The position numbers and the translations under genes were made by a program. A model generated the notes under the pieces. That model worked only from the letters and a program-made list of their open reading frames with translations, was not told where the DNA came from and searched no databases. A stretch of 64,000 nucleotides of DNA, taken from NCBI GenBank assembly GCA_025060135.1, contig JANXCY010000011.1, positions 1-64,000 of the forward strand, given 5' to 3'. The stretch's first letter is position 1, and every line of letters begins with the position of its first letter. Positions 1 through 64,000 of this stretch are shown here, in pieces. This DNA comes from Anaerolineae bacterium (GTDB lineage Bacteria; Chloroflexota; Anaerolineae; B4-G1; DUEL01).

Positions 1-24
1 CGACCATCGGCAGAGGACGCCCCA

Positions 25-102
25 CCCCCCCCCCCCCCCCCCCCCCCCGCCCTGGCCCAAAACCGGTTACACGCCGGCGGCGAAAACCCACCCCCCCCCC
101 CC
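25..102. repeat. Poly-C low-complexity block
   Basis: Two homopolymer runs of C (about 24 bases at 25-48 and 12 bases at 91-102) are separated by ordinary GC-rich sequence. No protein-coding gene is supported in the first 180 bases. A similar but longer block lies at 47184-47312. Runs this long are unusual in bacterial chromosomes and often reflect base-calling or assembly problems, so coordinates here should be treated with caution. Confidence 0.7.
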
Positions 103-181
103 AAACCCCCACTCCTCCCTATCCCCTATCCCACCGCCGAGAGGCGAGCGAAAAGGCTACGCCGGGAGCTCACCCAAAACA

Positions 182-229
182 GGGGAATGGGAGTTGAGGC
201 ACCGTAGGTACCCCCAACTGGCCATCCCC
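182..229 (-). other. Stem-loop directly downstream of a leftward promoter
   Basis: On the minus strand the transcript from the promoter at 240-268 would begin a few bases before this hairpin. GGGGATGG pairs with CCATTCCCC with one bulge, AGTTG pairs with CAACT inside it, and GGTACC pairs with GGTGCC around a short loop. It could be the 5' end of a structured RNA or a leader of a gene beyond the window edge. I could not match it to SRP RNA, RNase P RNA, tmRNA or a riboswitch. Confidence 0.45.
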
Positions 230-239
230 GGTTATCTTC

Positions 240-268
240 AGCATACACCATCTTTCTTATTTTGTCAA
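240..268 (-). promoter_or_regulatory. Sigma70-type promoter firing leftward, downstream of ffh
   Basis: Read on the minus strand there is a perfect -35 (TTGACA, 263-268), a 17-bp spacer and a -10 of TATGCT (240-245). It lies after the ffh stop codon, so it drives something that starts at about 235 and runs off the left edge of the window. Confidence 0.65.
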
Positions 269-299
269 ATCGGGCTTTTGGGCGATGCGGCTCGCTGCC

Positions 300-1631
300 C
301 TATCCTCCGAACATCCGCGCCAGACCGGAGAGGAGACCGCGCCCGCGAGTCATCTGTTTGAGCATCCGCTGCATCTGGCGGTACTGGTTCAGCAACGCGT
401 TGACCTCCTGGACGGTGGTACCGCTCCCCCGGGCGATGCGCCGTTTCCGGCTGGCGTTCAGGATGCGCGGGTTCCGCCGCTCCTCCGGGGTCATGGAGAG
501 GATGATGGCCTCCACTCGCCGCAGTTGCCGCTCCGCCTCCTTCGGGTCCACCGCGCCGGCCACCTTCCCCATCCCCGGCATCATTTCCAGAACCTGCGTG
601 ACCGGCCCCATCTTGCGCACCTGGCGCAGTTGCTCCAAGAAATCCTCCAGGTCAAACTCCGCCTCCTGGATTTTTTCCGCTATCCGGCGGGCCTGTTCGG
701 CATCAAAGGCCGCTTCCGCCCGCTCAATGAGGGTCAGCACGTCCCCCATCCCCAGGATGCGAGAGGCCAGCCGCTCCGGATAGAAGGGCTCCAGCGCGTC
801 GGTTTTCTCGCCCGTTCCCAGGAACTTGATGGGCACGCCGGTAACCGCCCGCATACTGATGGCCGCCCCACCGCGTGCGTCGCCGTCCATCTTGGTTAGG
901 ATCAGGCCGGTGAGGCTCAGCCGCTGGTGGAATCCTCCAGCGATGTGGACGGCTTCCTGCCCGGTCATCGCGTCGGCGACCAGCAGAATCTCCACCGGGT
1001 GGACCGCCCGGGCAATCGCCTCCAGTTCCTGCATCATCGCCTCATCAATCTGAAGGCGACCGGCGGTATCCAGGATGACCACGTCGCAGCCCCGGCGGCG
1101 AGCCTCCTGCACGCCCCGAACGCAGATAGATGGCGGGTCTGCCGATGCGCCTTCGCTGTAGACGGGAAGCCCCAGTTGGCGGCCCAGGACTTCCAGTTGG
1201 GTCGCCGCCGCCGGACGGTAGGGATCGGCAGCGACCATCAGGGGCAGATGCCCTCGCTCCTTGAGGTAACGGGCCAGTTTGGCGACCGTCGTCGTCTTGC
1301 CGGAACCCTGCAGGCCGACGGCCATAATCACGTAGGGCATGGGCCCCTTCAGTTCCAGCCGCCCCGGAGCCCCCAGCGTGGCGATCAGTTCCTCGTAGAC
1401 GATTTTAATGACCTGTTGCGCTGGGCTGAGCGCCCGGCTCACCTCCGCACCCACCGCCCGCTCCCGAACACGGGCAATGAAGTCCCGAACCACTTTGTAG
1501 TGGACGTCCGCCTCCAGCAGGGCCAGGCGGATTTCCCGCATCACCTCGTCCACGTCCGCCTCGCGCAGGACGCCCCGCTTGCGCAGTCGCCCGAAGATGG
1601 CCTGGAGCCGGTCGCTCAGGTGCTCAAACAT
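300..1631 (-). CDS. ffh: Signal recognition particle GTPase Ffh
   Basis: The 443-residue protein is full length for Ffh, the SRP54 subunit that binds 4.5S/SRP RNA and signal sequences of nascent membrane proteins and delivers ribosomes to FtsY. It shows the N domain (1-95), the G domain with P-loop GLQGSGKT (106-113), DTAGR (188-192) and TKMDGDARGG (246-255), and a methionine-rich M domain from about 300 with SRKRRIARGSG for RNA contact. It stands alone: ffs and ftsY are not visible nearby. A strong promoter lies just upstream at 1655-1683. The start is the first in-frame ATG after that promoter. Confidence 0.97.
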   Translation of the reverse strand: MFEHLSDRLQAIFGRLRKRGVLREADVDEVMREIRLALLEADVHYKVVRDFIARVRERAVGAEVSRALSPAQQVIKIVYEELIATLGAPGRLELKGPMPYVIMAVGLQGSGKTTTVAKLARYLKERGHLPLMVAADPYRPAAATQLEVLGRQLGLPVYSEGASADPPSICVRGVQEARRRGCDVVILDTAGRLQIDEAMMQELEAIARAVHPVEILLVADAMTGQEAVHIAGGFHQRLSLTGLILTKMDGDARGGAAISMRAVTGVPIKFLGTGEKTDALEPFYPERLASRILGMGDVLTLIERAEAAFDAEQARRIAEKIQEAEFDLEDFLEQLRQVRKMGPVTQVLEMMPGMGKVAGAVDPKEAERQLRRVEAIILSMTPEERRNPRILNASRKRRIARGSGTTVQEVNALLNQYRQMQRMLKQMTRGRGLLSGLARMFGG

Positions 1632-1654
1632 CCGGTTGCCCCCCTGATGGCGGC

Positions 1655-1683
1655 ATTATAGTGGAAGAGCGCCTTTTCGTCAA
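1655..1683 (-). promoter_or_regulatory. Promoter of ffh
   Basis: On the minus strand TTGACG (1678-1683), 17 bp, then TATAAT (1655-1660). It sits about 24 bp before the ffh start codon, so the leader is very short. Confidence 0.8.
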
Positions 1684-1911
1684 GTGCCCTAATTCCTCTC
1701 AGGGCTTATCACTGCTCTAATACATACCGAGCCCGGCCAGGCCCCGATCTGGGCGGGCCGATGCTGCTTCTTTAACCATCCGGCACATAGGCGAAGCCCT
1801 GCAGGCGAATCAGGATGGATCGCCGCACACCGAAAAGCGTGGCGGCCAGGCGATCTTCCGAGCGTGGTTTTGATCCTCGTGATAGGTGACATCCAGCACC
1901 CAAAAGACGCC

Positions 1912-1962
1912 ATATCGGCGCCCAGCAGCGGCTGACCGACGCCCGACAAAATTAGGACACAC
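1912..1962. repeat. 51-bp terminal fragment of the GC-rich dispersed element
   Basis: This stretch matches the reverse complement of 18901-18951 at about 45 of 51 positions, ending in GGACACAC. It is the recognisable part of the 327-bp gap 1684-2010, which otherwise holds no supported gene. An 86-codon open frame across the gap has no recognisable features. Confidence 0.7.
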
Positions 1963-2010
1963 TCAGTGCTGTGCGCCCAGCCACGAGCGCGCGGGGTATC
2001 CCGGGGTATT

Positions 2011-3270
2011 CTAAATCACCGTCCCATCGGGAATGATGGTATCCTCCGGGATGACGACGATGCCGTCCCGGACGACGTATAGGCCTTCGTCCCGATCCGG
2101 TTCACCCTGATGGGAGCGAATGATGACGCCATCGCCGATGCGGACGTTTTTATCCAGGATGGCCCGCTCTATGGAGACGTTGTGGCCGATGCCGACATTG
2201 GGACGGCCCAGGCGGCGGTTTTCTGCCCGCTGCTCATCATCCTCGTAGAAGTCGGCACCCATCATCACGACCTGGCGCAGGCGGGAGCCAGGCCGGATCA
2301 TGCTGCGCAACCCGATGACGCACTCTTCCAGGTCGGCTTCGTAGAGCCGGCAGCCATCGGCTACCACGGTCCGCTCCAGCCGGCAGCCATCTATCCGGGA
2401 GGCCGGCAGGAAACGGGAACGAGTATAAATAGGAAAGCGGGGGTCGTAAAAGTCAAAGGGCGGGTCCGGCCGTGTCAGCGCCAGGTTCGCCTCGTAGAAC
2501 GCCCGAATCGTCCCGATGTCCTCCCAGTACCCCTCAAACGGGAAAGCGTAGACTCGGGTCGTCTGGATGGCCGTCGGGATGATGTGAGCACCAAAATCGT
2601 CTCCCGGCACCTCCTCCAGCAGGCGGATCAGCACATCCAGCCGGAAGACGTAGATGCCCATGGAGGCGAGAAAGGGCTTCTCGCTCCCGTGACGGCAGAC
2701 CATTCCCTCCAGAACGTCGGGCTCCGTGGGTTTCTCCTCAAAGGCGACAATCCGCCCCTCGCTGTCGGTCTTGAGAATTCCGAAGCGCGAGGCATCCTGC
2801 GCCGCGACCGGCAGGACAGCGATGGTCACGTCGGCCCGGGACTCCCGGTGATAAGCGATGAACGCGCTATAGTCCATCCGGTAGAGGTGGTCACCTGCCA
2901 GGATGAGGACATCCTTCGGGTTGTGAGGGACGATACGGTGCAGTTGCCGCCGGACCGCATCGGCCGTCCCCTGATACCAGGCTTCGCTGGTCAGTGTCTG
3001 CTCCGCCGGGAGCAGTTCCACAAACCCCCCAGAGAAGACGTCAAACCGGTAGGTATGGTAGACATGGCGGTGGAGGGACGCAGTGAGGAATTGGGTGAGG
3101 ACAAAAATCCGTGTAACGCCGGAGTTGATGCAGTTGCTGATAGGAATATCTATCAGGCGGTACTTCCCGGCGATGGGAACGGCAGGCTTGGCCCGCGCTT
3201 TGGTGAGCGGGTAGAGCCGGGTTCCCCGTCCACCTCCCAGAATCACGGCGATCACATCTTTGACGGCCAT
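2011..3270 (-). CDS. glgC: Glucose-1-phosphate adenylyltransferase
   Basis: GlgC makes ADP-glucose from ATP and glucose-1-phosphate, the committed step of bacterial glycogen synthesis. The 419-residue product has the nucleotide-binding [12 protein letters not shown] motif near the N terminus, the catalytic-region [15 protein letters not shown], and a C-terminal left-handed beta-helix region ([20 protein letters not shown]). I start it at the internal ATG at 3270, because AAGGGGG lies just upstream of it; the longer frame adds 17 residues without a ribosome site. No other glg gene is adjacent. Length and motifs fit the family well. Confidence 0.95.
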
Positions 3271-3354
3271 CGGATAACCCCCTTCAAGCATTCCTGGATG
3301 CAGTGGGCAAGGTAAAGTCAAACGGACTGCCGCGACCGGGCACGCCCTCGCTCG

Positions 3355-3471
3355 CTACGCCGACGCGGCCCCCAGTTTCTCCACGATGCGGCGCACGATG
3401 GAAAGCCCCAGTCCGTGTCCCTTCACCTGAACCTGATCCAGTCGCGTGAAGGGCACAAACAGGCGGTCCTG
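3355..3471 (-). pseudogene. Histidine kinase remnant (C-terminal ATPase end)
   Basis: Translating the minus strand gives DRLFVPFTRLD, then GHGLGLSIVRRIVEKLG and a stop. These are the F box and G2 box of a histidine-kinase HATPase_c domain. Nothing upstream encodes the N and G1 boxes, the dimerisation helix or a sensor, and the frame entering it from 3591 is unrelated. The usual residues after EKLGG are also missing. It is a decayed end of a two-component sensor gene stranded between glgC and the PAP2 gene. Confidence 0.7.
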
Positions 3472-3580
3472 TTGATGGAAGCAGGGGTAAGGTATATGGT
3501 TGCCTCCTTCAAGGGACATCAGGGCTTTGCCGCCGCAACCAATGACCTGTGCAGTTCGCCCAGGTTTCACCGCAAAGAAT

Positions 3581-3623
3581 GCAAAGGACACAAAGATTTT
3601 TCAGATTTCTTTGCGTCCTTTGC
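3581..3623. terminator. Hairpin between PAP2 gene and kinase remnant
   Basis: Arms of 16 bp (GCAAAGGACACAAAGA at 3581-3596 and TCTTTGCGTCCTTTGC at 3608-3623) pair with a single mismatch around an 11-nt AT-rich loop. It lies 60 bp past the PAP2 stop codon and could terminate that transcript. It also belongs to the CGCAAAGGACACAAAG class of dispersed repeats. Confidence 0.5.
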
Positions 3624-3682
3624 GGTTTTGAAAAAAGGCGCTGCCACGACAGAGCGTCGCCGGATACCGTCTGGACACGCGC

Positions 3683-4558
3683 TTACGCCAGCCCCAGGCG
3701 GCGGAAGGCCCAGGGCGCGCCCACGCCGCCCCAGAGCCCCACCAGTCCGTAGCGGATAAAGCGGAAGAGTAGGCCCGGCTCCAGTCCAGAAAAGGCGATC
3801 CGTAGCCCCAGCCAGAGGCCCACCAGGACAACGGCGCCCAGCAGGAAGCGCACGACCCGCTTCCAGAGGGGGCCGCCGGAGTCAAAGCGGACCCACCGGC
3901 GCTCCAGGACAAACCCCACGCCCATCCCCATCAGCGTCGCTCCCTCCGTCACGCCGTCCTCGGTGAGGAAGAGGAGCATCAGGAGGAGCGGGACCGCCAG
4001 GGCCATTCCCAACTGCCAGGCCAGCCCCTTCGTCTCCAGCCACCGCTCTACTCCTGGCTCCAGCCAGAGGTAGAGGAGCAGGAGCGCCGCGCCGATGACG
4101 TATCCGCCCAGGAGGTCATGGGGGAAGTGGACGCCCAGGTAGACCCGGGAGAGGGGGATGAAGAGCATCATCACTGCCGCCAGAATCCAGACCCAGCGGC
4201 GGCGGGCCTGCGCGGCCAGGTATCCCCAGACAACGACGGCGCTCTGGGTGTGGCCGCTGGGGAAACCGTAGCCGCCTGCGTCCCAGAGCACCTTCACTCG
4301 CCCCGGCGCGTAATCCGGCGGGCGCGGCTGTGCAAGCAGGGTTTTCGCCACTGCGTTGGTGTAGGCGCAGAGCAGGAAGACAACGGTCAGCCGGGCCCCC
4401 GTCCGCCGGTCCAGACACCAGTAGACCAGCGGCAGCAGCAGGAGGAAGAACTCCTCCTCGCCCATGAACGTGAAGGCCCGGAAGGGCCAGTCCAGCGCGG
4501 GGCTGAACTGCTGGAACCAGGCGATGACCCGAAGGCCCCATTCCATAAGGCCGTCCAC
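3683..4558 (-). CDS. PAP2-family membrane phosphatase
   Basis: This 291-residue polytopic membrane protein carries the three phosphatase signatures of the PAP2/acid phosphatase superfamily: KTLLAQPRP (72-80), the PSGHT core (100-104) and SRVYLGVHFPHD (137-148). Such enzymes remove phosphate from lipid phosphates, for example phosphatidic acid or undecaprenyl pyrophosphate. About four more membrane helices follow in the C-terminal half, beyond the minimal domain. The substrate cannot be told from sequence. It ends near the hairpin at 3581-3623 and has no functional partner next to it. Confidence 0.88.
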   Translation of the reverse strand: MDGLMEWGLRVIAWFQQFSPALDWPFRAFTFMGEEEFFLLLLPLVYWCLDRRTGARLTVVFLLCAYTNAVAKTLLAQPRPPDYAPGRVKVLWDAGGYGFPSGHTQSAVVVWGYLAAQARRRWVWILAAVMMLFIPLSRVYLGVHFPHDLLGGYVIGAALLLLYLWLEPGVERWLETKGLAWQLGMALAVPLLLMLLFLTEDGVTEGATLMGMGVGFVLERRWVRFDSGGPLWKRVVRFLLGAVVLVGLWLGLRIAFSGLEPGLLFRFIRYGLVGLWGGVGAPWAFRRLGLA

Positions 4559-4576
4559 AACTCACCTCCTCGTTTG

Positions 4577-4625
4577 ACGATGGACCACTGACCACCGACG
4601 ACGGACCACGGACGACCGACCAGGG
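4577..4625. repeat. Degenerate GACCACGG-type heptamer array
   Basis: A short run of 7-8 bp units such as GACCACTGACCACCGACGAC lies immediately upstream of the PAP2 start. The same unit recurs at about 6253-6326 (opposite orientation), 21391-21493 and 47130-47172. Confidence 0.75.
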
Positions 4626-4648
4626 ACCCCAGAGGGTCGGTTCGTGGT

Positions 4649-4702
4649 GCGGCACGGAACGGAGTGGAGTGCCGCTGGAGCACTGGATGAATCTGGCGCT
4701 AC
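4649..4702 (+). repeat. 54-bp direct repeat, copy 1, at the end of the nucleotidyltransferase gene
   Basis: It matches 6142-6195 at about 47 of 54 positions in the same orientation, without gaps. It contains the short inverted repeat GCGGCAC...GTGCCGC. The stop codon of the nucleotidyltransferase lies inside its last bases. The second copy lies just beyond the other end of the two-gene cassette. Confidence 0.85.
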
Positions 4703-5307
4703 GGTGTGGTGCAGGATTGATTTGGCGAACGAACGCTCTCTATGGTCTGGAACTCGCGCCAGGCGCGCTCAAACCGCTCGGGAATTTCCGGCATTTCCAG
4801 CGCCGCCGCGAATTCTTTCAACCAACGGCGAATGTAGGCCACATCCAGCCGCTCACCCTGACGGTACACAATGCCCGTGATGTCCACCAGGTCCTGGGGC
4901 CGCCCGGCCACGGCTTTGTGAATGATCAGGTCCTCCGGCGAGCAGAGGCGAATTGTCTGGCCAGGGGCCACTTCGTAGTCCACTGCCCGCCGGATGAGGT
5001 CCTCTTCGTACCCCGGCACTCCCAGGGAAATGTCCACATCGCAGCCGTTAGAAGCCCGGATCAGAACCACGCGGGTCCGGCGCGCGAACGCTACCGGGTC
5101 GGGTACTCGGGGGACAAACCGCTCCAGGAGCCGGTGGACCAGCGCCGCCGCCCCCTCTGGTGGCGTCATCACCGTCAGGTCCAGATCCAGTGTGAGGCGC
5201 GGCTCCCCCCATGCCTGGACGGCCACTCCGCCGATGACCGCATAGGGAATGGCGTGCCGGGTAAGGAATTCGTGCAGTTCCAGCGCAGCCTCAATCAGGC
5301 GGTTCAT
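4699..5307 (-). CDS. AbiEii/AbiGii-like nucleotidyltransferase
   Basis: The 202-residue protein has a nucleotidyltransferase-fold start: GG at 26-27 followed by DLDL at 41-44, matching the GG...DxD pattern of AbiEii/MNT-type enzymes. Later it has SPEDLIIHKAVAGRPQDLVD, typical of AbiEii-like proteins in which K and D complete the site. Some of these are toxins that nucleotidylate tRNA or other targets. The last ten residues and the stop are encoded in or beside the 54-bp repeat. Its natural upstream partner is the 93-aa protein at 5752-6033, from which it is now separated by an inserted element. Whether it is a toxin is inference. Confidence 0.8.
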   Translation of the reverse strand: MNRLIEAALELHEFLTRHAIPYAVIGGVAVQAWGEPRLTLDLDLTVMTPPEGAAALVHRLLERFVPRVPDPVAFARRTRVVLIRASNGCDVDISLGVPGYEEDLIRRAVDYEVAPGQTIRLCSPEDLIIHKAVAGRPQDLVDITGIVYRQGERLDVAYIRRWLKEFAAALEMPEIPERFERAWREFQTIESVRSPNQSCTTP

Positions 5308-5308
5308 C
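5288..5308. repeat. 21-bp direct duplication, left copy
   Basis: It is identical to 5749-5769 except for one base. Both copies encode, on the minus strand, the ATGAACCGC start region of the nucleotidyltransferase. They bracket the inserted GC-rich element like a target duplication. Confidence 0.8.
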
Positions 5309-5748
5309 CGTGCCCATAGTCTGGTCTGTTCCGGCAGGCTGGGCCCCAGTGGTGCTCTTTCGCCATGGGCGCCGACTCAAGAGCCACGCCGAGGTCGCTT
5401 CGCTTCGCTCGCGATGACCTCGCTCGCCCGAGGCGTCGTCCTCCCTGGGCCTCCGGCCTGCTTGCTTCCCTTCGTTCGCAACAAGGTCGGCCTTCGCCGA
5501 CGAGGACTTCTGTGTCGGCGCAGGCCGACATCTGGCGCTGGTTGCGAGCCGAGGCCGCGAACGAAGCGTGGCGGACCGTGAAGCAACCCAACGCCCAGGA
5601 AGGCTGATTTCCACGGCGCAACGGCGCGGCCACAAAAGTGAATGCCATTGGGCCAGGCGGCCTGCGGTACCTGTGGCGCAGGCGGTTAGCCTGTATCGGG
5701 CAGGCTGGGCGGCCTGCGGTCCAGGGCCCGACGGCCTGCGCGACGCGG
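5309..5748. mobile_element. GC-rich non-coding element inserted inside the two-gene cassette
   Basis: About 440 bp separates the two copies of a 21-bp duplication. The DNA is full of palindromic words (GGTCGGCCTTCGCCGAC, TTCGTTCGCAAC) and ends in AAGGCTGATTTCC and GGCCACAAAAGT. The same words in the same order occur at 51930-52330 and partly at 18901-19120. It has no transposase and no credible gene; the open frames across it arise from its high GC. It looks like a non-autonomous repeat (MITE/REP-like) that inserted at the start codon region and duplicated it, leaving both genes intact. Confidence 0.65.
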
Positions 5749-5769
5749 GCCTCAATCATGCGGTTCATC
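5749..5769. repeat. 21-bp direct duplication, right copy
   Basis: This is the second copy of 5288-5308. It contains the stop codon of the upstream 93-aa gene and a fossil start (ATGAACCGCATGATTGAG) of the nucleotidyltransferase. Before the insertion the two genes probably overlapped here. Confidence 0.8.
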
Positions 5770-6033
5770 GGACCCCCGTTTACCGCTGGCCCGGGCCAGT
5801 CGGTCCAGGGCCCGGCGGAGCGCCAGGGTTTCCCGAATGCGCCGACGCTCCAGCGCAGCCCAGTCTCCGCCGACGCGGCCACCGGTCTGTTCCCAGAACT
5901 GGTAGAGGGCATCAAATATCGCCCAGGCCTCCTCCGGCTTCAGGGAGCGCAGCCGGGCGAGCCGCTCGGCCCGGGTCCACTGTTCGGCCTTGGCGTAGCC
6001 CTGAAAGACCTCTGCCCACGGATGATTGACCAT
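5752..6033 (-). CDS. Small partner protein of the AbiEii-like nucleotidyltransferase
   Basis: The 93-residue basic, helical protein has a conserved-looking core (LKPEEAWAIFDALYQFWEQTGG, shown here as LKPEEAW followed by FDALYQFWEQ, about residues 31-50) and an Arg-rich C-terminal helix. I do not recognise a named family. Its stop codon lies inside the 21-bp duplication, and the ancestral nucleotidyltransferase start overlapped its end, so the pair was translationally coupled. By analogy with AbiEi-AbiEii and HEPN-MNT pairs it may be an antitoxin or modified partner, but that is inference from position only. No strong ribosome site is visible before the ATG. Confidence 0.6.
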   Translation of the reverse strand: MVNHPWAEVFQGYAKAEQWTRAERLARLRSLKPEEAWAIFDALYQFWEQTGGRVGGDWAALERRRIRETLALRRALDRLARASGKRGSDEPHD

Positions 6034-6141
6034 GGCCCCGAACTATGGACGAGAGCGCCACGCTGCTGCGCTTCGTGGCTGACTACGAACTTTCTCCGCT
6101 TTGCTACGTAGCAGGCTGCGAACAGAGAACGCGTTCACAGC

Positions 6142-6195
6142 GCGGCACGGAACGGAGTAAAGTGCCGCTGGGGCGCAAGATGAATCTTGCGCTAC
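6142..6195 (+). repeat. 54-bp direct repeat, copy 2
   Basis: It matches 4649-4702 and closes the other side of the nucleotidyltransferase cassette. Its right part contains GCGCAAGATGAATCTTGCGC, an almost perfect palindrome that reappears as GCGCAAGATAAATCTTGCGC near 49219. The rest of the gap 6034-6303 holds no gene. Confidence 0.85.
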
Positions 6196-6252
6196 AAAGG
6201 TACAAGGTGAACCTGCGCTACAAGTGCGCTCTGGGATGCACTACCACCGTTT

Positions 6253-6326
6253 CCCTGTCGTCTGTGGTCTGTGGTCTGTCGTCTGTCGTCTGTCGTCTGT
6301 GGTCTATGATCTGTGGTCTGTGGTCA
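6253..6326. repeat. GTCTGTGGTC heptamer array at the gyrA 3' end
   Basis: At least nine tandem 7-bp units (variants of TCTGTGG and TCTGTCG) lie here. The array runs into the last codons of gyrA, so the final residues TTDHRS are encoded by repeat sequence. Confidence 0.85.
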
Positions 6327-8745
6327 AAACCGCCACCGAGGCGACCCGGTCGCCGTCCCGTAACTCCATGATGCGGGTGCCCCGGGCCGGGCGGCCCATA
6401 ACGGGCACCGACGCCGCCGGTATCCGCAGGACCACCCCGCGCGCGGAGACCAGGGTAACCTCGTCCTCCGGGCCGACGACCCGCGCTGCCGCCACCGCGC
6501 CCCGGGCCTGCGGCTGGCCGCCGATACCCACCACTCCCTTTCCGTAGCGGCCCTGGACAGGAAATTCCGCCAGAGGCGTCCGCTTCCCAAAGCCGCGCTC
6601 CGTCACCACCAGGAGGTCCGCCCCTGGGACGACGACGTCCGCGCTGGCGACCCGGTCGCCGTTCTCCAAACGGATGCCGCTCACGCCCGCCGCCTGTCGC
6701 TTCATTGGACGGACGTCCTCTTCCCGAAAGCGCAATGCCTGCCCGCGCTCCGTCACCAGGATCAACTCCGCATCCCCCGGGGTGAGCCGGACCCAGCCCA
6801 GTTCGTCGCCGTCCTCCAGGACGATGGCGACCAGTCCGCCGGAGCGGATGCTGGCAAACTCCGAAAGGGGCGTCCGCTTGACCCGTCCGCCAACGGTCAC
6901 CATAGTCAGGAAGCCGGCGGAGAAATCCCGCACCGCCAGCGCCGCCGTTACCCGCTCGTCCGCGTCCAGCGCCAGCATCCCGGCCAGCAGGACCCCCTGA
7001 GCCGTCCGGTCGGCGGCGGGAATCTGATAGACCCGCTCCGCGTAGACCTTCCCGCGATGGGTGAAGAAGAGCAGGGTGTCCAGCGTGTGCGCCGTCAGCA
7101 GGTAGAGGACAGAGTCCTCTTCCTTCGGTTGGATGCCGATGACGCCGCGACCACCCCGGGCCTGGGCCCGGAAGACCCGCTCCGGCACCCGCTTGATGTA
7201 GCCGCGCTGGGTGATGAGGACCAGGACCGTCTCTTCGGCGACCAGTTCCTCCTCCTCAAATTCGGCCTCCAGGCCGTGGACGATGTGGGTGCGCCGGGGG
7301 TCGCCGTAAGTCTTCTTCAACTCCTCCAGGTCGGTACGGATGACGCCCAGAATCTTGCGCGGCGAGGCCAGCAGGTCCTCCAGGTAGGCGATGCGGCGGA
7401 TGAGTTCTTCGTACTCGTCGTCTATTTTCTGGCGTTCCAGCGCGGCCAGCCGCCGCAGGGGCATGTCCAGAATCGCCTGGGCCTGGACTTCCGTCAGGCG
7501 GAAGCGTTCCATGAGCCGGGCCCGCGCCGTCTCCACGTCCGGCGACTGGCGGATGGTCTGGATCACAGCGTCCAGGTGGTCCAGCGCGATTTTCAGCCCT
7601 TCTAAGACATGCGCCCGCGCCTGGGCCTTCGCCAGTTCGTAGCGGCTGCGGCGGACGATGACCTCCCGCCGGTGCTCCACGTAGAGTTCCAGCGCTCGCT
7701 TGAGGGTTAAGAGGCGCGGCTCGCCGTCCACCAGCGCCAGCAACTGGATACCGAAGGTGGACTGCAGGGCCGTGTATTTAAAGAGGCGGTTGAGGACGGT
7801 CTGGGGCTTGGCCCCGCGCCGGAGTTCTATGACGATGCTCATCCCGCGCCGGTCCGATTCGTCCCGCAGGTCGGAGATGTCCTCCAGACGGCCGTCCCGG
7901 ACCAGTTCGGCGATCCGTTCCAGCAGGGCGCTCTTGTTGACCTGGTAGGGGATTTCGGTGATGACGATGCGGGTGCGCCCGCCGTTGGTTTCCTCCACGT
8001 GGGCCTGGGCCCGGACGGTTACCAGGCCGCGACCGGTGGCATAGGCCTGGGTCAGGCCCTCGCCGCCCAGGATGACGCCGCCGGTGGGGAAATCGGGGCC
8101 GGGAAGGAACTGCATCAGGTCCTCCACGGTAACCTCGTCCCGCTCCTCCCAGTGGTCCACCAGGTAGGCGATGGCGTCGCAGACCTCGCCCAGGTTGTGG
8201 GGCGGGATGGAGGTGGCCATGCCCACGGCGATGCCCGAGGAGCCGTTGACCAGCAGGTTGGGGAGACGGGCCGGGAGGACGGCGGGCTCCTGGAGCGTCC
8301 CGTCAAAGTTGTCCACCCAGTCCACCGTCTCTTTATCCAGGTCGTTGAGCATCTCGGCGGCGATGGGGGCCAGGCGGGCCTCGGTGTAGCGCATCGCGGC
8401 GGGGCTGTCGCCGTCCACCGAGCCGAAGTTGCCCTGGCCGTCCACCAGAGGGTAGCGCAGGGAGAAGTCCTGGGCCATACGGGCCATGGCCTCGTAGACG
8501 GCGGCGTCGCCGTGGGGGTGATACTTGCCCAGGACCTCGCCGACGATGCGGGCGGACTTTTTGTAGGGCGCGCCGGGGTGAAGGCCCAGTTCGTGCATGG
8601 CATAGAGGATGCGCCGCTGGACAGGCTTGAGGCCGTCGCGCGCGTCGGGCAGTGCCCGCGCGACGATGACGCTCATCGCGTAGTCCAGGTACGCGCGGCG
8701 CATCTCGTCTTCTATGGGGATGGGGTGGATGGTGCCGATCTCCAT
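6304..8745 (-). CDS. gyrA: DNA gyrase subunit A
   Basis: GyrA is the cleavage-religation subunit of the type IIA topoisomerase that supercoils DNA. The 813-residue product has the winged-helix breakage domain with catalytic Tyr120 (in RYTE), the coiled-coil gate, and six C-terminal beta-pinwheel blades. The GyrA box reads QARGGRG, with Ala for the usual basic second residue. In the quinolone region Ser83 and Asp87 (E. coli numbering) are Ala81 and Glu85. I start at the ATG at 8745 before [14 protein letters not shown]; the longer frame runs into an intergenic repeat. gyrB is not adjacent. A parC identity is less likely but not excluded. Confidence 0.93.
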
Positions 8746-8986
8746 AGTTTTTAAAAAACCACCAAGACGCGAAGGCACGAAGAAATTTTTAAATATCTTT
8801 GTGTCTTCGTAATCATTGATAAAAAAAATCATCAGGACCCAAAGGCGCAAAGTTTAAATTTTCAATTGTTGAGTCCACAGCAGAAAATCTGTTTCATCGC
8901 GGAGGAGCAGAGCACGCAGAGACTTTGAGGGGGCACTCTGCGCTTTCGGCGTCTCTGCGGTCAGTTTTTTGCAGTAGGTTCATTCC
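8746..8986. repeat. Dispersed ACGAAGGCACGAAG / GCAGAGACGC repeats
   Basis: The 241-bp gap between the importer genes and gyrA has no gene. It contains AAGACGCGAAGGCACGAAG with an inverted partner (TTTGTGTCTTCGT), and further right AGAGCACGCAGAGACTTTG with TCTGCGCTTTCGGCGTCTCTGCGG. These make imperfect hairpins that could terminate or stabilise mRNA. No clear promoter for gyrA is visible here. Confidence 0.6.
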
Positions 8987-9934
8987 TTAGCGAGCCAGAG
9001 AGCGGGGGTCCAGGGCGTCCCGCAAGCCATCGCCGACGAAGTTGATGCTCAGCACGGTCAGCACGATCAGGGTACCAGGGAAAATCCAGAGCCAGGGGGC
9101 GGTCTCAATGTAGTTGTAGGCCCCCTCCAGCATGTTGCCCCAGGTGGCGGTGGGGGGTTGAACGCCCAGGCCCAGGAAACTGATGTAGGCCTCTAGGGTG
9201 ATGGCGTTGGCGACGCCCAGCGTCGCCGCAACGATGATGGGGGCGATGGCGTTGGGAAGGATGTGCTGGAAGATGATCTGGCCTGTTGGGGTTCCAGCCG
9301 CCCGTGCGGCCAGGATGAACTCCCGCTCCTTGATGGAGAGAAATTCCGCCCGGACAATGCGCGCCAGGTACATCCAACTGGTTGCACCAATGATCAGGAC
9401 GATAACGACGACGCTGCCGCTGAAGGTGCGCCCGAAGAGGACGATGTTGGGCACTTTCCCGCCGAAGAATTTGGCCATCACCAGGAGGAGGAAAAGTTGG
9501 GGGATGTTCAGCATCGCCTCGGTGAAGCGCATCAGGAGGCTATCCAGCCAGCCGCCGTAGTATCCTGCCAGCGCTCCAATGGCGACGCCAATCAGTACCT
9601 CCACCAGCATCGCGGTCAGGCCAATCAGGAGGGAAATCTGTCCGCCGTAGATGGTGCGGGCCAGAATGTCTCGCCCGACAGTGTCAGTGCCAAAGGGGTG
9701 CTCTCGGGAGGGGGGCTGGAGGCGTATGCCGGTATCGGTATGGTTGGCGTAGGATTCGGTAAAGAACAGGCTACCTCCCAGCGAATAAAGGACCAGCAGG
9801 GAGAGGACAACCAGGCCGAAGAGGGCCATTTTGTGGCGGCGGAAGCGGCGCCAGAACAACTCCCATAGGGTCAGGGGCGGCGCTTCGGCTTCCTCCAGGA
9901 ATGTCCAGGCGGGAATGGTGGTTTCAGCGCGCAT
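8987..9934 (-). CDS. Peptide/nickel-type ABC transporter permease, DppC/OppC family
   Basis: The 315-residue inner-membrane permease has an N-terminal OppC-type segment (WRRFRRHKMALFGL), the HPFGTDTVGRDILAR motif typical of DppC/OppC, about six membrane helices, and the EAA loop near EREFILAARAAGTPTGQIIFQHILPN that docks the ATPase. It forms a pair with the OppB-type permease upstream (67 bp apart) and serves the binding lipoprotein at 11096-12724. The gene for the ATP-hydrolysing subunits is absent from this cluster, so they must be shared from elsewhere. Confidence 0.92.
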   Translation of the reverse strand: MRAETTIPAWTFLEEAEAPPLTLWELFWRRFRRHKMALFGLVVLSLLVLYSLGGSLFFTESYANHTDTGIRLQPPSREHPFGTDTVGRDILARTIYGGQISLLIGLTAMLVEVLIGVAIGALAGYYGGWLDSLLMRFTEAMLNIPQLFLLLVMAKFFGGKVPNIVLFGRTFSGSVVVIVLIIGATSWMYLARIVRAEFLSIKEREFILAARAAGTPTGQIIFQHILPNAIAPIIVAATLGVANAITLEAYISFLGLGVQPPTATWGNMLEGAYNYIETAPWLWIFPGTLIVLTVLSINFVGDGLRDALDPRSLAR

Positions 9935-10001
9935 GGAATCTACTTGGTGAGGGTCTGTTTGTGGCAGCGGCTTCCAGCCGCTGCCAGACGCAACCTCTTT
10001 T

Positions 10002-11033
10002 CTATTCGTAACGGATTCTCGGATCCAGCCAGGCGTAGACGATGTCGGTGAGGATCTGGAAGATCACCACGGCAACGGCGATCATCATCAGGATGCCCAT
10101 GACCACCGGCGTGTCGCCCCGGGAGACGTGGTCTATAAAGAGGCGGCCCATGCCGGGCCAGGCGAAAATCCGCTCCGTGACGATGGCCCCTGCCAGCAGG
10201 AAGGGCAGGTCCAGCCCGACGATGGTTACAATAGGGAGCGAGGCGTTCTTCAGGGCATGGACGAAGACGATGGTCGGGCGGGGCAGGCCCTTAGCCCGCG
10301 CGGTGCGGATATAGTCCTGGCTCAGCACCTCCAGCATCGCGCTGCGGATGTAGCGGCTGTAGGCAGCAAAGTAGATGAAGGAGAGGCTGAAGACGGGCAG
10401 GACCATATGGAGCGCTATCTGGCCAGGGGTTTTGCCCACATTGGGATCAAACATCCCCACAGTGGGCAGGTATGGGAGTCCCCAGCGCTTGAAGTTGACG
10501 GAGAAAATGTACATAGAAAGCAGGGCGACGAAAAAGATGGGCATAGAATAACCGATGAAAGAGATGGCTGTCACCAAGTGGTCCAGGAAGGAGTACTGGC
10601 GGAGGGCCGAGTACATCCCGATGACCAGGGCGCCGACAAGGATGACCAGTTCAGTGGTGCCCATCAGGAGCAGAGTGTTGGGCAGGCGGTCCCAAATGAC
10701 CTCCACGACCGGCCTCTTGGCGACCAGGGAGACGCCGAAGTCGCCGCGCAGGACTCCCTTGCGGCGACCTGGGGTCTCCGGGACACCGTCTCCATCCAGG
10801 TCCATTTTCGTCCAATCGTTGCCCACCAGCCAGTAGAGATACTGGACGTGGACAGGCTTATCCAGGCCCAATTGGCGGGCCAGCCGCTGTCGGTCCTCGG
10901 AACGAGTAACCTGACGCCCGCCCAGTGTTGCCAGCGGGTCGCCCATGTTCTGCATCAGCACAAATAGGATGATGCTGATGAGAAACAGCAGCGGGATGGC
11001 CTGAAACAACCGACGGATAACGTAGCGCAGCAT
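10002..11033 (-). CDS. Peptide/nickel-type ABC transporter permease, DppB/OppB family
   Basis: The 343-residue permease starts MLRYVIRRLFQAIPLLFLIS, the usual OppB/DppB N terminus, and has six predicted helices. A larger external insert (about 95-130, VPETPGRRKG) and the EAA loop ARAKGLPRPTIVFVHALKN follow. I place the start at the ATG at 11033; the longer frame would translate through the hairpin at 11050-11084. It probably dimerises with the OppC-type subunit to form the channel for an oligopeptide or similar solute. Confidence 0.92.
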   Translation of the reverse strand: MLRYVIRRLFQAIPLLFLISIILFVLMQNMGDPLATLGGRQVTRSEDRQRLARQLGLDKPVHVQYLYWLVGNDWTKMDLDGDGVPETPGRRKGVLRGDFGVSLVAKRPVVEVIWDRLPNTLLLMGTTELVILVGALVIGMYSALRQYSFLDHLVTAISFIGYSMPIFFVALLSMYIFSVNFKRWGLPYLPTVGMFDPNVGKTPGQIALHMVLPVFSLSFIYFAAYSRYIRSAMLEVLSQDYIRTARAKGLPRPTIVFVHALKNASLPIVTIVGLDLPFLLAGAIVTERIFAWPGMGRLFIDHVSRGDTPVVMGILMMIAVAVVIFQILTDIVYAWLDPRIRYE

Positions 11034-11049
11034 GTTCGTCAATGGGGAT

Positions 11050-11084
11050 GACGTGCCAGGCACTCTCCAAGTGCCTGGCACGTC
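11050..11084. promoter_or_regulatory. Perfect 15-bp intercistronic hairpin between binding protein and permease genes
   Basis: GACGTGCCAGGCACT and its exact complement flank a 5-nt loop. It is 11 bp past the stop of the binding-protein gene and 16 bp before the permease start, with no U-run on either side. Such hairpins often protect the upstream mRNA, so the binding protein accumulates more than the permeases. That role here is inferred. Confidence 0.75.
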
Positions 11085-11095
11085 GCCTCAGAATC

Positions 11096-12724
11096 TCACG
11101 GGCTCAGTTCCCACTCCACGATATTGAAGAACGGCGTCGCGCCGGAGAGGCGGACGTTCTTCAGGCGCGGGCCCACCGCCCAGATGTCTGGGTCCTCCCA
11201 GATGCCAAGCCAGTAGACCCGCTCAAAGACAATCCGGCTGATCTTGTGGAAGGTCTTCTGCCGCTCAGCGAAGTCCACCTGGGTGGCCTGCAACTGGAAG
11301 AGCGCGTCCAGTTCCTCATCGCAGACGGACTGCCAGTTGACGCCAGCGGGGTTCTCGTCGCTGGGGATTTCCTTGCAGAGCCAGTCGGCAGTCTCCGGGT
11401 CGGGGTAGTTGGTGACGGTGGAGTACTGGAAGATGTCGTACTGGCCGGTTGCACAGGGGCCGCCATCGCCGTAACTACCGAAGAAGATGTCGGATTCGGC
11501 GTTGGCCAGTTCCAGTTTGATGCCCACCTGAGCCAATTGCTGCTGGGCCACCGCCTGGACGTCCCGGCGAATCTCGCGGGTCGTGGTGCCCAGGGTCAGC
11601 ACCAGTTCCACGCCGTCCTTATCCCGCACACCATCCCCGTTGGTGTCCTTCCAGCCGGCCTCATCCAGGAGTTGTTTGGCCCGCTCCGGATCGTAGGGCC
11701 AGGGCTCCAGCGTCGGGTCCTCCCATGGGGTGTTGGCCCAGTAGGTCGCCGGAGGCTTGGTCAGACCCAATAGGAGGTCCTTGCAGATGGAGAAGCGGTC
11801 AAAGGCCAGCGCGATGGCCTGCCGGACTTGGACATCTTTGAGCGCTGGATGCCCTTTCTCCGGGTGGAGGTAGAAGTACCAGCCCTCGTTGTAGCCGGAG
11901 AAGACCTTGACCATTTTGACGCCAGCCTGCTCCAGCGTGGGGATGTCCGAGTAGGCGATGAAGGTGCCCAGGTCGCCGTCGCCCGCCTTCAGAGCCGCCA
12001 CCTGAGAGGCGTCGTCGGGGACGAAACGGATGAAAATTTCGTCGATCTTGGGGCGGCCCAGCCAGTACTTCTCGTTGGCGACAAAGCGGGCGAAGGAACC
12101 GGACTCCCATTCTTTGAAGACGAAGGGTCCGCAGCCGACGGTGGGCGCGCGGTTCCACTCGGCGTTGTCAATGGTCCCTTCTTTCTCAAAGACGGAGCGC
12201 AGGACGTGGGCCGGGAGGAGGCCATGCCAGAGGGTGGCCTGCCAGGCGGCGAAGGGCTCCTTGAAGGTCATCACCACCGTGCGGGCGTCGGGCGCTTCTA
12301 CCTTCTCCAGTTTGTCGTACGGGAAGGTGGAGGCGACAGTGTTCTGGGGATTCATCACCATCTCGTAGGTAAAGACGAAGTCCTCGGAGGTGATGGGCTG
12401 GCCATCAGACCAGACGATGTCGTCTCGGAGTTTCAGGGTGATGACCCGACCGTCCGGGGAGATGCCGCCGTTCTCCGCACTGGGCATCTCTTTGACCAGG
12501 ACCGGGTGGGGGTTGTTCTGGTCGTCAAAATCCCAGGCCCAGCAGTTCCAGATTTGCTGGGTGATGGCGGAGAACCACATGTTCGTGTAAAGGGGGTTGA
12601 GGACGTCGGGCTCTTGGGTGAAGATGAAGGTAGCCGTTTTCGGGGCGGTCTTTGGCATGCAGGAGACGGCCAGCGAGGCGTTGAGGAAGACCGTCAGCAT
12701 CAGACAGAGGGCGCGACTTTTCAT
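11096..12724 (-). CDS. Family 5 extracellular solute-binding lipoprotein (DppA/OppA type)
   Basis: The 542-residue protein has a short signal peptide ending in a lipobox (LAVSC, Cys22) and the family-5 fold: TFIFTQEPDVLNPLYT at the start, LRDDIVWSDGQPITSEDFVFTYE, NEKYWLGRPKIDEIFIRFVPD, and VRQAIALAFDR. It is the ligand-capturing subunit of the importer with the two permeases downstream. A TNGDGVRDKDG loop (about residue 370) looks like a calcium-binding motif, common inside this family. The ribosome site AAGGAGGAGAG precedes the ATG. The ligand is unknown; oligopeptide, nickel or sugar oligomers are all possible. Confidence 0.93.
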   Translation of the reverse strand: MKSRALCLMLTVFLNASLAVSCMPKTAPKTATFIFTQEPDVLNPLYTNMWFSAITQQIWNCWAWDFDDQNNPHPVLVKEMPSAENGGISPDGRVITLKLRDDIVWSDGQPITSEDFVFTYEMVMNPQNTVASTFPYDKLEKVEAPDARTVVMTFKEPFAAWQATLWHGLLPAHVLRSVFEKEGTIDNAEWNRAPTVGCGPFVFKEWESGSFARFVANEKYWLGRPKIDEIFIRFVPDDASQVAALKAGDGDLGTFIAYSDIPTLEQAGVKMVKVFSGYNEGWYFYLHPEKGHPALKDVQVRQAIALAFDRFSICKDLLLGLTKPPATYWANTPWEDPTLEPWPYDPERAKQLLDEAGWKDTNGDGVRDKDGVELVLTLGTTTREIRRDVQAVAQQQLAQVGIKLELANAESDIFFGSYGDGGPCATGQYDIFQYSTVTNYPDPETADWLCKEIPSDENPAGVNWQSVCDEELDALFQLQATQVDFAERQKTFHKISRIVFERVYWLGIWEDPDIWAVGPRLKNVRLSGATPFFNIVEWELSP

Positions 12725-12846
12725 CTCTCCTCCTTAGTACAGGGTTACGGGGACGTTAGGTCTCGGAGTCGGCGGGTGCCAGCAGGGTCTCTGCGGTGGA
12801 GTCTGGGGTCTTCTCACCTCCGGATCCGTGGTGTAGGATGGAGAGA

Positions 12847-12938
12847 TGGCGGAGGGGGTGGGATTCGAACCCACGGTGACCACGCAGGGCCACAGCGGTT
12901 TTCGAGACCGCCCCGATCATCCACTCCGGCACCCCTCC
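12847..12938 (-). tRNA. tRNA-Ser (anticodon CGA)
   Basis: The 92-nt gene folds as a type II tRNA: 7-bp acceptor GGAGGGG/CCCCTCC, anticodon stem GCGGT/ACCGC with loop CTCGAAA (anticodon CGA, reading UCG), a long variable arm, and a T arm GTGGG-TTCGAAT-CCCAC. Discriminator G is followed by an encoded CCA. It has its own promoter at 12949-12976. Confidence 0.95.
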
Positions 12939-12948
12939 GATAAAAAAC

Positions 12949-12976
12949 ATTATAGCACAGGATACTGAGGTTGCAA
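12949..12976 (-). promoter_or_regulatory. Promoter of tRNA-Ser
   Basis: On the minus strand TTGCAA (12971-12976), 16 bp, TATAAT (12949-12954). Transcription would start within a few bases of the mature tRNA 5' end. It is divergent from the promoter at 12995-13022. Confidence 0.75.
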
Positions 12977-12994
12977 CCAGGATAATCCCGGCAG

Positions 12995-13022
12995 TTGCCC
13001 TCCGGCGGGATAATGGTATAAT
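12995..13022 (+). promoter_or_regulatory. Promoter of the zinc-ribbon gene and purA
   Basis: TTGCCC (12995-13000), 16 bp, TATAAT (13017-13022), about 40 bp before the ATG at 13064. It probably drives both plus-strand genes. Confidence 0.7.
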
Positions 13023-13063
13023 AGCCGCCGTGAATCGGGTATTCCTTCCCTGGAAGGAGCAGT

Positions 13064-13525
13064 ATGGAAGGTTTGCTGGACACTCTGGCCAAAGTCGTCT
13101 TCTGGCTGGCACTGGGCGCTGGGGTCGTTTTTACGGCTCTCCACGGCGGAGCCATCATCTGGACTTTCCGGGATATGCGGGCCCGTTCCCGGGATGTACT
13201 GGCGTGGATTGTGGCGACCTTGCTGGTGGCGCTCATTCCCTTGTTCGGGCTGATCGTTTACCTGATGTTGCGCCCTCGCGAAACGCTGGCGGAAGCCTAC
13301 GAGCGTTCGCTGGAGCAGGAGGCACTCCTGCAGGCCATCGAGGAGCCGGAAATCTGTCCGGGCTGTGGTGCGCGGGCCAGGCCGGATTACCTTCTCTGCC
13401 CCGTCTGTCACACCCGCCTCAAGCAAGCCTGTCCAGCCTGTAAGCGCCCCCTCCAACTGTACTGGGCCATCTGTCCCTACTGTGGGGTCAGCGTTGTTCC
13501 TCAGGTGGTGGAACCGGTAGAATGA
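13064..13525 (+). CDS. Membrane protein with double zinc ribbon
   Basis: The 153-residue protein has two N-terminal membrane helices (about 10-35 and 47-68) of the PLDc_N-like kind, followed by a cytoplasmic tail with three CxxC-type knuckles: CPGCGARA, CPVCH and CPACK, then CPYCG. These pair into zinc ribbons. GGAGCAGT just before the ATG serves as ribosome site. The function is not known; membrane-anchored zinc ribbons of this type are frequent and often unannotated. It is 36 bp upstream of purA and probably cotranscribed with it. Confidence 0.8.
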   Translation: MEGLLDTLAKVVFWLALGAGVVFTALHGGAIIWTFRDMRARSRDVLAWIVATLLVALIPLFGLIVYLMLRPRETLAEAYERSLEQEALLQAIEEPEICPGCGARARPDYLLCPVCHTRLKQACPACKRPLQLYWAICPYCGVSVVPQVVEPVE

Positions 13526-13561
13526 AGGGGGACATCGATCGGGATTCAAGGAGGTCCCTGG

Positions 13562-14845
13562 ATGCCAGCCATTGTCGTGGTCGGAGCCCAGTGGGGTGAT
13601 GAAGGGAAAGGGCGGGTGGTGGATGACCTAGCTCAGGACGCTCATATGGTCGCCCGATACAACGGGGGCGACAATGCTGGCCATACCGTGGTGGCCATGG
13701 GCCACACGCTGCGTCTCCATCTGGTCCCTTCTGGCATCCTGCACCCTCATACGGTCTGCCTGATTGGTGCTGGAGTGGTGATCAACCCGACCCAACTGGT
13801 GGCGGAACTGGATCAACTGGCCGCGCTGGGCGTTGACGTAGGACCGGAGCGGGTCAAACTGGCCGCCGCAGCCCATGTGATCCTGCCCACCCACCGCGCA
13901 CTGGATGGTGCGCGGGAGGCAGCCCGGGGACGGGAGGCCATCGGTACCACTCGTCGGGGCATCGGCCCCGTCTACGCTGATAAGGCCGCCCGTGTGGGTC
14001 TGCGCGCCGGCCAGATGGCCGACCCGGAAGCGTTTGGTGAGCGGGTGCTGGCGCTCGTTCAGGTCCACAACCGTCTGCTCCAGGAGCACTACGGTCTGGA
14101 ACCGTTGCCGGTCGGTGAGATCGTGGCGGAATCCGTTGTCCTGGCCCAGCGACTCCGTTCCTATCTGGCCGATGGCTCTGAACTGGTCGCCCGCGCGCTG
14201 GCCGCCGGGCAGGTGGTGCTCTGTGAGGGAGCCCAGGGGACTCTGTTGGATCTGGACCATGGCACGTATCCATATGTTACCAGTTCCTCCTGTGTGGCGG
14301 GCGGAGCACTGACTGGGCTGGGCTTTGGGCCGCAGGCGGTGGCTCGGGTGGTCGGCGTTGCCAAGGCTTATACGACCCGGGTGGGCGCTGGACCGTTCCC
14401 CACCGAACTGACCGACGAGGTCGGCGATCGGATCCGTCAGGCTGGCGGGGAATACGGCACCACTACTGGGCGTCCCCGGCGCTGTGGCTGGCTGGATTTT
14501 CCCATTCTGCGCTACGCCGCTCAGGTCAACGGGTTCACCGAACTGGCCCTGACGAAACTGGATGTGTTGACCGGGATTCATCCACTGAAAGTGGCTGTGG
14601 CGTACGAACGGGACGGAGAGCGGATTTCTCGCTTTCCTGCCGAGTGGGGAGCCGAGGAGGTAACCCGCTGGCAACCGGTGTACGAGGAGGTTCCCGGGTG
14701 GGATGAGGATATCCGTTCGGCCCGCCGGTGGGAAGACCTCCCCCCAGCGGCGCGAGCCTACGTGGAGCGGGTAGAGGAGGTCGTCGGTGTACCCGTAACT
14801 CTGATCGGCGTCGGACCGGAGCGGGAAGCGGTCATTCTTCGGTAG
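13562..14845 (+). CDS. purA: Adenylosuccinate synthetase
   Basis: PurA makes adenylosuccinate from IMP, GTP and aspartate, the first step from IMP to AMP. The 427-residue enzyme is standard in length. It opens with VVVGAQWGDEGKG, the P-loop-like signature containing the catalytic Asp, followed by YNGGDNAGHTVV with the catalytic His. It also has GTTRRGIGPVYADKAAR, EGAQGTLLDLDHGTYPYVTSS and TTTGRPRRCGW, all conserved. AAGGAGGTCCCTGG precedes the ATG. It is alone among purine genes here and follows the zinc-ribbon gene. Confidence 0.97.
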   Translation: MPAIVVVGAQWGDEGKGRVVDDLAQDAHMVARYNGGDNAGHTVVAMGHTLRLHLVPSGILHPHTVCLIGAGVVINPTQLVAELDQLAALGVDVGPERVKLAAAAHVILPTHRALDGAREAARGREAIGTTRRGIGPVYADKAARVGLRAGQMADPEAFGERVLALVQVHNRLLQEHYGLEPLPVGEIVAESVVLAQRLRSYLADGSELVARALAAGQVVLCEGAQGTLLDLDHGTYPYVTSSSCVAGGALTGLGFGPQAVARVVGVAKAYTTRVGAGPFPTELTDEVGDRIRQAGGEYGTTTGRPRRCGWLDFPILRYAAQVNGFTELALTKLDVLTGIHPLKVAVAYERDGERISRFPAEWGAEEVTRWQPVYEEVPGWDEDIRSARRWEDLPPAARAYVERVEEVVGVPVTLIGVGPEREAVILR

Positions 14846-14945
14846 CCCGGGATGGAACGGGAAGGGACGGGTCAGCGGCCTCGGGTTACTGCACTGCCCC
14901 TTAGAGCCTGTCTGGAAATTCAGGTTCTCTGGAGACTGGCGACGC

Positions 14946-15010
14946 CGTAGCGCAGGCCACCCGGGCCTGTAAGCCCCTCATTCGCACAGGCTAACGGCCT
15001 GCACTACGCG
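14946..15010. repeat. REP-like GTAGCGCAGGCC units
   Basis: CGTAGCGCAGGCCACCCGGG and a second unit CACAGGCTAACGGCCTGC lie between the converging ends of purA and the TPR gene. Related copies are near 5680, 22412, 51868, 52315 and 63195. The gap 14846-15042 has no gene. Confidence 0.55.
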
Positions 15011-15042
15011 ATCTTTGGTCTTTTTCTACCCTCTTACTGATT

Positions 15043-17340
15043 TCAACCGGGAATCTGCCCGGCCTGGAGTTGTTCCAGCAACTGGCGATAGGCCTCCGCG
15101 TTGGGTGGATTGAGCCGCAGGATCACCTGAATGGTCGAGATGGCGTCCTGGACTTTCCCGGCCTGCAGTTGCAGGTCGCCCAGGATGTCCAGTTCGCGTA
15201 GGGCATCTTCCTTTCGTCCCACATTCAGATACAGTTGAGCCAGACGGGCTCGCAGGGGAATCGCCTCGGGATTCTCCCGAACCCGTTCCTCTAAAATCAC
15301 GATGCCCTTCTGGGCCCTGTCCGTGCGCACGTAGTGTTGCAGCAGGCCATCCAGTTCCGCCAGTGCTCGGTCCGGTCGTCCCAGCCGCTCGTAAAGGCCC
15401 ATTAGGGTCAGGCGGGCTTTTTCGTCGTCGGGGGCCAGGTCGCGAATCCGTTCGTAGATCGCGATGGCCCGCCGCCATTCCACTCGTTGCATATCTATAT
15501 CCCCGATCCGGTGAAGGAACTTCACCTCCCATCGGCGCTCGGGGCTTCCCCGGGGGGCCAGCCGGAGGGCCTCGGTGTACTTTTCCCGCGCCTGATCCAG
15601 TTGGGCCATCTGGTAGTAGGCGTCTCCCAGGGCCAGGTAATGCTCCAGTGCGCGGTCAATCTCCCCCAGGCTGACCAGGAGGTCAATCAATTTGAGGCGG
15701 GCAGTGATGTTCATCGGCGCCAGGCGCAGGGCCCGCTCGTACATGGCTGTTGCCTGAGAGAAGTTGCCCCGGATGCGGTAGGTGTCGGCGACGGCCAGGA
15801 ATTTTTCCACTGCCTGCTCGGTACGCCCCATCGCCACCAGCGTCTCGCCCACCTGGCGGTGGACCGGGAGTAGGAAGGGGGCCCGGGCCACGACGCGAAA
15901 CAGTTCATCCAGCGCGGCGTAGGGATAATCCCGCCGCAGATACTCCTGGGCCAGGCCGATGGATTGGAGTACCTTTTCGGAGCCGGGAACGGTGAGCATT
16001 TCCGCCAGGCTGAGTACCGGTCCCTCACGCGAGAGGAAATCCAGCCGTTCCCGGGCCTGATGGACTTTGTCCTCCCAGCCCTTCTCGCTGAGGAAAGTGA
16101 TCAGCGCGTTGATGAAATCCACCGCTTGCTCTCGTTCTCCGCGCGCGGCGTAGGTGTGGGCCAGTTCGTCGTAAAGGCGGATCAGGTCGTCAGCCTGGTC
16201 CTGCCGGACGGTGCTCAGGTCGACAATTTTCAGCACTTCCAAGAAGTGCGTTAACGCCTCATCCATCCGGCCCAGCGCGCGGTAGCATTCTCCCAGCGCG
16301 AAGAGGCTTCCCAGACGGTACTGGGGGTCGGAGACGGATTGCTGGAATTGGGCAATGGCCCGATCCAGTTGCAGTTTCTGTTGATACAGCAGCCCCAGGT
16401 TGAAATTCACCGCCGGTTCAATGACGCCTCCCCTCAGCACCTCTTCGTAACAGGCGATGGCCTCGTCAATCTCTCCCTGTTTCTGAGCGGCCAGACCCCG
16501 GCTGAGGAGGGCATCCAGTTCCCGCTTGGAGAGGGGGCGCAGGATGAGAGGGCCGGTATGAGGAGGGGTTTCCTCAAAGACCACTTCGGCCAGTTGGGCC
16601 AGGGCGGTCTGCCGCGCGGTCTCCACGGGACTGCCCCCCGCAGCGGGTTCTTCCAGGGGCATGTCCTCCGCCGCCAGCGCTCCCAGCGGCCCTGTCCCCA
16701 CGGGGACCCGTGCGATGCCGTATCGGAGCGCGTCCATCAGCGCCAGAATCTCCGGATGATGGGGGTCCAGTTTCAGGGCATACTGGCAGAGTTCCAGGGC
16801 CTTTTCCCGCTCGCCCTGGTTCCGATAAAGGGTGGCCAAGGCCAGGTATTCGGCGATGGCCTCCCGGTGTTTCCCCTGGCCCAGGTAGACACGCAGCAGA
16901 TTCACATGGGCGGGGATACAGGAGGGGTCGGCGCGGACGGCATCCTTCCAGCGTTCCATCGCCAGATTGGCTGCCTGCTGACGGAGGTAGAGGTCAGCAG
17001 CCTGGAGGTAGGACTGCGCAGCCTCCCCCAGGCGTCCCAGACGCTCCAGCACCTGAGCGACCTGCTCATGGAGGACGGGGTTCTCCCGGGCCAGTTCGGC
17101 GGCGCGCTGGAGGACCGGCAGGGCCTCCTCCGGTCTTCCAGCGTTGGCCAAGGCCAGGCCTAGGCCGCTCAGCGCGTCCGGCTCGTCCGGAAATTCGTCC
17201 AGGGCCTGGCGGTAGGCAGCAATGGCCTCTTCCCAGCGTCGCTCCCAGGCCCGGGTCGCTCCCCGTCGGAGGGCCTCTTCGTAAACCGCACGGTTTCTGA
17301 CCATAGGTAATGCACTGGTAGAAGGCGGCAGAGCCGCCAT
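15043..17340 (-). CDS. Large TPR-repeat protein
   Basis: The 765-residue soluble protein is made almost entirely of tetratricopeptide repeats, for example AIAAYRQALDEFPDEPDALSGLG, written here in part as AIAAYRQALDEFPDEP, and AIYERIRDLAPDDEKARLTL later. A Gly/Glu-rich linker (about 225-255) splits two TPR blocks. TPR superhelices are protein-interaction scaffolds; no enzyme domain is present. It starts three bases after the stop codon of the PLP enzyme upstream, so the two are likely coupled. An alternative start is the ATG at 17304. No partner can be named. Confidence 0.85.
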   Translation of the reverse strand: MAALPPSTSALPMVRNRAVYEEALRRGATRAWERRWEEAIAAYRQALDEFPDEPDALSGLGLALANAGRPEEALPVLQRAAELARENPVLHEQVAQVLERLGRLGEAAQSYLQAADLYLRQQAANLAMERWKDAVRADPSCIPAHVNLLRVYLGQGKHREAIAEYLALATLYRNQGEREKALELCQYALKLDPHHPEILALMDALRYGIARVPVGTGPLGALAAEDMPLEEPAAGGSPVETARQTALAQLAEVVFEETPPHTGPLILRPLSKRELDALLSRGLAAQKQGEIDEAIACYEEVLRGGVIEPAVNFNLGLLYQQKLQLDRAIAQFQQSVSDPQYRLGSLFALGECYRALGRMDEALTHFLEVLKIVDLSTVRQDQADDLIRLYDELAHTYAARGEREQAVDFINALITFLSEKGWEDKVHQARERLDFLSREGPVLSLAEMLTVPGSEKVLQSIGLAQEYLRRDYPYAALDELFRVVARAPFLLPVHRQVGETLVAMGRTEQAVEKFLAVADTYRIRGNFSQATAMYERALRLAPMNITARLKLIDLLVSLGEIDRALEHYLALGDAYYQMAQLDQAREKYTEALRLAPRGSPERRWEVKFLHRIGDIDMQRVEWRRAIAIYERIRDLAPDDEKARLTLMGLYERLGRPDRALAELDGLLQHYVRTDRAQKGIVILEERVRENPEAIPLRARLAQLYLNVGRKEDALRELDILGDLQLQAGKVQDAISTIQVILRLNPPNAEAYRQLLEQLQAGQIPG

Positions 17341-17343
17341 GGC

Positions 17344-18804
17344 TTATATCAGCCCTACCCGGGCGTTGAACTCTTCAATCCGCGCGTCAATCTCCGCCAC
17401 CTGTTGCTGGATTCTCGTCCAGTAGTCCCGGTCGAACCATTGGGCCTGGAGTTCTTCGGCCGTCTTGCCCTGTTGTTCCACCCAGGTGAAGTACTTCAGG
17501 TTGTGAATGCGACGGCGATCCCAGTAACCCAGTTCGGCCATAAAATCCACGGTGCTCCCCAGCAGGTAGCGACTGTAATCCGCCGCCGCGTCCCGTTCGG
17601 TGTACTCCCCCCGCTCCTGACGCAGTTCTGCCAGGCGGCTCCCGTACAGTTCCATAGAGTCGGTCAGGACGGTGAGCACCACGTCGCTTTCGTCCAGTTC
17701 GTACCATCGGGCGAATTTGATGCAGGAAAGGAGGTTGGCGATGCCGGAGATGCCCAGCAGGTCCAGCCGCTCCACCAGTCCCTCCGGCACACCCTGCCGC
17801 ATCAGGTACGCCCGCCCGGCCGGTTCGTTGAAGAGGCGCACCAGGGCCATACAGGCCGCGTCGTCGATGGCCATCACCAGGTCGGTGTTCTGGACGTTGT
17901 GAATCCAGGGCACATGTTTGTCGCCGATGCCCTCAATGCGGTGGCCCCCGAAGCCGTTCATCAGGAGGGTGGGGCATTGCAGCGCCTCGCTGGCGGCAAC
18001 CTTGCTGGTGGGGAAGACCTGCTTGAGATAGTCGCCACAGGCGATGGTGCCCGCCGAGCCGGTGGTCAGGACGACGCCCCGATAGGTGTCCTTCGGCCCC
18101 ATGACCCGGGCCAGTACCTCCTCCATCGCGTGGCCGGTTACTGCGTAGTGCCAGAGGTAGTTACCGAATTCCTCAAACTGGTTGAAGATAAACACGTCCG
18201 GACGGGTTCGGCGCAGTTCCCAGCATTTATCAAAAATCTCCTTGACGTTGCTTTCGCAGCCCGGGGTAGCGATGACCTCCCCGGCCAGGCGGGAAAGCCA
18301 CTCAAACCGTTCTCGGCTCATCCCCTCGGGCAGGATGGCGATGGATTCGCAGCCCAGCAACGCGGAATTGTACGCTCCCCCCCGGCAGAAGTTGCCGGTG
18401 GACGGCCAGACGGCTTTATGGTACGTGGGATCAAACTGCCCGGTTACCAGCCGGGGGACCAGGCAACCGAAGGTCGCACCCACTTTATGGGAGCCGGTAG
18501 GAAACCACTTCCCCACCAAGGCTATGATGCGGGCCGGAACACCGGTGAGCGCTGGCGGGAATTCCAGCACGTTCACATCCCCGAACCCGCCACCAAAGGG
18601 AACCGGCTCGTTCTTCCAGGTAATGCGGAACAGGTTCAGGGGGTTCACGTCCCAAAGACCGACTTCCCGCAGACGGGCGCGAAGGGCTTCCGGGATACGG
18701 CTGGGGTCCCGCATCTGCGCAAAGGTAGGGATGATGATGCCCCGTTCTCGGGCCCGCCGGATGGCCCGTTCCCGTCCGGCTTCATGGATGGTCAGGTCTA
18801 TCAT
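17344..18804 (-). CDS. PLP-dependent fold-type II enzyme (TrpB/cysteine-synthase-like)
   Basis: The 486-residue protein has the fold-type II lysine motif PTGSHKVGA (Lys107 for PLP), a phosphate-binding glycine stretch TTGSAGTIACGD, and SASEALQCPTLL-like loops. It differs from TrpB (about 400 aa) and CysK (about 310 aa) by its long N-terminal and C-terminal extensions (LGYWDRRRIHNLKYFTWVEQQGK). It likely performs a beta-replacement or deaminating reaction on an amino acid, but the substrate is unknown. A near-consensus promoter lies 51 bp upstream (18855-18882). The TPR gene follows after three bases. Confidence 0.82.
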   Translation of the reverse strand: MIDLTIHEAGRERAIRRARERGIIIPTFAQMRDPSRIPEALRARLREVGLWDVNPLNLFRITWKNEPVPFGGGFGDVNVLEFPPALTGVPARIIALVGKWFPTGSHKVGATFGCLVPRLVTGQFDPTYHKAVWPSTGNFCRGGAYNSALLGCESIAILPEGMSRERFEWLSRLAGEVIATPGCESNVKEIFDKCWELRRTRPDVFIFNQFEEFGNYLWHYAVTGHAMEEVLARVMGPKDTYRGVVLTTGSAGTIACGDYLKQVFPTSKVAASEALQCPTLLMNGFGGHRIEGIGDKHVPWIHNVQNTDLVMAIDDAACMALVRLFNEPAGRAYLMRQGVPEGLVERLDLLGISGIANLLSCIKFARWYELDESDVVLTVLTDSMELYGSRLAELRQERGEYTERDAAADYSRYLLGSTVDFMAELGYWDRRRIHNLKYFTWVEQQGKTAEELQAQWFDRDYWTRIQQQVAEIDARIEEFNARVGLI

Positions 18805-18854
18805 CGCAGAAGGCTCCTTCGGGCCAACGAGCCCTTCCAGGGGGTTTGACCGTC

Positions 18855-18882
18855 ATTATAACGACAAGTGGGTAACTGTCAA
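18855..18882 (-). promoter_or_regulatory. Promoter of the PLP enzyme-TPR operon
   Basis: On the minus strand TTGACA (18877-18882), 16 bp, TATAAT (18855-18860): both hexamers are perfect. Confidence 0.85.
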
Positions 18883-18900
18883 CTTTCCGCGTTCCCTTGG

Positions 18901-19120
18901 GTGTGTCCCAATTTTGTCCGGTGTCGATCAGCCGCTGCGGGGCGCCGATACAGTCTCTTTTGCCTGGGCCTTCGGCCAGGGGGCTCCCCTTCGTTCGCAA
19001 CCAGGTCGGCCTTCGCCGACTCGCTGTTGGGTGTCCGCGAAGGCGGACGCGGGGCACTCCGTGCCCAGGGAAGGCGGATTTCCCATCCGCGCCTCTGGCC
19101 AGGACGATTCCGATAGTAAT
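18901..19120. repeat. GC-rich dispersed element, copy at 18.9 kb
   Basis: It begins with the 51-bp end shared with 1912-1962 (inverted), then carries TGCCTGGGCCTTCGGCC, TTCGTTCGCAACCAGGTCGG and GCCCAGGGAAGGCGGATTTCC in the same order as at 51930-52330 and 5309-5748. It is shorter than those copies. The gap 18883-19146 holds no gene. Confidence 0.75.
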
Positions 19121-19146
19121 GGGACGCACCCCGTTCCGTCCAGGTT

Positions 19147-20916
19147 CTATTGTCCGTTGGCCTCAGTCCCCATAAAGAACCGTACGATTGCTTGCCGCAG
19201 GAAGTTCTCCTCCAACCTTCCCAGCGGCGAGGGGGTCTCCAGGATGCGGCGGGGAATGCGCAACTGGGCCGGGTCAAACCCCTCACGGGTCTTGAAGGCG
19301 TGCTTGCGAGTCAGCGTCTCCGCGCCAATCCGGGCCAGGTCGTCGGCAGAGCGGAGTATGCCCGCCACCGCCAGCGCCCGCTGGACGATCTCCGGTGTGT
19401 AGACCCCGCGCGCGAAGAAGCAGACGACCAGGCTCGCCAGCACCTGGCGCCAGCGCTCCTCCTCCAGTAATGTCTCCGCCACGCCCTCCGGTGTCAATGC
19501 TTCCCCTTTCGCCGCCGCGCGCTGGTCCAGGCTGTATCCGGCGCTATCCAGGTGGCTGTGCCGCGCACCGGTCAGATAGGTCAGATGGCAGGCTGGGCCG
19601 GTGTGGTAACCGGGCATCTCGTTGCCGCCGAAGGCCAGCGCAAAGTCGGCACCGCCGTAGAGCGACGCGGCATGCTCCACCCCCCGCCCCAGGGCCTGGT
19701 AGAAATCGTTGGGCGGGTCCACAATGCGCCCCACCGCCCGGATGTAGGTCTCCCAGTCCCCCCAGGTTAGGGTCAGGCCGTCCGTCTCCTTCAGCGAAAT
19801 CAGTCCCCGCTCCATGGCCTCTGTCGCCCAGGCCAGGACGACGCCCGCGCTCATCACGTCCAGCCCCACCGCCTCCACTTCATCCAGCACCTGCAACATT
19901 CCCGCGACGTCGGCAATCCCCAACATGGAGCCGACGGCGTAGATGGGTTCGTGGTCGTAGCCGACCATGACCGTCTTGTAGAAGTACGGGTCGTTGGGAT
20001 AGGGGATGCGCAGCGCGGCCAGGTGGATGCAGGCGACAGGGCAGTGCGCGCAGGCCACCCGGCGGCCCAGGTAGTTCCGGGCCAGGTTCTCCCCGGAGAT
20101 GGCCTCCGCCCCCTCAAACCGGCCCGATCGGAGGTTGCGGGTGGGGAGCGCGCCGATGGCGTCCAGCGGGAGGACGTTCATGGCGGTCCCCAGTTCGTGG
20201 TACTTTTGCATCAGGGGGGAGTCGGTCGCGGCCTGGAAGATCGCGTCGTAGGCCTCCCGGTAGGCTCTCCGGTCGGCGACAGGGAGCGCGCGCCGCCCGG
20301 AGACGACCAGCGCCTTTAACTTTTTGCTCCCGAAGACGGCGCCCAGGCCCAGCCGCCCGAAGTGGCGATAGGTCTCGGTAACCACGCAGGCGTAGGTAAC
20401 GCCCCGCTCCCCGGCCCGCCCGATGCGCATGATGGTGCGGACTCCCGCCCCGCGCTCCCGCTCACGGATGACCCGCCCGACGGTTGCGCTGGAGCGTAGT
20501 CCCCACAGGGCCGAAGCGTCCCGGAAATAGACGCTATCGTCCTCCACGACGACGTAGACGGGGGTGGGACTGGCGCCCCGGAGGATTATCGCGCCGTACC
20601 CGGCCATACGGATAGCGACGGCGGAGCGGCCTCCGGCGTGGCTCTCGCCCAGGTTGCCAGTGTGGGGGGACTGGAACATCGCCACCGTCTTGGAGGCCAT
20701 CGGGAAAAGCCCCACCAGCGGCCCGACGGCCAGGATGACGGGGTTCTCCGGTCCCAACGGGTCGGCGCCGGGCGGGCATTCCTCCTCCAGCAGGCGAATG
20801 GCGACGCCCGCGCCGCCCAGGCCGTCCTCAAAGAGGTCAGGGCGTTCCGCCACCCAGAAGCGGCGACGGGAGAGGTCAATGTAGAGAATCCGAGGGAGGG
20901 GGTCATGGGGGAGCAT
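19147..20916 (-). CDS. Aldehyde:ferredoxin oxidoreductase (tungsten-type)
   Basis: The 589-residue enzyme belongs to the AOR family, which oxidises aldehydes to acids with a tungsten- or molybdenum-bispyranopterin and one [4Fe-4S] cluster. It has the N-terminal RILYIDLSRR, GGRSAVAIRMAGYGAI and GRLGLGAVFGSKKLKAL pterin-contact motifs, and the cluster motif CAHCPVAC (289-296). The fourth cysteine is probably in VVCFFARGVYTPE. Length matches the family. Its start overlaps the end of the 16-Cys ferredoxin by 14 bp, so the two form an operon and very likely a complex. The aldehyde cannot be named. Confidence 0.92.
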   Translation of the reverse strand: MLPHDPLPRILYIDLSRRRFWVAERPDLFEDGLGGAGVAIRLLEEECPPGADPLGPENPVILAVGPLVGLFPMASKTVAMFQSPHTGNLGESHAGGRSAVAIRMAGYGAIILRGASPTPVYVVVEDDSVYFRDASALWGLRSSATVGRVIRERERGAGVRTIMRIGRAGERGVTYACVVTETYRHFGRLGLGAVFGSKKLKALVVSGRRALPVADRRAYREAYDAIFQAATDSPLMQKYHELGTAMNVLPLDAIGALPTRNLRSGRFEGAEAISGENLARNYLGRRVACAHCPVACIHLAALRIPYPNDPYFYKTVMVGYDHEPIYAVGSMLGIADVAGMLQVLDEVEAVGLDVMSAGVVLAWATEAMERGLISLKETDGLTLTWGDWETYIRAVGRIVDPPNDFYQALGRGVEHAASLYGGADFALAFGGNEMPGYHTGPACHLTYLTGARHSHLDSAGYSLDQRAAAKGEALTPEGVAETLLEEERWRQVLASLVVCFFARGVYTPEIVQRALAVAGILRSADDLARIGAETLTRKHAFKTREGFDPAQLRIPRRILETPSPLGRLEENFLRQAIVRFFMGTEANGQ

Positions 20917-21385
20917 GGGGGGCCTCCTTCCTCACCCCACCCCCGGCGGCTTCGCCGTCCCTCCCTCTAATGGAGGGGGGAGGGGTGAGGTCTTCCAGCG
21001 CCAGGACTTCATAGGGGCAGTAGCGGGCGCAGTAGCCGCAGTAGACGCAAATCTGGGGCTTGTTCTGGGCCCGGTCCCAGAAGACGGCGCCGAAGGGGCA
21101 GGCTTCGGCGCAGTTGCCACAGCCGATGCAGAGGTCAGCCCGCAGGCGAACCCCGCCCGGGGGCCGGAGGAGCAGAGCATCGGTGGGGCAGACCCGCGCG
21201 CAGGGCGGGTCGGGGCATGCCCGGCAGACCACGACGACGAAGCCGCGCCGGATGCCCCCGGCGGAGCGGACGCCGATGCAGGCACCCGCCAGGCCGCCCT
21301 CTCCCAACCGGCGCGCGCAGGCGAACATGCAGGATTGACAGCCGACACAGCGGTCAACATCTATGACGGAGAGGCGCTTTGCCAT
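20903..21385 (-). CDS. Four-cluster ferredoxin subunit of the aldehyde oxidoreductase
   Basis: The 160-residue protein contains four cysteine quartets: CVGCQSCMFAC, CRACPDPPCARVC, CIGCGNCAEAC and CVYCGYCARYC, enough for four [4Fe-4S] clusters. It resembles the HycB/DmsB electron-transfer type and the AorA polyferredoxin partner known from Aromatoleum-type AOR complexes. It overlaps the oxidoreductase gene and should carry electrons from the active site to a downstream acceptor. A third FAD/NADH subunit like AorC is not present next to it. The last 25 residues are Gly/Pro-rich and low in conservation. Confidence 0.88.
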   Translation of the reverse strand: MAKRLSVIDVDRCVGCQSCMFACARRLGEGGLAGACIGVRSAGGIRRGFVVVVCRACPDPPCARVCPTDALLLRPPGGVRLRADLCIGCGNCAEACPFGAVFWDRAQNKPQICVYCGYCARYCPYEVLALEDLTPPPSIRGRDGEAAGGGVRKEAPHAPP

Positions 21386-21390
21386 TTTTC

Positions 21391-21493
21391 ACCGACCACG
21401 GACGATGGATGACGGACCACGGACGATGGAGCACGGACGGACCCCGGACGATGAACCATGGACGACGGACCCCGGACGACGGACAATCACCCT
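21391..21493. repeat. GGACCACGGACGATG heptamer array
   Basis: About 13 degenerate 7-8 bp units (GACCACG, GACGATG, GACCCCG) fill the whole spacer between the ferredoxin start and the end of the secreted-protein gene. It is the longest array of this type in the window. Confidence 0.85.
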
Positions 21494-21499
21494 TGATGG

Positions 21500-22366
21500 C
21501 TACGGGCAACGCCCTTGCCAGAACGCGTGGCAGTCCCGAGGGTCCAGAAAGGGGCCGTTATCGCGGATGGCGACCACGATCTCGTGCCCCCAGGCCCGAC
21601 CGATGGGCTGTCCACCCCGAACAGCGGGCAGGTAGAAACGCCCTTCGGTATGTTTCTGCTGATAGAGGGTCAGCAACGATGGCTCCACGCAGAGTCCCGC
21701 GATGTGGACAGTATAGCCCGCGTTTCCGGGTGGGGGGTAGGAGACTCGATCGTCTCGCGTGTACTTCAGGGTGATTTCCTGCCGGGAAGCGTAGATGACC
21801 AGCGCGTCGCATCCGCCATTGCCACACTCATGGCCGATGGTATAGCCGCTATCGGGGACCCGAATGATGGCGGTCGGCGTCGCTGGAACCCCGATGACCG
21901 AAACCGGGGGCCATGTCCATGGGGTCGGAATCGGCTGATGGTGATCCCAATCCCAGCCATTGGCCTGGTAGGTGTTGAGGATCACGGGCGTCCACGATCC
22001 CTCCAACAGGGTGGTGAACTGAGGGGGAACCTCAGAGCCAGGAGGGTTATAGATCACCAGGCCCTTATGTTGATCCACCGGGTTGTATCCCAGCAGAGTG
22101 AGCCGGTAGTCGGGGTTGTTCTCCGGCGGGGGTTTAGCGGGATCGTACCGGTCAACGACCGAAAGGGCCAGATAACTCACCCCCGGAATCGGCACACAGG
22201 CATTGGGGGCCTTGGAGACCAGGGGCAGATAGACCAGGTGCCCCTGGTCTGCGGGAGAAACGGCGGGAGGGGCGCTCTCCGCAACCGCCGCCCCCGCCGC
22301 TCTCCCAGCCACGACAATCAGCAGACCAACAGCCATAGCAAACAGGGGCTGGAAGAGACGACCCAT
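21500..22366 (-). CDS. Secreted protein of unknown function
   Basis: The 288-residue protein has a Sec signal peptide (hydrophobic 5-27, ending near AGAAVA), then VYLPLVSK, a motif common just after the signal peptide of exported Chloroflexota proteins. The body has six cysteines, including CGNGGCD, and a Trp/Pro-rich centre. No catalytic motif is recognised. The ribosome site is extreme (see 22367-22377), which suggests strong translation. It is bounded by repeats on both sides and has no operon partner. Confidence 0.7.
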   Translation of the reverse strand: MGRLFQPLFAMAVGLLIVVAGRAAGAAVAESAPPAVSPADQGHLVYLPLVSKAPNACVPIPGVSYLALSVVDRYDPAKPPPENNPDYRLTLLGYNPVDQHKGLVIYNPPGSEVPPQFTTLLEGSWTPVILNTYQANGWDWDHHQPIPTPWTWPPVSVIGVPATPTAIIRVPDSGYTIGHECGNGGCDALVIYASRQEITLKYTRDDRVSYPPPGNAGYTVHIAGLCVEPSLLTLYQQKHTEGRFYLPAVRGGQPIGRAWGHEIVVAIRDNGPFLDPRDCHAFWQGRCP

Positions 22367-22377
22367 GGATCACCTCC
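22367..22377 (-). promoter_or_regulatory. Near-maximal Shine-Dalgarno sequence
   Basis: GGAGGTGATCC on the minus strand is the exact complement of the conserved 16S rRNA 3' end (GGATCACCTCC). It directly abuts the ATG of the secreted protein, so spacing is shorter than optimal if all 11 bases pair. Confidence 0.75.
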
Positions 22378-22403
22378 CGATGTTCTCGCCCCCGCCCCCT
22401 GCT

Positions 22404-22520
22404 GGTGGGGAAGACAGGCCTGGCGGCCTGCGCTACGGGTTTTCTAACCGCAGAACACGCGGAGAACGCGGGGAAACTTCTATAAACTCTCTGCGCCCTC
22501 TGGGTTCTCTGCGGCGAATC
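22404..22520. repeat. REP-like unit plus AACCGCAGAACACGCGG hairpin repeat
   Basis: GGCCTGGCGGCCTGCGCTACGG is followed by GCAGAACACGCGGAGAACGC and its inverted counterpart TCTGCGCCCTCTGGGTTCTC. The pair can fold as a long imperfect hairpin just after the SHMT-GcvT stop codon and may act as its terminator. Confidence 0.6.
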
Positions 22521-22525
22521 CCAAT

Positions 22526-25500
22526 TTACCGCCGGGGGAAGCGCTCCAGCACTTTCCCCGGTGTCGCCATCGCCACCCGGTCGTCCAGTTCCAGTTCTTC
22601 CAGGGGTTTCTCCGCGGGGGCTTGGGAGACGGCGAAGACGAAGAGGTCCTCCCCCGGTTCCGCGAAGCGTCGGTCCACGTAGGCCATTCCCACCGGGTAT
22701 CCCTCCGTATCCATTGCGCAGGAGGTTACCTGCCCGATCACCCGACCATGCCGGTCCGTCACCCGGTCGCCCGGGTTGGGGACGGGCACGCCTTTTTCGG
22801 AGAGCCGGAAACGGATGATGGTCATCTTTCGCTGGGCCGCGTGGCGGCGGAACGCTTCTCGTCCGATGAAGAAAGGTTTATAGAGTTTGACGTATCCCTC
22901 CAGTCCAGCCTCATCGGGCCGGATGTCCAGGGGCCCGGCCAGTTCATGGCCGTAGAGGGGAAGGCCCGCCTCAATGCGGAGCGAATCGCGCGCCGCCAGG
23001 CCGACCGGACGTAATCCCTTCGGTGCGCCGTAGCGGAGCAGGAGGTCCCAGAGCAGAGGCGCCCACTCCGGGTGGACGAAGAGTTCAAAGCCCATGGTTT
23101 CGCCGGTGTAGCCAGTGCGGGCGATGATGAGGTCAAAGATGCCGCCGGGGGCCTCGGGCCAGGGCCAGCGGACCTCGATCAGTTCTGCCCGTTGCATGCC
23201 CAGGATTCGGCCGCGGATTTCGTCTGCGGCGGGGCCCCGGGGGCTGGCATCCAGCCAGGCCAGCAGGATATCGCGGGCGCGCGGCCCCTGCAGGGCTAGG
23301 TTCACTCGCCAGAGATGCTCCTGGTCGGGTGCGCGCAGGTTCACCAGTTCGGCTCGAAAGGGCGACCGGGCCCAGGGCCGGTCCGGGTCTATGAGGACGG
23401 TTCCCTCGTTCACTGCGTTCAACCAGGCCCAGTCTCTGGCGGTGTTGGCCGCATTGACCACCAGCATGTACCGCCCCGGCGCGCGCATGTAGACCATAAG
23501 GTCGTCTACCACGCGCCCTTCGGGGTCCAGGAGGAAGCCGTAGTGGGATTGTCCCGGCCGGAGGTGGCTGACGTCGTTGGTGCTCACCAGGTCCAGGAAA
23601 GCGGCGGCGTGGGGGCCGGAAACCTCAAAGATGCCCATGTGGCCCACGTCGAAGAGCCCGGCCGCGCCCCGGACGGCGCGGTGCTCGTCCAGGACGGGGC
23701 CGTAGCGCAGGGGCATCTCCCATCCGGCGAAGGGGACGAAGTGGGCACCCAGGCGCGCGTGGGCCTCGTAGAGGGGGGTGCGCCGCAGAGGTTCCTCCGG
23801 GGGTTCCCACTCAAAGGGCGGGAGCGGCTCGCCTCGGGGCTCGGCTGCCCGATGCGCGGAAAGGCCCACGTAGTACGGCTTGGCGGAAAGCGGCGGTGTA
23901 AAGGGTTCACTGGACAGGAAGCCATCCGGTGGGGCGATGGACCCCAGATTGCGGACAATCACCGGCCCGGGTAGTTTGGCCTGTAGGTCCTGAGGGTCAA
24001 AGAGGACGTAGCCATCGGAAAGGGCCCGCAGCCAGGCCAGGACCCGCTGGAAGGCCGTCGCGGGCACTGCTAATCGGTACCGCTGATAGCCGAAGTTGGG
24101 GCGGGAGACGGCGCCCCGGGCCATTATCCGTCCGTCGGCTTCCAGCAGCGTTGCCGGGCGCCAGGTGTCCGGCGGCAGGTGGTTGACGTCTTCTACCAGG
24201 ACATGGTTGAGAAAGGCCAGCGTCGCGTTCCCCTCCAGTTCGATCAGGCCCCAATCGCCTGCCGGGGGGTGGGTATCGGTGAGCAGACAGTGGTGGGGGT
24301 AGCCAGTACAGTGGACCTCGTAATCCACCTTTGCCCGGGCAGCGAGGTCAGCGACGGCCAGGCGAGCTTCTTCCAGCGCGTCAAACTCCACCTTGCCCCG
24401 GTGGATGGGCCCCTGGCGACCCGGGTAGGTGTAGGGCCGGATGGATGTCAGGGTTCGGGCAATGAGGCGGGCCAGTTCGGCCATCTCCCGCTCTCCCAGC
24501 CCCCGCTGGGTAACCCAGGGCGTGCCCAGCCGGATGCCGCTGGCCAGCGCCGGGGAGGGGTCGCCTGGAAGGGTGTTGCGGTTGCAGACGATGCCCACCA
24601 GGTCCAGCACGCGGGCGGCGGTATCACCCAGGAGCGGCTCGCCGAAGGGTCCCCGGACGGTCTTGCAGTCGACTACCAGCAGGTGGGAGTCGGTACCACC
24701 GTAGGCGACGCGGAGTCCCTCCTCGGTGAGCGCGCGGGCCAGGGCCTTGGCGTTGGCGATGATCTGATGCTGAAGACGACGGAATTTCTCTGTCCGGGCC
24801 AGCCGGAAGGCCACTGCCATGGCGACAAATTTGTTGACATGGGGCCCACCCTGCAGGCCGGGGAAGACGGCGTGGTCAATCCGGCGGGCGAGGGTCGGGT
24901 CGGTGGTCAGAATGCAGGCACCGCGCGGCCCGCAGAGGGTTTTATGGGTGGTGAAGGTGATGACGTGAGCGTAGCCCAGCGGGTTGGGATAGGCTCCGGC
25001 GGCCACCATCCCAGCCACGTGCGCGATGTCGGCCAGCAGGTAGGCGCCTACCCGGTCGGCAATCTGGCGGAATTGGGCCCAATCCGGGATGCGCGGGTAG
25101 GAAGTGTACCCAGCGACGATGATCCGGGGACGGTGCTCCAGGGCCAGGGCCTCTACTTGGTCGTAATCTATCAGTTCGGTGTGGGGGTCCACGCCGTAGA
25201 AGACGGCCCGGTAGCGCTGGCCGGAGACGTTGGCGGGGGCACCATGGGTGAGGTGGCCACCGTGAGTCAGGTCCATTCCCATGATGACATCACCTGGCTT
25301 GAGGAGCGCCTCGTAGACCGCGATGTTGGCCGGCGCGCCGGAGAGGGGCTGGACGTTGACGTAAATGCGGTCGGCAGGGATCGTCTCAGTGGCAAAGGCC
25401 TCGGCGCAACGGCGACGGGCCAACGCCTCGGCGACATCGGCGTACTCCACGCCCATGTAGTAGCGCAGGTCGCCGTAGCGCCGATAGAAGGCCATATGCG

Positions 25501-25735
25501 CCTCGTAGTCTAAAATCTGCTCCTCCGTCATCCAGCGGGTTTCAGGGAGAGGGTAGCCCTCGGCGTAAATATTGGTGAAAACCGACCCCAGCGCCTCTCG
25601 CACAGCGCGCGGGGTGTAACTTTCGGAAGGAATCATAATCAGTTTCCGGGCCTGTCGCTCTTCTTCCAGATCAATCAGATGGGCAACAGCCGGGTCCAGT
25701 TCGTCCAGAGGTTCGGGGAAGAGAAAATCATTCAT
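22526..25735 (-). CDS. Serine hydroxymethyltransferase-aminomethyltransferase fusion
   Basis: The 1069-residue protein joins two one-carbon enzymes. Residues 1-470 are a GlyA-type SHMT with the PLP lysine in THKTLCGPRG (Lys265). Residues 655-1069 are a GcvT-type aminomethyltransferase with VGHMGIFEVSGPHAAAF, a tetrahydrofolate-binding core and the C-terminal barrel (GKVLE-type end). Between them, residues 490-600 resemble a degenerate second GcvT N-terminal module: LIELEGNATLAFLNHVLVEDV mirrors IFEVSGPHAAAFLDLVSTNDV (first 20 residues of each shown elsewhere as shorter motifs). GGAGGACCG before the ATG at 25735 fixes the start. Both halves act on tetrahydrofolate and glycine/serine, so channelling of methylene-THF is plausible. 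gcvP and gcvH are not nearby. Confidence 0.92.
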   Translation of the reverse strand: MNDFLFPEPLDELDPAVAHLIDLEEERQARKLIMIPSESYTPRAVREALGSVFTNIYAEGYPLPETRWMTEEQILDYEAHMAFYRRYGDLRYYMGVEYADVAEALARRRCAEAFATETIPADRIYVNVQPLSGAPANIAVYEALLKPGDVIMGMDLTHGGHLTHGAPANVSGQRYRAVFYGVDPHTELIDYDQVEALALEHRPRIIVAGYTSYPRIPDWAQFRQIADRVGAYLLADIAHVAGMVAAGAYPNPLGYAHVITFTTHKTLCGPRGACILTTDPTLARRIDHAVFPGLQGGPHVNKFVAMAVAFRLARTEKFRRLQHQIIANAKALARALTEEGLRVAYGGTDSHLLVVDCKTVRGPFGEPLLGDTAARVLDLVGIVCNRNTLPGDPSPALASGIRLGTPWVTQRGLGEREMAELARLIARTLTSIRPYTYPGRQGPIHRGKVEFDALEEARLAVADLAARAKVDYEVHCTGYPHHCLLTDTHPPAGDWGLIELEGNATLAFLNHVLVEDVNHLPPDTWRPATLLEADGRIMARGAVSRPNFGYQRYRLAVPATAFQRVLAWLRALSDGYVLFDPQDLQAKLPGPVIVRNLGSIAPPDGFLSSEPFTPPLSAKPYYVGLSAHRAAEPRGEPLPPFEWEPPEEPLRRTPLYEAHARLGAHFVPFAGWEMPLRYGPVLDEHRAVRGAAGLFDVGHMGIFEVSGPHAAAFLDLVSTNDVSHLRPGQSHYGFLLDPEGRVVDDLMVYMRAPGRYMLVVNAANTARDWAWLNAVNEGTVLIDPDRPWARSPFRAELVNLRAPDQEHLWRVNLALQGPRARDILLAWLDASPRGPAADEIRGRILGMQRAELIEVRWPWPEAPGGIFDLIIARTGYTGETMGFELFVHPEWAPLLWDLLLRYGAPKGLRPVGLAARDSLRIEAGLPLYGHELAGPLDIRPDEAGLEGYVKLYKPFFIGREAFRRHAAQRKMTIIRFRLSEKGVPVPNPGDRVTDRHGRVIGQVTSCAMDTEGYPVGMAYVDRRFAEPGEDLFVFAVSQAPAEKPLEELELDDRVAMATPGKVLERFPRR

Positions 25736-25815
25736 CGGTCCTCCAGATTTCATCACGAAGACACGAAGGCATCCTCATTAACAGTGGTCAATGCTCTGTC
25801 GTCTGTCATCGGTGG

Positions 25816-26334
25816 TCATATCCGCAATCGGGCGACGACGGCGCCGATGGCGCCAGCCAGATAAATGATGGTCCAAAGGAGAGACCAGGCGATGTCGGTG
25901 AAGAACGCGGCGGTGATGGGGGCGTCCAGGGTGGGGAGAAGGAGGGTCAGCAGCCACGGCAAGGCGCCGACCAGGAGGCAAGCAGAGACGACCAGCCAGG
26001 TATGGCGGCCGCGCCGGCGGCGGATGGCCCAGCGGACCGCCTCAGCGATGCCCGTCCCGGCCAGGGGGCCAAGGATGATGGCCAGCCAGCCAGAGGCGGG
26101 GACGATCCAGCCCGCGATGAAGGCCAGAGGGAGCGCCACCGCCGCCGCGACCAGGTAGTAAACCGGGCGGAATTCGGCGTAGAAGACCCGCTGTTGGCGG
26201 TTGCGGCAGGCAGGGCAGATGTAGCCCACTTCTATCGGCACCGCGCAGCGAGAGCAAATGGGCGCTCCGCAACGAGCGCAGCGCAGGTAGGTTTCTACGT
26301 TGGGGTGGTTGATGCAGTACAAGGGTTCGGTCAT
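25816..26334 (-). CDS. B-box-like zinc finger membrane protein
   Basis: The 172-residue protein begins with a Cys/His zinc-binding segment (CINHPNVETYLRCARCGAPICSRC in pieces: CINHPN, CARCGAPICSRC, CPACR), as in bacterial B-box-type zinc fingers. Four membrane helices follow (about 58-80, 82-100, 112-135, 145-168). It is a small membrane-anchored zinc protein of unknown role. It sits between the SHMT-GcvT gene and the liv cluster without obvious coupling to either. The N terminus is convincingly a real gene start with compact coding sequence. Confidence 0.75.
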   Translation of the reverse strand: MTEPLYCINHPNVETYLRCARCGAPICSRCAVPIEVGYICPACRNRQQRVFYAEFRPVYYLVAAAVALPLAFIAGWIVPASGWLAIILGPLAGTGIAEAVRWAIRRRRGRHTWLVVSACLLVGALPWLLTLLLPTLDAPITAAFFTDIAWSLLWTIIYLAGAIGAVVARLRI

Positions 26335-26392
26335 GGACGTATTACGGATTCCGTATGGTAGTCAGGCCCGAGACGGAGTGAGGTGCCGTGGG

Positions 26393-26746
26393 TTAGATAT
26401 TCAGCATGTCCACAAAGCACCCGGTCAGCATATCCGGGATTCGGGGGTTGTTCAGGGCTTTCCCGCGCGCCCGCAGGAAGTCCACCAGTTCCCGCACCGC
26501 CGGATGCGGGGCCTCTTTAGTCCGGCTCACCCCGAAGCGGGTCAGCCCCTCGTCCACAAACCGGAAGGCAAACGCCTCCTGGTAGCGATATAGACGGAGA
26601 AGAGGGATGTCCTTATTGCCCACATAGGAGACCAGGGCGCCCATGCGGAGGTCTTCCCGCATCCGGTGAGCATATGGCTGCTCCAGCCGCCAGGCTTCGG
26701 CGACCCTATGGTCAATTTCCATCTCAAACAACCCTGCCTGCCCCAC
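26393..26746 (-). CDS. Short protein resembling the N terminus of an N4/N6 DNA methylase, probable remnant
   Basis: The 117-residue frame contains SYVGNKDIPLLRLYRYQEAF followed by RFVDEGLTRFGV. This resembles the segment before DPFxGxGTT in some DNA methylases, but here the sequence then departs (SRTKEAPHPAVRELVDFLRARG) and neither the AdoMet motif nor a PPY motif appears. It may be an internally deleted methylase or an unrelated small protein. A start at 26722 (MEIDHRV) is also possible. It lies 35 bp after the livF stop, so it could be cotranscribed with the importer. Confidence 0.45.
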   Translation of the reverse strand: MGQAGLFEMEIDHRVAEAWRLEQPYAHRMREDLRMGALVSYVGNKDIPLLRLYRYQEAFAFRFVDEGLTRFGVSRTKEAPHPAVRELVDFLRARGKALNNPRIPDMLTGCFVDMLNI

Positions 26747-26781
26747 TCTTCTACCTCTCTCTGCTCCCGGCTTTCTGCTGC

Positions 26782-27501
26782 CTACCTCTCCCCCAAATAC
26801 GCCTTCCGCACCCGCTCATCCCGCATCAGTTCCTGTGCCGGGCCGGCAAGGACGACCCGCCCGGTCTCCAGGACGTAGGCCCGATGGGCGATCTTCAGCG
26901 CCGCACGGGCATTCTGCTCTACCAGCAGGATGGTGGTGCCGCGCGCGTTGATCTCCCGGATGGTCTCAAAGATGGCCCGGACCAGCATGGGCGCCAGGCC
27001 CAGCGACGGCTCGTCCAGGAGCAGCAAGCGCGGCTGGGACATCAGCGCCCGTCCAATGGTCAACATCTGCTGCTCGCCGCCGGAGAGGGTACCGCCCAAC
27101 TGGTTTTTCCGTTCCGCCAGACGGGGAAACAGGTCAAAGACGCGCCGGAGATTTTCCCGAATCGTCCCCTTGTCCCGGAGCGTGTAGGCCCCCATCATCA
27201 GGTTCTCCATCACCGTCAGGGTGGTGAAAATGCGGCGACCCTCGGGAACGTGGCAGATACCCAACTGGACAATTTTATGGGCTGGCATCTGGTTGAGGAC
27301 GTGGCCATTGAATTCAATTCGGCCCTCGCGCGGGCGGACCAGGCCGGAGATCGTGCGCAACGTGGTGCTCTTGCCGGCCCCGTTGGCCCCGATGAGGGTA
27401 ACGATTTCCCCTTCCTCCACTTCCAGGTCAATCCCCTTGAGGGCATGGACATGGCCGTAGTAGGTGTGCAGATTCTCTACCCGCAGGAGCGGCACTCTCA
27501 C
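26782..27501 (-). CDS. livF: Branched-chain amino acid ABC transporter ATPase LivF
   Basis: The 239-residue ATPase has Walker A GANGAGKST, the signature LSGGEQQM, Walker B LLLLDEPSLGL and the switch His in LLVEQN context. The C terminus AYLGER is typical for LivF. It overlaps livG by 4 bp and is last in the order livJ-H-M-G-F, the usual HAAT importer arrangement. It powers uptake with LivG on the LivHM channel. Substrate may be branched-chain amino acids or, as in many relatives, urea or other amides. Confidence 0.96.
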   Translation of the reverse strand: MRVPLLRVENLHTYYGHVHALKGIDLEVEEGEIVTLIGANGAGKSTTLRTISGLVRPREGRIEFNGHVLNQMPAHKIVQLGICHVPEGRRIFTTLTVMENLMMGAYTLRDKGTIRENLRRVFDLFPRLAERKNQLGGTLSGGEQQMLTIGRALMSQPRLLLLDEPSLGLAPMLVRAIFETIREINARGTTILLVEQNARAALKIAHRAYVLETGRVVLAGPAQELMRDERVRKAYLGER

Positions 27502-28358
27502 ACCTCCTCCTCCCCCAGATAGGCCTGAATGACGCGCGGGTTCTGCTGGACCTCTTCCGGCGGGCCCTCGGCGATCTTTTTCCCGTGATCCAGGACGACA
27601 ATTCGCTCGCAGATGCCCATCACCACCTTCATATCGTGCTCAATGAGCAGGATGGTAACTCCCGAATCCCGAATCTGGCGGATGAGGTCCATCAGTTCCA
27701 GCGTCTCCTGCTCGTTCAGGCCGGCTGCGGGCTCATCCAGGATGAGCAGGCGGGGACGGGTCGCCAGCGCGCGGGCGATCTCCAGCCGCCGCTGATGGCC
27801 GTACGGGAGGTTCTTTGCCAGTTCGTCCCGGTAATCCGAGAGCCCCATAAAGGTGATGTACCGTTCCGCCTCTTGGGCGATGAACGCTTCTTCCTTCCGC
27901 TGCGCTGGTGGTCGGAAAAGGGCTCCCCAAACCCCGGCCCGGGTCCGGTGATGGACCCCCGCCATCACGTTTTCCAGGACGGTCATGTTCTTGAACAGCC
28001 GGATAGTCTGGAACGTCCGGGCGATGCCCAGTTCGGTGATTTCGTGGGGCCGCCGCGTCCGCAGCCCGTCCCACCGCTCCCGGACCGACCGGGCCGGCAC
28101 CCACCGCAGCCACCAGATCGGGGTAATGACCTTCCGCGCGCCCAGCGGCGGATGGGCGATCCGGTGGCCGTCAAAGAAAATCTCCCCCTCTGTCGGAGGG
28201 TAGATGCCGGTGATCAGGTTAAAAATGGTCGTCTTTCCAGCCCCATTCGGGCCAATGAGCCCCAGGATTTCTCCCTCCTCCAGGGAGAAACAGACGTGGT
28301 CCACCGCCGTCAGGCCGCCGAACTGCTTGGTCAGGTCCCGGATTTCCAAAAGCGCCAT
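27498..28358 (-). CDS. livG: Branched-chain amino acid ABC transporter ATPase LivG
   Basis: The 286-residue ATPase has Walker A GPNGAGKTT, the signature LPYGHQRRLEIARAL, Walker B LLILDEPAAGLN and the C-terminal AYLGEEEV typical of LivG. It carries an insertion (about 70-100: WWLRWVPARSVRERWDGLR in part) between the Q-loop region and the IARTFQ motif, longer than in E. coli LivG and common in relatives. It overlaps livF by 4 bp and follows livM by 27 bp. Confidence 0.96.
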   Translation of the reverse strand: MALLEIRDLTKQFGGLTAVDHVCFSLEEGEILGLIGPNGAGKTTIFNLITGIYPPTEGEIFFDGHRIAHPPLGARKVITPIWWLRWVPARSVRERWDGLRTRRPHEITELGIARTFQTIRLFKNMTVLENVMAGVHHRTRAGVWGALFRPPAQRKEEAFIAQEAERYITFMGLSDYRDELAKNLPYGHQRRLEIARALATRPRLLILDEPAAGLNEQETLELMDLIRQIRDSGVTILLIEHDMKVVMGICERIVVLDHGKKIAEGPPEEVQQNPRVIQAYLGEEEV

Positions 28359-28385
28359 CTATCCCCCCATTTCATGCCCTTTGCC

Positions 28386-29351
28386 CTATTCCTCCTCCCG
28401 AATCTCCATCCGGATACGGCGGCTGGGCCAGAGTCCTTCCGGACGGGCAATCATCATCGCGACCATCGCCCCGCCCATCCAGGCGTCCCGCCAGGTTTTC
28501 AGGAAACGGAAGATTTCGGGCAGGGTGATCATCCCCAGGGTACCGACAAAGACGCCAGGGATGGAGCCGGTGCCACCCAAGACCACGATGCAGAACATCA
28601 CCACTGACTCAATGAAGCGGGCCAGGTCGGGGGAGACGACGGGGATGCGGGCCACGTAGAGCGCTCCGGCCAGACCGGCCCACCCGGAGCCCAGGACAAA
28701 GGCCAGCAATTTGGCCCGCGTCGTATCCACCCCCATGGCCTCGGCGGCCATCTCGTCTTCCCGGACGTACATCCAGGCCCGACCCAGGCGAGAGTTCTCC
28801 AGCCGTCGGACGGCGACGAGTGTCAGGACCAGGAAGAAGAGGACCAGGTAGTAGTGGTGGAGAGGAGACCGGAGCGTCAGGCCGAAAATGACCGTCTGGT
28901 CCATACCGCTCAGCCCGTTGGCCCCGCCGGTGATGCCGAAGATGTTGTTCACCAGGGCCAGCCGAACCACTTCGCCGAAGGCAATGGTTACAATACAGAG
29001 ATAGTCGCCGCGCAGGTGCAGGATGGGGCGGGAAATCAGGTAGCCGAAGACTGCAGCCACCAGGATGCTGACCGGCCAGGTGAGGACCAGTGGAACGTCA
29101 AAATGAAGGTTGAGCAGCGCCGAGGTGTACGCGCCCAGCGCGTAGAAGGCGGCATGGCCCAACTGGAAGAGCCCCGCGTAGCCAACGATGATGTTCAGGC
29201 TCAGCCCCAAAATAGCGTAGATGCCGGTGCGCCAGAGCACCGAGCGGTAATAGTCGTTCAGGGGCAGGGGGAGCAGAATGGCCAGGGCCAGCAGGCCGAC
29301 CTGCCAACCGAGGGGAGGAACTTGCCGAAGACGTGCCCGCAGACTGACCAT
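28386..29351 (-). CDS. livM: Branched-chain amino acid ABC transporter permease LivM
   Basis: The 321-residue membrane permease has about nine helices, LSLNIIVGYAGLFQLGHAAF, the LivM signature, and the ATPase-docking segment EDEMAAEAMGVDTTRAKLLAF. It starts 9 bp after livH ends and is translated as part of the same message. The C terminus ends in a charged cytosolic tail (RRIRMEIREEE). Confidence 0.95.
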   Translation of the reverse strand: MVSLRARLRQVPPLGWQVGLLALAILLPLPLNDYYRSVLWRTGIYAILGLSLNIIVGYAGLFQLGHAAFYALGAYTSALLNLHFDVPLVLTWPVSILVAAVFGYLISRPILHLRGDYLCIVTIAFGEVVRLALVNNIFGITGGANGLSGMDQTVIFGLTLRSPLHHYYLVLFFLVLTLVAVRRLENSRLGRAWMYVREDEMAAEAMGVDTTRAKLLAFVLGSGWAGLAGALYVARIPVVSPDLARFIESVVMFCIVVLGGTGSIPGVFVGTLGMITLPEIFRFLKTWRDAWMGGAMVAMMIARPEGLWPSRRIRMEIREEE

Positions 29352-29360
29352 CGTTGCCCC

Positions 29361-30269
29361 CTACAGTTTCTCTGCCACCCGTTCGCCCAGCAGGCCGGTG
29401 GGGCGAAAGATGAGAATGAGGATCAGGATGACATAGGCGATCACGTCCTTCCACTGGGGGGAGACGTACCCAGCCCCCAGGGTCTCTATGATACCCAGAA
29501 TCATCCCGCCGAGCATCGCCCCGGGGATGTTACCGATTCCGCCCAGAATGGCGGAAATAAAGGCTTTCAGGCCAAAGACCCAGCCCAGGGTGAAGTCAAA
29601 CGAGCCGTAGTAGAGCCCCACGATCATTCCTGCCAATCCCCCCAGGCCCGGGCCGATGAGGAAGACGGTAGCGATAATCCGGTCCACATCTATCCCCATC
29701 AGCCGGGAGACCTCGTGGTCCAGGGAGACAGCGCGCATGGCGGTGCCGATGCGGGTGCGGTAGACGAAGAGGTAGAGGGCCGCCATCAGCAGGAAGGAGA
29801 CGGCCAGGACCAGTACCTGCATCCCGCTGATGCGGACGTTCTCCAGAAGGACAATCCGACCGGTGGGAACCAGCCCCGGAGGGTAGGTCTTCCAACTGGC
29901 ACCGTAGAGGTTGCGGGCCAGGCTTTCCAGGATAAAGGCCGCTCCCAGGGCCGAAATGACCGGTGCCAGGCGTCCGGCAGAGCGAAGGGGGCGGTAGGCG
30001 ACGCGCTCTATCAGGACGCCGAACAGTGCGATGGTCATCATCACTATCACCGCGACCGGAGCCATTATCACCGGGCCGCCGTGGCCCAGGCGAGCGATCA
30101 GGAAACTCAGCCCGCTCAGTCCAATGTAGGCCCCCCACATAAAGAGGCCGCCGTGGGCGAAGTTGATCATCTTGAGCACACCGTAGACCATCGTATAGCC
30201 CAGGGCGACCAGCGCGTAGAAGGAGCCAATGGTAATGCCATTGATGAGTTGCTGGAGCAGTTGTTGCAC
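29361..30269 (-). CDS. livH: Branched-chain amino acid ABC transporter permease LivH
   Basis: The 302-residue permease opens with QQLINGITIGSFYALVALGY and has GVLKMINFAHGGLFMWGAY, both LivH hallmarks. The coupling segment RAVSLDHEVSRLMGIDVDR contacts the ATPases. It is separated from livJ by 174 bp that contain a strong hairpin with a U-run (30390-30427), so permease and ATPase genes are expected to be expressed below livJ. Confidence 0.95.
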   Translation of the reverse strand: MQQLLQQLINGITIGSFYALVALGYTMVYGVLKMINFAHGGLFMWGAYIGLSGLSFLIARLGHGGPVIMAPVAVIVMMTIALFGVLIERVAYRPLRSAGRLAPVISALGAAFILESLARNLYGASWKTYPPGLVPTGRIVLLENVRISGMQVLVLAVSFLLMAALYLFVYRTRIGTAMRAVSLDHEVSRLMGIDVDRIIATVFLIGPGLGGLAGMIVGLYYGSFDFTLGWVFGLKAFISAILGGIGNIPGAMLGGMILGIIETLGAGYVSPQWKDVIAYVILILILIFRPTGLLGERVAEKL

Positions 30270-30389
30270 GAGCCCTCCCCTGCGGAAGGATGCTCACCAG
30301 GCGATCACCGCCACAGTACAGGCCGAAGCAACCCTACTGTTCCTTGCGGTGGTGATGCGCCCCCAATGGGAAGCCATGTCTCTATTACC

Positions 30390-30427
30390 AAAAAAGGGGG
30401 AGTCCGGGGGTCTCCCCGAACTCCCCC
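30390..30427 (-). terminator. Rho-independent terminator/attenuator between livJ and livH
   Basis: Read on the minus strand, GGGGGAGT and CGGGG pair with CCCCG and ACTCCCCC around a 4-base loop with one internal mismatch, followed immediately by six T residues. It lies 17 bp past the livJ stop. Partial read-through would give more binding protein than membrane complex. Confidence 0.85.
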
Positions 30428-30443
30428 CGGCCGGGCGGAAGAG

Positions 30444-31598
30444 TTACGGCGAAGGCTGCTGCGGGTGCAGAATGAACTCGCCCTGCTCGTTGATGACGTA
30501 GGCGACATGGATGGTACCCAGGCGGTCGCCTTTTTCATCCCAGCCCAGGATGGGGCCGGTGATGCCGTTGATATTCTTGGCCTGGTGGAGAAACTCCGCC
30601 AGCACCGCCGGATCGGTGGACTTGGTCTGTTCAATCGCGTAGCGGATAACGTTGAAAGCTTCGGCGGCCATCATCCACCAGACGCTGGCTGGCTCCTCGC
30701 CATAGCGGGCCTTGAAGTCCTCCACGTACTTCTTGGCCTCGGGGACGTTCACGTCCTTCGGCAGCGGTTCTGTGGTGACGTAGGTCCCCGCCGCGTTCTC
30801 CACACCGGCGATCTGGATCAACTCCGGGTTGTTGCAGGCATTGCCCATCACCCATTGGAGTTTCAGCCCCAGGTCGCCGGTCTGCTTCAGAAGCAGGCCG
30901 CCCTGAGCGTGGTATCCGGTGAAGTAGATAGCGTCCAGGCCAGCGCCGCCGATACGGGTCAGGATGGGGGTGAAGTCCTTATCGGCCGGGTTGATAGCGT
31001 CGTAGAAGGCCACGTTCAGCCCCAACTCCTCGGCATACCGTTTGGTGTGCTCGGCCAGGCCTTGGGCATAGGTGGAGTTATCGTGCAGGATCCCGATCTT
31101 CTGCGCGCCCAGCACTTCTTTCATAAATTTGGCCGCGAAGAGCCCCTGCCGGTCGTCCAGGAAGCAGACGCGGAAGAAACGCTTAAAGCCCTTTTCAGTG
31201 AGCCGGGTGGCGGTGGAGGAGGGAGTGATGTGGAGAATGCCTGCCTGGTTGTAGATAACGGAGGCCGGCTCGGTGGCGCTGGAGTTATACGCCCCAATAA
31301 CGGCGATCACGCCCGCATCCACCAGTTTCTGGGCCACCTGGGAGGCCTGCCCGGGGTCTCCGGCATCGTCTTCCACGAGCAGTTCCACCTTGCGGCCCAG
31401 CAACCCACCCGCCGCGTTGGTCTGGTCCACCAGCAACTGGATAGACTTGAGCATCCCCTGGCCCTCGTAGGCGTAGTCCCCCGTCAGCGGGAGTTCCGCG
31501 CCGATTTTGATGGGGCCCGCTTCCCTCGGCCTGCAACCGGCGAAGAGGGAGAGAATCAGCATGACTCCAAAGATGATCAACAGGATTTTCCGAAGCAT
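30444..31598 (-). CDS. livJ: Branched-chain amino acid ABC transporter substrate-binding lipoprotein
   Basis: The 384-residue protein has a lipoprotein signal peptide (LSLFAGC, Cys22) and the type I periplasmic-binding fold: IKIGAELPLTGDYAYEGQGM, VIAVIGAYNSSATEPASVIY and PSSTATRLTEKGFKRFFRV in shorter stretches. I place the start at 31598 because AAGGAGGAG lies just before it; the longer frame adds 28 residues without a signal. It is the ligand-capturing lipoprotein for LivHMGF. The ligand may be a branched-chain amino acid, but this fold binds many amino acids and amides. Confidence 0.94.
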   Translation of the reverse strand: MLRKILLIIFGVMLILSLFAGCRPREAGPIKIGAELPLTGDYAYEGQGMLKSIQLLVDQTNAAGGLLGRKVELLVEDDAGDPGQASQVAQKLVDAGVIAVIGAYNSSATEPASVIYNQAGILHITPSSTATRLTEKGFKRFFRVCFLDDRQGLFAAKFMKEVLGAQKIGILHDNSTYAQGLAEHTKRYAEELGLNVAFYDAINPADKDFTPILTRIGGAGLDAIYFTGYHAQGGLLLKQTGDLGLKLQWVMGNACNNPELIQIAGVENAAGTYVTTEPLPKDVNVPEAKKYVEDFKARYGEEPASVWWMMAAEAFNVIRYAIEQTKSTDPAVLAEFLHQAKNINGITGPILGWDEKGDRLGTIHVAYVINEQGEFILHPQQPSP

Positions 31599-31760
31599 AG
31601 CTCTCCTCCTTTTGGGAATTTCCGACGGGCAGAATAGCCAAAGGCACCCGGAAATACCGTGTGTTTCTTCTCCTCCTGCCACCTCCTCTACGCGGAGTTA
31701 GGAACCTGCCATAGCCGTGGCGGCTCCGGCGGCCAGGCGGCCCGTTCCGACCGGGGGCAC

Positions 31761-32324
31761 CTACCGACCTGGAGCAGTTCGCAGGCGGCGGGAGATGACC
31801 AACAGGATCACCAGACCTGCGGCCAGGATAAGCGCCGTGTAGGCTCCGATGCCGGTCTGGGCCGGTGGACTGGGAGTGATGGTGGGAGTGGGCGTCGCCG
31901 CGTTCGCGGGGGCACGGGTAGCCGTAGGCGTAGGGGTCACCCGGGGCGTCGGTGTCGCCTGAGGCGCCGCGATGGTGGGCGGCGGGGTCGGCGTGGGTGG
32001 CACCGGTGTCGGGGAAGGCTCCGGAGTAGCGGTCGGCTCCGGAGAGGGCGGGGTCAGGGCCAGTGCCGCCTCGGCGGTGGCCGTGGCGTCAACCGCGGCG
32101 TTGGTTATCTCTGCCGGGGGGGCCGTAGGAGGAACGGCGGCCCGCCCAAACAGCATTCCCCGTCCGATGGTCAGCATCCAGACGCAGAAGGCGATAATGC
32201 CGATCAGAAGCAAGCCGCCCATCCCGGCCACCAGGAGAATGAAGGTGCGGTTCTGCCGTTCGCCGGCCTCTTCGGCCTCTCTCTCTACTGGCTCCCCCAA
32301 TTCCAGGTCCATATCCTCTAACAT
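31761..32324 (-). CDS. Bitopic membrane protein with Pro/Thr-rich linker
   Basis: The 187-residue protein has an acidic N terminus (1-25), one membrane helix (about 28-50), an extracellular linker of about 100 residues made of TPTP, TATPEPSPTP and similar units, and a second hydrophobic helix (about 160-180) followed by RRLRTAPGR. It resembles a surface-anchored spacer. It is third in the operon started at 35225, 12 bp after the KOW-like gene, so it probably works with the MutL-like protein. No domain or enzyme motif is present. Confidence 0.7.
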   Translation of the reverse strand: MLEDMDLELGEPVEREAEEAGERQNRTFILLVAGMGGLLLIGIIAFCVWMLTIGRGMLFGRAAVPPTAPPAEITNAAVDATATAEAALALTPPSPEPTATPEPSPTPVPPTPTPPPTIAAPQATPTPRVTPTPTATRAPANAATPTPTITPSPPAQTGIGAYTALILAAGLVILLVISRRLRTAPGR

Positions 32325-32336
32325 CTTCCTCTCCTT

Positions 32337-33413
32337 TCAGGATCGGACAACCTCCAGATTGTATACAGGGATCAGGAGGAGTTCCTCCTCTCCCGCAACC
32401 TGTACTTTTGCTGCTGGCAGGCGGCTGCTGGCCGCGGCGCGCCCGGCCGGCAGAATCTCCACCACTGTCCCAATCCGGCCTGCGTAGGGAGAGCGGACCA
32501 CCCGAACGATGTCGCCAGTTTTCAGAGGGGTCTCGGGAGCCTGCAGCAAGCCGGTGCCCTTATCGGCGGGCAGGGGGATCAGGATTTCCGGGCGAACGGG
32601 TGAGCGCCCAATGGCGAACGCACCATCCACCACCGCTTCCCGCCCATTGTGGGTGGAAAGCAGTCGGAATGCCTGGGTGGACATGGGAATGTTCCCGATC
32701 CCTTCGGTCGCGACAATAGGGAACGGGGCAACGGTCGCCTTCTCCACCATTTCCGGCATCAGGCTGCCCACAATGATCCCCCGTACCTGCATCTCTATGG
32801 CCCGGTCCAGTGCCTCCCCATCGGATAGAATGCCCGCCATCAACACCGCGCCCCGGCAGGAGGCATCAATCATGCGTTCCCGCAGGGGCTTCTCTCGGCT
32901 TTCTGTTACGAGGCGCAGGACACCGAATCCTTCCTGAAGATTCCCCCAGGTGCCCTGAATCACGGCGCCGGTTACCTGAATCACCACACCCTCGCCCCGA
33001 AAGACTCGCTTGACGATCCCCGGGTATCCTGCGCGGACCTCCACGGGTTGAGCCGGGGCCTCAATGATGAGCCGTCCGCCACCGATACCGGTTACCGCTC
33101 CTTCTATGGGGGCCCGACAGACCCGACGGACAAGCCCTCCCCGAGCAGCCAGAACGTCGCCCCGCCGGACTTCCTGCCCGACCTCTACTTTCAGGTAGCG
33201 CCGGACGGCCCGACGGGGAACGCCCAGGGCCTGGGAGACGTTGATGATGCGGAATTCACCCGGCCTCAGGGCCCGGCCAATCACCTGGACCGGTTCCACC
33301 CGGTCGCCTTCGCGCACCAGGATGTCCCCCGGGGCCGGGAGGCGGCGCTCTTTGAGCACAACGGTCAATGGTGAGAGGACCACCTGCGGGAGATAGCATC
33401 GCATCCTGCTCAT
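32337..33413 (-). CDS. Conserved protein with KOW-like C-terminal segment, MutL operon
   Basis: The 358-residue soluble protein is not in a family I can name. It begins MSRMRCYLPQVVLSPL, contains several short beta-rich segments resembling biotinyl-like swivels (EVRRGDVLAARGGLVRR, APIEGAVTGI), a Rossmann-like middle (MAGILSDGEALDRAIEMQVRG), and ends with LKTGDIVRVVRSPYAGRIGTV, similar to a KOW motif. The ATG at 33413 overlaps the MutL-like stop codon (ATGA), showing translational coupling. Its constant pairing with the MutL-like gene suggests a shared task, which I cannot specify. Confidence 0.7.
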   Translation of the reverse strand: MSRMRCYLPQVVLSPLTVVLKERRLPAPGDILVREGDRVEPVQVIGRALRPGEFRIINVSQALGVPRRAVRRYLKVEVGQEVRRGDVLAARGGLVRRVCRAPIEGAVTGIGGGRLIIEAPAQPVEVRAGYPGIVKRVFRGEGVVIQVTGAVIQGTWGNLQEGFGVLRLVTESREKPLRERMIDASCRGAVLMAGILSDGEALDRAIEMQVRGIIVGSLMPEMVEKATVAPFPIVATEGIGNIPMSTQAFRLLSTHNGREAVVDGAFAIGRSPVRPEILIPLPADKGTGLLQAPETPLKTGDIVRVVRSPYAGRIGTVVEILPAGRAAASSRLPAAKVQVAGEEELLLIPVYNLEVVRS

Positions 33414-35173
33414 CCTCCCATATCCCAGAGCCACTGCTGAATCTGGGCCATCCGGGCATAGGGGTCGGTGGGCAACTGGAGGGGGCGGCCCCGGGCATCC
33501 ACGATCAGGCCAACCAGGCCGCCGCGTACCCGGCGCTTGCCGCCCCGGCCAGGCCCCAGCCCCACATCTATCCGGCCGCGCGGCCGGATTTCCAGTACCG
33601 CTTCCTCTCCCACTGGCAAGGGAAGGACCTCCAGCGAACCGTAGGGTACCTCCACATCCAGCGAACCGCCCTTTTCGTAGTGGACCCGGATGCGCAGCAC
33701 CGTCTCTCCCTTGCGCGCCGTGCCAATGGGCGCAATGACGGTGGCCAGATTGATCAGACCTCCGTTATCCAGCGTTTCCACCGCCGCCAGCGGCTTCAGG
33801 AGGGAGACTGCGCCCAGGACAGTCGCCAGCCCATGGGCATCCAGCAGAAGGGTGGAAATGCCCACCGGCTCCACAGCATCTATGACCATGAGGGCCACCT
33901 GGCCCGGACGGGGCACACTGGTCAGCGCGCCGCCGCTGACCACAATAGGGTCCAGGAGGGGCATCAGGTGGGAGTAGGGTCGGGCGCCATCCGGTCGCCA
34001 GTTCGCCTGCGCGACCCGCAGGGCTTCCCGCATCACCTCCCGGACCACCCCCTGCTCCAGCCAGAGTTCCTCCGGTTCCTGGGGAACGCTGGCCGGCCAC
34101 AGCGCCCGGTGGAGCAGAATCCCCGGCACCTGTTCGGGCTTGAGGGGAACCGGCATCCAGCGCAGGAAGGCCTCGGCGCCGTACTTCGCCAGCAGGCGAT
34201 CCGCCCCGTAGACCGAGCCCATCCCCGCCGCGACCGTAATCACCGGCTCTCCGCCAAAGACCGCCGTCACCAGCGTATGGGCCGCTCCCACGTCTATGCC
34301 CAGTGTCCCTTTGGGCGATTCATCCAGATACCACAGATACTGGATGTGCCGGGCGAAGGACTCCGCAACAGGCATCAACGGCACATTCAGCCAGCGATGG
34401 AGGGTCTCACTGCCCGGTAGTTGGGCCAGGCGTTTCTCCCGGTAGATCGCGTCCAGTTCCGTCTGCAATCCCACCAGATTCTCGCTGGTCATGGAGGGGC
34501 GGACGTTATCTATGGAGCGAACGGGAGCCTGTCCGCCGACCACGTCCACTACCTTCTGGCGAAGGGCAGTGTTCCCCGCGAAGAGAATCTGGGGGCGCGT
34601 TCCTTCCGGCAACATGGCGCAGGCCAGGGCCACGGCTTCCACCAGTTCCAGGACGGGAAGTGTCGCTCCCCCATCCGTGCCCCCGACCACACAGACCGCA
34701 TCCGGGTGGTGTCGGAGCACCTTCCGAACTTGTTCTTCTTCCGGTATCGCCCGGTGAGGGGCATGGACAATCAGGTCCTCCACCACGGCGTACGTGCGGG
34801 AGATGGCGCGTCGGGCACTGGCGATGCTCATTTCCGGGACCAGGCCCGCCAGGACCAGTCGCAGAGGGGCGGCCGCGCTGCTGACAGCCACACACGCGTC
34901 CACTCCGACCATGCTTTTCTGCTGGGGAACGATGAGGTGGCGGGCCTCGTCCAGGAGCATCCAGCCCGTCATATCTTCCACCTGCTCAATCGCATGCTGG
35001 ATGCCCTGGGCCACATCGTTCCAGGGCGCACCGGCGGTGGTCAGCGCGCTTCCCCGGGCCACAAACCGATAGGAGCCATCCACTATGTCCAGCAGAAGGG
35101 CTTTGGTCAGGACTGTGCCACAATCTATGGCCAGTATGGAGCCGATTCGCTGTTCCCGAGCCATGGGAGCCAA
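33410..35173 (-). CDS. MutL-like protein (glutamate mutase L family)
   Basis: The 587-residue protein is of the MutL/GlmL family, ASKHA-type ATPases found next to B12-dependent glutamate mutases and thought to maintain or repair them. The phosphate motifs are ILAIDCGTVLTKALLLD (residues 13-29) and GIDVGAAHTLVTAVFGGEP. CVVGGTDGGAT is also typical. No mutase subunit (GlmS/GlmE) occurs in this window, so here the protein may serve another role. It leads a three-gene operon from the promoter at 35225 and overlaps the next gene by 4 bp. The C-terminal 130 residues are rich in beta strands. Confidence 0.82.
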   Translation of the reverse strand: MAPMAREQRIGSILAIDCGTVLTKALLLDIVDGSYRFVARGSALTTAGAPWNDVAQGIQHAIEQVEDMTGWMLLDEARHLIVPQQKSMVGVDACVAVSSAAAPLRLVLAGLVPEMSIASARRAISRTYAVVEDLIVHAPHRAIPEEEQVRKVLRHHPDAVCVVGGTDGGATLPVLELVEAVALACAMLPEGTRPQILFAGNTALRQKVVDVVGGQAPVRSIDNVRPSMTSENLVGLQTELDAIYREKRLAQLPGSETLHRWLNVPLMPVAESFARHIQYLWYLDESPKGTLGIDVGAAHTLVTAVFGGEPVITVAAGMGSVYGADRLLAKYGAEAFLRWMPVPLKPEQVPGILLHRALWPASVPQEPEELWLEQGVVREVMREALRVAQANWRPDGARPYSHLMPLLDPIVVSGGALTSVPRPGQVALMVIDAVEPVGISTLLLDAHGLATVLGAVSLLKPLAAVETLDNGGLINLATVIAPIGTARKGETVLRIRVHYEKGGSLDVEVPYGSLEVLPLPVGEEAVLEIRPRGRIDVGLGPGRGGKRRVRGGLVGLIVDARGRPLQLPTDPYARMAQIQQWLWDMGG

Positions 35174-35224
35174 TAACCGTCCGCGACTGGTGGCTTTAAA
35201 GAGTTACAATAGATGGTTGTTCTA

Positions 35225-35253
35225 ATCATACACGGATTTCGCAAATTTGTCCA
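35225..35253 (-). promoter_or_regulatory. Promoter of the MutL-like operon
   Basis: On the minus strand TGGACA (35248-35253), 17 bp, TATGAT (35225-35230), about 50 bp before the start codon. Confidence 0.65.
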
Positions 35254-35298
35254 GTGCCGCCTGGATGGCTGCCAGACATGGGGTCTCCTCGTTGTCGG

Positions 35299-36876
35299 TT
35301 ATCTCGCGATGCGTCGGTTCGGCAGGAGGATATGGTAGTAGAATCCGTTCATGCAGATATGTTCCACCGGGCGGTAATGCTGCCCGATGGCCTCCAGGAC
35401 CGGCTGCGGGTAGAACTGGGCCCGGAAGACGACCACGCCGAACTCCTCCGCCTCAATCCGGCGGATCAGTTCCGAGGTGTCCAGCAAGCCGTTCTTGTAG
35501 AGGTTCAGCAACTGGGTCGGGTTGGTTACCACCGGGCGGCCCGCCAGCAGGCTGAAGGCCGCCTCTTCGCTGAAGGGAGGCCCATCCGAATCCCGGACGT
35601 AGGCCAGAATCCGCTCCCCGGCCCGGTAGTCCGCTTCGGTCAGCCGGTGGCCCAACTGGGTGTAGCCGCCGCTATCATAGTAGGCGAAAACGGTACAATC
35701 TCCCCGAATCGTCCGGTTGGCGATGCCCAGCGCCCGGGCCAGCGGCCCGAAGACCGGCCCCTCAGTGGGCATGTGCAGGTTACAGACGGCCTGGATGAGG
35801 AAGAGGACGGGCACCAGCAGGGCTACCCCGTTCTCCCACCGGGGCCACCGGCGGGAGACCGCGTCGGTCAGCCTCAGCAGCGCCCGTCCCGCCAGAACGC
35901 AGGCCGCTGCGATGGACGTGGTGAAGTATGCCGGTCCGGCCCCCCACTTCCCGCTGAGCAACCCCATCCCCACCGCCAGGACGAACCAGAGGCTGTAGAC
36001 CGACAGCCGGTCCCAGAACAGTTCCCATACCAGCATCCCCGTCGCCAGCAGGATGAGGACAGGATAGAGGCGCAGCCACCCGTACAGGAAAGCCAGCGTC
36101 TGCTGGTAATCAAACTCGTTGACGTTGGCGTGGATAATATTGACGGTCCACTGCCCGCCGGTGGCGCGGTCTATCAGCAGGAAGAGTCCCCCGGCGACCA
36201 GTGCCAGGCCAGCCCCACCGGCCAGGGCCCGACGGATGTCCCGCAGGAAGACGAATCCCAGCGCGGCGATGACGGTGAAGATGGCCAGTTGTTTGGTGTA
36301 CCCCGCACAGAGGAGGAAGAAGAGGCCCAGGAGGAAGTACCGATCGCCGTGGCGGGGGTGCTGGAACTGCGCGATGGCGGCCACGGCCAGCGTCTCAAAG
36401 GCTACCATCGTCATATGCAGGCGGCAGAGGGGACCAATCTGGTAGACGATGTTAGCCGCCAGAAAAGAAAGCCCCGCCAGTAGGGGGACCGCCTGAAGGA
36501 GCAGGCCGCGCTGGCCCCTGATCTCCCGCCGCACAATCCAGGCCACCGTCGCCGCGGTGATGAGGGTCGCCATAAACGAGACCAGTCGCCCAGCAATCAG
36601 ACGCGGGCCGAAGACCCCCAGCAGTGGGACGATGAGCAGATGGAAGAGCGGCGGATAGTTGGAGCCGTAAAACGGGAAGGTACTGTTATCCCGATATGGC
36701 CATTCTCCCTGGCTATAAAGCACCGCGTCGTACAGTTCAAACCCCTCTCCCTGATCGTAATCGTACGGCCAGCGGAAGAGGGCCACTGAGTAGTCCAGGA
36801 AGACAACCAGGTACCCGATGAAAACCAGAAGGGCAATACCGGTGAGCAGATAGCGGGCTGGGCGCAATCGGTGCAT
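35299..36876 (-). CDS. GT-C superfamily membrane glycosyltransferase-like protein
   Basis: The 525-residue polytopic protein has about eleven helices and resembles the GT39/ArnT-like (PMT_2) class that transfers sugars from polyprenyl-phosphate donors outside the membrane. The first loop holds the acidic DQGEGFELYDAV stretch and a YPPLF motif, as expected for the catalytic loop of this class. A soluble C-terminal domain (about 400-525) follows. The acceptor is unknown. It precedes tpiA on the map (30 bp) but the two are functionally unrelated; a short TCCGCGTCCGTCCGCG repeat lies between them. Confidence 0.75.
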   Translation of the reverse strand: MHRLRPARYLLTGIALLVFIGYLVVFLDYSVALFRWPYDYDQGEGFELYDAVLYSQGEWPYRDNSTFPFYGSNYPPLFHLLIVPLLGVFGPRLIAGRLVSFMATLITAATVAWIVRREIRGQRGLLLQAVPLLAGLSFLAANIVYQIGPLCRLHMTMVAFETLAVAAIAQFQHPRHGDRYFLLGLFFLLCAGYTKQLAIFTVIAALGFVFLRDIRRALAGGAGLALVAGGLFLLIDRATGGQWTVNIIHANVNEFDYQQTLAFLYGWLRLYPVLILLATGMLVWELFWDRLSVYSLWFVLAVGMGLLSGKWGAGPAYFTTSIAAACVLAGRALLRLTDAVSRRWPRWENGVALLVPVLFLIQAVCNLHMPTEGPVFGPLARALGIANRTIRGDCTVFAYYDSGGYTQLGHRLTEADYRAGERILAYVRDSDGPPFSEEAAFSLLAGRPVVTNPTQLLNLYKNGLLDTSELIRRIEAEEFGVVVFRAQFYPQPVLEAIGQHYRPVEHICMNGFYYHILLPNRRIAR

Positions 36877-36906
36877 AGGGTTTAAAAAATCCGCGTCCGT
36901 CCGCGT

Positions 36907-37683
36907 TTATCCGCGTCCTCTTTTCGCCTCCAGGCCCTGGCGGACGATGGCGGCGAAGTCGGCGGCCCGCAGGCTGGCGCCGCCCACCAGTGCGCCGTCA
37001 ATCTCTGGCTCCTGCATGAATTCGGCGATGTTGGCGGGCGTTACGGAACCGCCGTACTGGACCCGGATGGCCCGGGCGACCTCGTCTCCATAAAGTTGGG
37101 CCAGGACAGCGCGAATGGCGTCCCGGATGATGCGGTTAGCGTCCGGGCCGTAGGCGGGGACGCCGGTGCCAATGGCCCAGATGGGTTCGTAGGCGATGAC
37201 GACCCGGCGGGCCTCTTCGGCCTCCACGCCCGCGAAGGCGGCCCGCACCTGCGCTCCGACGACAGCCTCCGTTTTCCCGGCCCGGTTCTGCTCCAGATTC
37301 TCCCCCACGCAGACGATGGGGGTGAGGTGATGAGCCAGGGCGGCGCGCAGTTTGCGGTTGACCATTTCATCGGTTTCGCCGAAGTGGGTACGGCGTTCCG
37401 AGTGGCCGATGATGACGCAGTCGCACAGGCCCATCAGCATGCGCGGGGAGACCTCGCCGGTAAAGGCGCCAGCCTCCTCCCAGTGCATATTCTGCGCGCC
37501 CACGCGGATACGGGAGCCCTCCAGGCTTCGCCGTACTGCCTCCAGCGCGGGGAACGGCGGGCAGACGGCAATCTCTATGCCCTCCATTTCCCCCAGCAAG
37601 CCGCGCAGTTCGGTCACTAACGCAACGGCTTCTTCTATCGTTTTGTGCATTTTCCAGTTACCAGCGATGAAGGGAACTCTCAT
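36907..37683 (-). CDS. tpiA: Triosephosphate isomerase
   Basis: TpiA interconverts glyceraldehyde-3-phosphate and dihydroxyacetone phosphate. The 258-residue enzyme has all the catalytic parts: AGNWKMHK with the active-site Lys, IIGHSERR with His, AYEPIWAIGTG with Glu and the flexible loop, and GGSV near the C terminus. I start at the ATG at 37683, because AGAGGTG precedes it; a TTG at 37701 could add six residues. It is downstream of about 290 bp of repeat-containing intergenic DNA and is followed by the GT-C gene. Confidence 0.96.
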   Translation of the reverse strand: MRVPFIAGNWKMHKTIEEAVALVTELRGLLGEMEGIEIAVCPPFPALEAVRRSLEGSRIRVGAQNMHWEEAGAFTGEVSPRMLMGLCDCVIIGHSERRTHFGETDEMVNRKLRAALAHHLTPIVCVGENLEQNRAGKTEAVVGAQVRAAFAGVEAEEARRVVIAYEPIWAIGTGVPAYGPDANRIIRDAIRAVLAQLYGDEVARAIRVQYGGSVTPANIAEFMQEPEIDGALVGGASLRAADFAAIVRQGLEAKRGRG

Positions 37684-37739
37684 CAGCGGCACCTCTGACA
37701 AGATGATGGTTTAGAAGTCCATCTGATAGGACTGACACC

Positions 37740-37965
37740 CGTGCCCGCTGGGGTGCAGACCGCCTGGTCTGTGAACGCCCATCGGGAAGGCGTTTTTAGG
37801 CATCACCTGGTACAGGCTAACCGCCTGCACCATGTAACAAGGGCCACGCCGAGGCTCGCCCGGAGTACCGCTTGCGGCGTGGCCGGGCCACTTGCGCCGA
37901 AGCGCTCTACGGCGAATTGCGTATCAAGGGGCGAATTGCCTGCACTACCTGGGGAGTGCGCTCTA
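37740..37965. repeat. REP-like and GC-rich element fragments
   Basis: The 310-bp gap 37684-37993 has no gene. It contains GCAGACCGCCTGGTCTGTG, ACAGGCTAACCGCCTGCACC and GGCCACGCCGAGGCTCGCCC with CTTGCGGCGTGGCC, which are words of the dispersed elements seen at 5.3 and 51.9 kb. Confidence 0.55.
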
Positions 37966-37993
37966 TTTTGGGCAGGGCATCGGTTCTGCAATG

Positions 37994-38602
37994 TCAGGAG
38001 ACGTCCCGAATCTGAGCGATCCGGCGGAGCAGGCCGTCCAGCCGCAAGAGGTCGCTCCCCAGCAGACGGGCCAGTTCCCGTCCGGCCTCCAGGAGAAAGG
38101 CGTCCCGCTCCCCGGACGGACGGGCAGCAGCGGCAAACCCCAGGCTGGCGGCCAGGAGTTCATCCGCCGGAACATCTCGGGCATTCAGAATCAGCCGGAA
38201 ATAGTCCAACCGGGAGGTGAACGCCCATATCTCTTCGGGAGGACACTGGTACAGGAAATCCATCGTAACGGGTGGCTGAGGGGGGATACAGTGAAGGATA
38301 CGGTCGCCCACCCGACAGCCCACAGTGAGCACGCTGACCTCAATGGGCACTTGCCGGTTCTCTTGCTGGTCGCGGACCACTTCTTCCGTCGGTTCAGCGA
38401 TCACGATGTGGCGGACAAATTCGTCGTCCCGCAGGGCAACGTTGTAGATGAGGCCATAGACGGCAGTGCCGGAAGAGCGAATGTCGGCCCGCACAAAGGA
38501 ACCGAAGGCGGGGATTTCCCGCTGCATGGCCTTGCAGCCAACCACGAACCCCTGGTTGGAAGCCTGGAGAATCCGCCCCACAGGGATGGACGAGGTGCTC
38601 AT
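37994..38602 (-). CDS. Stand-alone HAS-barrel protein (HerA N-domain-like)
   Basis: The 202-residue protein starts MSTSSIPVGRILQASNQGFV and has the beta-barrel pattern found at the N terminus of HerA ATPases and F-ATPase subunits (GSFVRADIRSSGTAVYGLIYN in part, VLTVGCRVGDRI). It lacks the HerA RecA-like motor. The C-terminal helical part (about 140-202) is Leu/Arg-rich. It may hold a HerA-like motor encoded elsewhere. TCTGGAGGG is a good ribosome site before the ATG at 38602, and a promoter with perfect -35 lies at 38618-38646. The upstream frame extension is intergenic and excluded. Confidence 0.7.
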   Translation of the reverse strand: MSTSSIPVGRILQASNQGFVVGCKAMQREIPAFGSFVRADIRSSGTAVYGLIYNVALRDDEFVRHIVIAEPTEEVVRDQQENRQVPIEVSVLTVGCRVGDRILHCIPPQPPVTMDFLYQCPPEEIWAFTSRLDYFRLILNARDVPADELLAASLGFAAAARPSGERDAFLLEAGRELARLLGSDLLRLDGLLRRIAQIRDVS

Positions 38603-38617
38603 CGTTGTGCCCTCCAG

Positions 38618-38646
38618 ATTATGCCGCAAAACGCGCCGGGTGTCAA
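38618..38646 (-). promoter_or_regulatory. Promoter of the HAS-barrel gene
   Basis: On the minus strand TTGACA (38641-38646), 17 bp, CATAAT (38618-38623). The resulting leader is only about 10 bases and carries GGAGGG. The rest of the gap up to 38861 has repeat fragments but no gene. Confidence 0.75.
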
Positions 38647-38861
38647 CCGGCGGAGGGGCTGGACGCTGCGGCGGGCGGCCCGGCCGCCCGCCGCAGCGTC
38701 TCCCGACACTCCGGAACTCGGCGTTCGCGGGTAGTGAGGAGACCCAACACGCACTGATCTCTTGCGGAATGATGCCCATGCGCCAAGTGTTGCGCCTGCA
38801 TTCAGCCGGTCCGGTAGCCCGCGCTCCGGGGTGGCGTCAGCGATCACCGGCCTCCTTTTAA

Positions 38862-41660
38862 TTACGGAGGGGACACTGTCGGCTCCGGGGTCGGGATTCC
38901 CGTGGGCAGAGGCGTCGGAGTTTCGGTAAGCGGCACCGGTGTCGGGGTCGCCGTCGGCGGTATCGGTGTGGACGTCGCGGTAGGCAGCGGCGTCGGTGAA
39001 GGGGTCGCCGTTGGCGGCACCGACGTTGGTGAGGGCGTCGCCGTCGGCGGTGCTGGTGTGGATATCTCCATCGGCGGCATGGTGGAGGTCGGAGAGGCCG
39101 TCGGTGAGAGCAATGGGGCCACGACGCAGCGCACGCGCGCCTCATAGGTCCGTCCCAGCCGATCCCATGCCACCACCCGCAGGGTGTAGACCCCCGGTGC
39201 CAAAAGCGTCGTGTCCCAGACGGTGATCTGCCCATCCCGCACCGGGGTCAGGTGCGGCCCGCTTACCCATCCCCAGCCCAAGGGGGTCTCCCCCAGGCCG
39301 TACTCCACGTGGTAGTGGTCAAAGTTGGGCACACTCACTGTCCCCATCACCCCCACGACACCGGAGACCGTAGCGTCCGGAGAGGGGAAGGAGATGTAGA
39401 CCTCCGGATGGCCCGTTTCGGGGAGACAGGCGCCCAGCGGGGCCAGGGGCAGGCCGCCCCAGTCCTGGGTCTGGGCCCATTCCCAGCCCTGAGGGTCGTG
39501 GATCACGATCATCACTTGGCCGTTACACCACTGGTACCAGTCGTGCTCCGGCCCCAGGGGCGGCTGATCGGCGGCGAAGATCTCTGTCCGGCGCCGGGGG
39601 CAATAGGGGCTGGGCTGGGTGCCCGAGTCGGCACAGATTTCCATCTCTACGATGCCGGGGGGTCGGACGAAGTCCCGCACCGGTTGGCCCTTCAGTGCCG
39701 CTTCCATAAAACGATTCCAGATAGGAGCGGCGCCCATAGAGCCCGCCACCCGGTCCATCGGCGTGTAATCCGCGTTGCCCACCCAGACGCCCACGGCCAG
39801 GTCGGGGGTGTAGCCCACGGTCCAGGCGTCCCGGTAGTCATCGGTGGTGCCGGTCTTGGCCGCCGCTGGACGGGAGAGTTCCAGCCAGTTGGGACAGCCA
39901 AAAGCCGGGCAGCGGGCCTGCCGGTCGGAGAGGATGGAGGTGATCAGATAGGCGTGTTCGGGTCGGATGACCGCCTCACCCAGAGGAGGCTGACGGTTAT
40001 CCAAGAGAATGTTGCCCTGGTTGTCCTCAATGTAAAGGATGGGGGTCAGGGGCACCCGTCGGCCGCCGTTGGCGAAGACGGCATACGCGCCGGTCAGTTC
40101 CAGAAGGGGCACCTCGCCACCGCCCAGGGTCAGGCTGAGGCCGTAATCTTCCCGCGTGAGGGTGGTGATGCCCAGCCGGGCGGCCATCTCCTTGAGGGCC
40201 GGGATACCAATGAATTGAAGGGCCTTGACGGCGGGGATGTTGTAGGAATTGGCCAGCGCGCTGCGTACCAGGACCGGCCCGTGGAACTTCCCGTCGTAGT
40301 TGCGGGGGACGTAGGGCGGGTTAGCGCCATCCGGAAAGGCGGTCGGGAGGTCCCAGATGAGGGTGGCGGGGGTCCAGCCTCGCTCAAAGGCGGCAACGTA
40401 GGTGAGGGGTTTGATGGCGGAGCCGGGCTGACGGGGGGCAACGGCCATGTTCACCTGGCCGTCAATCTCCTCGTTGTAGAAATCGGCGCTGCCGACCATG
40501 GCCAGGATGTAGCCAGTGGAGGGCTCTATGGCGACCAGCGCGCCGTTGGAGGCTCCATGATCGGCCAAAGCGGCGACGTGCTGGGCCACTATCTGTTCCG
40601 CCAGGGATTGCAGGTCCGGATCCAGCGTCGTGTAGATGCGCAGGCCGCTCCCCCGGTAGAGGACCTCCGGCCCGTACATCTGTTCCACCTGTTGCCGGAC
40701 GTACATCACAAAGTGAGGGGCCGGGATGCGGTCCTGGGGGACGAAAGGCCGGAATTCGTAGGCGGCCATTTCGGCAGCGGCTGCGTCGGCCTGGGCCTGG
40801 GTGATGTAGCCTTCTTTGACCATCAGCCGGAGAACGTCCTTCTGACGGGCCAGCGCGCGCTCCCGTCCCCCGGCGAAGACGTCGTAGTTGGCCGGGGATT
40901 GGGGAAGTCCAGCCAGGAAGGAGGCCTGGGCCAGGTTGAGTTCAGCGGCGGAGATGCCAAAGTAGGTCTCGGCGGCGGCCTCTATGCCGTAGGCCAGGTT
41001 GCCGTAGTAGATTTCGTTCAGGTAGATTTCCAGGATGGTGTTGCGGGGGTACCGGCGGCTGATCTCATAGGCCAGAATGACCTCTTTGATCTTCCGCCAG
41101 GCAGTCCGCTGGGTGCGCTCCTCCGGAGAGAGGAGCAGGTTGCGGGCCAGTTGCTGGGGGATGGTGGAGGCCCCGGAGACGGTCTCTCCGGCCTGCAGGT
41201 TGCGGTAGATGGCCTTGAGCATGGCGACCGGGTCAAAGCCGGGGTGGCGGTAGAAGTCAGCATCCTCAGTGGCAATGGTTGCCTGGATCAGGTAGGGAGA
41301 GATGCGGTCCAGGGGGACGTAGACCCGTCGCCCGCCCCGAGGGTCCATCACTTCATAGAGCAAGGAGTGGTCGCGCGCGTAGATTTTGGAACTGACGAAG
41401 GGAGATTGACGGGCCACCAGTTCTTCCGGTGGTGGGAGTTGGGCGGCAATGAGCGCGTAGCCAGTGATCAGCGCCGCGAAGAGAGCGAAGAAGGAGATGA
41501 AGGCCACCAGGGCGGCGATGAAGAAGCCCCACGCCAGGCGGCTCCTACCGGAGCGAGGGGGAGCCATCGAATAGTGGCGGGAGGCGAGGCCTGGTGGCGC
41601 AGGCGCCATCCGCTGGGAGGGATAGGGCCGAATGGGTCGGGTCTGACGGTGATTGGGCAT
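38862..41660 (-). CDS. Class A penicillin-binding protein with Pro/Thr-rich tail
   Basis: This bifunctional peptidoglycan synthase of 932 residues has a cytosolic N terminus, one membrane helix (about 42-70), a GT51 transglycosylase domain with the catalytic Glu in ATEDADFYRHPGFDP, and a transpeptidase with SxxK (PGSAIKPL), SYN and KTGTT. A cysteine-containing region (CADSGTQPSPYCPRR) and an Ig-like domain (VYISFPSPDATVSGVVGV in part) follow. The last 65 residues are TPTP/ATPSPTP repeats, a wall-spanning linker typical of Chloroflexota. The ATG at 41660 is 4 bp after the upstream stop, so translation is coupled to the baeRF-like gene. Confidence 0.93.
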   Translation of the reverse strand: MPNHRQTRPIRPYPSQRMAPAPPGLASRHYSMAPPRSGRSRLAWGFFIAALVAFISFFALFAALITGYALIAAQLPPPEELVARQSPFVSSKIYARDHSLLYEVMDPRGGRRVYVPLDRISPYLIQATIATEDADFYRHPGFDPVAMLKAIYRNLQAGETVSGASTIPQQLARNLLLSPEERTQRTAWRKIKEVILAYEISRRYPRNTILEIYLNEIYYGNLAYGIEAAAETYFGISAAELNLAQASFLAGLPQSPANYDVFAGGRERALARQKDVLRLMVKEGYITQAQADAAAAEMAAYEFRPFVPQDRIPAPHFVMYVRQQVEQMYGPEVLYRGSGLRIYTTLDPDLQSLAEQIVAQHVAALADHGASNGALVAIEPSTGYILAMVGSADFYNEEIDGQVNMAVAPRQPGSAIKPLTYVAAFERGWTPATLIWDLPTAFPDGANPPYVPRNYDGKFHGPVLVRSALANSYNIPAVKALQFIGIPALKEMAARLGITTLTREDYGLSLTLGGGEVPLLELTGAYAVFANGGRRVPLTPILYIEDNQGNILLDNRQPPLGEAVIRPEHAYLITSILSDRQARCPAFGCPNWLELSRPAAAKTGTTDDYRDAWTVGYTPDLAVGVWVGNADYTPMDRVAGSMGAAPIWNRFMEAALKGQPVRDFVRPPGIVEMEICADSGTQPSPYCPRRRTEIFAADQPPLGPEHDWYQWCNGQVMIVIHDPQGWEWAQTQDWGGLPLAPLGACLPETGHPEVYISFPSPDATVSGVVGVMGTVSVPNFDHYHVEYGLGETPLGWGWVSGPHLTPVRDGQITVWDTTLLAPGVYTLRVVAWDRLGRTYEARVRCVVAPLLSPTASPTSTMPPMEISTPAPPTATPSPTSVPPTATPSPTPLPTATSTPIPPTATPTPVPLTETPTPLPTGIPTPEPTVSPP

Positions 41661-41664
41661 GGGA

Positions 41665-42774
41665 TCAATACCGTAACAGGGCGCCAATGCCCACGCGTTC
41701 CAGTGCCGGGTGGTGGTCTACTACTTCTATTTCACCGCCGTCCTCTACCACTCGGGTGACCACGGCTTCAGCGGCATCGGAGATTTCGGCAACGACGCCG
41801 CCGCAGAAGGGACAGCGGTCCATTTCCACGGCGGTCAGGTACCCGCAGGACTGGCAACGGTAGCCCGGGGCGTGAAAGCCCCGCAGGATGACCAGGGTAC
41901 GGATGCGGCCCTCATGGGCAGCACTGAGGGTCCCATCCAGGCCCAGGACGCCTCCTTTCCCTTTCGCGGCCGCTGTAACTACGGCCTCCACTGTTGCGGC
42001 CTCCCGCTCGGCCTCCACCTGACGGAGGATGTGGAGGGAGCGTTCTCGTAGGGTATGCCCGTTATCCCCGGGGCCACCACTGATCGTCCCCACCACTATT
42101 TCCTGCAGCGCCTTGGGAAGCAGGTCGCGGAATTGGGAGACGGTGGGCTCAGCACCCGCCAGGATGAGCCGCCGGGGGGTGTGCTGGCGCCAAAAGTGTT
42201 CCACAACTCGAGCAGCCTGACGGAGATTGCGCATAGCGACCTCTTCCATATGACGGCTGCCGGATGGAGCGCCACCTCGCCGTTCGGCTCCGGCGGAGGA
42301 GCCCCGGCCCCGCTTCAGTTTCTTGACCTCTTCTCCTTCAAAGACCTCTTCGTACACGGGCTCGCCCAGGTGGAAGAGCACCACCCGGACGCCCTCCCGG
42401 TGGACCATCGCTACCGCGTAGCGCTCATAGGTATCCAGGAGGGCCGCCAGAGGGGAGATGTAGGGCCGACGGGCCACCATCACCCCGGAGGCGACGGGGA
42501 TGGGCAGGATATAAACCCGCCAGAAGTCCGCCGCCGCGCAGGAGAAGACGGCTACCCCCCGGCCCGACCAGTTGTACTCATGCTCAAAATACCGCTGTAC
42601 GGCGAGGATGTCTTCCGGCGCAGCCTGGCCTTCGGCTTGTTTCAGCAGATGCCGCAACAAGATCAGATACTCCTCGCTGGTATGCCGGGTCGGGTCCACA
42701 TCCAGATAGATGCTCAGAATCGGCGCTTCTGCCTGGAAGTGGGCCAGGTTTCGCAGTTCGGTTTCGTCGATCAT
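41665..42774 (-). CDS. baeRF/Vms1-like (archaeo-eukaryotic release factor-type) protein
   Basis: The 369-residue protein has the layout of bacterial relatives of eRF1/Vms1: an N-terminal domain with LSIYLDVDPTRHTSEEY, a central domain with VVEHFWRQHTPRRLILAGAEPTVSQF, and GVLGLDGTLSAAHEGRIRTLVI. It ends with a zinc ribbon (CQSCGY and CPFCGG). A basic, Gly/Ser-rich loop (KRGRGSSAGAERRGGAPSG) occupies the place where a catalytic GGQ/GxxQ loop would be; no clear GGQ is seen. Relatives may act on stalled ribosomes. It is four bases upstream of the class A PBP gene. Confidence 0.72.
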   Translation of the reverse strand: MIDETELRNLAHFQAEAPILSIYLDVDPTRHTSEEYLILLRHLLKQAEGQAAPEDILAVQRYFEHEYNWSGRGVAVFSCAAADFWRVYILPIPVASGVMVARRPYISPLAALLDTYERYAVAMVHREGVRVVLFHLGEPVYEEVFEGEEVKKLKRGRGSSAGAERRGGAPSGSRHMEEVAMRNLRQAARVVEHFWRQHTPRRLILAGAEPTVSQFRDLLPKALQEIVVGTISGGPGDNGHTLRERSLHILRQVEAEREAATVEAVVTAAAKGKGGVLGLDGTLSAAHEGRIRTLVILRGFHAPGYRCQSCGYLTAVEMDRCPFCGGVVAEISDAAEAVVTRVVEDGGEIEVVDHHPALERVGIGALLRY

Positions 42775-42787
42775 CGGGACGCCTCCA

Positions 42788-42860
42788 TGAAAATGGACAG
42801 GATTTACAGGATTGATGGATTTATGGAATTGATAAGATCGATGGGATTGAGGGATTGACG
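42788..42860. repeat. ACAGGATTT / GATTGATGGATT tandem-like array
   Basis: AATGGACAGGATTTACAGGA is followed by degenerate 9-bp units (GATTGATGG, GATAAGATC, GATTGAGGG). The same unit recurs at 49083-49133 and, inverted, at 49300-49375. The gap between the baeRF and HtrA genes contains nothing else. Confidence 0.75.
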
Positions 42861-42925
42861 GGATTGGCGGGCTTCGCCAGATGCAATCCTGTTCTTCCTG
42901 TCCAGTCCGCCTGTACGCCGGATGT

Positions 42926-44215
42926 TTATCGCGGGCGTTCGCCCAAACGAACGGGGATATCCATCGGACGCCCGTCCCGAAGGATGGTAACGGTAACCAC
43001 CTGGCCGACCTCGGTTTCTCGGACCAGGTAGGCGATCAGATCGTTGAAGTCCTCTACCGGATGGCCGTCAATGGCGATGATGATGTCGCCGCCTACCCGC
43101 ACTGTGGTCCCCAGCACCCGCACAGAGCGGCTACCGCCCCGAATGCCCGCCTGGTCTGCGGGTCCTCCAGGCTCCACTGCCGAAACCAGGACGCCCCGGG
43201 TGGCCGGCAGGTTCAATTCATGGGCCAGTTGAGCCAGGGTGAAGCGGTTATCGGCCGTGATGCCCAGGTAGGGGTAGCGGTAGGTTCCCTCCGCGATGAG
43301 GCGCGGGACGATGCGTTTGACCGTGTTCACCGGCACGGCAAAACCGACGCCCATATTGCCCCCGGTGGTGGTCCGGATGGCGGTGTTCACTCCGACCACC
43401 CGCCCTGCTGAATCCAAGAGGGGGCCGCCCGAGTTGCCAGGGTTAATCGCCGCGTCGGTCTGGATGATCTCGGGGTTGGAGAAGGAGCCACCAGTCGCCG
43501 TGGTGACAGTAGGCAGCACCCGCCCCAGTGCGCTGATTACTCCTACTGTCATCGTCCCCTGCAGGCCAAAGGGATTACCGATGGCGATCACCCGCTGGCC
43601 GACCTGAAGGGTATCTGAATCTCCCAGTTCCAGCGGCACTGCACTGGGCGGCAGGTCTTCCACCTGCAGGACCGCCAGGTCGGAGAAAGGGTCGGAGCCG
43701 AGGACCTGCGCTTCTCGCAGGCTCCCGTCGCTGAAGGTAACCCAGATGGTATCGGCCCCTTCCACGACGTGGTGGTTGGTAACGATGTGCCCTTCGGTGT
43801 CTATGAGAAACCCGGAGCCGCTCCCGAAGATGCTGGCCTCGTCTCCCGTTCCGGCAGCGACGTCAATGTTGACGACGCCGGGATTGACCCGTGCGTAGAG
43901 ATTGACCAGCAGGAAGTCTTCAGCGGTGGCCTCAGTGACCAGGAAATCCGGCAGCGGGGTCGGCGTGGCGACCACGACCAGCACGGGCGCAGTAGCAGGC
44001 GCGGTTATCACGGATGAAGGTGGCAGGGTCGGTAGGGAGAATGTGCAAGCCAGAGTTGCCAGGAGCAGAAGGCCCACTCCCACCCCCAGTCGTATATCGA
44101 AGGGCACAGGGCGCGGGGTGCGAGGCACAGGACAAAGGGCGCCGGGTGCAGGATGCCACTTGCAAAAAATGGAGCAAATGCAACAAAACACCCGCCACAT
44201 ATGCTGATTCCTCAT
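42926..44215 (-). CDS. HtrA/DegP-type serine protease with PDZ domain, probable lipoprotein
   Basis: The protein has the HtrA trypsin-like domain with His (VTNHHVVEGAD), Asp (SDLAVLQVED) and Ser (GNSGGPLLD), then one PDZ domain (LPATRGVLVSAVEPGGPADQ in part, and GDIIIAIDGHPVEDFNDL). It degrades or refolds damaged envelope proteins. The frame opens at 44215, but residues 1-36 are encoded by a repeat-like GC-rich stretch. A GTG at 44107 would give PFDIRLGVGVGLLLLATLAC, a credible lipoprotein signal with lipobox Cys, so the mature protein probably starts there. A Pro/Thr-type linker (VVVATPTPLPDF) follows. Confidence 0.9.
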   Translation of the reverse strand: MRNQHMWRVFCCICSIFCKWHPAPGALCPVPRTPRPVPFDIRLGVGVGLLLLATLACTFSLPTLPPSSVITAPATAPVLVVVATPTPLPDFLVTEATAEDFLLVNLYARVNPGVVNIDVAAGTGDEASIFGSGSGFLIDTEGHIVTNHHVVEGADTIWVTFSDGSLREAQVLGSDPFSDLAVLQVEDLPPSAVPLELGDSDTLQVGQRVIAIGNPFGLQGTMTVGVISALGRVLPTVTTATGGSFSNPEIIQTDAAINPGNSGGPLLDSAGRVVGVNTAIRTTTGGNMGVGFAVPVNTVKRIVPRLIAEGTYRYPYLGITADNRFTLAQLAHELNLPATRGVLVSAVEPGGPADQAGIRGGSRSVRVLGTTVRVGGDIIIAIDGHPVEDFNDLIAYLVRETEVGQVVTVTILRDGRPMDIPVRLGERPR

Positions 44216-44441
44216 CGGCCAAACCGTTTCCGCAATTTTTCCCGCACTTCATCCCGAACTCGGGGCGGTAACTTTGCTCGCGCGAGGTAAGGGCCGCCGT
44301 TGTGGTCATCAGGCGATGCAGGCGAATGGTAGAGGTGCCCCGCAACCTGTATCAGCGGGGTCCTCCTCGTTTGCATCCAACACCCCGTCCGAATCCGCAA
44401 ATCATCGGGTTATCTGGCTGGTAATGGAGCGCCAAGAGGAA

Positions 44442-45383
44442 TCACCGCCCGCTTCGATGCAGGCGGGCCAGTTCCTCAAAGAGTTCCCGTTCCCGGGGGC
44501 TCAGCCGCTGGGGAACCTGCACCTGGATGACGACGTAGAGGTCGCCCCGACGTTCCGCATTCCCCGGTTTGGGCATTCCCTTTCCCTTTAGCCGGAACTT
44601 GGTGCCGCTGCTGGTGCCGGGAGGGATTTTCAGCGCCACGGTACCGTCCAGCGTCTCCACCGGCACTTCGCCCCCCAGGACGGCGGTGTACAGGTCCACC
44701 GGCAGGTCCCGCCAGAGGTCGCTCCCCTCCATCCGAAAGACCGGATGGGGACGGACGGTAACTTTCAGATACAGATCGCCCGGGGGCCCTCCGAAGAGTC
44801 CGGGCTGGCCCAGACCCGCGAAGCGGATCCGGGAACCGGTACGGGCTCCGGGTGGGATTTTGACGGTAACGACACGCCCATCGGCTCGCTCCACCTGCCG
44901 GGTGGTGCCGTGGAAGGCCTCCTCCAGGGTGATCTCCACCGGCATCTCCACGTCCTGGCCCTTGGTGGTAGCCGTGCGGCGAGTGCCCGTGCGCGGTCGG
45001 GTGCGCGGGGCACCAAATAGGAACTCAAAAAGGTCGCCCAGGCCGCCCGCCTGCCCGAAGAGTTCGTCCAGGTCCACATACTGGACGTGGGGCCCTGCCT
45101 GTCCGAACCACTGGCGGGCGAAGTCCTCAAAACCGCCAGGGCCACCACGCGCCTGCCAGCGGCTCCAATCGGCGCCGAACTGGTCGTAGCGGCGGCGCTT
45201 TTCCGGATCGGAAAGGACCTCGTAGGCCTCGTTGATTTCTTTGAACCGTTCCTCGGCCGCCTTGTCGCCCGGGTTCATATCCGGGTGGTACTGCCGGGCC
45301 AGGCGGCGGTAGGCCTTCTTGATTTCGTCCTGGCTGGCGTTGCGATCTACGCCGAGGATTCGGTAGTAATCTTTGTATTCCAT
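44442..45383 (-). CDS. DnaJ-family co-chaperone, CbpA type
   Basis: The 313-residue protein has an N-terminal J domain ([23 protein letters not shown] at about 33-35), a Gly/Phe-rich linker, and the two C-terminal beta domains ([41 protein letters not shown] in parts). It has no cysteine-rich zinc finger, which separates CbpA-type from DnaJ. It stimulates DnaK ATPase and binds unfolded clients. A near-consensus promoter lies at 45423-45451. No HrcA/CIRCE operator is visible. Confidence 0.93.
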
Positions 45384-45422
45384 GTCCGTGGGGCGTGTTC
45401 CGTATCCCGTGTCCTCTTTTCA

Positions 45423-45451
45423 ATTGTATGCCTGGATACGGGGTTTGTCAA
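45423..45451 (-). promoter_or_regulatory. Promoter of the DnaJ/CbpA gene
   Basis: On the minus strand TTGACA (45446-45451), 17 bp, TACAAT (45423-45428). CCGTATCC and GGATACGG form inverted arms around the -10 element and could be an operator or leader hairpin. Confidence 0.8.
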
Positions 45452-45512
45452 GAAACGCGCGCCCGCTCACCTGAAGGGCTCTTCGGCATCCGGCTCGCCG
45501 TCCGTCCCGAGT

Positions 45513-46268
45513 TTACGGTGCCGCCCGGCGCAGCATAGAGGTCAGCCAGGAACGCGCGGGATGCCCCACCCGTTCCAGTTCCGCCACCACGCGCTCCCCA
45601 TCATAGGCCACCCGCCGGAGGGTAACGGTGCATTCTGGCCCATGGAAATCCAGGAGCGCGTAGCCCGCGCGGGGGTCGCCGTCCAGGGAGAGGCCGACGC
45701 TTCCTCCATTGACCAGCCGAACTCCGCCCACCTGCCGGTCTAACGGACGATGGGTGTGGCCATAGGCCAGGAGGCGCGCGTCCAGGCCGGAGAGGTGAGG
45801 GAGAATCTGCTCATCCGGGGTGTCGGGCAGGATGTTGGTTTCATCGTCGCCAGGGACGGCATGGACGGCCATCACGCGGCCATATCCGGGGAAGTCCATC
45901 GCCAGGCGCGTTGGGAGGTCGCGGAGGAAGAGATAGTCCTCCCATGTCAGTCGTTCTACCGTCCAGCGAAACAGCCCGTCCCGCATCTCCAGGAAGCCGG
46001 GCATACGGGCCCAGTCCTCCGGAGAGCGGACCGGCGCCAGGGGACGGCGCCCGGTAACCAGGTACCGGTCGGTGTTCCCCTGCAGGAACGAGACGTTAGG
46101 AAGCGACCGCAGACGGTCCAAGGTCTCTCTGGGCCAGGGAAAGAAGGCGACCAGGTCGCCCAGAACCCAATAGAAGTCTGGCTGGCCCTGGCGCTCTATG
46201 TCCGCCAGGACTGCCTCCAGCGCAGGCAGATTGCCATGGGTATCGGAAAGAATCGCCAGTCGGGTCAT
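45513..46268 (-). CDS. Calcineurin-like metallophosphoesterase
   Basis: The 251-residue protein has the metal-binding motifs of the family: LSDTHGN (8-14), VLGDLV, GNTD (about 64-67), a His in VHAVPGDDE, and YGHTHRP with VNGGSVG at the end. This is the YfcE/PrpE-like subclass that includes phosphodiesterases and Ap4A hydrolases. Two divalent metals are expected. It lies 10 bp after the GNAT gene and may be cotranscribed with it. Substrate cannot be inferred. Confidence 0.9.
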   Translation of the reverse strand: MTRLAILSDTHGNLPALEAVLADIERQGQPDFYWVLGDLVAFFPWPRETLDRLRSLPNVSFLQGNTDRYLVTGRRPLAPVRSPEDWARMPGFLEMRDGLFRWTVERLTWEDYLFLRDLPTRLAMDFPGYGRVMAVHAVPGDDETNILPDTPDEQILPHLSGLDARLLAYGHTHRPLDRQVGGVRLVNGGSVGLSLDGDPRAGYALLDFHGPECTVTLRRVAYDGERVVAELERVGHPARSWLTSMLRRAAP

Positions 46269-46278
46269 GGTACCTCCT

Positions 46279-47145
46279 TCAGCGACCAGTTTCTGTTTTG
46301 TCCAGGGCCCGCCACCAGGCGGTGATGCGGGAACCGACAGGCTGAAAACCGAATCGTTCGTAAAGGCGCCGCGACGCGACGTTGTCTACCTGAGTGTTCA
46401 GGGTTACCGCTTTTACCCCCTGCTGCCAGAGCCGCAAGAGCACTGTCCGCAACAGGTAACTGCCCACGCCTCGGCGCTGGAACCCCGGGGCTACCGCCAG
46501 GCGACCGATGTGCGCGCCGTGGTTGGCAGAGCGGGCCTCTGCGTAGCCAACGAGGAGACCGTCCCGTTCGGCGACCAGGAAACAGGCCGCTTCCTGCCGG
46601 ATGTGCTCCAGGGTGGCCGCGCTGAACCACCATGGGGACGGAAAAGCATCGTGGTCCAGACAGACCAGGTGGGGGATGTCCTCGGCTTGGGCGGGCCGGA
46701 CGGTGCATGGCGCGCTGGAGGGCATAGGAGGAAGGAAACGGTCATCCTTCCTCAGGGTAACCAGATAGGCCAGAAGACGGAACCTCCGGGTGCGCAGGGC
46801 CTCTCCCATCCAGCCGCCCACATCGGTCCAGGCCAGGGCGCGGGCGCCCAGTGCGCGCAGGGGGGCTTCCAGGTGGGGGAGGGTGGCATCCAGCCAGAGG
46901 CCCGCCGGGATTTCGGGGGCCAGGACGCCGAGGCGAACCCAGGCTACGGGGCTGTCGTCGGGCAGAGCCAGCAGAGCGCCGACGAGATAGCCATCGGCCA
47001 GGGTCAGCAGAAAAGTCTCCGTGCCCAGGTGCTCTTCCCACCACCAGGAGCGAACGCAGGGGCGGGCACTCCGGTCCAGCAGCCGCCGGATGGCAGCCTC
47101 ATCGGCCCGGACGGCAGGTCGGATTTCCAACAGACCACGGACCAT
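46279..47145 (-). CDS. GNAT-family N-acetyltransferase, two-module
   Basis: The 288-residue protein has a clear C-terminal GNAT domain (RPAQAEDIPHLVCLDHDAFP, IGRLAVAPGFQRRGVGSYLL with the acetyl-CoA P-loop RRGVGS, and RLYERFGFQPVGSR). An N-terminal half starting LEIRPAVRADEAAIRRLLDR looks like a second, degenerate GNAT module. I use the ATG at 47145; the longer frame is encoded by the heptamer array and G-tract. The substrate is unknown. Confidence 0.85.
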   Translation of the reverse strand: MVRGLLEIRPAVRADEAAIRRLLDRSARPCVRSWWWEEHLGTETFLLTLADGYLVGALLALPDDSPVAWVRLGVLAPEIPAGLWLDATLPHLEAPLRALGARALAWTDVGGWMGEALRTRRFRLLAYLVTLRKDDRFLPPMPSSAPCTVRPAQAEDIPHLVCLDHDAFPSPWWFSAATLEHIRQEAACFLVAERDGLLVGYAEARSANHGAHIGRLAVAPGFQRRGVGSYLLRTVLLRLWQQGVKAVTLNTQVDNVASRRLYERFGFQPVGSRITAWWRALDKTETGR

Positions 47146-47172
47146 AGACCACGGACCACGAACCGCAGACCA
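47130..47172. repeat. GACCACGGACC heptamer array
   Basis: Six degenerate 7-8 bp units (GACCACG, GACCATA, GACCACG, GAACCGCA) surround the start of the GNAT gene. This is the same family as at 4577, 6253 and 21391. Confidence 0.75.
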
Positions 47173-47183
47173 GGTTGGGTTTT

Positions 47184-47312
<129 letters not shown>

Positions 47313-47324
47313 AAAACTCACTCT

Positions 47325-49067
47325 CTACCTGCGCCGACCGTCCTCCGTCATCATCCGCCAGACTTCCCGAACGCCGACTTTCGTCAGTTCGCCCACGTTG
47401 AAGGGGAGTCGCCCCACCGGGACGTCCAGTTCCGTCTTGTCGCAGACGGTGGAGGTGTTGGCGCGGTCAATCTGAGGCTTCAGGCGCAGCATCTCCCGCT
47501 CCACCTCCTCCGGCGAGGCTGTTGCCAGCAGGCGGTCTATCTGGGCCATTAAGGAGGTGGCCTGCCGGATGCGCTCCTCCGTCTCCGCCGCCTTCTGGGG
47601 CGAGATGATGCCGTAGCGGGCCTTCAGCGCGTTCAGCCGCCGACCGGCCTCGTAGGTGGTGGCAGCAATGGTATCCCGGTCCATCCAGACCGTCTCGTAG
47701 GAGAGGATGTGCTTCCAGGTGGGGGCCAGCAGGGCCCGCCGGTGGTCCTCCAACGTCCGGCAGAAGAGGCGGTAGCCGAACCGGTCCGGGTTCTCAAAGG
47801 CCGGGCTCCCGGGGTCCAGGAACGGGGCCAGCGGGGCGATGAAGGGGACCAGTCGCCGATCGCCGCCCAGCCTCTGCAAGAGGTCGTCGCAGTAGTCCAC
47901 CGTCTCCAGGGCCGAGGCGGCGGTCTGTTGGGGCAGGCCAATCATAAAGAACAGATCAAAGCGACGGCAGCCGACGGCCAGGCAGTTGCGCACTGTCTCC
48001 TCAATCCCTTCGTTACTGTAGGGCTTGCCCAGGGCCTGGCGGACGGTCGGGTCGTGGGAGTCGGGGGAGAATTCCACAATGAAGTCGGGCAGTGCCTCCG
48101 CCAGTTCTTCGGCGTAGTCCCGGGGGACGGGCCAGAAGAACTCCAGCATAAAAGGGCCGGGGACGCCCCGGACGGCGCGCAGGAAACGGCGGGCGTAGTC
48201 CATTCCTGCCAGGCGCAGTTCGCCCAGGATGAAGATGGGGCCCTTGCTCAGCCGCCGGGCCTCCCGCACGTCCCGCGCCAGGTCCTCCGGGTCGCGGAAG
48301 GCCGGACGCTCCCGTCCGGACATGCGGACATGCCCCTCGGCGCACCCCCCGCAGACGGAGCAGTGCTGGGTGCAGCCGCGCACCGTCAGCGTGGCCATGA
48401 TGGGATAATCCAGCCAGTGGGCGAAGGGCGTGCAGGAGATGAGGTCCCGATCGCGGATGACGGAGCGAACCATGTGCAGGAACCCCGGGCGGATGTGGCT
48501 CAGGTCGGCGGGGATGTAGGTCTGGGGGTTGATGTGGACCTCGCCCCGGGCGTCCTTCCAGGTCAGGTTGGGGACTTCGGTGGGCTCGCGGCCCGCGCGC
48601 AGGCATTCCAGCAGCATCCGCAGCGGCTCCTCGGTGGAATCGCCGCGCAGGACGTAATCCACCTGCGGATAACGGATGAGTTCCTCGTGGTAGTAACTCG
48701 CAGAGAAGCCGCCGAAGATGATGGGGGTTTTGGGGTGGTGTTCCCGGACGATGCGGGCGATTTCCAGCGCGCCCTGGGCATGGGGAAGCCAATGGAGGTC
48801 TATGCCGAAGGCGCGGGAGAGGTGGCGGGCGATGAAGCGTTCGACGTCAAACCGGTCGGAGCGGACCATCCGCACGGCCAGGTTGACAATGCGGGTGCGG
48901 AAGCCGTGCCGTTCCAGATAGTCGCAGAGGGCGGCAAAGCCGATGGGGTACATGTCGTAGATGGGGGTGGACGGGACGACGTCGGAGATGGGCCCCCAGA
49001 GGGTGGCCCGCCGCCGGAAGTCGTAGAGGCTGGGAGGGTGAAGAAAAGTCAAGTCAGGTATGGCCAT
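47325..49067 (-). CDS. B12-binding radical SAM protein
   Basis: The 580-residue protein has an N-terminal cobalamin-binding domain (GIDLHWLPHAQG at 88-99 as the DxHxxG-type region, then IIFGGFSASYYHEEL) and a radical SAM core with CTQHCSVC (232-239) binding the [4Fe-4S] cluster. A further Cys242 and a long C-terminal extension (about 430-580, helical) follow. Proteins of this architecture, including one long family often named after Ta0216, have unknown reactions, mostly methylations or rearrangements. It is isolated: upstream is a repeat array, downstream the G/C mosaic. Confidence 0.85.
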   Translation of the reverse strand: MAIPDLTFLHPPSLYDFRRRATLWGPISDVVPSTPIYDMYPIGFAALCDYLERHGFRTRIVNLAVRMVRSDRFDVERFIARHLSRAFGIDLHWLPHAQGALEIARIVREHHPKTPIIFGGFSASYYHEELIRYPQVDYVLRGDSTEEPLRMLLECLRAGREPTEVPNLTWKDARGEVHINPQTYIPADLSHIRPGFLHMVRSVIRDRDLISCTPFAHWLDYPIMATLTVRGCTQHCSVCGGCAEGHVRMSGRERPAFRDPEDLARDVREARRLSKGPIFILGELRLAGMDYARRFLRAVRGVPGPFMLEFFWPVPRDYAEELAEALPDFIVEFSPDSHDPTVRQALGKPYSNEGIEETVRNCLAVGCRRFDLFFMIGLPQQTAASALETVDYCDDLLQRLGGDRRLVPFIAPLAPFLDPGSPAFENPDRFGYRLFCRTLEDHRRALLAPTWKHILSYETVWMDRDTIAATTYEAGRRLNALKARYGIISPQKAAETEERIRQATSLMAQIDRLLATASPEEVEREMLRLKPQIDRANTSTVCDKTELDVPVGRLPFNVGELTKVGVREVWRMMTEDGRRR

Positions 49068-49082
49068 CAGATGCTCCCTGGT

Positions 49083-49375
49083 GGGGATGAATGGACAGGA
49101 TTTACAGGATTTACAGGATTTACAGGATTTAATTTGGTTCTTTGGGAATTCCCGTGCGTGGGGAGCAAGTTGCCCACAAAACGGCCGCTGTGCGTAGCGT
49201 AGGCTTTAGCCTGCGCCGCGCAAGATAAATCTTGCGCCACGTTGCCCACAAGCCAATCGCAAACCACGGAAATTCCCAGAGAGCCTTTAATTTTTTAAAT
49301 CCCGCAAATCCCGTCCATATTTAATCTTGTAAATCCTGTGAATCCTGTCCATATTGATCCTGTGAATCCTGTCCA
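49083..49375. repeat. ACAGGATTT arrays and a GCGCAAGAT palindrome between radical SAM and cupin genes
   Basis: The 321-bp gap 49068-49388 has no gene. 49083-49133 holds four near-perfect TTTACAGGA units; 49193-49243 has GTAGGCTTTAGCCTGC and the palindrome GCGCAAGATAAATCTTGCGC; 49300-49375 has AATCCTGT-type units on the opposite strand. The two array blocks are thus inverted relative to each other. Confidence 0.8.
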
Positions 49376-49388
49376 TTCCCGCGCGCTG

Positions 49389-49721
49389 TTACTCTTCCGG
49401 GTGGGGGATGACGCAGATGAAGCGCAGGGGGCCCGGGCCGGTGTTGCGGTAGCCGTGGCGCTCGTTCGGGGGGATGTAGAGGGCCACACCGGGCCGCATA
49501 GGAATTTCGCCCTCCGGCCCCTCGGCGACCCCCTCACCCTCCAGGACAAAGATTTCGTGCTCGGAGGGGTGCTGGTGGGGGGCGAAAACGGCCCCGGGGG
49601 CGAACTCTATGATCCGCAGGGCGAAGTGAGGCGCTCCTTGGGGTTTCCCGATCACCCAGCGGATGGTAATCCCTTCCGCCACCGGTTCAACAGGGACATC
49701 TCGGTAATCTCGGTGCCACAT
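49389..49721 (-). CDS. Small cupin-domain protein
   Basis: The 110-residue single-domain cupin has the metal motif HQHPSEHEIFVLEGEG (two His then a Glu) and a second motif PPNERHGYRNTG. A structural metal and a small substrate, such as a sugar or keto acid, are likely but cannot be named. GGAGGAACC immediately before the ATG at 49721 decides the start over an upstream ATG in repeat-like DNA. It is separated by 72 bp from the YhaM gene upstream. Confidence 0.85.
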   Translation of the reverse strand: MWHRDYRDVPVEPVAEGITIRWVIGKPQGAPHFALRIIEFAPGAVFAPHQHPSEHEIFVLEGEGVAEGPEGEIPMRPGVALYIPPNERHGYRNTGPGPLRFICVIPHPEE

Positions 49722-49793
49722 GGTTCCTCCATGATGCAGGATGCAAGGCCAATCCGGAATACGGCGTACGGAGTATGGAATACGCAACACGAT

Positions 49794-50789
49794 TCACTCC
49801 AGCCGGGCTTCCTCTTCCACCGTCAGGTCTTCCTCCTCCCGACCAGCATAGAGGTAGCGACCCAGGAGGGTGTCGTACTCGGTCCAGGGTTTGGTGGGGT
49901 CGCGGCGGGTGGCAATGATACGGTGGAATCGGTTCACCTGAGCACTGAGGTCTTCCACGTAATGCAGGGCGGCCGCCTCCAGAGTCTGGGGCCGCCGGGG
50001 AGCGCCCCATTCGTGTCGGCCGTGATGGCTCACCATCATGTGGCGCAGCCGCAGAGCCAGGTCGGGGGGAAAGTCCGGCATCCCTTCCAGAACCCGGTCC
50101 ACCATCTGCAGGGACATCACCACATGCCCCAGCAGCCGTCCCTCGTCGGAGTACTCTATGCCTGTCTCCCAGGTGTACTCGCGGATTTTGCCGATGTCGT
50201 GCAGCAGCGCTCCGGTCAGCAGCAGGTCCCGGTGAATCTGCGGGTAGAGGGTCAGCAGGTGGCGGCAAAGGGAGAGGACCTCCACCGTGTGCTCCAGGAG
50301 TCCTCCCAGATAGGCGTGGTGGATCCGTCGCGCGGCCGGGGCACGGGAGAAACGGGCAACGAACTCCGGGTCATCAAAAAAGGCCGACAGCAACGCCCGC
50401 AGGTGGGAGTTCTCCACTTCGGCAATGGCGGTCCGGACCTCCTCCAGCATCTGGTCCACATCCCGCTCGGTAGCGGGGATCATATCCGCCATGTCGTACT
50501 CTCCCTCCTTTGCGGGGCGGATTTTCTCCACGACCACCTGCCAGCGGTCCAGATATTCCTCCACCCGACCCAGGACTTTCACCACCTGGCCGGTCTCCAG
50601 ACGGCGTTCCACCTCCGGCGCGCCTTCCCAGACGCGCGCCAGGATGTCCCCTGTCCGGTCGGAAAGCACGAGGGTGAGGAATTCCCCCCGGGTGCGGTCC
50701 CGGAAGGGCTCCAGTTGTTTGCGGCGCAGGAGGAAGAAACTGAGCACCCGGGCACCGGGGCGCAGGTCCCGAACGAATTGCTTTTTCAT
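49794..50789 (-). CDS. YhaM-type 3'-5' exoribonuclease
   Basis: The 331-residue protein joins an N-terminal OB fold (ARVLSFFLLRRKQLEPF, LVLSDRTGDILARVWEG) to an HD phosphohydrolase domain (RIHHAYLGGLLEHTVEV, LLHDIGKIREY, MVSHHGRHEWG), the architecture of YhaM exonucleases that trim RNA and single-stranded DNA in Firmicutes and relatives. The metal ligands H..HD..D are present. The start overlaps the stop of the GTPase gene by 4 bp, so both are translated from one message. Confidence 0.92.
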   Translation of the reverse strand: MKKQFVRDLRPGARVLSFFLLRRKQLEPFRDRTRGEFLTLVLSDRTGDILARVWEGAPEVERRLETGQVVKVLGRVEEYLDRWQVVVEKIRPAKEGEYDMADMIPATERDVDQMLEEVRTAIAEVENSHLRALLSAFFDDPEFVARFSRAPAARRIHHAYLGGLLEHTVEVLSLCRHLLTLYPQIHRDLLLTGALLHDIGKIREYTWETGIEYSDEGRLLGHVVMSLQMVDRVLEGMPDFPPDLALRLRHMMVSHHGRHEWGAPRRPQTLEAAALHYVEDLSAQVNRFHRIIATRRDPTKPWTEYDTLLGRYLYAGREEEDLTVEEEARLE

Positions 50790-51814
50790 GACAACTCTCC
50801 TTCCAGCGAGGCATTCTCCCCGCGGGGATGACGACGCATCTGGCGGTAACGGGCGCGCAGTTGGGCCGGGGTCAGCCGTTTGCCGGTCTCAAAATAGAGC
50901 AGAGCGACCTCGCCGATAGCCCATGTGCCCAACCCGTTGACCACTCCCGAGATGACCCAGCCGGGGCCGGGGAGGATTTTGGCCAGTTGCCCGGCCAGGA
51001 AGCGCAATCCCACTCCTCCGGCGATGGTGGTGAGGAGTTCTTTGGCGTGGCGGACGGAGAGGGATTCTCCGTAGATCGCGGCGATGCGCAGGACCATCCG
51101 TACCTGTCCGGCCAGGAGGAGGGGGACATCCAGTCCGGGCACCGGCTCGGCGGCGATGATGCCGTTGAGGGTGGCCGCGCTGCGAATGAGGCGCCGGGCT
51201 AACTGATGGCGATAGGCGGGCAGGGCCCGCCCCAGCGCCACGGCGATCCAGGGGTGGGATTCCACAATGGCCGGGATGAGCCGGTCTGCCACCCCGGCCC
51301 CGCTGCGGGCACAGACCGGAATAGGTTCCACACCCAGTTTGCGCCGGGCATCATCCAAGACCGCCGGGAGTTCCCGGCGCACCAGATCCATCTTATTGAG
51401 CGCGACGATGACGGGCAACCCGGTCGCCTTTAAAGACTGGTACAGTTCGTAGTCGGACTGGCGGATACCGGCGGCGGCGTCCAAGAGCAGAACGATCACA
51501 TCGGCCTCCTCGGCGGCGCGGCGGGCGATTTCCGCCCGGTCCATCCCGCCCACCTCGCCGAATCCCGGGGTATCCACCAGAACGAAGGGGCCGAATCGTT
51601 CCTCCAGCACCGTTTGGGTGGTGCCGGGGACGGCGGTAACCGGGGAGACCCGGCGGCCCATCATCTGGTTGAAAAGGGTGGATTTACCGGAATTGACCGG
51701 CCCGACGATGGCCAGGCGCGTGGCCGCCTCTCGCTGGACGGCCAGAGAGAGTTCGTCCCAGTCCAGGGCCTGGAGGAGGCCCCGCAGGTCGGCGAGATGG
51801 AGAGGGAGTTTCAT
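50786..51814 (-). CDS. Era-like GTPase with DUF697-type C terminus
   Basis: The 342-residue protein has a complete small GTPase domain: G1 GPVNSGKS (38-45), G2 region TAVPGTTQ, G3 DTPGFGE, G4 NKMD and a G5-like CARSGAG. The C-terminal half (about 190-330) is membrane-associated helical, as in YcjF/DUF697 proteins (LLTTIAGGVGLRFLAGQLAK, GPGWVISGVVNGLGTWAIGE). Its function may be in membrane dynamics or ribosome assembly, as for relatives. The 4-bp overlap with yhaM suggests a shared role in RNA metabolism. Confidence 0.88.
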   Translation of the reverse strand: MKLPLHLADLRGLLQALDWDELSLAVQREAATRLAIVGPVNSGKSTLFNQMMGRRVSPVTAVPGTTQTVLEERFGPFVLVDTPGFGEVGGMDRAEIARRAAEEADVIVLLLDAAAGIRQSDYELYQSLKATGLPVIVALNKMDLVRRELPAVLDDARRKLGVEPIPVCARSGAGVADRLIPAIVESHPWIAVALGRALPAYRHQLARRLIRSAATLNGIIAAEPVPGLDVPLLLAGQVRMVLRIAAIYGESLSVRHAKELLTTIAGGVGLRFLAGQLAKILPGPGWVISGVVNGLGTWAIGEVALLYFETGKRLTPAQLRARYRQMRRHPRGENASLEGELS

Positions 51815-51867
51815 ATGAACCTGTACGTAGATTCACGCAGATCACGCGGATTTTTCTTCTGGCAGCC

Positions 51868-51900
51868 AGGCCTGGCCGCCTGCGCTACGGTCAGTTGTAG
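51868..51900. repeat. REP-like unit GGCCTGGCCGCCTGCGCTAC
   Basis: It is an inverted-repeat unit with GTAGCGCAGG on its right side. A TTCACGCAGATCACGCGGA repeat lies just left of it, at the upstream edge of the GTPase gene. Confidence 0.6.
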
Positions 51901-51929
51901 CGCAGGGCGATCAACCTAAGGATGCTAAC

Positions 51930-52330
51930 GTTTGGGCATACAGGAGGCGGCGGCCGCCATTGGCGCCGAGAAGTCGCCCTTGCCTGGGCCTTCGGCCCGG
52001 TTGCTTCGCCTCGTTCGCAACGAGGTCGGCCTGCGCCGACCTTCTATGGGGCAGCAGCAAAAGCTGACGCCTGGGCCTGTTGTGAGCCGAAGCCGAGAGC
52101 GAAGCGCGGCGGACAGCGCCACGCGCCGCCACGCGGCGAGGGCCACGCCGAAGGCCACGGCCCGAGAGGCCTCGCCTCGTGGGGCTCGCCCGAGGTGCCG
52201 CTCGCGGCGTGGCCGAAGGCGCTCGCGCCAAGGCGAAGCCACCAGAGTGCCCAGGGAAGGCTGATTTCCCCTCCGCGCAGCGGCGTGGCCACAAAAGTCA
52301 GTACCATTGGGCTGTCGGCCTGCAAGGGGT
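51930..52330. repeat. GC-rich dispersed element, 400-bp copy
   Basis: It contains the ordered words TGCCTGGGCCTTCGGCC, GGTCGGCCTGCGCCGACC, GCGAAGCGCGGCGGAC, AGGCCACGCCGAAGGCCACG, CGCTCGCGGCGTGGCC and GGGAAGGCTGATTTCC, then GGCCACAAAAGT and ACCATTGGGC. The same words, in order, build 5309-5748. The whole 577-bp gap 51815-52391 is repeat-derived and holds no gene. Confidence 0.8.
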
Positions 52331-52391
52331 CTGGCGCCCTGCGCTATATCGGTCAGTGCGTAGCCCGGTTGGGGAAGATTGCCAGGATTCC

Positions 52392-53360
52392 TTAGCTCCC
52401 TTCGCTTTCCCCAGGAAGTTCCATCCACGGCAATTGGGTCGGGTCCACCTCTCTGGGAAGTTCTATCAATGGCAGTTGCACCCCCTGCGCTGCCGCGAGG
52501 GCGGCCTGGATTCTTCGCCCCGCCAGGGCGACGTATTCTTCGTTGATCTCGTATCCCACATAGTGGCGGTCCGTCCGGATTGCAGCGATGGCCGTCTGCC
52601 CGCTGCCCATAAACGGGTCCAGGACAACCTCACCCTCAAAAGTGTATAGTTGGATGAGCCGGTACGGCAATTCCACCGGAAAGGGGGCCGGATGCCCGAC
52701 TTTCGTCGCCGGCTCGGCCGGAAACGTCCAGACGCTTTTGGTAAATTCCAGAAACTCTTCTCGGGAAATCGTACTGTTTCGGCCAGGAAGGGAATCCCGG
52801 GTGAACGTCCCTTTAGAAAAGACCAGGATGTACTCGTGGGTATCCCTCAGGGTCGGATTCCTGGGGGAGCACCAGGTCCCCCAGGCGGTGGACGGGCTGC
52901 TGCTGGCGGCCTTGTTCCAGATAATTTCCCCCCGCATCAGAAAGCCCAGGTCCAGCATATCCTCAATGATAAAGGCATGGAGCGGGATGTAGGGCCGACG
53001 GCCCAGGTTAGCGATGTTGATACAAGCCCGGCCCCCGGGGACCAGTACCCGCCGGACCTCACTCCAGACCCGTTTCAGGAAGGCCCGGTACTCTGTCAAC
53101 GTAAGGTTCTCGTCGTACTCCTTGCCCACGTTGTAGGGGGGCGAGGTTACCATCAGATGGATGCTGCAATCCGGCAATTCCTCCATCTGCTCGCTGGATT
53201 TGCAGAGGATACGGTCCAGAAATTCCGGCGGGATCGGGCTTTCTATGTACGGGACCGGGTTCTCCTGCGGTAGCCCTTCGTAGAGCCGGCTGGCGTAGAA
53301 GGGAGTGGAATCGTGGGCAATCCGTCCGGGAGAGCCGAAGGCGCTGGTTTTGGTACCCAT
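52392..53360 (-). CDS. Solitary DNA methyltransferase 1 (N4/N6, TSPPYN first)
   Basis: The 322-residue enzyme has motif IV TSPPYN (72-77) near the N terminus and motif I DPFMGSGQTA near the C terminus, the circularly permuted beta order used by many N4-cytosine and N6-adenine methyltransferases. VGHPAPFPVELPYRLIQLY is the usual helix before motif I. It is predicted to modify a base within a short DNA site, probably adenine N6 or cytosine N4. I start at the ATG at 53360; the longer frame is a repeat. No restriction nuclease is nearby. Confidence 0.87.
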   Translation of the reverse strand: MGTKTSAFGSPGRIAHDSTPFYASRLYEGLPQENPVPYIESPIPPEFLDRILCKSSEQMEELPDCSIHLMVTSPPYNVGKEYDENLTLTEYRAFLKRVWSEVRRVLVPGGRACINIANLGRRPYIPLHAFIIEDMLDLGFLMRGEIIWNKAASSSPSTAWGTWCSPRNPTLRDTHEYILVFSKGTFTRDSLPGRNSTISREEFLEFTKSVWTFPAEPATKVGHPAPFPVELPYRLIQLYTFEGEVVLDPFMGSGQTAIAAIRTDRHYVGYEINEEYVALAGRRIQAALAAAQGVQLPLIELPREVDPTQLPWMELPGESEGS

Positions 53361-53425
53361 GGTGCAAGGCGCAGGTCGCAAGGCGCAGGACGCAACTCGC
53401 AGGTCGCAGATCGCACAGCGCGGGT
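53361..53425. repeat. GCGCAGGTCGCAAGGCGCAGG array
   Basis: About eight degenerate 7-8 bp units (GGCGCAG, GTCGCAA, GACGCAA) lie in the spacer between the methyltransferase and the zinc-ribbon gene. A similar stretch (GGCGCGGGGTGCGAGGCAC) precedes the true start of the HtrA gene. Confidence 0.7.
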
Positions 53426-53432
53426 GCACAGG

Positions 53433-54143
53433 CTACGAGAAGGCCTCTTCCAGGATGAGGATGCGCTCGCAGTTGCCACAGAAGAAGAGAGCGGCCTCCC
53501 GGGCCCGCTCCAGGCGGCCCGAGGGGACCTCCATCCCGCAGGCCGTGCAAGCCCCAAAGCGCATTACGGCGACGGCCAGCCCGCCTTTAGTCCGACGGAG
53601 GTTGCGGTAGAGTTCCAGGTCCTCCCGGGGGATGGCAGGGAGCAGAGCCGCGCGGGCGCGGCCAATTTCCGCCAGGCGCGCTTCCAGTTGTCCCTTTTCG
53701 GCCTCCAATGCGGCCTGATCGCGCGTCCACGCCGCCTCCACTTCCGCCAGATGGGCCTGAGCCTGCTTTTGTGCCTCCTCCGCCTCCTCGCGGGCAATCA
53801 TGGCCTCCAGGAGTTCCTCCTCCCGTTTCTCCCGCAACTTTTTCAGGGAGAGGACTTTCTTCTGGAGATCGTCCAGCGCTTTGGGGTTGCGGACGCTGCC
53901 GTTGTAGAGGGTTCGCTCCGTCGAGGCGATTTCGTCTTTGAGGCCCTGGACGGCCAGTTCCAGGTCCCGCTGGCGGACGGCCCAGCGGTGGGCCTCGTCG
54001 GCAGCGCGCGCGGTGGCTTGGCGGGCCTCCCGCAGCGCCGGGGTCTCCCCCAGCGCCGCCGTGATCTCCCGCAGGCGACGGCGGAGGGATTCTTCCTCCT
54101 GGTCTAACTGTTGCAAACGATAAAGGTTAGCGGCGCGGGTCAT
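53433..54143 (-). CDS. Coiled-coil protein with C4 zinc ribbon
   Basis: The 236-residue protein has about 180 residues of charged heptad coiled coil (LQQLDQEEESLRRRLREI; TLYNGSVRNPKALDDLQKKV), then a four-cysteine zinc ribbon (CTACGMEVPS and CGNCERILI), as in the zf-RING_7/CT398 family. The NPKALDDLQ turn is the family's best-conserved core. Function is uncertain; relatives have been linked to envelope or flagellar machineries. It lies 3 bp from the second methyltransferase gene and shares its transcript. Confidence 0.88.
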   Translation of the reverse strand: MTRAANLYRLQQLDQEEESLRRRLREITAALGETPALREARQATARAADEAHRWAVRQRDLELAVQGLKDEIASTERTLYNGSVRNPKALDDLQKKVLSLKKLREKREEELLEAMIAREEAEEAQKQAQAHLAEVEAAWTRDQAALEAEKGQLEARLAEIGRARAALLPAIPREDLELYRNLRRTKGGLAVAVMRFGACTACGMEVPSGRLERAREAALFFCGNCERILILEEAFS

Positions 54144-54145
54144 TG

Positions 54146-55135
54146 TTATGACCTACTGCGTCCTGCGTATTCCGTGCTGCGTGGGTTGGGCTGGTTTTCC
54201 CACGCCAGCAGTCTGGGGTCCGGATACGGAGCGGACAGGATCACTTCTCCTCCCTCGCTGTACTCAAAGAGCGGTTTCTGGGCGGCCTCCCGGCAGACCC
54301 GCTCGTAGGCGGTCCGGCAGTACTCCGGGGAGATGTCTATTCCGATAAACCGCCGCCGGAGCCGATAAGCGACCACCGTTGTCGTTCCGGCCCCGTTGAA
54401 GGGGTCCACCACGATGTCCCCCCGGTAGGTGAAGAGCCGCATCAGGCGGTACGGGATTTCCTCCGGGAACATCGCCGGATGGCCGAACTCCTTCATCCGG
54501 CCCTCCGGCGCAATGTTCCAGCGGCCGTAGACCCACTCCTTGAACTCGTCGGCCGTGATGTCTATGGCCTCCCGGGGCCCGACTTTGCGATGGGTGGCCT
54601 TGTCAAAAACCTCAATGAACTCCCAGGTGTATTTGATGTAGGGCATGGAGGGCGATTGCCAGCTGCCCCAGGCGGTGTATTTGGCGTTGTAGTTGCTCTT
54701 CTCCCAAAGGATTTCTGCCTTCCAGAGGAACCCCAGCCGCTGCAACTGGTGGGAGATGATGTGGTGAGTCGGGATGTAGTCGGAGAACAGCGGCTGGACG
54801 TTGACAGCGATACGGCCCCCAGGCTTCAGGATGCGGTAGCATTCGGCCCAGATCCGATAGAGTTTGTCAAAGTACTCGTTCCATTCGCGGGTGTCCTCTG
54901 TATGGTCTCCGGCGTAGGAATGGCCGAAGTTGTAGGGGGGCGAGGTGATGACCATATCCACGCTTCCGGCGGGCAGGGCCCGCAGGACCTCCTCCGCGTC
55001 GCCGACGATGATGGTGTTGACAAAGTCCCGAATCTCCGGCGGCTCCTCCACAGCAATGGCCGCCGCCCGGTACTTGGTCCCTCCGCGAACCTGCTCTTTC
55101 CCCTTTTTATTCCGAACTTTCTCTTCCTTGCTCAA
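54146..55135 (-). CDS. Solitary DNA methyltransferase 2 (N4/N6, TSPPYN first)
   Basis: The 329-residue enzyme has TSPPYN (64-69) and, near the C terminus, DPFNGAGTTTV, again the beta order. The segment FGHPAMFPEEIPYRLMRLFTYRGDIV before motif I (quoted in part, GHPAMFPEEIPYRL) matches the family. It differs clearly from the methyltransferase at 52392-53360, so they are not recent duplicates and probably read different sites. Its start overlaps lgt by 29 bp. A Lys-rich N-terminal tail (1-20) precedes the domain. No endonuclease gene is visible. Confidence 0.88.
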   Translation of the reverse strand: MSKEEKVRNKKGKEQVRGGTKYRAAAIAVEEPPEIRDFVNTIIVGDAEEVLRALPAGSVDMVITSPPYNFGHSYAGDHTEDTREWNEYFDKLYRIWAECYRILKPGGRIAVNVQPLFSDYIPTHHIISHQLQRLGFLWKAEILWEKSNYNAKYTAWGSWQSPSMPYIKYTWEFIEVFDKATHRKVGPREAIDITADEFKEWVYGRWNIAPEGRMKEFGHPAMFPEEIPYRLMRLFTYRGDIVVDPFNGAGTTTVVAYRLRRRFIGIDISPEYCRTAYERVCREAAQKPLFEYSEGGEVILSAPYPDPRLLAWENQPNPRSTEYAGRSRS

Positions 55136-55976
55136 CGTCGCTCATTGCCGGAGAAGGCTGGGGCGCAATACGCCGCCGCAGGACCAGCAGGGCGATTCCT
55201 GCCAGTGCCAGGGCCAGGCCGAACCACTGCGCGGCTGCCAGCGGGCCAATCATCCAGGCATCCGGGCGGAAAAACTCAATCCACGACCGGCCCAGCGCGT
55301 AACCCACGATGTATCCCACAAAAATATCCCCGTCCCGCAGACGGTCCGCCCGCTTCTTCGCCAGATAGGCCAGCACCAGAAAAAGCATCAGGCACCAGAG
55401 GGATTCGTAGAGAAAGGTGGGATGGAAAAGGGTATCCGGCGGGTACTGGCTGAGGGGGTACATCGCCAGCCGGTGTTCGGCGTCGATCTTGACGCCCCAC
55501 CAGGAGGAGCCGGTGGGTGGGCCGTAGAGTTCCTGGTTGATGAAGTTGCCCCAGCGGCCGATGGCCTGCCCCAGCGCCAGCCCCGGCGCGCCCAGGTCCA
55601 GGAGGACCAGCAGCGGGAGTTTGTGGCGCCAGGCATAGATAGCCACACCCAGAATACCGCCGATGATGGCACCGTAGATGCCCAGGCCGCCCTGCCAGAT
55701 CTTCAGGATGTCCTCCGGGTGCTGCCGGTACCACTCCCAGCCGAATCCGCCGCCCCGGGGGCTAGAGAAGACGTGATACAGCCGGGCGCCAATGAGGCCA
55801 AGGATCGTCGCCACGACCAGGCCGTTCCAGATATGGTCGGGGTGGATACCCTTCCTTGGGGCCTGCCGGACCGCATAGATGGCGCCCAGCAGGATGCCAA
55901 TGGTGATGAGAACCCCGTACCAGCGGATAGCGATCGGGCCAATCTGTACCAGAATCGGGTCAACCGGTGGGGTCAT
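55107..55976 (-). CDS. lgt: Prolipoprotein diacylglyceryl transferase
   Basis: Lgt attaches diacylglycerol from phosphatidylglycerol to the lipobox cysteine of prelipoproteins, the step needed for the binding lipoproteins and HtrA of this window. The 289-residue membrane enzyme has about seven helices and the signatures GRWGNFINQELYGPP, HPTFLYES and RSWIEFFRPDAW. Catalytic Arg and His positions of the family are present. The final 29 bp overlap the start of the methyltransferase. It follows the SPFH gene by 42 bp and is probably in its operon. Confidence 0.95.
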   Translation of the reverse strand: MTPPVDPILVQIGPIAIRWYGVLITIGILLGAIYAVRQAPRKGIHPDHIWNGLVVATILGLIGARLYHVFSSPRGGGFGWEWYRQHPEDILKIWQGGLGIYGAIIGGILGVAIYAWRHKLPLLVLLDLGAPGLALGQAIGRWGNFINQELYGPPTGSSWWGVKIDAEHRLAMYPLSQYPPDTLFHPTFLYESLWCLMLFLVLAYLAKKRADRLRDGDIFVGYIVGYALGRSWIEFFRPDAWMIGPLAAAQWFGLALALAGIALLVLRRRIAPQPSPAMSDVEQGRESSE

Positions 55977-56018
55977 TGTCGTTCTCCATAGACGTGTCGG
56001 ATGTGCATCAGCCGCTCC

Positions 56019-57041
56019 TTACGGACCAGCCGTTTCCATTTCGGGGAGGGGCAGGATAAACGGCGCGTTAGCAGGCACGAGCATCACCCGGACGCCGGGG
56101 GCCAGTTTGGAGATGTATTCGTAGGTGAGAAGGTTGGGATTGGCCGCCAGGGCCTCGGCGATCAGTTTCAGGGCTTCCGCCTCCGCCCGGGCCCGAATCA
56201 GCCGGGCCTCCGCCTCGCCTTTGGCCTGGATGACGGCGGCATCGGCCTGGCCCTGGGCAATCTGCCGCGCCTGTTCTGCCTCCTGCTTCTTCTGTTCCAC
56301 CACGAACTTCGCCTGCAGCGCCTGCTGTTCAGCGATCTGCTTCTGTTCAATGGACTGGGCGTATTCTTCGGTGAACGTGATGTCCCGCAGGACGAAGTCC
56401 ACCAGAGTCAGGCCGTTCGCGGCCAGGACTTCCTCCAGACGGCGGGAGATTTCGGCCGTTACCTCAAACCGTTTGGTGCTGACTACCTCATCCACCCGGT
56501 ACTGGGAGACAACATCCCGGATAATCCCGCGCGTCTCCGGATGGAGAAGGTCCTGTTCATAGCGGTGCTGCCAGCGGATATGGAGGTTGATGACCTGAGC
56601 GGGATTGATTTCGTAGATGACCGAGGAATCCACGAAGATGCGCTGTCCGTCCAGGGTGCGGGCCTCCACGGTCATCTCGCCTCTCGTCTCTCCCTCGCTG
56701 GGAGTTTTGGCCATAGTGAAGGTCTGACGGGCAATAGGGTAGGTCTCCACCCGTTCCACGAAGGGGATGATCCAGTGCAAGCCGGGGGAGAGGGGTTCCG
56801 GGCGCAGGCCACCCTTGCCCAGGACAGTGATGACCACGCCCATTTCGTAGGGCTCAATGAAGACCAGGCCCGCGCTGATGAGGGTGAAGGCCAGGGCGCC
56901 GACCAGCGCTACAATGGTCAGAGAGACCAGGGTCTTTGAGGCCCGACGGACCACCACGCGCCAGAGGGTCAGCGCGATCAGGGCGAACAGGGCCAACCAG
57001 AACAGGGTGGCCAGGACACGGAAGAGCGCGACGGCGTACAT
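56019..57041 (-). CDS. SPFH/prohibitin-family membrane protein
   Basis: The 340-residue protein has two N-terminal membrane segments (about 8-28 and 38-62), an SPFH domain (MGVVITVLGKGGLRPEPL, PGLHWIIPFVERVETYPI), then a long Ala/Glu/Gln coiled coil (about 225-295). That is the prohibitin/HflK-like layout. Such proteins form large membrane ring scaffolds that organise lipids or control FtsH. Neither FtsH nor NfeD is adjacent. It is the first gene of a likely SPFH-lgt-methyltransferase run on the minus strand. Confidence 0.88.
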   Translation of the reverse strand: MYAVALFRVLATLFWLALFALIALTLWRVVVRRASKTLVSLTIVALVGALAFTLISAGLVFIEPYEMGVVITVLGKGGLRPEPLSPGLHWIIPFVERVETYPIARQTFTMAKTPSEGETRGEMTVEARTLDGQRIFVDSSVIYEINPAQVINLHIRWQHRYEQDLLHPETRGIIRDVVSQYRVDEVVSTKRFEVTAEISRRLEEVLAANGLTLVDFVLRDITFTEEYAQSIEQKQIAEQQALQAKFVVEQKKQEAEQARQIAQGQADAAVIQAKGEAEARLIRARAEAEALKLIAEALAANPNLLTYEYISKLAPGVRVMLVPANAPFILPLPEMETAGP

Positions 57042-57052
57042 TTTTCCTCCTT

Positions 57053-57240
57053 GCGCCGACTGGAAGTCGGCCTCTGTGAGCCTTCGGCCTGGCGCTCGCC
57101 TGCGCGGACGCCCAGGGACAGCGTCGCCGGTAGCGCCGACTGGAAGTCGGCCTCTGTGGGCCTTCGGCCTCGGCGTCCGTCTGCGCGGACGCTGGAAGGG
57201 CGGCGCAGGCCGCCCGTTGGCCAGAAGGCCCAGGAAGGGT
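57053..57240. repeat. Imperfect 80-bp tandem duplication of a GC-rich element
   Basis: GCGCCGACTGGAAGTCGGCC starts at 57053 and again at 57133. Each copy continues through CTCTGTG, GCCTTCGGCCT and TGCGCGGACG. The second copy is followed by GCGGCGCAGGCCGCCCGTTG and AGGCCCAGGAAGG, which link it to the family at 5.3, 18.9 and 51.9 kb. Confidence 0.8.
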
Positions 57241-57249
57241 GAGTTCCAG

Positions 57250-58656
57250 TTACCGCAGATGGCCAGCGGGGGCTGGCCGGGCCCGGATGTCCCCCCGGGC
57301 CAGCGAGGCGAAGATGCCCAGGGTGCAGAGGACGACGAAAACGCCGAAAGCCGCTCGCGCGCTGCTCAGAAAGCGGGCGGTGGTTCCGGGCGTGATGGCC
57401 ATCCCGCCCATAAAGAGCGCGAAAATGAGCATGACGATGCCCATGCTGAGCATCTGACCAGTGAGCCGCATGGTTCCCAGGGTTGCCGAGGCGACACCGT
57501 AGTGGGCCCGGTCCACTGAACTCATCACCGCGTTGGTGTTGGGGGAGGAGAAGAGGGCGAACCCGAAACCCAGCAGGGCCAAGACACCAACGATGTAGGG
57601 GACAGCGGTCCCCGGTCCCAGGGGGTAGAGCAGGGCCAGCCCGATCACCGTCAGGGCCATACCGACCGAAGCGACGATGCGCGGCTCCACCCGGTCGGAC
57701 GCCCAGCCTGCCAGAGGGGAGAAGAGAGCCTGGACCACGGGCTGGACCAGCAGAATCATCCCAGCCTGCTGGGGGCTGATCCCGCGCACCGATTGCAGGT
57801 ACAGGCTGAGCAGGAAGCCCACTGCGAAGGTGGCGCTGTAGTTGACCAGTGCGGCCAGGTTGGAGAAAGTGAAGGCCAGGTTGTGCCGGAAGAGATTTAG
57901 TTCCAAGAGCGGCGTTCGGGCCCGCCCTTCCCAGAAGACGAAGAGGGCCAAGACCAGGAGGCCAGCAAGGGTCAGCCCCGCGCCGAAGGCTGAGGGGAGA
58001 CGGGAGAAGCCGTAGATGAGGGCGACCAGTCCTACGCCGTAGAGGATGGAGCCAGGCCAGTCAAAGCTCTCGCCATCCGTGGCCCGCCATTCACCCCGGA
58101 GTTTCCAGGCCGCCAGCGCGGCGACCAGGGCTGCCAGTGGCACGTTAACGTAGAAGATGCTCCGCCAGCCCCACTGCTGGGTGCACACACCGCCCAGGAA
58201 CGGGCCCACAGAGAGGCCTACATAGACGGCGGCGACGTTAAGGCCCAGCACCCGTCCGCGCTCCTGAGGCGGAAAGACAGAGGTGAGAAGGGCGACGCCG
58301 GTGCCGAAAATCATCGCTCCGCCGACCCCCTGCACAGCCCGCGCGGCGACGAGCGCTCCGGCCGACGGGGCCAGGCCGGAAACCAGCGCGCCGGCCGCGT
58401 AGACCCCCAGTCCCCAGACGAAGATACGCTTTCGCCCCCGCAGATCAGCCAGTTTCCCAAAGGGAACCAGAAACATGGCCGAAGTCAGCAGGTACACGGT
58501 GGAAATCCATCCCAGGAGCATCGCATCGGCCGCGAACTCCCGACCGATGGATGGGAGGGCAATGTTCAGCGCCGAGCCCATGAAGGGGGTGAGGAACGAA
58601 CTGCAGGTAGCCACCAAAACGGCGACGCGGCGGGTGGTTGTGGTTCCCTTCATCAT
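57250..58656 (-). CDS. MFS transporter, DHA2 (EmrB/QacA) family
   Basis: The 468-residue protein has 14 predicted helices. It has the DHA2 features NIALPSIGREF in helix 1, GKLADLRGRKRIFVWG in loop 2-3 (motif A), and ARAVQGVGGAMIFGTGVALLTSVFP (motif C region, quoted in parts). It likely uses the proton gradient to export drugs or small toxic compounds. It has its own promoter at 58680-58707. There is no adjacent TetR/MarR regulator. Substrate is unknown. Confidence 0.91.
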   Translation of the reverse strand: MMKGTTTTRRVAVLVATCSSFLTPFMGSALNIALPSIGREFAADAMLLGWISTVYLLTSAMFLVPFGKLADLRGRKRIFVWGLGVYAAGALVSGLAPSAGALVAARAVQGVGGAMIFGTGVALLTSVFPPQERGRVLGLNVAAVYVGLSVGPFLGGVCTQQWGWRSIFYVNVPLAALVAALAAWKLRGEWRATDGESFDWPGSILYGVGLVALIYGFSRLPSAFGAGLTLAGLLVLALFVFWEGRARTPLLELNLFRHNLAFTFSNLAALVNYSATFAVGFLLSLYLQSVRGISPQQAGMILLVQPVVQALFSPLAGWASDRVEPRIVASVGMALTVIGLALLYPLGPGTAVPYIVGVLALLGFGFALFSSPNTNAVMSSVDRAHYGVASATLGTMRLTGQMLSMGIVMLIFALFMGGMAITPGTTARFLSSARAAFGVFVVLCTLGIFASLARGDIRARPAPAGHLR

Positions 58657-58679
58657 TTCCGGCTCCCGATGTACTGGAT

Positions 58680-58707
58680 ATTATAACACCGCCTCTCCCG
58701 CAGGCAA
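58680..58707 (-). promoter_or_regulatory. Promoter of the MFS gene
   Basis: On the minus strand TTGCCT (58702-58707), 16 bp, TATAAT (58680-58685), 24 bp before the start codon. Confidence 0.75.
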
Positions 58708-58778
58708 GCCCGGTACGCAGGTTGGACACGAGGGGGGACAGGAACTGTAGATCGGACCGTCGGCGGCGGGCTTTTCTC

Positions 58779-59765
58779 CTACAGCCCAATGGTCAGGAGA
58801 ATGGCCAGCAGGAGGAGACACGCCGCCAGCAGGATCCAGCGCCGATTTTCCTCCAGTGCCCGCTTCCATTCCCGGCCCGGGGGAACCCAGACAGCCAGCG
58901 CGTCGGAGAGGGAGGTATCGGTGAGCATCTGCCGGAGCGCCTCCACCGTGGGGGGACGGTCATCGGGGTGCAGGGCCATCGCGGCCAGGATGGCTCGCTC
59001 GGTGGTGGGGGAAATACGCGGGTTCAACATGCGGGGCGGGAGGAGTGAGTCTGGTCGCAGAAACCGTTCCCGAGCATCCGCCGGGGGCTGTCCTGTCAGC
59101 AAGTGGTACAGGGTGGCTCCCAGAGCATAAATATCGGACCGAGGGTCGGTGTGGCCAGTATCGCCTCCGTACTGCTCCAGGGGCGTGTACGCAACCGTCC
59201 CCCGGCCCTGCAGCACAGTGATGGTCCGGGCATCATCGGGGGTTAGTAACTTCACCAGCCCGAAGTCCACCAGTTTAATAAACCCTCCCGCCGTCTCTTT
59301 GATGTTGGACGGTTTGATGTCCCGATGGAGGATGGGGGGATTCTGGCTGTGGAGGTAAGCGAGAGCATCACATAATTGCATGGCCCATCCCAGTACCCGC
59401 TGCTCTTCCAGCATCCGACCGGCGCGCCGGGCTTCTTCCAGGATCTGCCGGAGGTCCGGCCCGGCCACGTAGTCCATCACCAAATACTCCCGCCCTCCCT
59501 CGGTAAAATAATCCGAGACCTTGGGCAGATGGGGGTGGTCCAGCCGGGCCAGGATGCTGGCCTCCCGGTAGAATTGCTGCTGGGCCTGAGCCTGGAGTTC
59601 CGGGGAAAGGTCGGGATCGGTATAAATCTCCTTGACCGCGCAGATGCGGCCTTCCAGCCGCAGATCGGCAGCACGATATACCGCGCCCATTCCCCCCTGT
59701 CCGATACAGGCGAGGATGCGGTAGCGCGCGTGCAGAACGGTCCCGGGAGCCAGCAATCGGGGCAC
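58779..59765 (-). CDS. Membrane-anchored serine/threonine protein kinase
   Basis: The 328-residue Hanks-type kinase has the glycine loop GQGGMGAVY, the ATP lysine in AVKEI, the catalytic loop LHRDIKPSN and the DFG motif (VDFGLVK), with an APE-like TPLEQYGG segment. The domain ends near residue 280. A short linker and a single C-terminal membrane helix (about 307-326) put the kinase in the cytosol with almost nothing outside, so it lacks the usual PASTA or sensor domain. A promoter is at 59787-59814. Targets are unknown. Confidence 0.9.
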
Positions 59766-59786
59766 CTTCCCCTCCTTCAGAAAAGC

Positions 59787-59814
59787 ATGATAAATCAGAA
59801 CGGGTTTCTGTCAA
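59787..59814 (-). promoter_or_regulatory. Promoter of the kinase gene
   Basis: On the minus strand TTGACA (59809-59814), 16 bp, TATCAT (59787-59792), about 22 bp before the start codon. It diverges from the FmdB promoter, whose -35 lies 34 bp away. Confidence 0.75.
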
Positions 59815-59847
59815 GCCATTTACAACCTGTTCGTTACGTTACCTTCC

Positions 59848-59875
59848 TTGACAAATTTCATCGTTATGATATACT
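59848..59875 (+). promoter_or_regulatory. Promoter of the FmdB-repressor-PDO-TrxB cluster
   Basis: TTGACA (59848-59853), 16 bp, TATACT (59870-59875), 33 bp before the FmdB start codon. The -10 and expected start point are covered by the palindrome at 59871-59892. Confidence 0.82.
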
Positions 59876-59892
59876 CTACTCCAGTAGAGTAT
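59871..59892 (+). promoter_or_regulatory. Palindromic operator candidate for the CsoR/CstR-family repressor
   Basis: ATACTCTACT and AGTAGAGTAT are exact 10-bp inverted arms around CC. The site overlaps the -10 hexamer and the start point, where bound repressor would block transcription. A CsoR-family repressor gene is the second gene of the same transcript, so autoregulation is likely. Known CsoR-type sites are also A/T-flanked inverted repeats; the GC tract is weaker here. Confidence 0.72.
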
Positions 59893-59908
59893 GCCAGGAG
59901 GATGCTCC

Positions 59909-60109
59909 ATGCCCATCTACGAATACCGGTGTCCCAAGTGCGGCGAGCGGTTTGAGCAATGGGTGCGGTCATTTAGCCTCCAGGGTGAGGTGATGTGCCC
60001 TCGCTGTGGCAACACCGAGGTGGAAAAAGCGGTCTCCCTTTTCGCGGGCCTGGCTGGGGGCCATCGGGCCTCTGTCAGGTCCGCTTGTTCGTCCGAAAGG
60101 TCGCTTTGA
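59909..60109 (+). CDS. FmdB-type putative zinc ribbon protein
   Basis: The 66-residue protein begins MPIYEYRCPKCGERFEQWV, the FmdB/CxxC_CxxC_SSSS signature, and has a second pair CPRCG (about 31-35), then the typical EKAVSLFAGLAGG segment. It binds one zinc and is a small regulator or structural protein of unknown target; some FmdB relatives are linked to formamidase operons. AGGAGG lies 5 bp before the ATG at 59909. It is the first gene after the operator and 43 bp upstream of the repressor gene. Confidence 0.85.
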   Translation: MPIYEYRCPKCGERFEQWVRSFSLQGEVMCPRCGNTEVEKAVSLFAGLAGGHRASVRSACSSERSL

Positions 60110-60152
60110 GGGGTTTCATAGGAGTGGGGAGCCGGAGGCTCCCGGAGGAACG

Positions 60153-60419
60153 ATGGCCATTCAGGACCCGAAAGTCAAAGCCGACTTGATCCGGCGGTTG
60201 CGGCGGATTGAAGGACAGACCCGCGGGGTGGCTCGAATGATCGAAGAGGGTCGGGATTGCCAGGAGGTGCTTCAGCAACTGGCGGCCATCCGGGCCGCTG
60301 TTCGTCAGGCCAGCGTACAGGTCATGCGTTCTTACGTGCTGGAGTGCATCCAGACCGCCGGAAGTTCGCCCACCGAAATGGCTGAAGCCCTTGTTCGGGC
60401 CGTTACCTGCTCTGCCTGA
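60153..60419 (+). CDS. CsoR/CstR-family (DUF156) transcriptional repressor
   Basis: The 88-residue all-helical protein is full length for the family that includes CsoR (Cu), RcnR (Ni/Co), FrmR (formaldehyde) and CstR (persulfide). Residues align by number with M. tuberculosis CsoR: Cys36 and Cys65 are kept but His61 is Tyr61, which removes a Cu(I) ligand. This is the pattern of CstR, which senses persulfides through the two cysteines. GGAGGAACG precedes the ATG at 60153. Neighbouring thiol-redox genes support a sulfur or redox signal. Sensor identity is inference. Confidence 0.85.
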   Translation: MAIQDPKVKADLIRRLRRIEGQTRGVARMIEEGRDCQEVLQQLAAIRAAVRQASVQVMRSYVLECIQTAGSSPTEMAEALVRAVTCSA

Positions 60420-60452
60420 GGTCTCCATCTCTTTGTCGCCGGGAGGTCTGTT

Positions 60453-61097
60453 ATGCCGCTGCTCAGCGATGAGATTCGTCAGGAAGTCTCCAAAATTCTG
60501 GCCAACCTGCCCCGCTCGGTCCGGCTGGTTATGTTCACTCAGGAGGTGGAGTGCGCCTACTGCGCCGAGACTCGCCAGCTGGTAGAGGAGATCGCTGAAC
60601 TCTCCGACCGGATTACCGCCGAAATCTACGATTTCCAGGCCGACCGGGCGAAGGCGGAGGAACTGGGCATAGATAAAATCCCCGCTATCGCTGTCATTGG
60701 TGCGCAAGATTACGGGGTCCGGTTTTATGGGATTCCCGCTGGCTATGAGTTCACCTCGTTTCTTCATGCCATTCAGAGCGTGGCGGTGGGCAAGCCGGAC
60801 CTGAGCGATGCCACGCTCCACGCTCTGGCAGAAGTCCGGCAGCCGGTGCATATCCAGGTTTTTGTCACGCCGACATGCCCCTATTGCCCGCAGGCCGTGA
60901 TGCTGGCCCACCAAATGGCTATAGCCAGTCCTCTGATCCGGGCCGATATGATAGAGGCCACGGAGTTCCCTCATCTGGCCTTTAAATACCAGGTGATGGG
61001 CGTTCCCCGCACGGTGATCAACGAGACGGTGCATATCGAGGGCGCCGCGCCGGAGTCCATAGTGGTCGCCAAATTGCGGGAAGCGCTGGGGGGATAA
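60453..61097 (+). CDS. Protein disulfide oxidoreductase with two thioredoxin folds
   Basis: The 214-residue PDO has two tandem thioredoxin folds with active sites CAYC (34-37) and CPYC (142-145). Each has its cis-Pro partner: KIPAIAV about 76-82 and GVPRTVIN about 182-189. This architecture is characteristic of thermophilic archaea and bacteria, where it forms or rearranges protein disulfides in the cytosol and is recycled by a thioredoxin reductase. The first active-site loop has two residues between the cysteines like glutaredoxins. Two reductase genes follow directly, so the electron pathway TrxB to PDO is likely. Confidence 0.9.
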   Translation: MPLLSDEIRQEVSKILANLPRSVRLVMFTQEVECAYCAETRQLVEEIAELSDRITAEIYDFQADRAKAEELGIDKIPAIAVIGAQDYGVRFYGIPAGYEFTSFLHAIQSVAVGKPDLSDATLHALAEVRQPVHIQVFVTPTCPYCPQAVMLAHQMAIASPLIRADMIEATEFPHLAFKYQVMGVPRTVINETVHIEGAAPESIVVAKLREALGG

Positions 61098-61143
61098 CGC
61101 GACGCGGAATATGGGGCGTGAAGCATAATGTGTGAGGCGTGAG

Positions 61144-62139
61144 ATGCTGGATTTTCAACTGGCGCTGTCCCAGCCAGAGGCTCATCCATCGGAGGGGGTG
61201 TATGATCTCATCGTCCTGGGCGGCGGACCGGCGGGCCTGACGGCAGCCATCTATGCGGGCCGCGCCCGTATTCAAACCCTGGTGATTCTCGGTCCGCTGC
61301 CTGGTGGCCAGCCCGCCAACACTGAGGAGGTGGAAAATTTCCCGGGCTTTCCAGAGGGGATCGGGGGAGCGGACCTGGCCCGGCGTTTTCTCGCCCAGGC
61401 AGAACGGTTTGGAGCGCGGCTGATCCCCGCTTCCGTTACCGGCGTGGACCTTTCTATCCGGCCTTTCATTATCCGCACCGATGGGGCGACTTATCGGGCC
61501 CACACCCTTGTTATTGCGATGGGCGCCGTTCCGCGCCGCCTGGGCGTGCCAGGGGAGGACCGTTTCTTTGGGCGAGGGGTCTCCACTTGTGCCACCTGTG
61601 ATGGTTTCTTCTACCGGGATAAACGGGTCGTGGTGGTGGGCGGCGGCGATAGCGCTATTATAGAGGGCCTTTATTTGACCCGCTTCGCCCGCGAGGTGAT
61701 CGTCGTCCACCGGCGGGATCAACTACGGGCAACACGGATTTATCAAGAACGTGCCTTCGCCAATCCCAGGATGCGTTTCCTGTGGGATTCGGTAGTGGAG
61801 GAAATCCTGGGCGAGCAGACAGTAACCGGAGTCCGGGTGCGCCACCTGAAAACCGGTGAGACCTCCATCATTGAGGCCGACGGCGTTTTCGTTTATATCG
61901 GCATGGAGCCTCAGACCCAGCTCTTTGTCGGGCAACTGGAACTGGACGAGCATGGCTATATTATAACCGACCGCCGCCAGCGGACCAGCGTGCCGGGGGT
62001 CTTCGCCGCCGGAGATATCCAGGACCCTTTCTACCGACAGTTGGTGGTCGCTGCCAGCACCGGCGCGATCGCTGCTATGGAGGTGGAAAAGTACCTGGAG
62101 CTGTATCCCCAGAGCCCTCAAGGGTCAGACCGTTGGTAG
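61144..62139 (+). CDS. trxB: Thioredoxin reductase (NADPH type)
   Basis: The 331-residue flavoenzyme has FAD-binding GGGPAGL (26-32), redox CATC (149-152), NADPH-binding GGGDSA (166-171) and HRRDQLR (189-195), and the C-terminal FAD motif VFAAGDI. It should transfer electrons from NADPH to the PDO or thioredoxin. I start at the ATG at 61144 preceded by GAGGCGTGAG; a GTG at 61132 is possible. It is 46 bp downstream of the PDO gene and 76 bp upstream of a divergent paralogue. Confidence 0.93.
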   Translation: MLDFQLALSQPEAHPSEGVYDLIVLGGGPAGLTAAIYAGRARIQTLVILGPLPGGQPANTEEVENFPGFPEGIGGADLARRFLAQAERFGARLIPASVTGVDLSIRPFIIRTDGATYRAHTLVIAMGAVPRRLGVPGEDRFFGRGVSTCATCDGFFYRDKRVVVVGGGDSAIIEGLYLTRFAREVIVVHRRDQLRATRIYQERAFANPRMRFLWDSVVEEILGEQTVTGVRVRHLKTGETSIIEADGVFVYIGMEPQTQLFVGQLELDEHGYIITDRRQRTSVPGVFAAGDIQDPFYRQLVVAASTGAIAAMEVEKYLELYPQSPQGSDRW

Positions 62140-62215
62140 TCTGCTACCCGACGGAGAGAGACGTCCCCATCGGCAGGGATGATGTCGGGAGCATCGGGAT
62201 AAAATGAGAGGCCGT

Positions 62216-63172
62216 ATGTCGTTTCTGGGAACACCAGTATATGATCTTCTCATCATCGGTGGGGGGCCAGCGGGTGCCACTGCCGCGCTCTATGGGGCGC
62301 GCGCCGGTCTGAAGACCTTGGTCATTGATAAGGGCCTGACGGCGGGAGCGGCCGGAAAGGCCGGGCAGATTGTGAACTTCCCCGGTCTGGGGCCTATTTC
62401 CGGTCCGGATCTGGTCCGTCGCATTCGGAAGCAGGCCGCGTCTTTTGGGGCCGAATTCGTTACTGACAAGGTTCTTCGGGTGGACCTATCCACTGACCCG
62501 CGTCAGGTCTGGGCAGGCCAGGGGGTCTACCAGGGACGGGCCCTTATCATCGCGACCGGCTCCATGGGACGGAGCCGCTATCTCCCCGGAGAGGAACGTC
62601 TGGTGGGGCGCGGGGTCAGTTACTGTGCCACCTGCGACGCTGCCTTCTTCCGGGACCGGGAAGTAGCCGTTCTGGGCAACAACGACGAGGCAGTGGAGGA
62701 AGCTCTCACTCTTGCCCGTTTTGCCGCACGCGTCCATTTCCTGTCCCCGACCGCTGAACTCCACGCCTCACCCGAACTGGCCCAGGGGTTATCTGATCAC
62801 CCAAAGGTCGCGATCCGGCTGTCCACCCAGGTGGAGGAGATTCTGGGCAATGAACGGGTGGAGGGGGTGCGGATCGTTTCGCCGGAGGGGAAAGAGGTCC
62901 TTCCGGTGGCCGGGGTGTTCGTCTATTTGCAGGGGAACGTCCCGGTGACGGATTTTCTGGAAGGGCAATTACCTCTGGGCGAAGGAGGCTGTCTCCGGGT
63001 GGATGAGCATTTTCAGACCGCTGTGCCTGGTGTCTTTGCGGTGGGCGACGTGCTATGTCGCCACCTGAAGCAGGCCGTGGTCGCGGCGGCCGAAGGGGCG
63101 GTAGCCGCGATGGCCGCCGACCGGTATCTCCATGGCCGCGCTCAACTGCGGCCCGACTGGTCCCGATCATAG
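62216..63172 (+). CDS. Thioredoxin reductase-like flavoprotein lacking NADPH motifs
   Basis: The 318-residue paralogue keeps FAD-binding GGGPAG, redox CATC (137-140) and the VFAVGDV FAD end. In the NADPH domain, however, GGGDSA has become GNNDEA (154-159) and the HRRxxxR segment is replaced by FLSPTAELHAS. In other lineages such losses mark reductases that take electrons from ferredoxin or a different donor (FFTR/DTR-like). GAGAGG lies before the ATG at 62216; an ATG at 62204 is an alternative. It is the last gene of the cluster. Confidence 0.85.
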   Translation: MSFLGTPVYDLLIIGGGPAGATAALYGARAGLKTLVIDKGLTAGAAGKAGQIVNFPGLGPISGPDLVRRIRKQAASFGAEFVTDKVLRVDLSTDPRQVWAGQGVYQGRALIIATGSMGRSRYLPGEERLVGRGVSYCATCDAAFFRDREVAVLGNNDEAVEEALTLARFAARVHFLSPTAELHASPELAQGLSDHPKVAIRLSTQVEEILGNERVEGVRIVSPEGKEVLPVAGVFVYLQGNVPVTDFLEGQLPLGEGGCLRVDEHFQTAVPGVFAVGDVLCRHLKQAVVAAAEGAVAAMAADRYLHGRAQLRPDWSRS

Positions 63173-63194
63173 TACAGGCGGCTGAGCCGGTGGC

Positions 63195-63225
63195 CAACAG
63201 GCTGGCGGCCTGTGCTATGCGATGA
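63195..63225. repeat. REP-like unit downstream of the redox cluster
   Basis: CAACAGGCTGGCGGCCTGTGC folds on itself and may end the cluster transcript. Related copies occur near 14960 and 51870. Confidence 0.5.
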
Positions 63226-63228
63226 TCC

Positions 63229-63387
63229 CTATCCCCCAGCGTCCTTTGCTTTCCCAAATTCCCAGGGGGTGGCGAGCCATTGTCGGACGTGCCACCGCTG
63301 TCCGGCCCGGCAGGCCTGCGGGAGCAAGACACTGGGGGCGTGAACCCCGATCTTCTCCTCGATGTTCTGCCCGGAGTGGACGGCCAT
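63229..63387 (-). CDS. Possible small protein downstream of aroQ
   Basis: A 52-residue frame (MAVHSGQNIEEKIGVHAPSV, ...RWHVRQWLATPWEFGKAKD) lies 61 bp after the aroQ stop. AAGGGGG sits 8 bp before the ATG at 63387. Third positions are GC-rich like the neighbours, and the composition looks protein-like. I recognise no family. It may be an unnoticed small gene of the aro operon or chance. An alternative ATG is at 63393. Confidence 0.35.
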   Translation of the reverse strand: MAVHSGQNIEEKIGVHAPSVLLPQACRAGQRWHVRQWLATPWEFGKAKDAGG

Positions 63388-63448
63388 CACCATACCCCCT
63401 TGAGGGGCGACCGGCGACCGCGCTGCAGAGAGGCCCGTCGTTCTCTCC

Positions 63449-63904
63449 TCACTGGGATGACCGGCCTGGATCGCTCAACAGCGCCAGCAGTGCCTCCAGG
63501 CCCAGGAGGTAACTCCGAGCCCCGAAGCCACAGACCTGCCCCACGCATACCCCGGCAATCACCGAGACATGTCGGAAGGGCTCGCGTGCGTGGATGTTGC
63601 TGAGGTGCACTTCCACCGCCGGCCGGTTCACGGCGGCCAGCGCATCCCGCAACGCATAGGAATAGTGGGTCAGCGCGCCGGGGTTGATCAGGATGCCATC
63701 CGCCCAGTCCCTGGCTTCGTGGATCGCATCAATCAACGCGCCCTCATGGTTGGACTGGACGATGCGAAGGGTGGCCCCCCGGGCAGTCGCAACGGCCTCC
63801 AGTTGGGCGTTGATCTCGGCAAGGGTCACCGAACCGTATACTTCGGGCTCCCGGGTCCCCAGCAGGTTGAGGTTGGGCCCGTGGAGAACCAGGATGTTTG
63901 CCAT
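63449..63904 (-). CDS. aroQ: Type II 3-dehydroquinate dehydratase
   Basis: The 151-residue type II dehydroquinase catalyses the third step of the shikimate pathway. It has [17 protein letters not shown] with the catalytic Arg, [31 protein letters not shown] with Asn and the active-site His region, and [19 protein letters not shown]. The length is standard. AGGAG lies before the ATG. It is 10 bp downstream of a partial upstream gene on the same strand, so it is in an operon. Confidence 0.96.
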
Positions 63905-63914
63905 CTTGGTCTCC

Positions 63915-64000
63915 TCATGTCTGACAGATAGTCCGCCATGCGGCGATGACGGCGGATTCGGGTACGCCTTCCACCAGTTCCACTTGGCCGATTTGTCGCA
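63915..64000 (-). CDS. C-terminal end of a gene upstream of aroQ (partial)
   Basis: The last 27 codons, ending [23 protein letters not shown], are in frame to the window edge. The stop is 10 bp before aroQ, so it is cotranscribed with it. It may be another shikimate-pathway gene, but the tail is too short to identify. Confidence 0.55.

Follow-up and report, generated by a model that had tools for sequence, protein, structure and literature searches.

A fused SHMT-GcvT protein of Chloroflexota with a middle module that probably derives from a duplicated GcvT folate domain

Introduction

GcvT-type folate domains are parts of several larger proteins. In sarcosine oxidase alpha, dimethylglycine oxidase/dehydrogenase and TMAO demethylase, a domain of this type forms the end of an enzyme passing one-carbon units on to THF, and in MnmE a half-domain related to one GcvT half binds folate at the dimer interface (PMC2749940). 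Analyzing 64,000 nucleotides of an Anaerolineae bacterium (GCA_025060135.1, contig JANXCY010000011.1, positions 1 to 64,000; this whole stretch is called the window), we found a gene that joins SHMT to GcvT, with a worn GcvT-like module between the two enzymes. A search of the literature outside subscription journals found no published description of an SHMT-GcvT fusion. The fusion with its vestigial duplicate is a new arrangement of known enzyme families.

Results

The window protein is laid out as SHMT (residues 1-470), middle (475-645) and GcvT (648-1069). Both enzyme domains were identified by Pfam, NCBIfam and PDB searches within one open frame, with the following features:

22526..25735 (-): whole fusion gene, a single uninterrupted frame of 1069 aa plus stop, with full-length homologues in dozens of genomes
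24326..25735 (-): SHMT domain, residues 1-470 (PF00464, 2.4e-128; NF000586)
24941..24943 (-): K265, equivalent by residue mapping to the PLP lysine K226 of B. stearothermophilus SHMT
22529..23794 (-): GcvT (aminomethyltransferase) domain, residues 648-1069 (PF01571, 5.1e-77; PF08669; TIGR00528)
23501..23503 (-): D745, catalytic Asp (E. coli GcvT D97), invariant in 48 homologues

These assignments confirm an earlier note on this DNA, made from the letters and a list of open reading frames, which had described an SHMT-GcvT fusion with SHMT in its first 470 residues and GcvT at its C-terminal end. The SHMT domain exceeds the cut-offs of PF00464 (428.6 bits against 27) and NF000586 (450.2 bits against 335), and the mapped active-site residues of the B. 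stearothermophilus enzyme are all intact, with Y51, E53, Y60/Y61 and K226 corresponding to Y57, E59, Y92/Y93 and K265; K265, E59, Y57 and Y93 are invariant among 48 homologues. An insertion of about 28 residues (about 63-90; window 25466-25549, reverse strand) lies between the AEGYP and RYY motifs and adjoins the active-site residues E59 and Y92/Y93; it is conserved in the fusions and missing in B. stearothermophilus SHMT. The C-terminal domain scores 262.5 bits against the TIGR00528 equivalog (cut-off 235.85), and Asp97 of E. coli GcvT, the residue altered in PDB 3a8k, maps to D745.

A frameshifted or assembly join of two genes, which the earlier note had raised as the danger to its reading, is ruled out. 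The frame is open in the window and in its relatives, full-length homologues in close relatives are 89-91% identical, and fusion frames of 1045-1313 aa recur in dozens of genomes, including the single-contig G056 and G062, so the fusion is genuine. AlphaFold models the full-length fusion with a pLDDT of 91 and a pTM of 0.88. An open frame of 1426 aa (G078:C1:360241-360690) has the same SHMT/middle match, the usual length in its family being 1144 aa.

The middle is homologous to the first half of GcvT and has its own conserved motifs:

23936..24262 (-): middle half-module, residues 492-600, homologous to the GcvT first half (window residues 697-800)
24293..24301 (-): Y479-P480-H481, near-invariant motif opening the middle (homologue alignment)
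24116..24118 (-): R540, at the catalytic-Asp position, which is Asp in 8/8 full-length middles
24011..24034 (-): WLRALSDG, residues 568-575, conserved motif specific to the middle, with W568 and D574 invariant
23864..23881 (-): KPYYVG, residues 619-624, remnant of the GcvT terminal KPFFIG by alignment

Residues 492-594 align at 35% identity with residues 697-797 in the GcvT part of the protein (E 2.8e-9; six-frame genome search with residues 436-650, which also matches the second fusion gene of the same genome), and the pair ELEGNATLAFLNHVLVEDV and EVSGPHAAAFLDLVSTNDV quoted in the earlier note is aligned exactly there. PF01571 recognizes the middle at 7e-6, hhalign of the middle with the protein's own GcvT module gives P 1.4e-18 (prob. 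99.1; SHMT control 0.34), and a PDB search with a profile built from 49 middles retrieves aminomethyltransferases and related proteins (3.4e-10 for the best stretch). In the AlphaFold model of residues 458-666 (pLDDT 85.6), strands and helices follow one another as in one GcvT half (beta-alpha-beta-beta-beta-alpha-beta); GcvT is the best PDB fold match (1yx2, Foldseek 4.1e-7), with further matches to sarcosine oxidase, DMGDH, YgfZ and Iba57, and to MnmE lower down. An unrelated fold is ruled out by this model and its Foldseek matches to GcvT.

With GcvT the best match in profile alignment and structure prediction alike, the worn GcvT domain that had been proposed for residues 490-600 is upheld, and only its extent needs correction: since KPYYVG is the leftover of the GcvT terminal motif, the remnant reaches about residue 630. 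The window middle thus keeps the first ferredoxin-like half of GcvT and the terminal KPYxxG motif, and the second half is gone. Because R540 replaces the catalytic Asp and the second half is deleted, it is not a functional T-protein, and only two parts of the chain have intact active sites, contrary to the three-part folate enzyme first envisaged.

Fuller middles occur in other fusions. Seven of them (L050, L051, L053-L056 and L083) match the GcvT module at 6e-20 to 1e-35, that of L090 does so at 6e-66 over module positions 1-304, and PF01571 matches full-length middles down to 2.7e-44. All eight full-length middles form a single clade (support 100/100) and have the catalytic Asp, against 2 of 58 truncated middles; they nevertheless lack many family-conserved residues. 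The segment that holds an insertion of about 20 residues has a median length of 51 in C-terminal modules, 51 in full-length middles and 31 in ten ordinary GcvTs, and this insertion, common to the first two and missing from ordinary GcvTs, is the strongest sign of a duplication inside this lineage. Descent of the middle from a second GcvT folate domain, duplicated within the lineage, is well supported by these sequence comparisons; profiles, fold, common insertion, trees and fuller intermediates agree with the degenerate second module and ancient duplication suggested earlier.

A tree of the SHMT and GcvT parts splits into two old clades. Most full-length middles belong to clade I; clade II includes the window protein, and all its middles are truncated. 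The window genome has one fusion gene per clade, its second gene (copy B, L047) being truncated within clade I, and the truncated middle of L057 stands beside the full-length L050. An independent middle-only tree agrees, placing the copy-B middles among the clade-I full-length middles (97/89) and the window clade apart (100/97). As these middles fall separately, a single truncation event is disfavoured. With the full module as the ancestral state, no fewer than three truncations (clade II, copy B and L057) are required, and L091, f56 and L125, whose tree placement is unstable, are possible further cases. Because the fusion tree has no settled root, homology is the basis for reading the change as one from full-length to truncated. 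Among the homologues, the second module grades from a near-complete enzyme domain down to a non-catalytic half, the independent truncations ending at nearly equal size.

A survey of sampled Chloroflexota genomes, the check on distribution that the earlier note had proposed, found the fusion or its split form in 37 of 41 genomes of the class (counted from the listing; a few frames are cut at contig ends) and likewise in other Chloroflexota families (f32, f33, f38, f49, f56 and one of f39). In the window genome (95% complete), the two fusions hold every SHMT and GCV_T match, with no separate glyA or gcvT found in these searches, and gcvPA, gcvPB and gcvH are encoded, so the partners of the T-protein are present. 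A gcvH-gcvPA-gcvPB cluster adjoins the fusion in G007 and lies about 4 kb away in G009. Copy B (L047:5974-9153, forward strand; G000:C33) is anciently diverged, being 54% identical, and has a truncated middle; copies A and B are near each other in G011:C80 and G025:C201, in tandem in G011.

In family f6, the gene is split in four of five genomes, the half-module ending the SHMT protein and GcvT forming a separate gene. The split loci are L095 and L097 (G343:C6, G202:C25) and L102/L121 and L052/L122 (G303, G050), with the halves side by side in two of the genomes and on separate contigs in the other two.

Directly downstream of the fusion (window 19147-21385, reverse strand) lies an aldehyde ferredoxin oxidoreductase (AOR) gene with a 4Fe-4S ferredoxin-like gene upstream of it; AOR keeps this place in L033 and L037. 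In a related genome, a Mur ligase-alanine racemase fusion of 1075 aa (L040:11845-15069, forward strand) is the neighbour of the SHMT-GcvT fusion. A liv amino-acid transporter precedes the fusion gene in the window; no liv genes were seen in the examined fusion flanks of relatives, and an operon link with liv was therefore given no weight. No one-carbon genes are among the neighbours of copy B.

Discussion

Our analyses suggest that the fusion is probably a bifunctional SHMT/T-protein whose middle is a folded, selected, non-catalytic half-module from a duplicated GcvT, likely packing on SHMT. One chain would supply both activities to a cell without separate glyA or gcvT. On alignments and trees, the middle stems from a second GcvT folate domain, duplicated in the lineage, that lost its catalytic Asp and, independently in several lineages, its second half; what remains would most likely pack on SHMT and carry the T-protein domain. 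We infer that the middle is a structural module of the SHMT side, in support of which the half-module stays on SHMT in four split genomes. Together with GcvH/GcvP, the protein could interconvert glycine and serine via methylene-THF that a single chain both produces and consumes, and the fusion is compatible with methylene-THF channelling.

It is unlikely that the middle is a spacer only, that is, duplication debris without a binding or packing role of its own, kept since its deletion would misplace both enzymes. The absence of the catalytic Asp and of the second half would fit a spacer, as would the middle being barely detectable in some families and its rate of change: within the family, pairwise dN/dS (NG86) is 0.16-0.33 for the middle, 0.06-0.13 for SHMT and 0.08-0.16 for GcvT, and the middle changes at two to three times the rate of the enzymes. 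However, these values are far below 1, indicating purifying selection, W568 and D574 are invariant, and the YPH, WLRxLSDG and KPxxxG motifs are nearly so; the middle is therefore not free debris. It also has a confident fold in AlphaFold models and is retained at the SHMT end in the split genes, which have no use for a spacer.

Origin and binding raise further alternatives. The middle might bind folate or H-protein, regulating the enzyme or docking substrate in a role that outlived catalysis; it does derive from a folate-binding, H-protein-docking domain, full-length middles retain the catalytic Asp, and the MnmE half-domain offers a folate-binding precedent (PMC2749940). We regard this as very improbable, given that the half completing the pocket in GcvT is missing from truncated middles and even full-length ones have lost many family-conserved residues. 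That the middle was instead acquired as a linker from another folate-fold family, YgfZ or TrmE, is scarcely credible. The half-module resembles TrmE_N in size, YgfZ and MnmE are among the weaker fold matches and L055 has a weak YgfZ match, but GcvT models are by far the best matches of full-length middles, which have the lineage's own insertion in common with the C-terminal module.

Truncation itself may, by analogy, have been adaptive, although we think this improbable: half-modules could pair in the SHMT dimer like MnmE N-domains, rebuilding a pseudo-GcvT hub or folate site. If so, the pairs would keep the two T-protein domains close to the active sites of SHMT and act as a hand-over device for methylene-THF that evolved several times from a duplicated GcvT. 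The fusion is a natural experiment on whether linking SHMT with the T-protein ties the cleavage of glycine to the synthesis of serine. Such coupling is of interest for one-carbon and reductive glycine pathways, here in bacteria without separate backup enzymes.

Compared to GlyA (NF000586/PRK00011, PF00464), the window SHMT has the entire domain, the PLP lysine and the remaining active-site residues and passes the subfamily cut-off, but it is fused to GcvT modules and has about 28 extra residues ahead of the conserved RYY motif. Likewise, the C-terminal domain resembles ordinary GcvT (TIGR00528, PF01571 plus PF08669) in passing the equivalog cut-off and retaining the catalytic Asp, and differs in lying inside a fusion and in an insertion of about 20 residues missing from ten ordinary Chloroflexota GcvTs. 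Whereas the sarcosine oxidase, dimethylglycine and TMAO enzymes have one GcvT-type domain behind a redox or demethylase part, the window protein combines SHMT with two GcvT-type modules, one of them degenerate. As in MnmE/TrmE, a single GcvT-type half serves as a module of a larger protein; that of MnmE is N-terminal, dimeric and folate-binding (PMC2749940), whereas the window middle matches GcvT far better.
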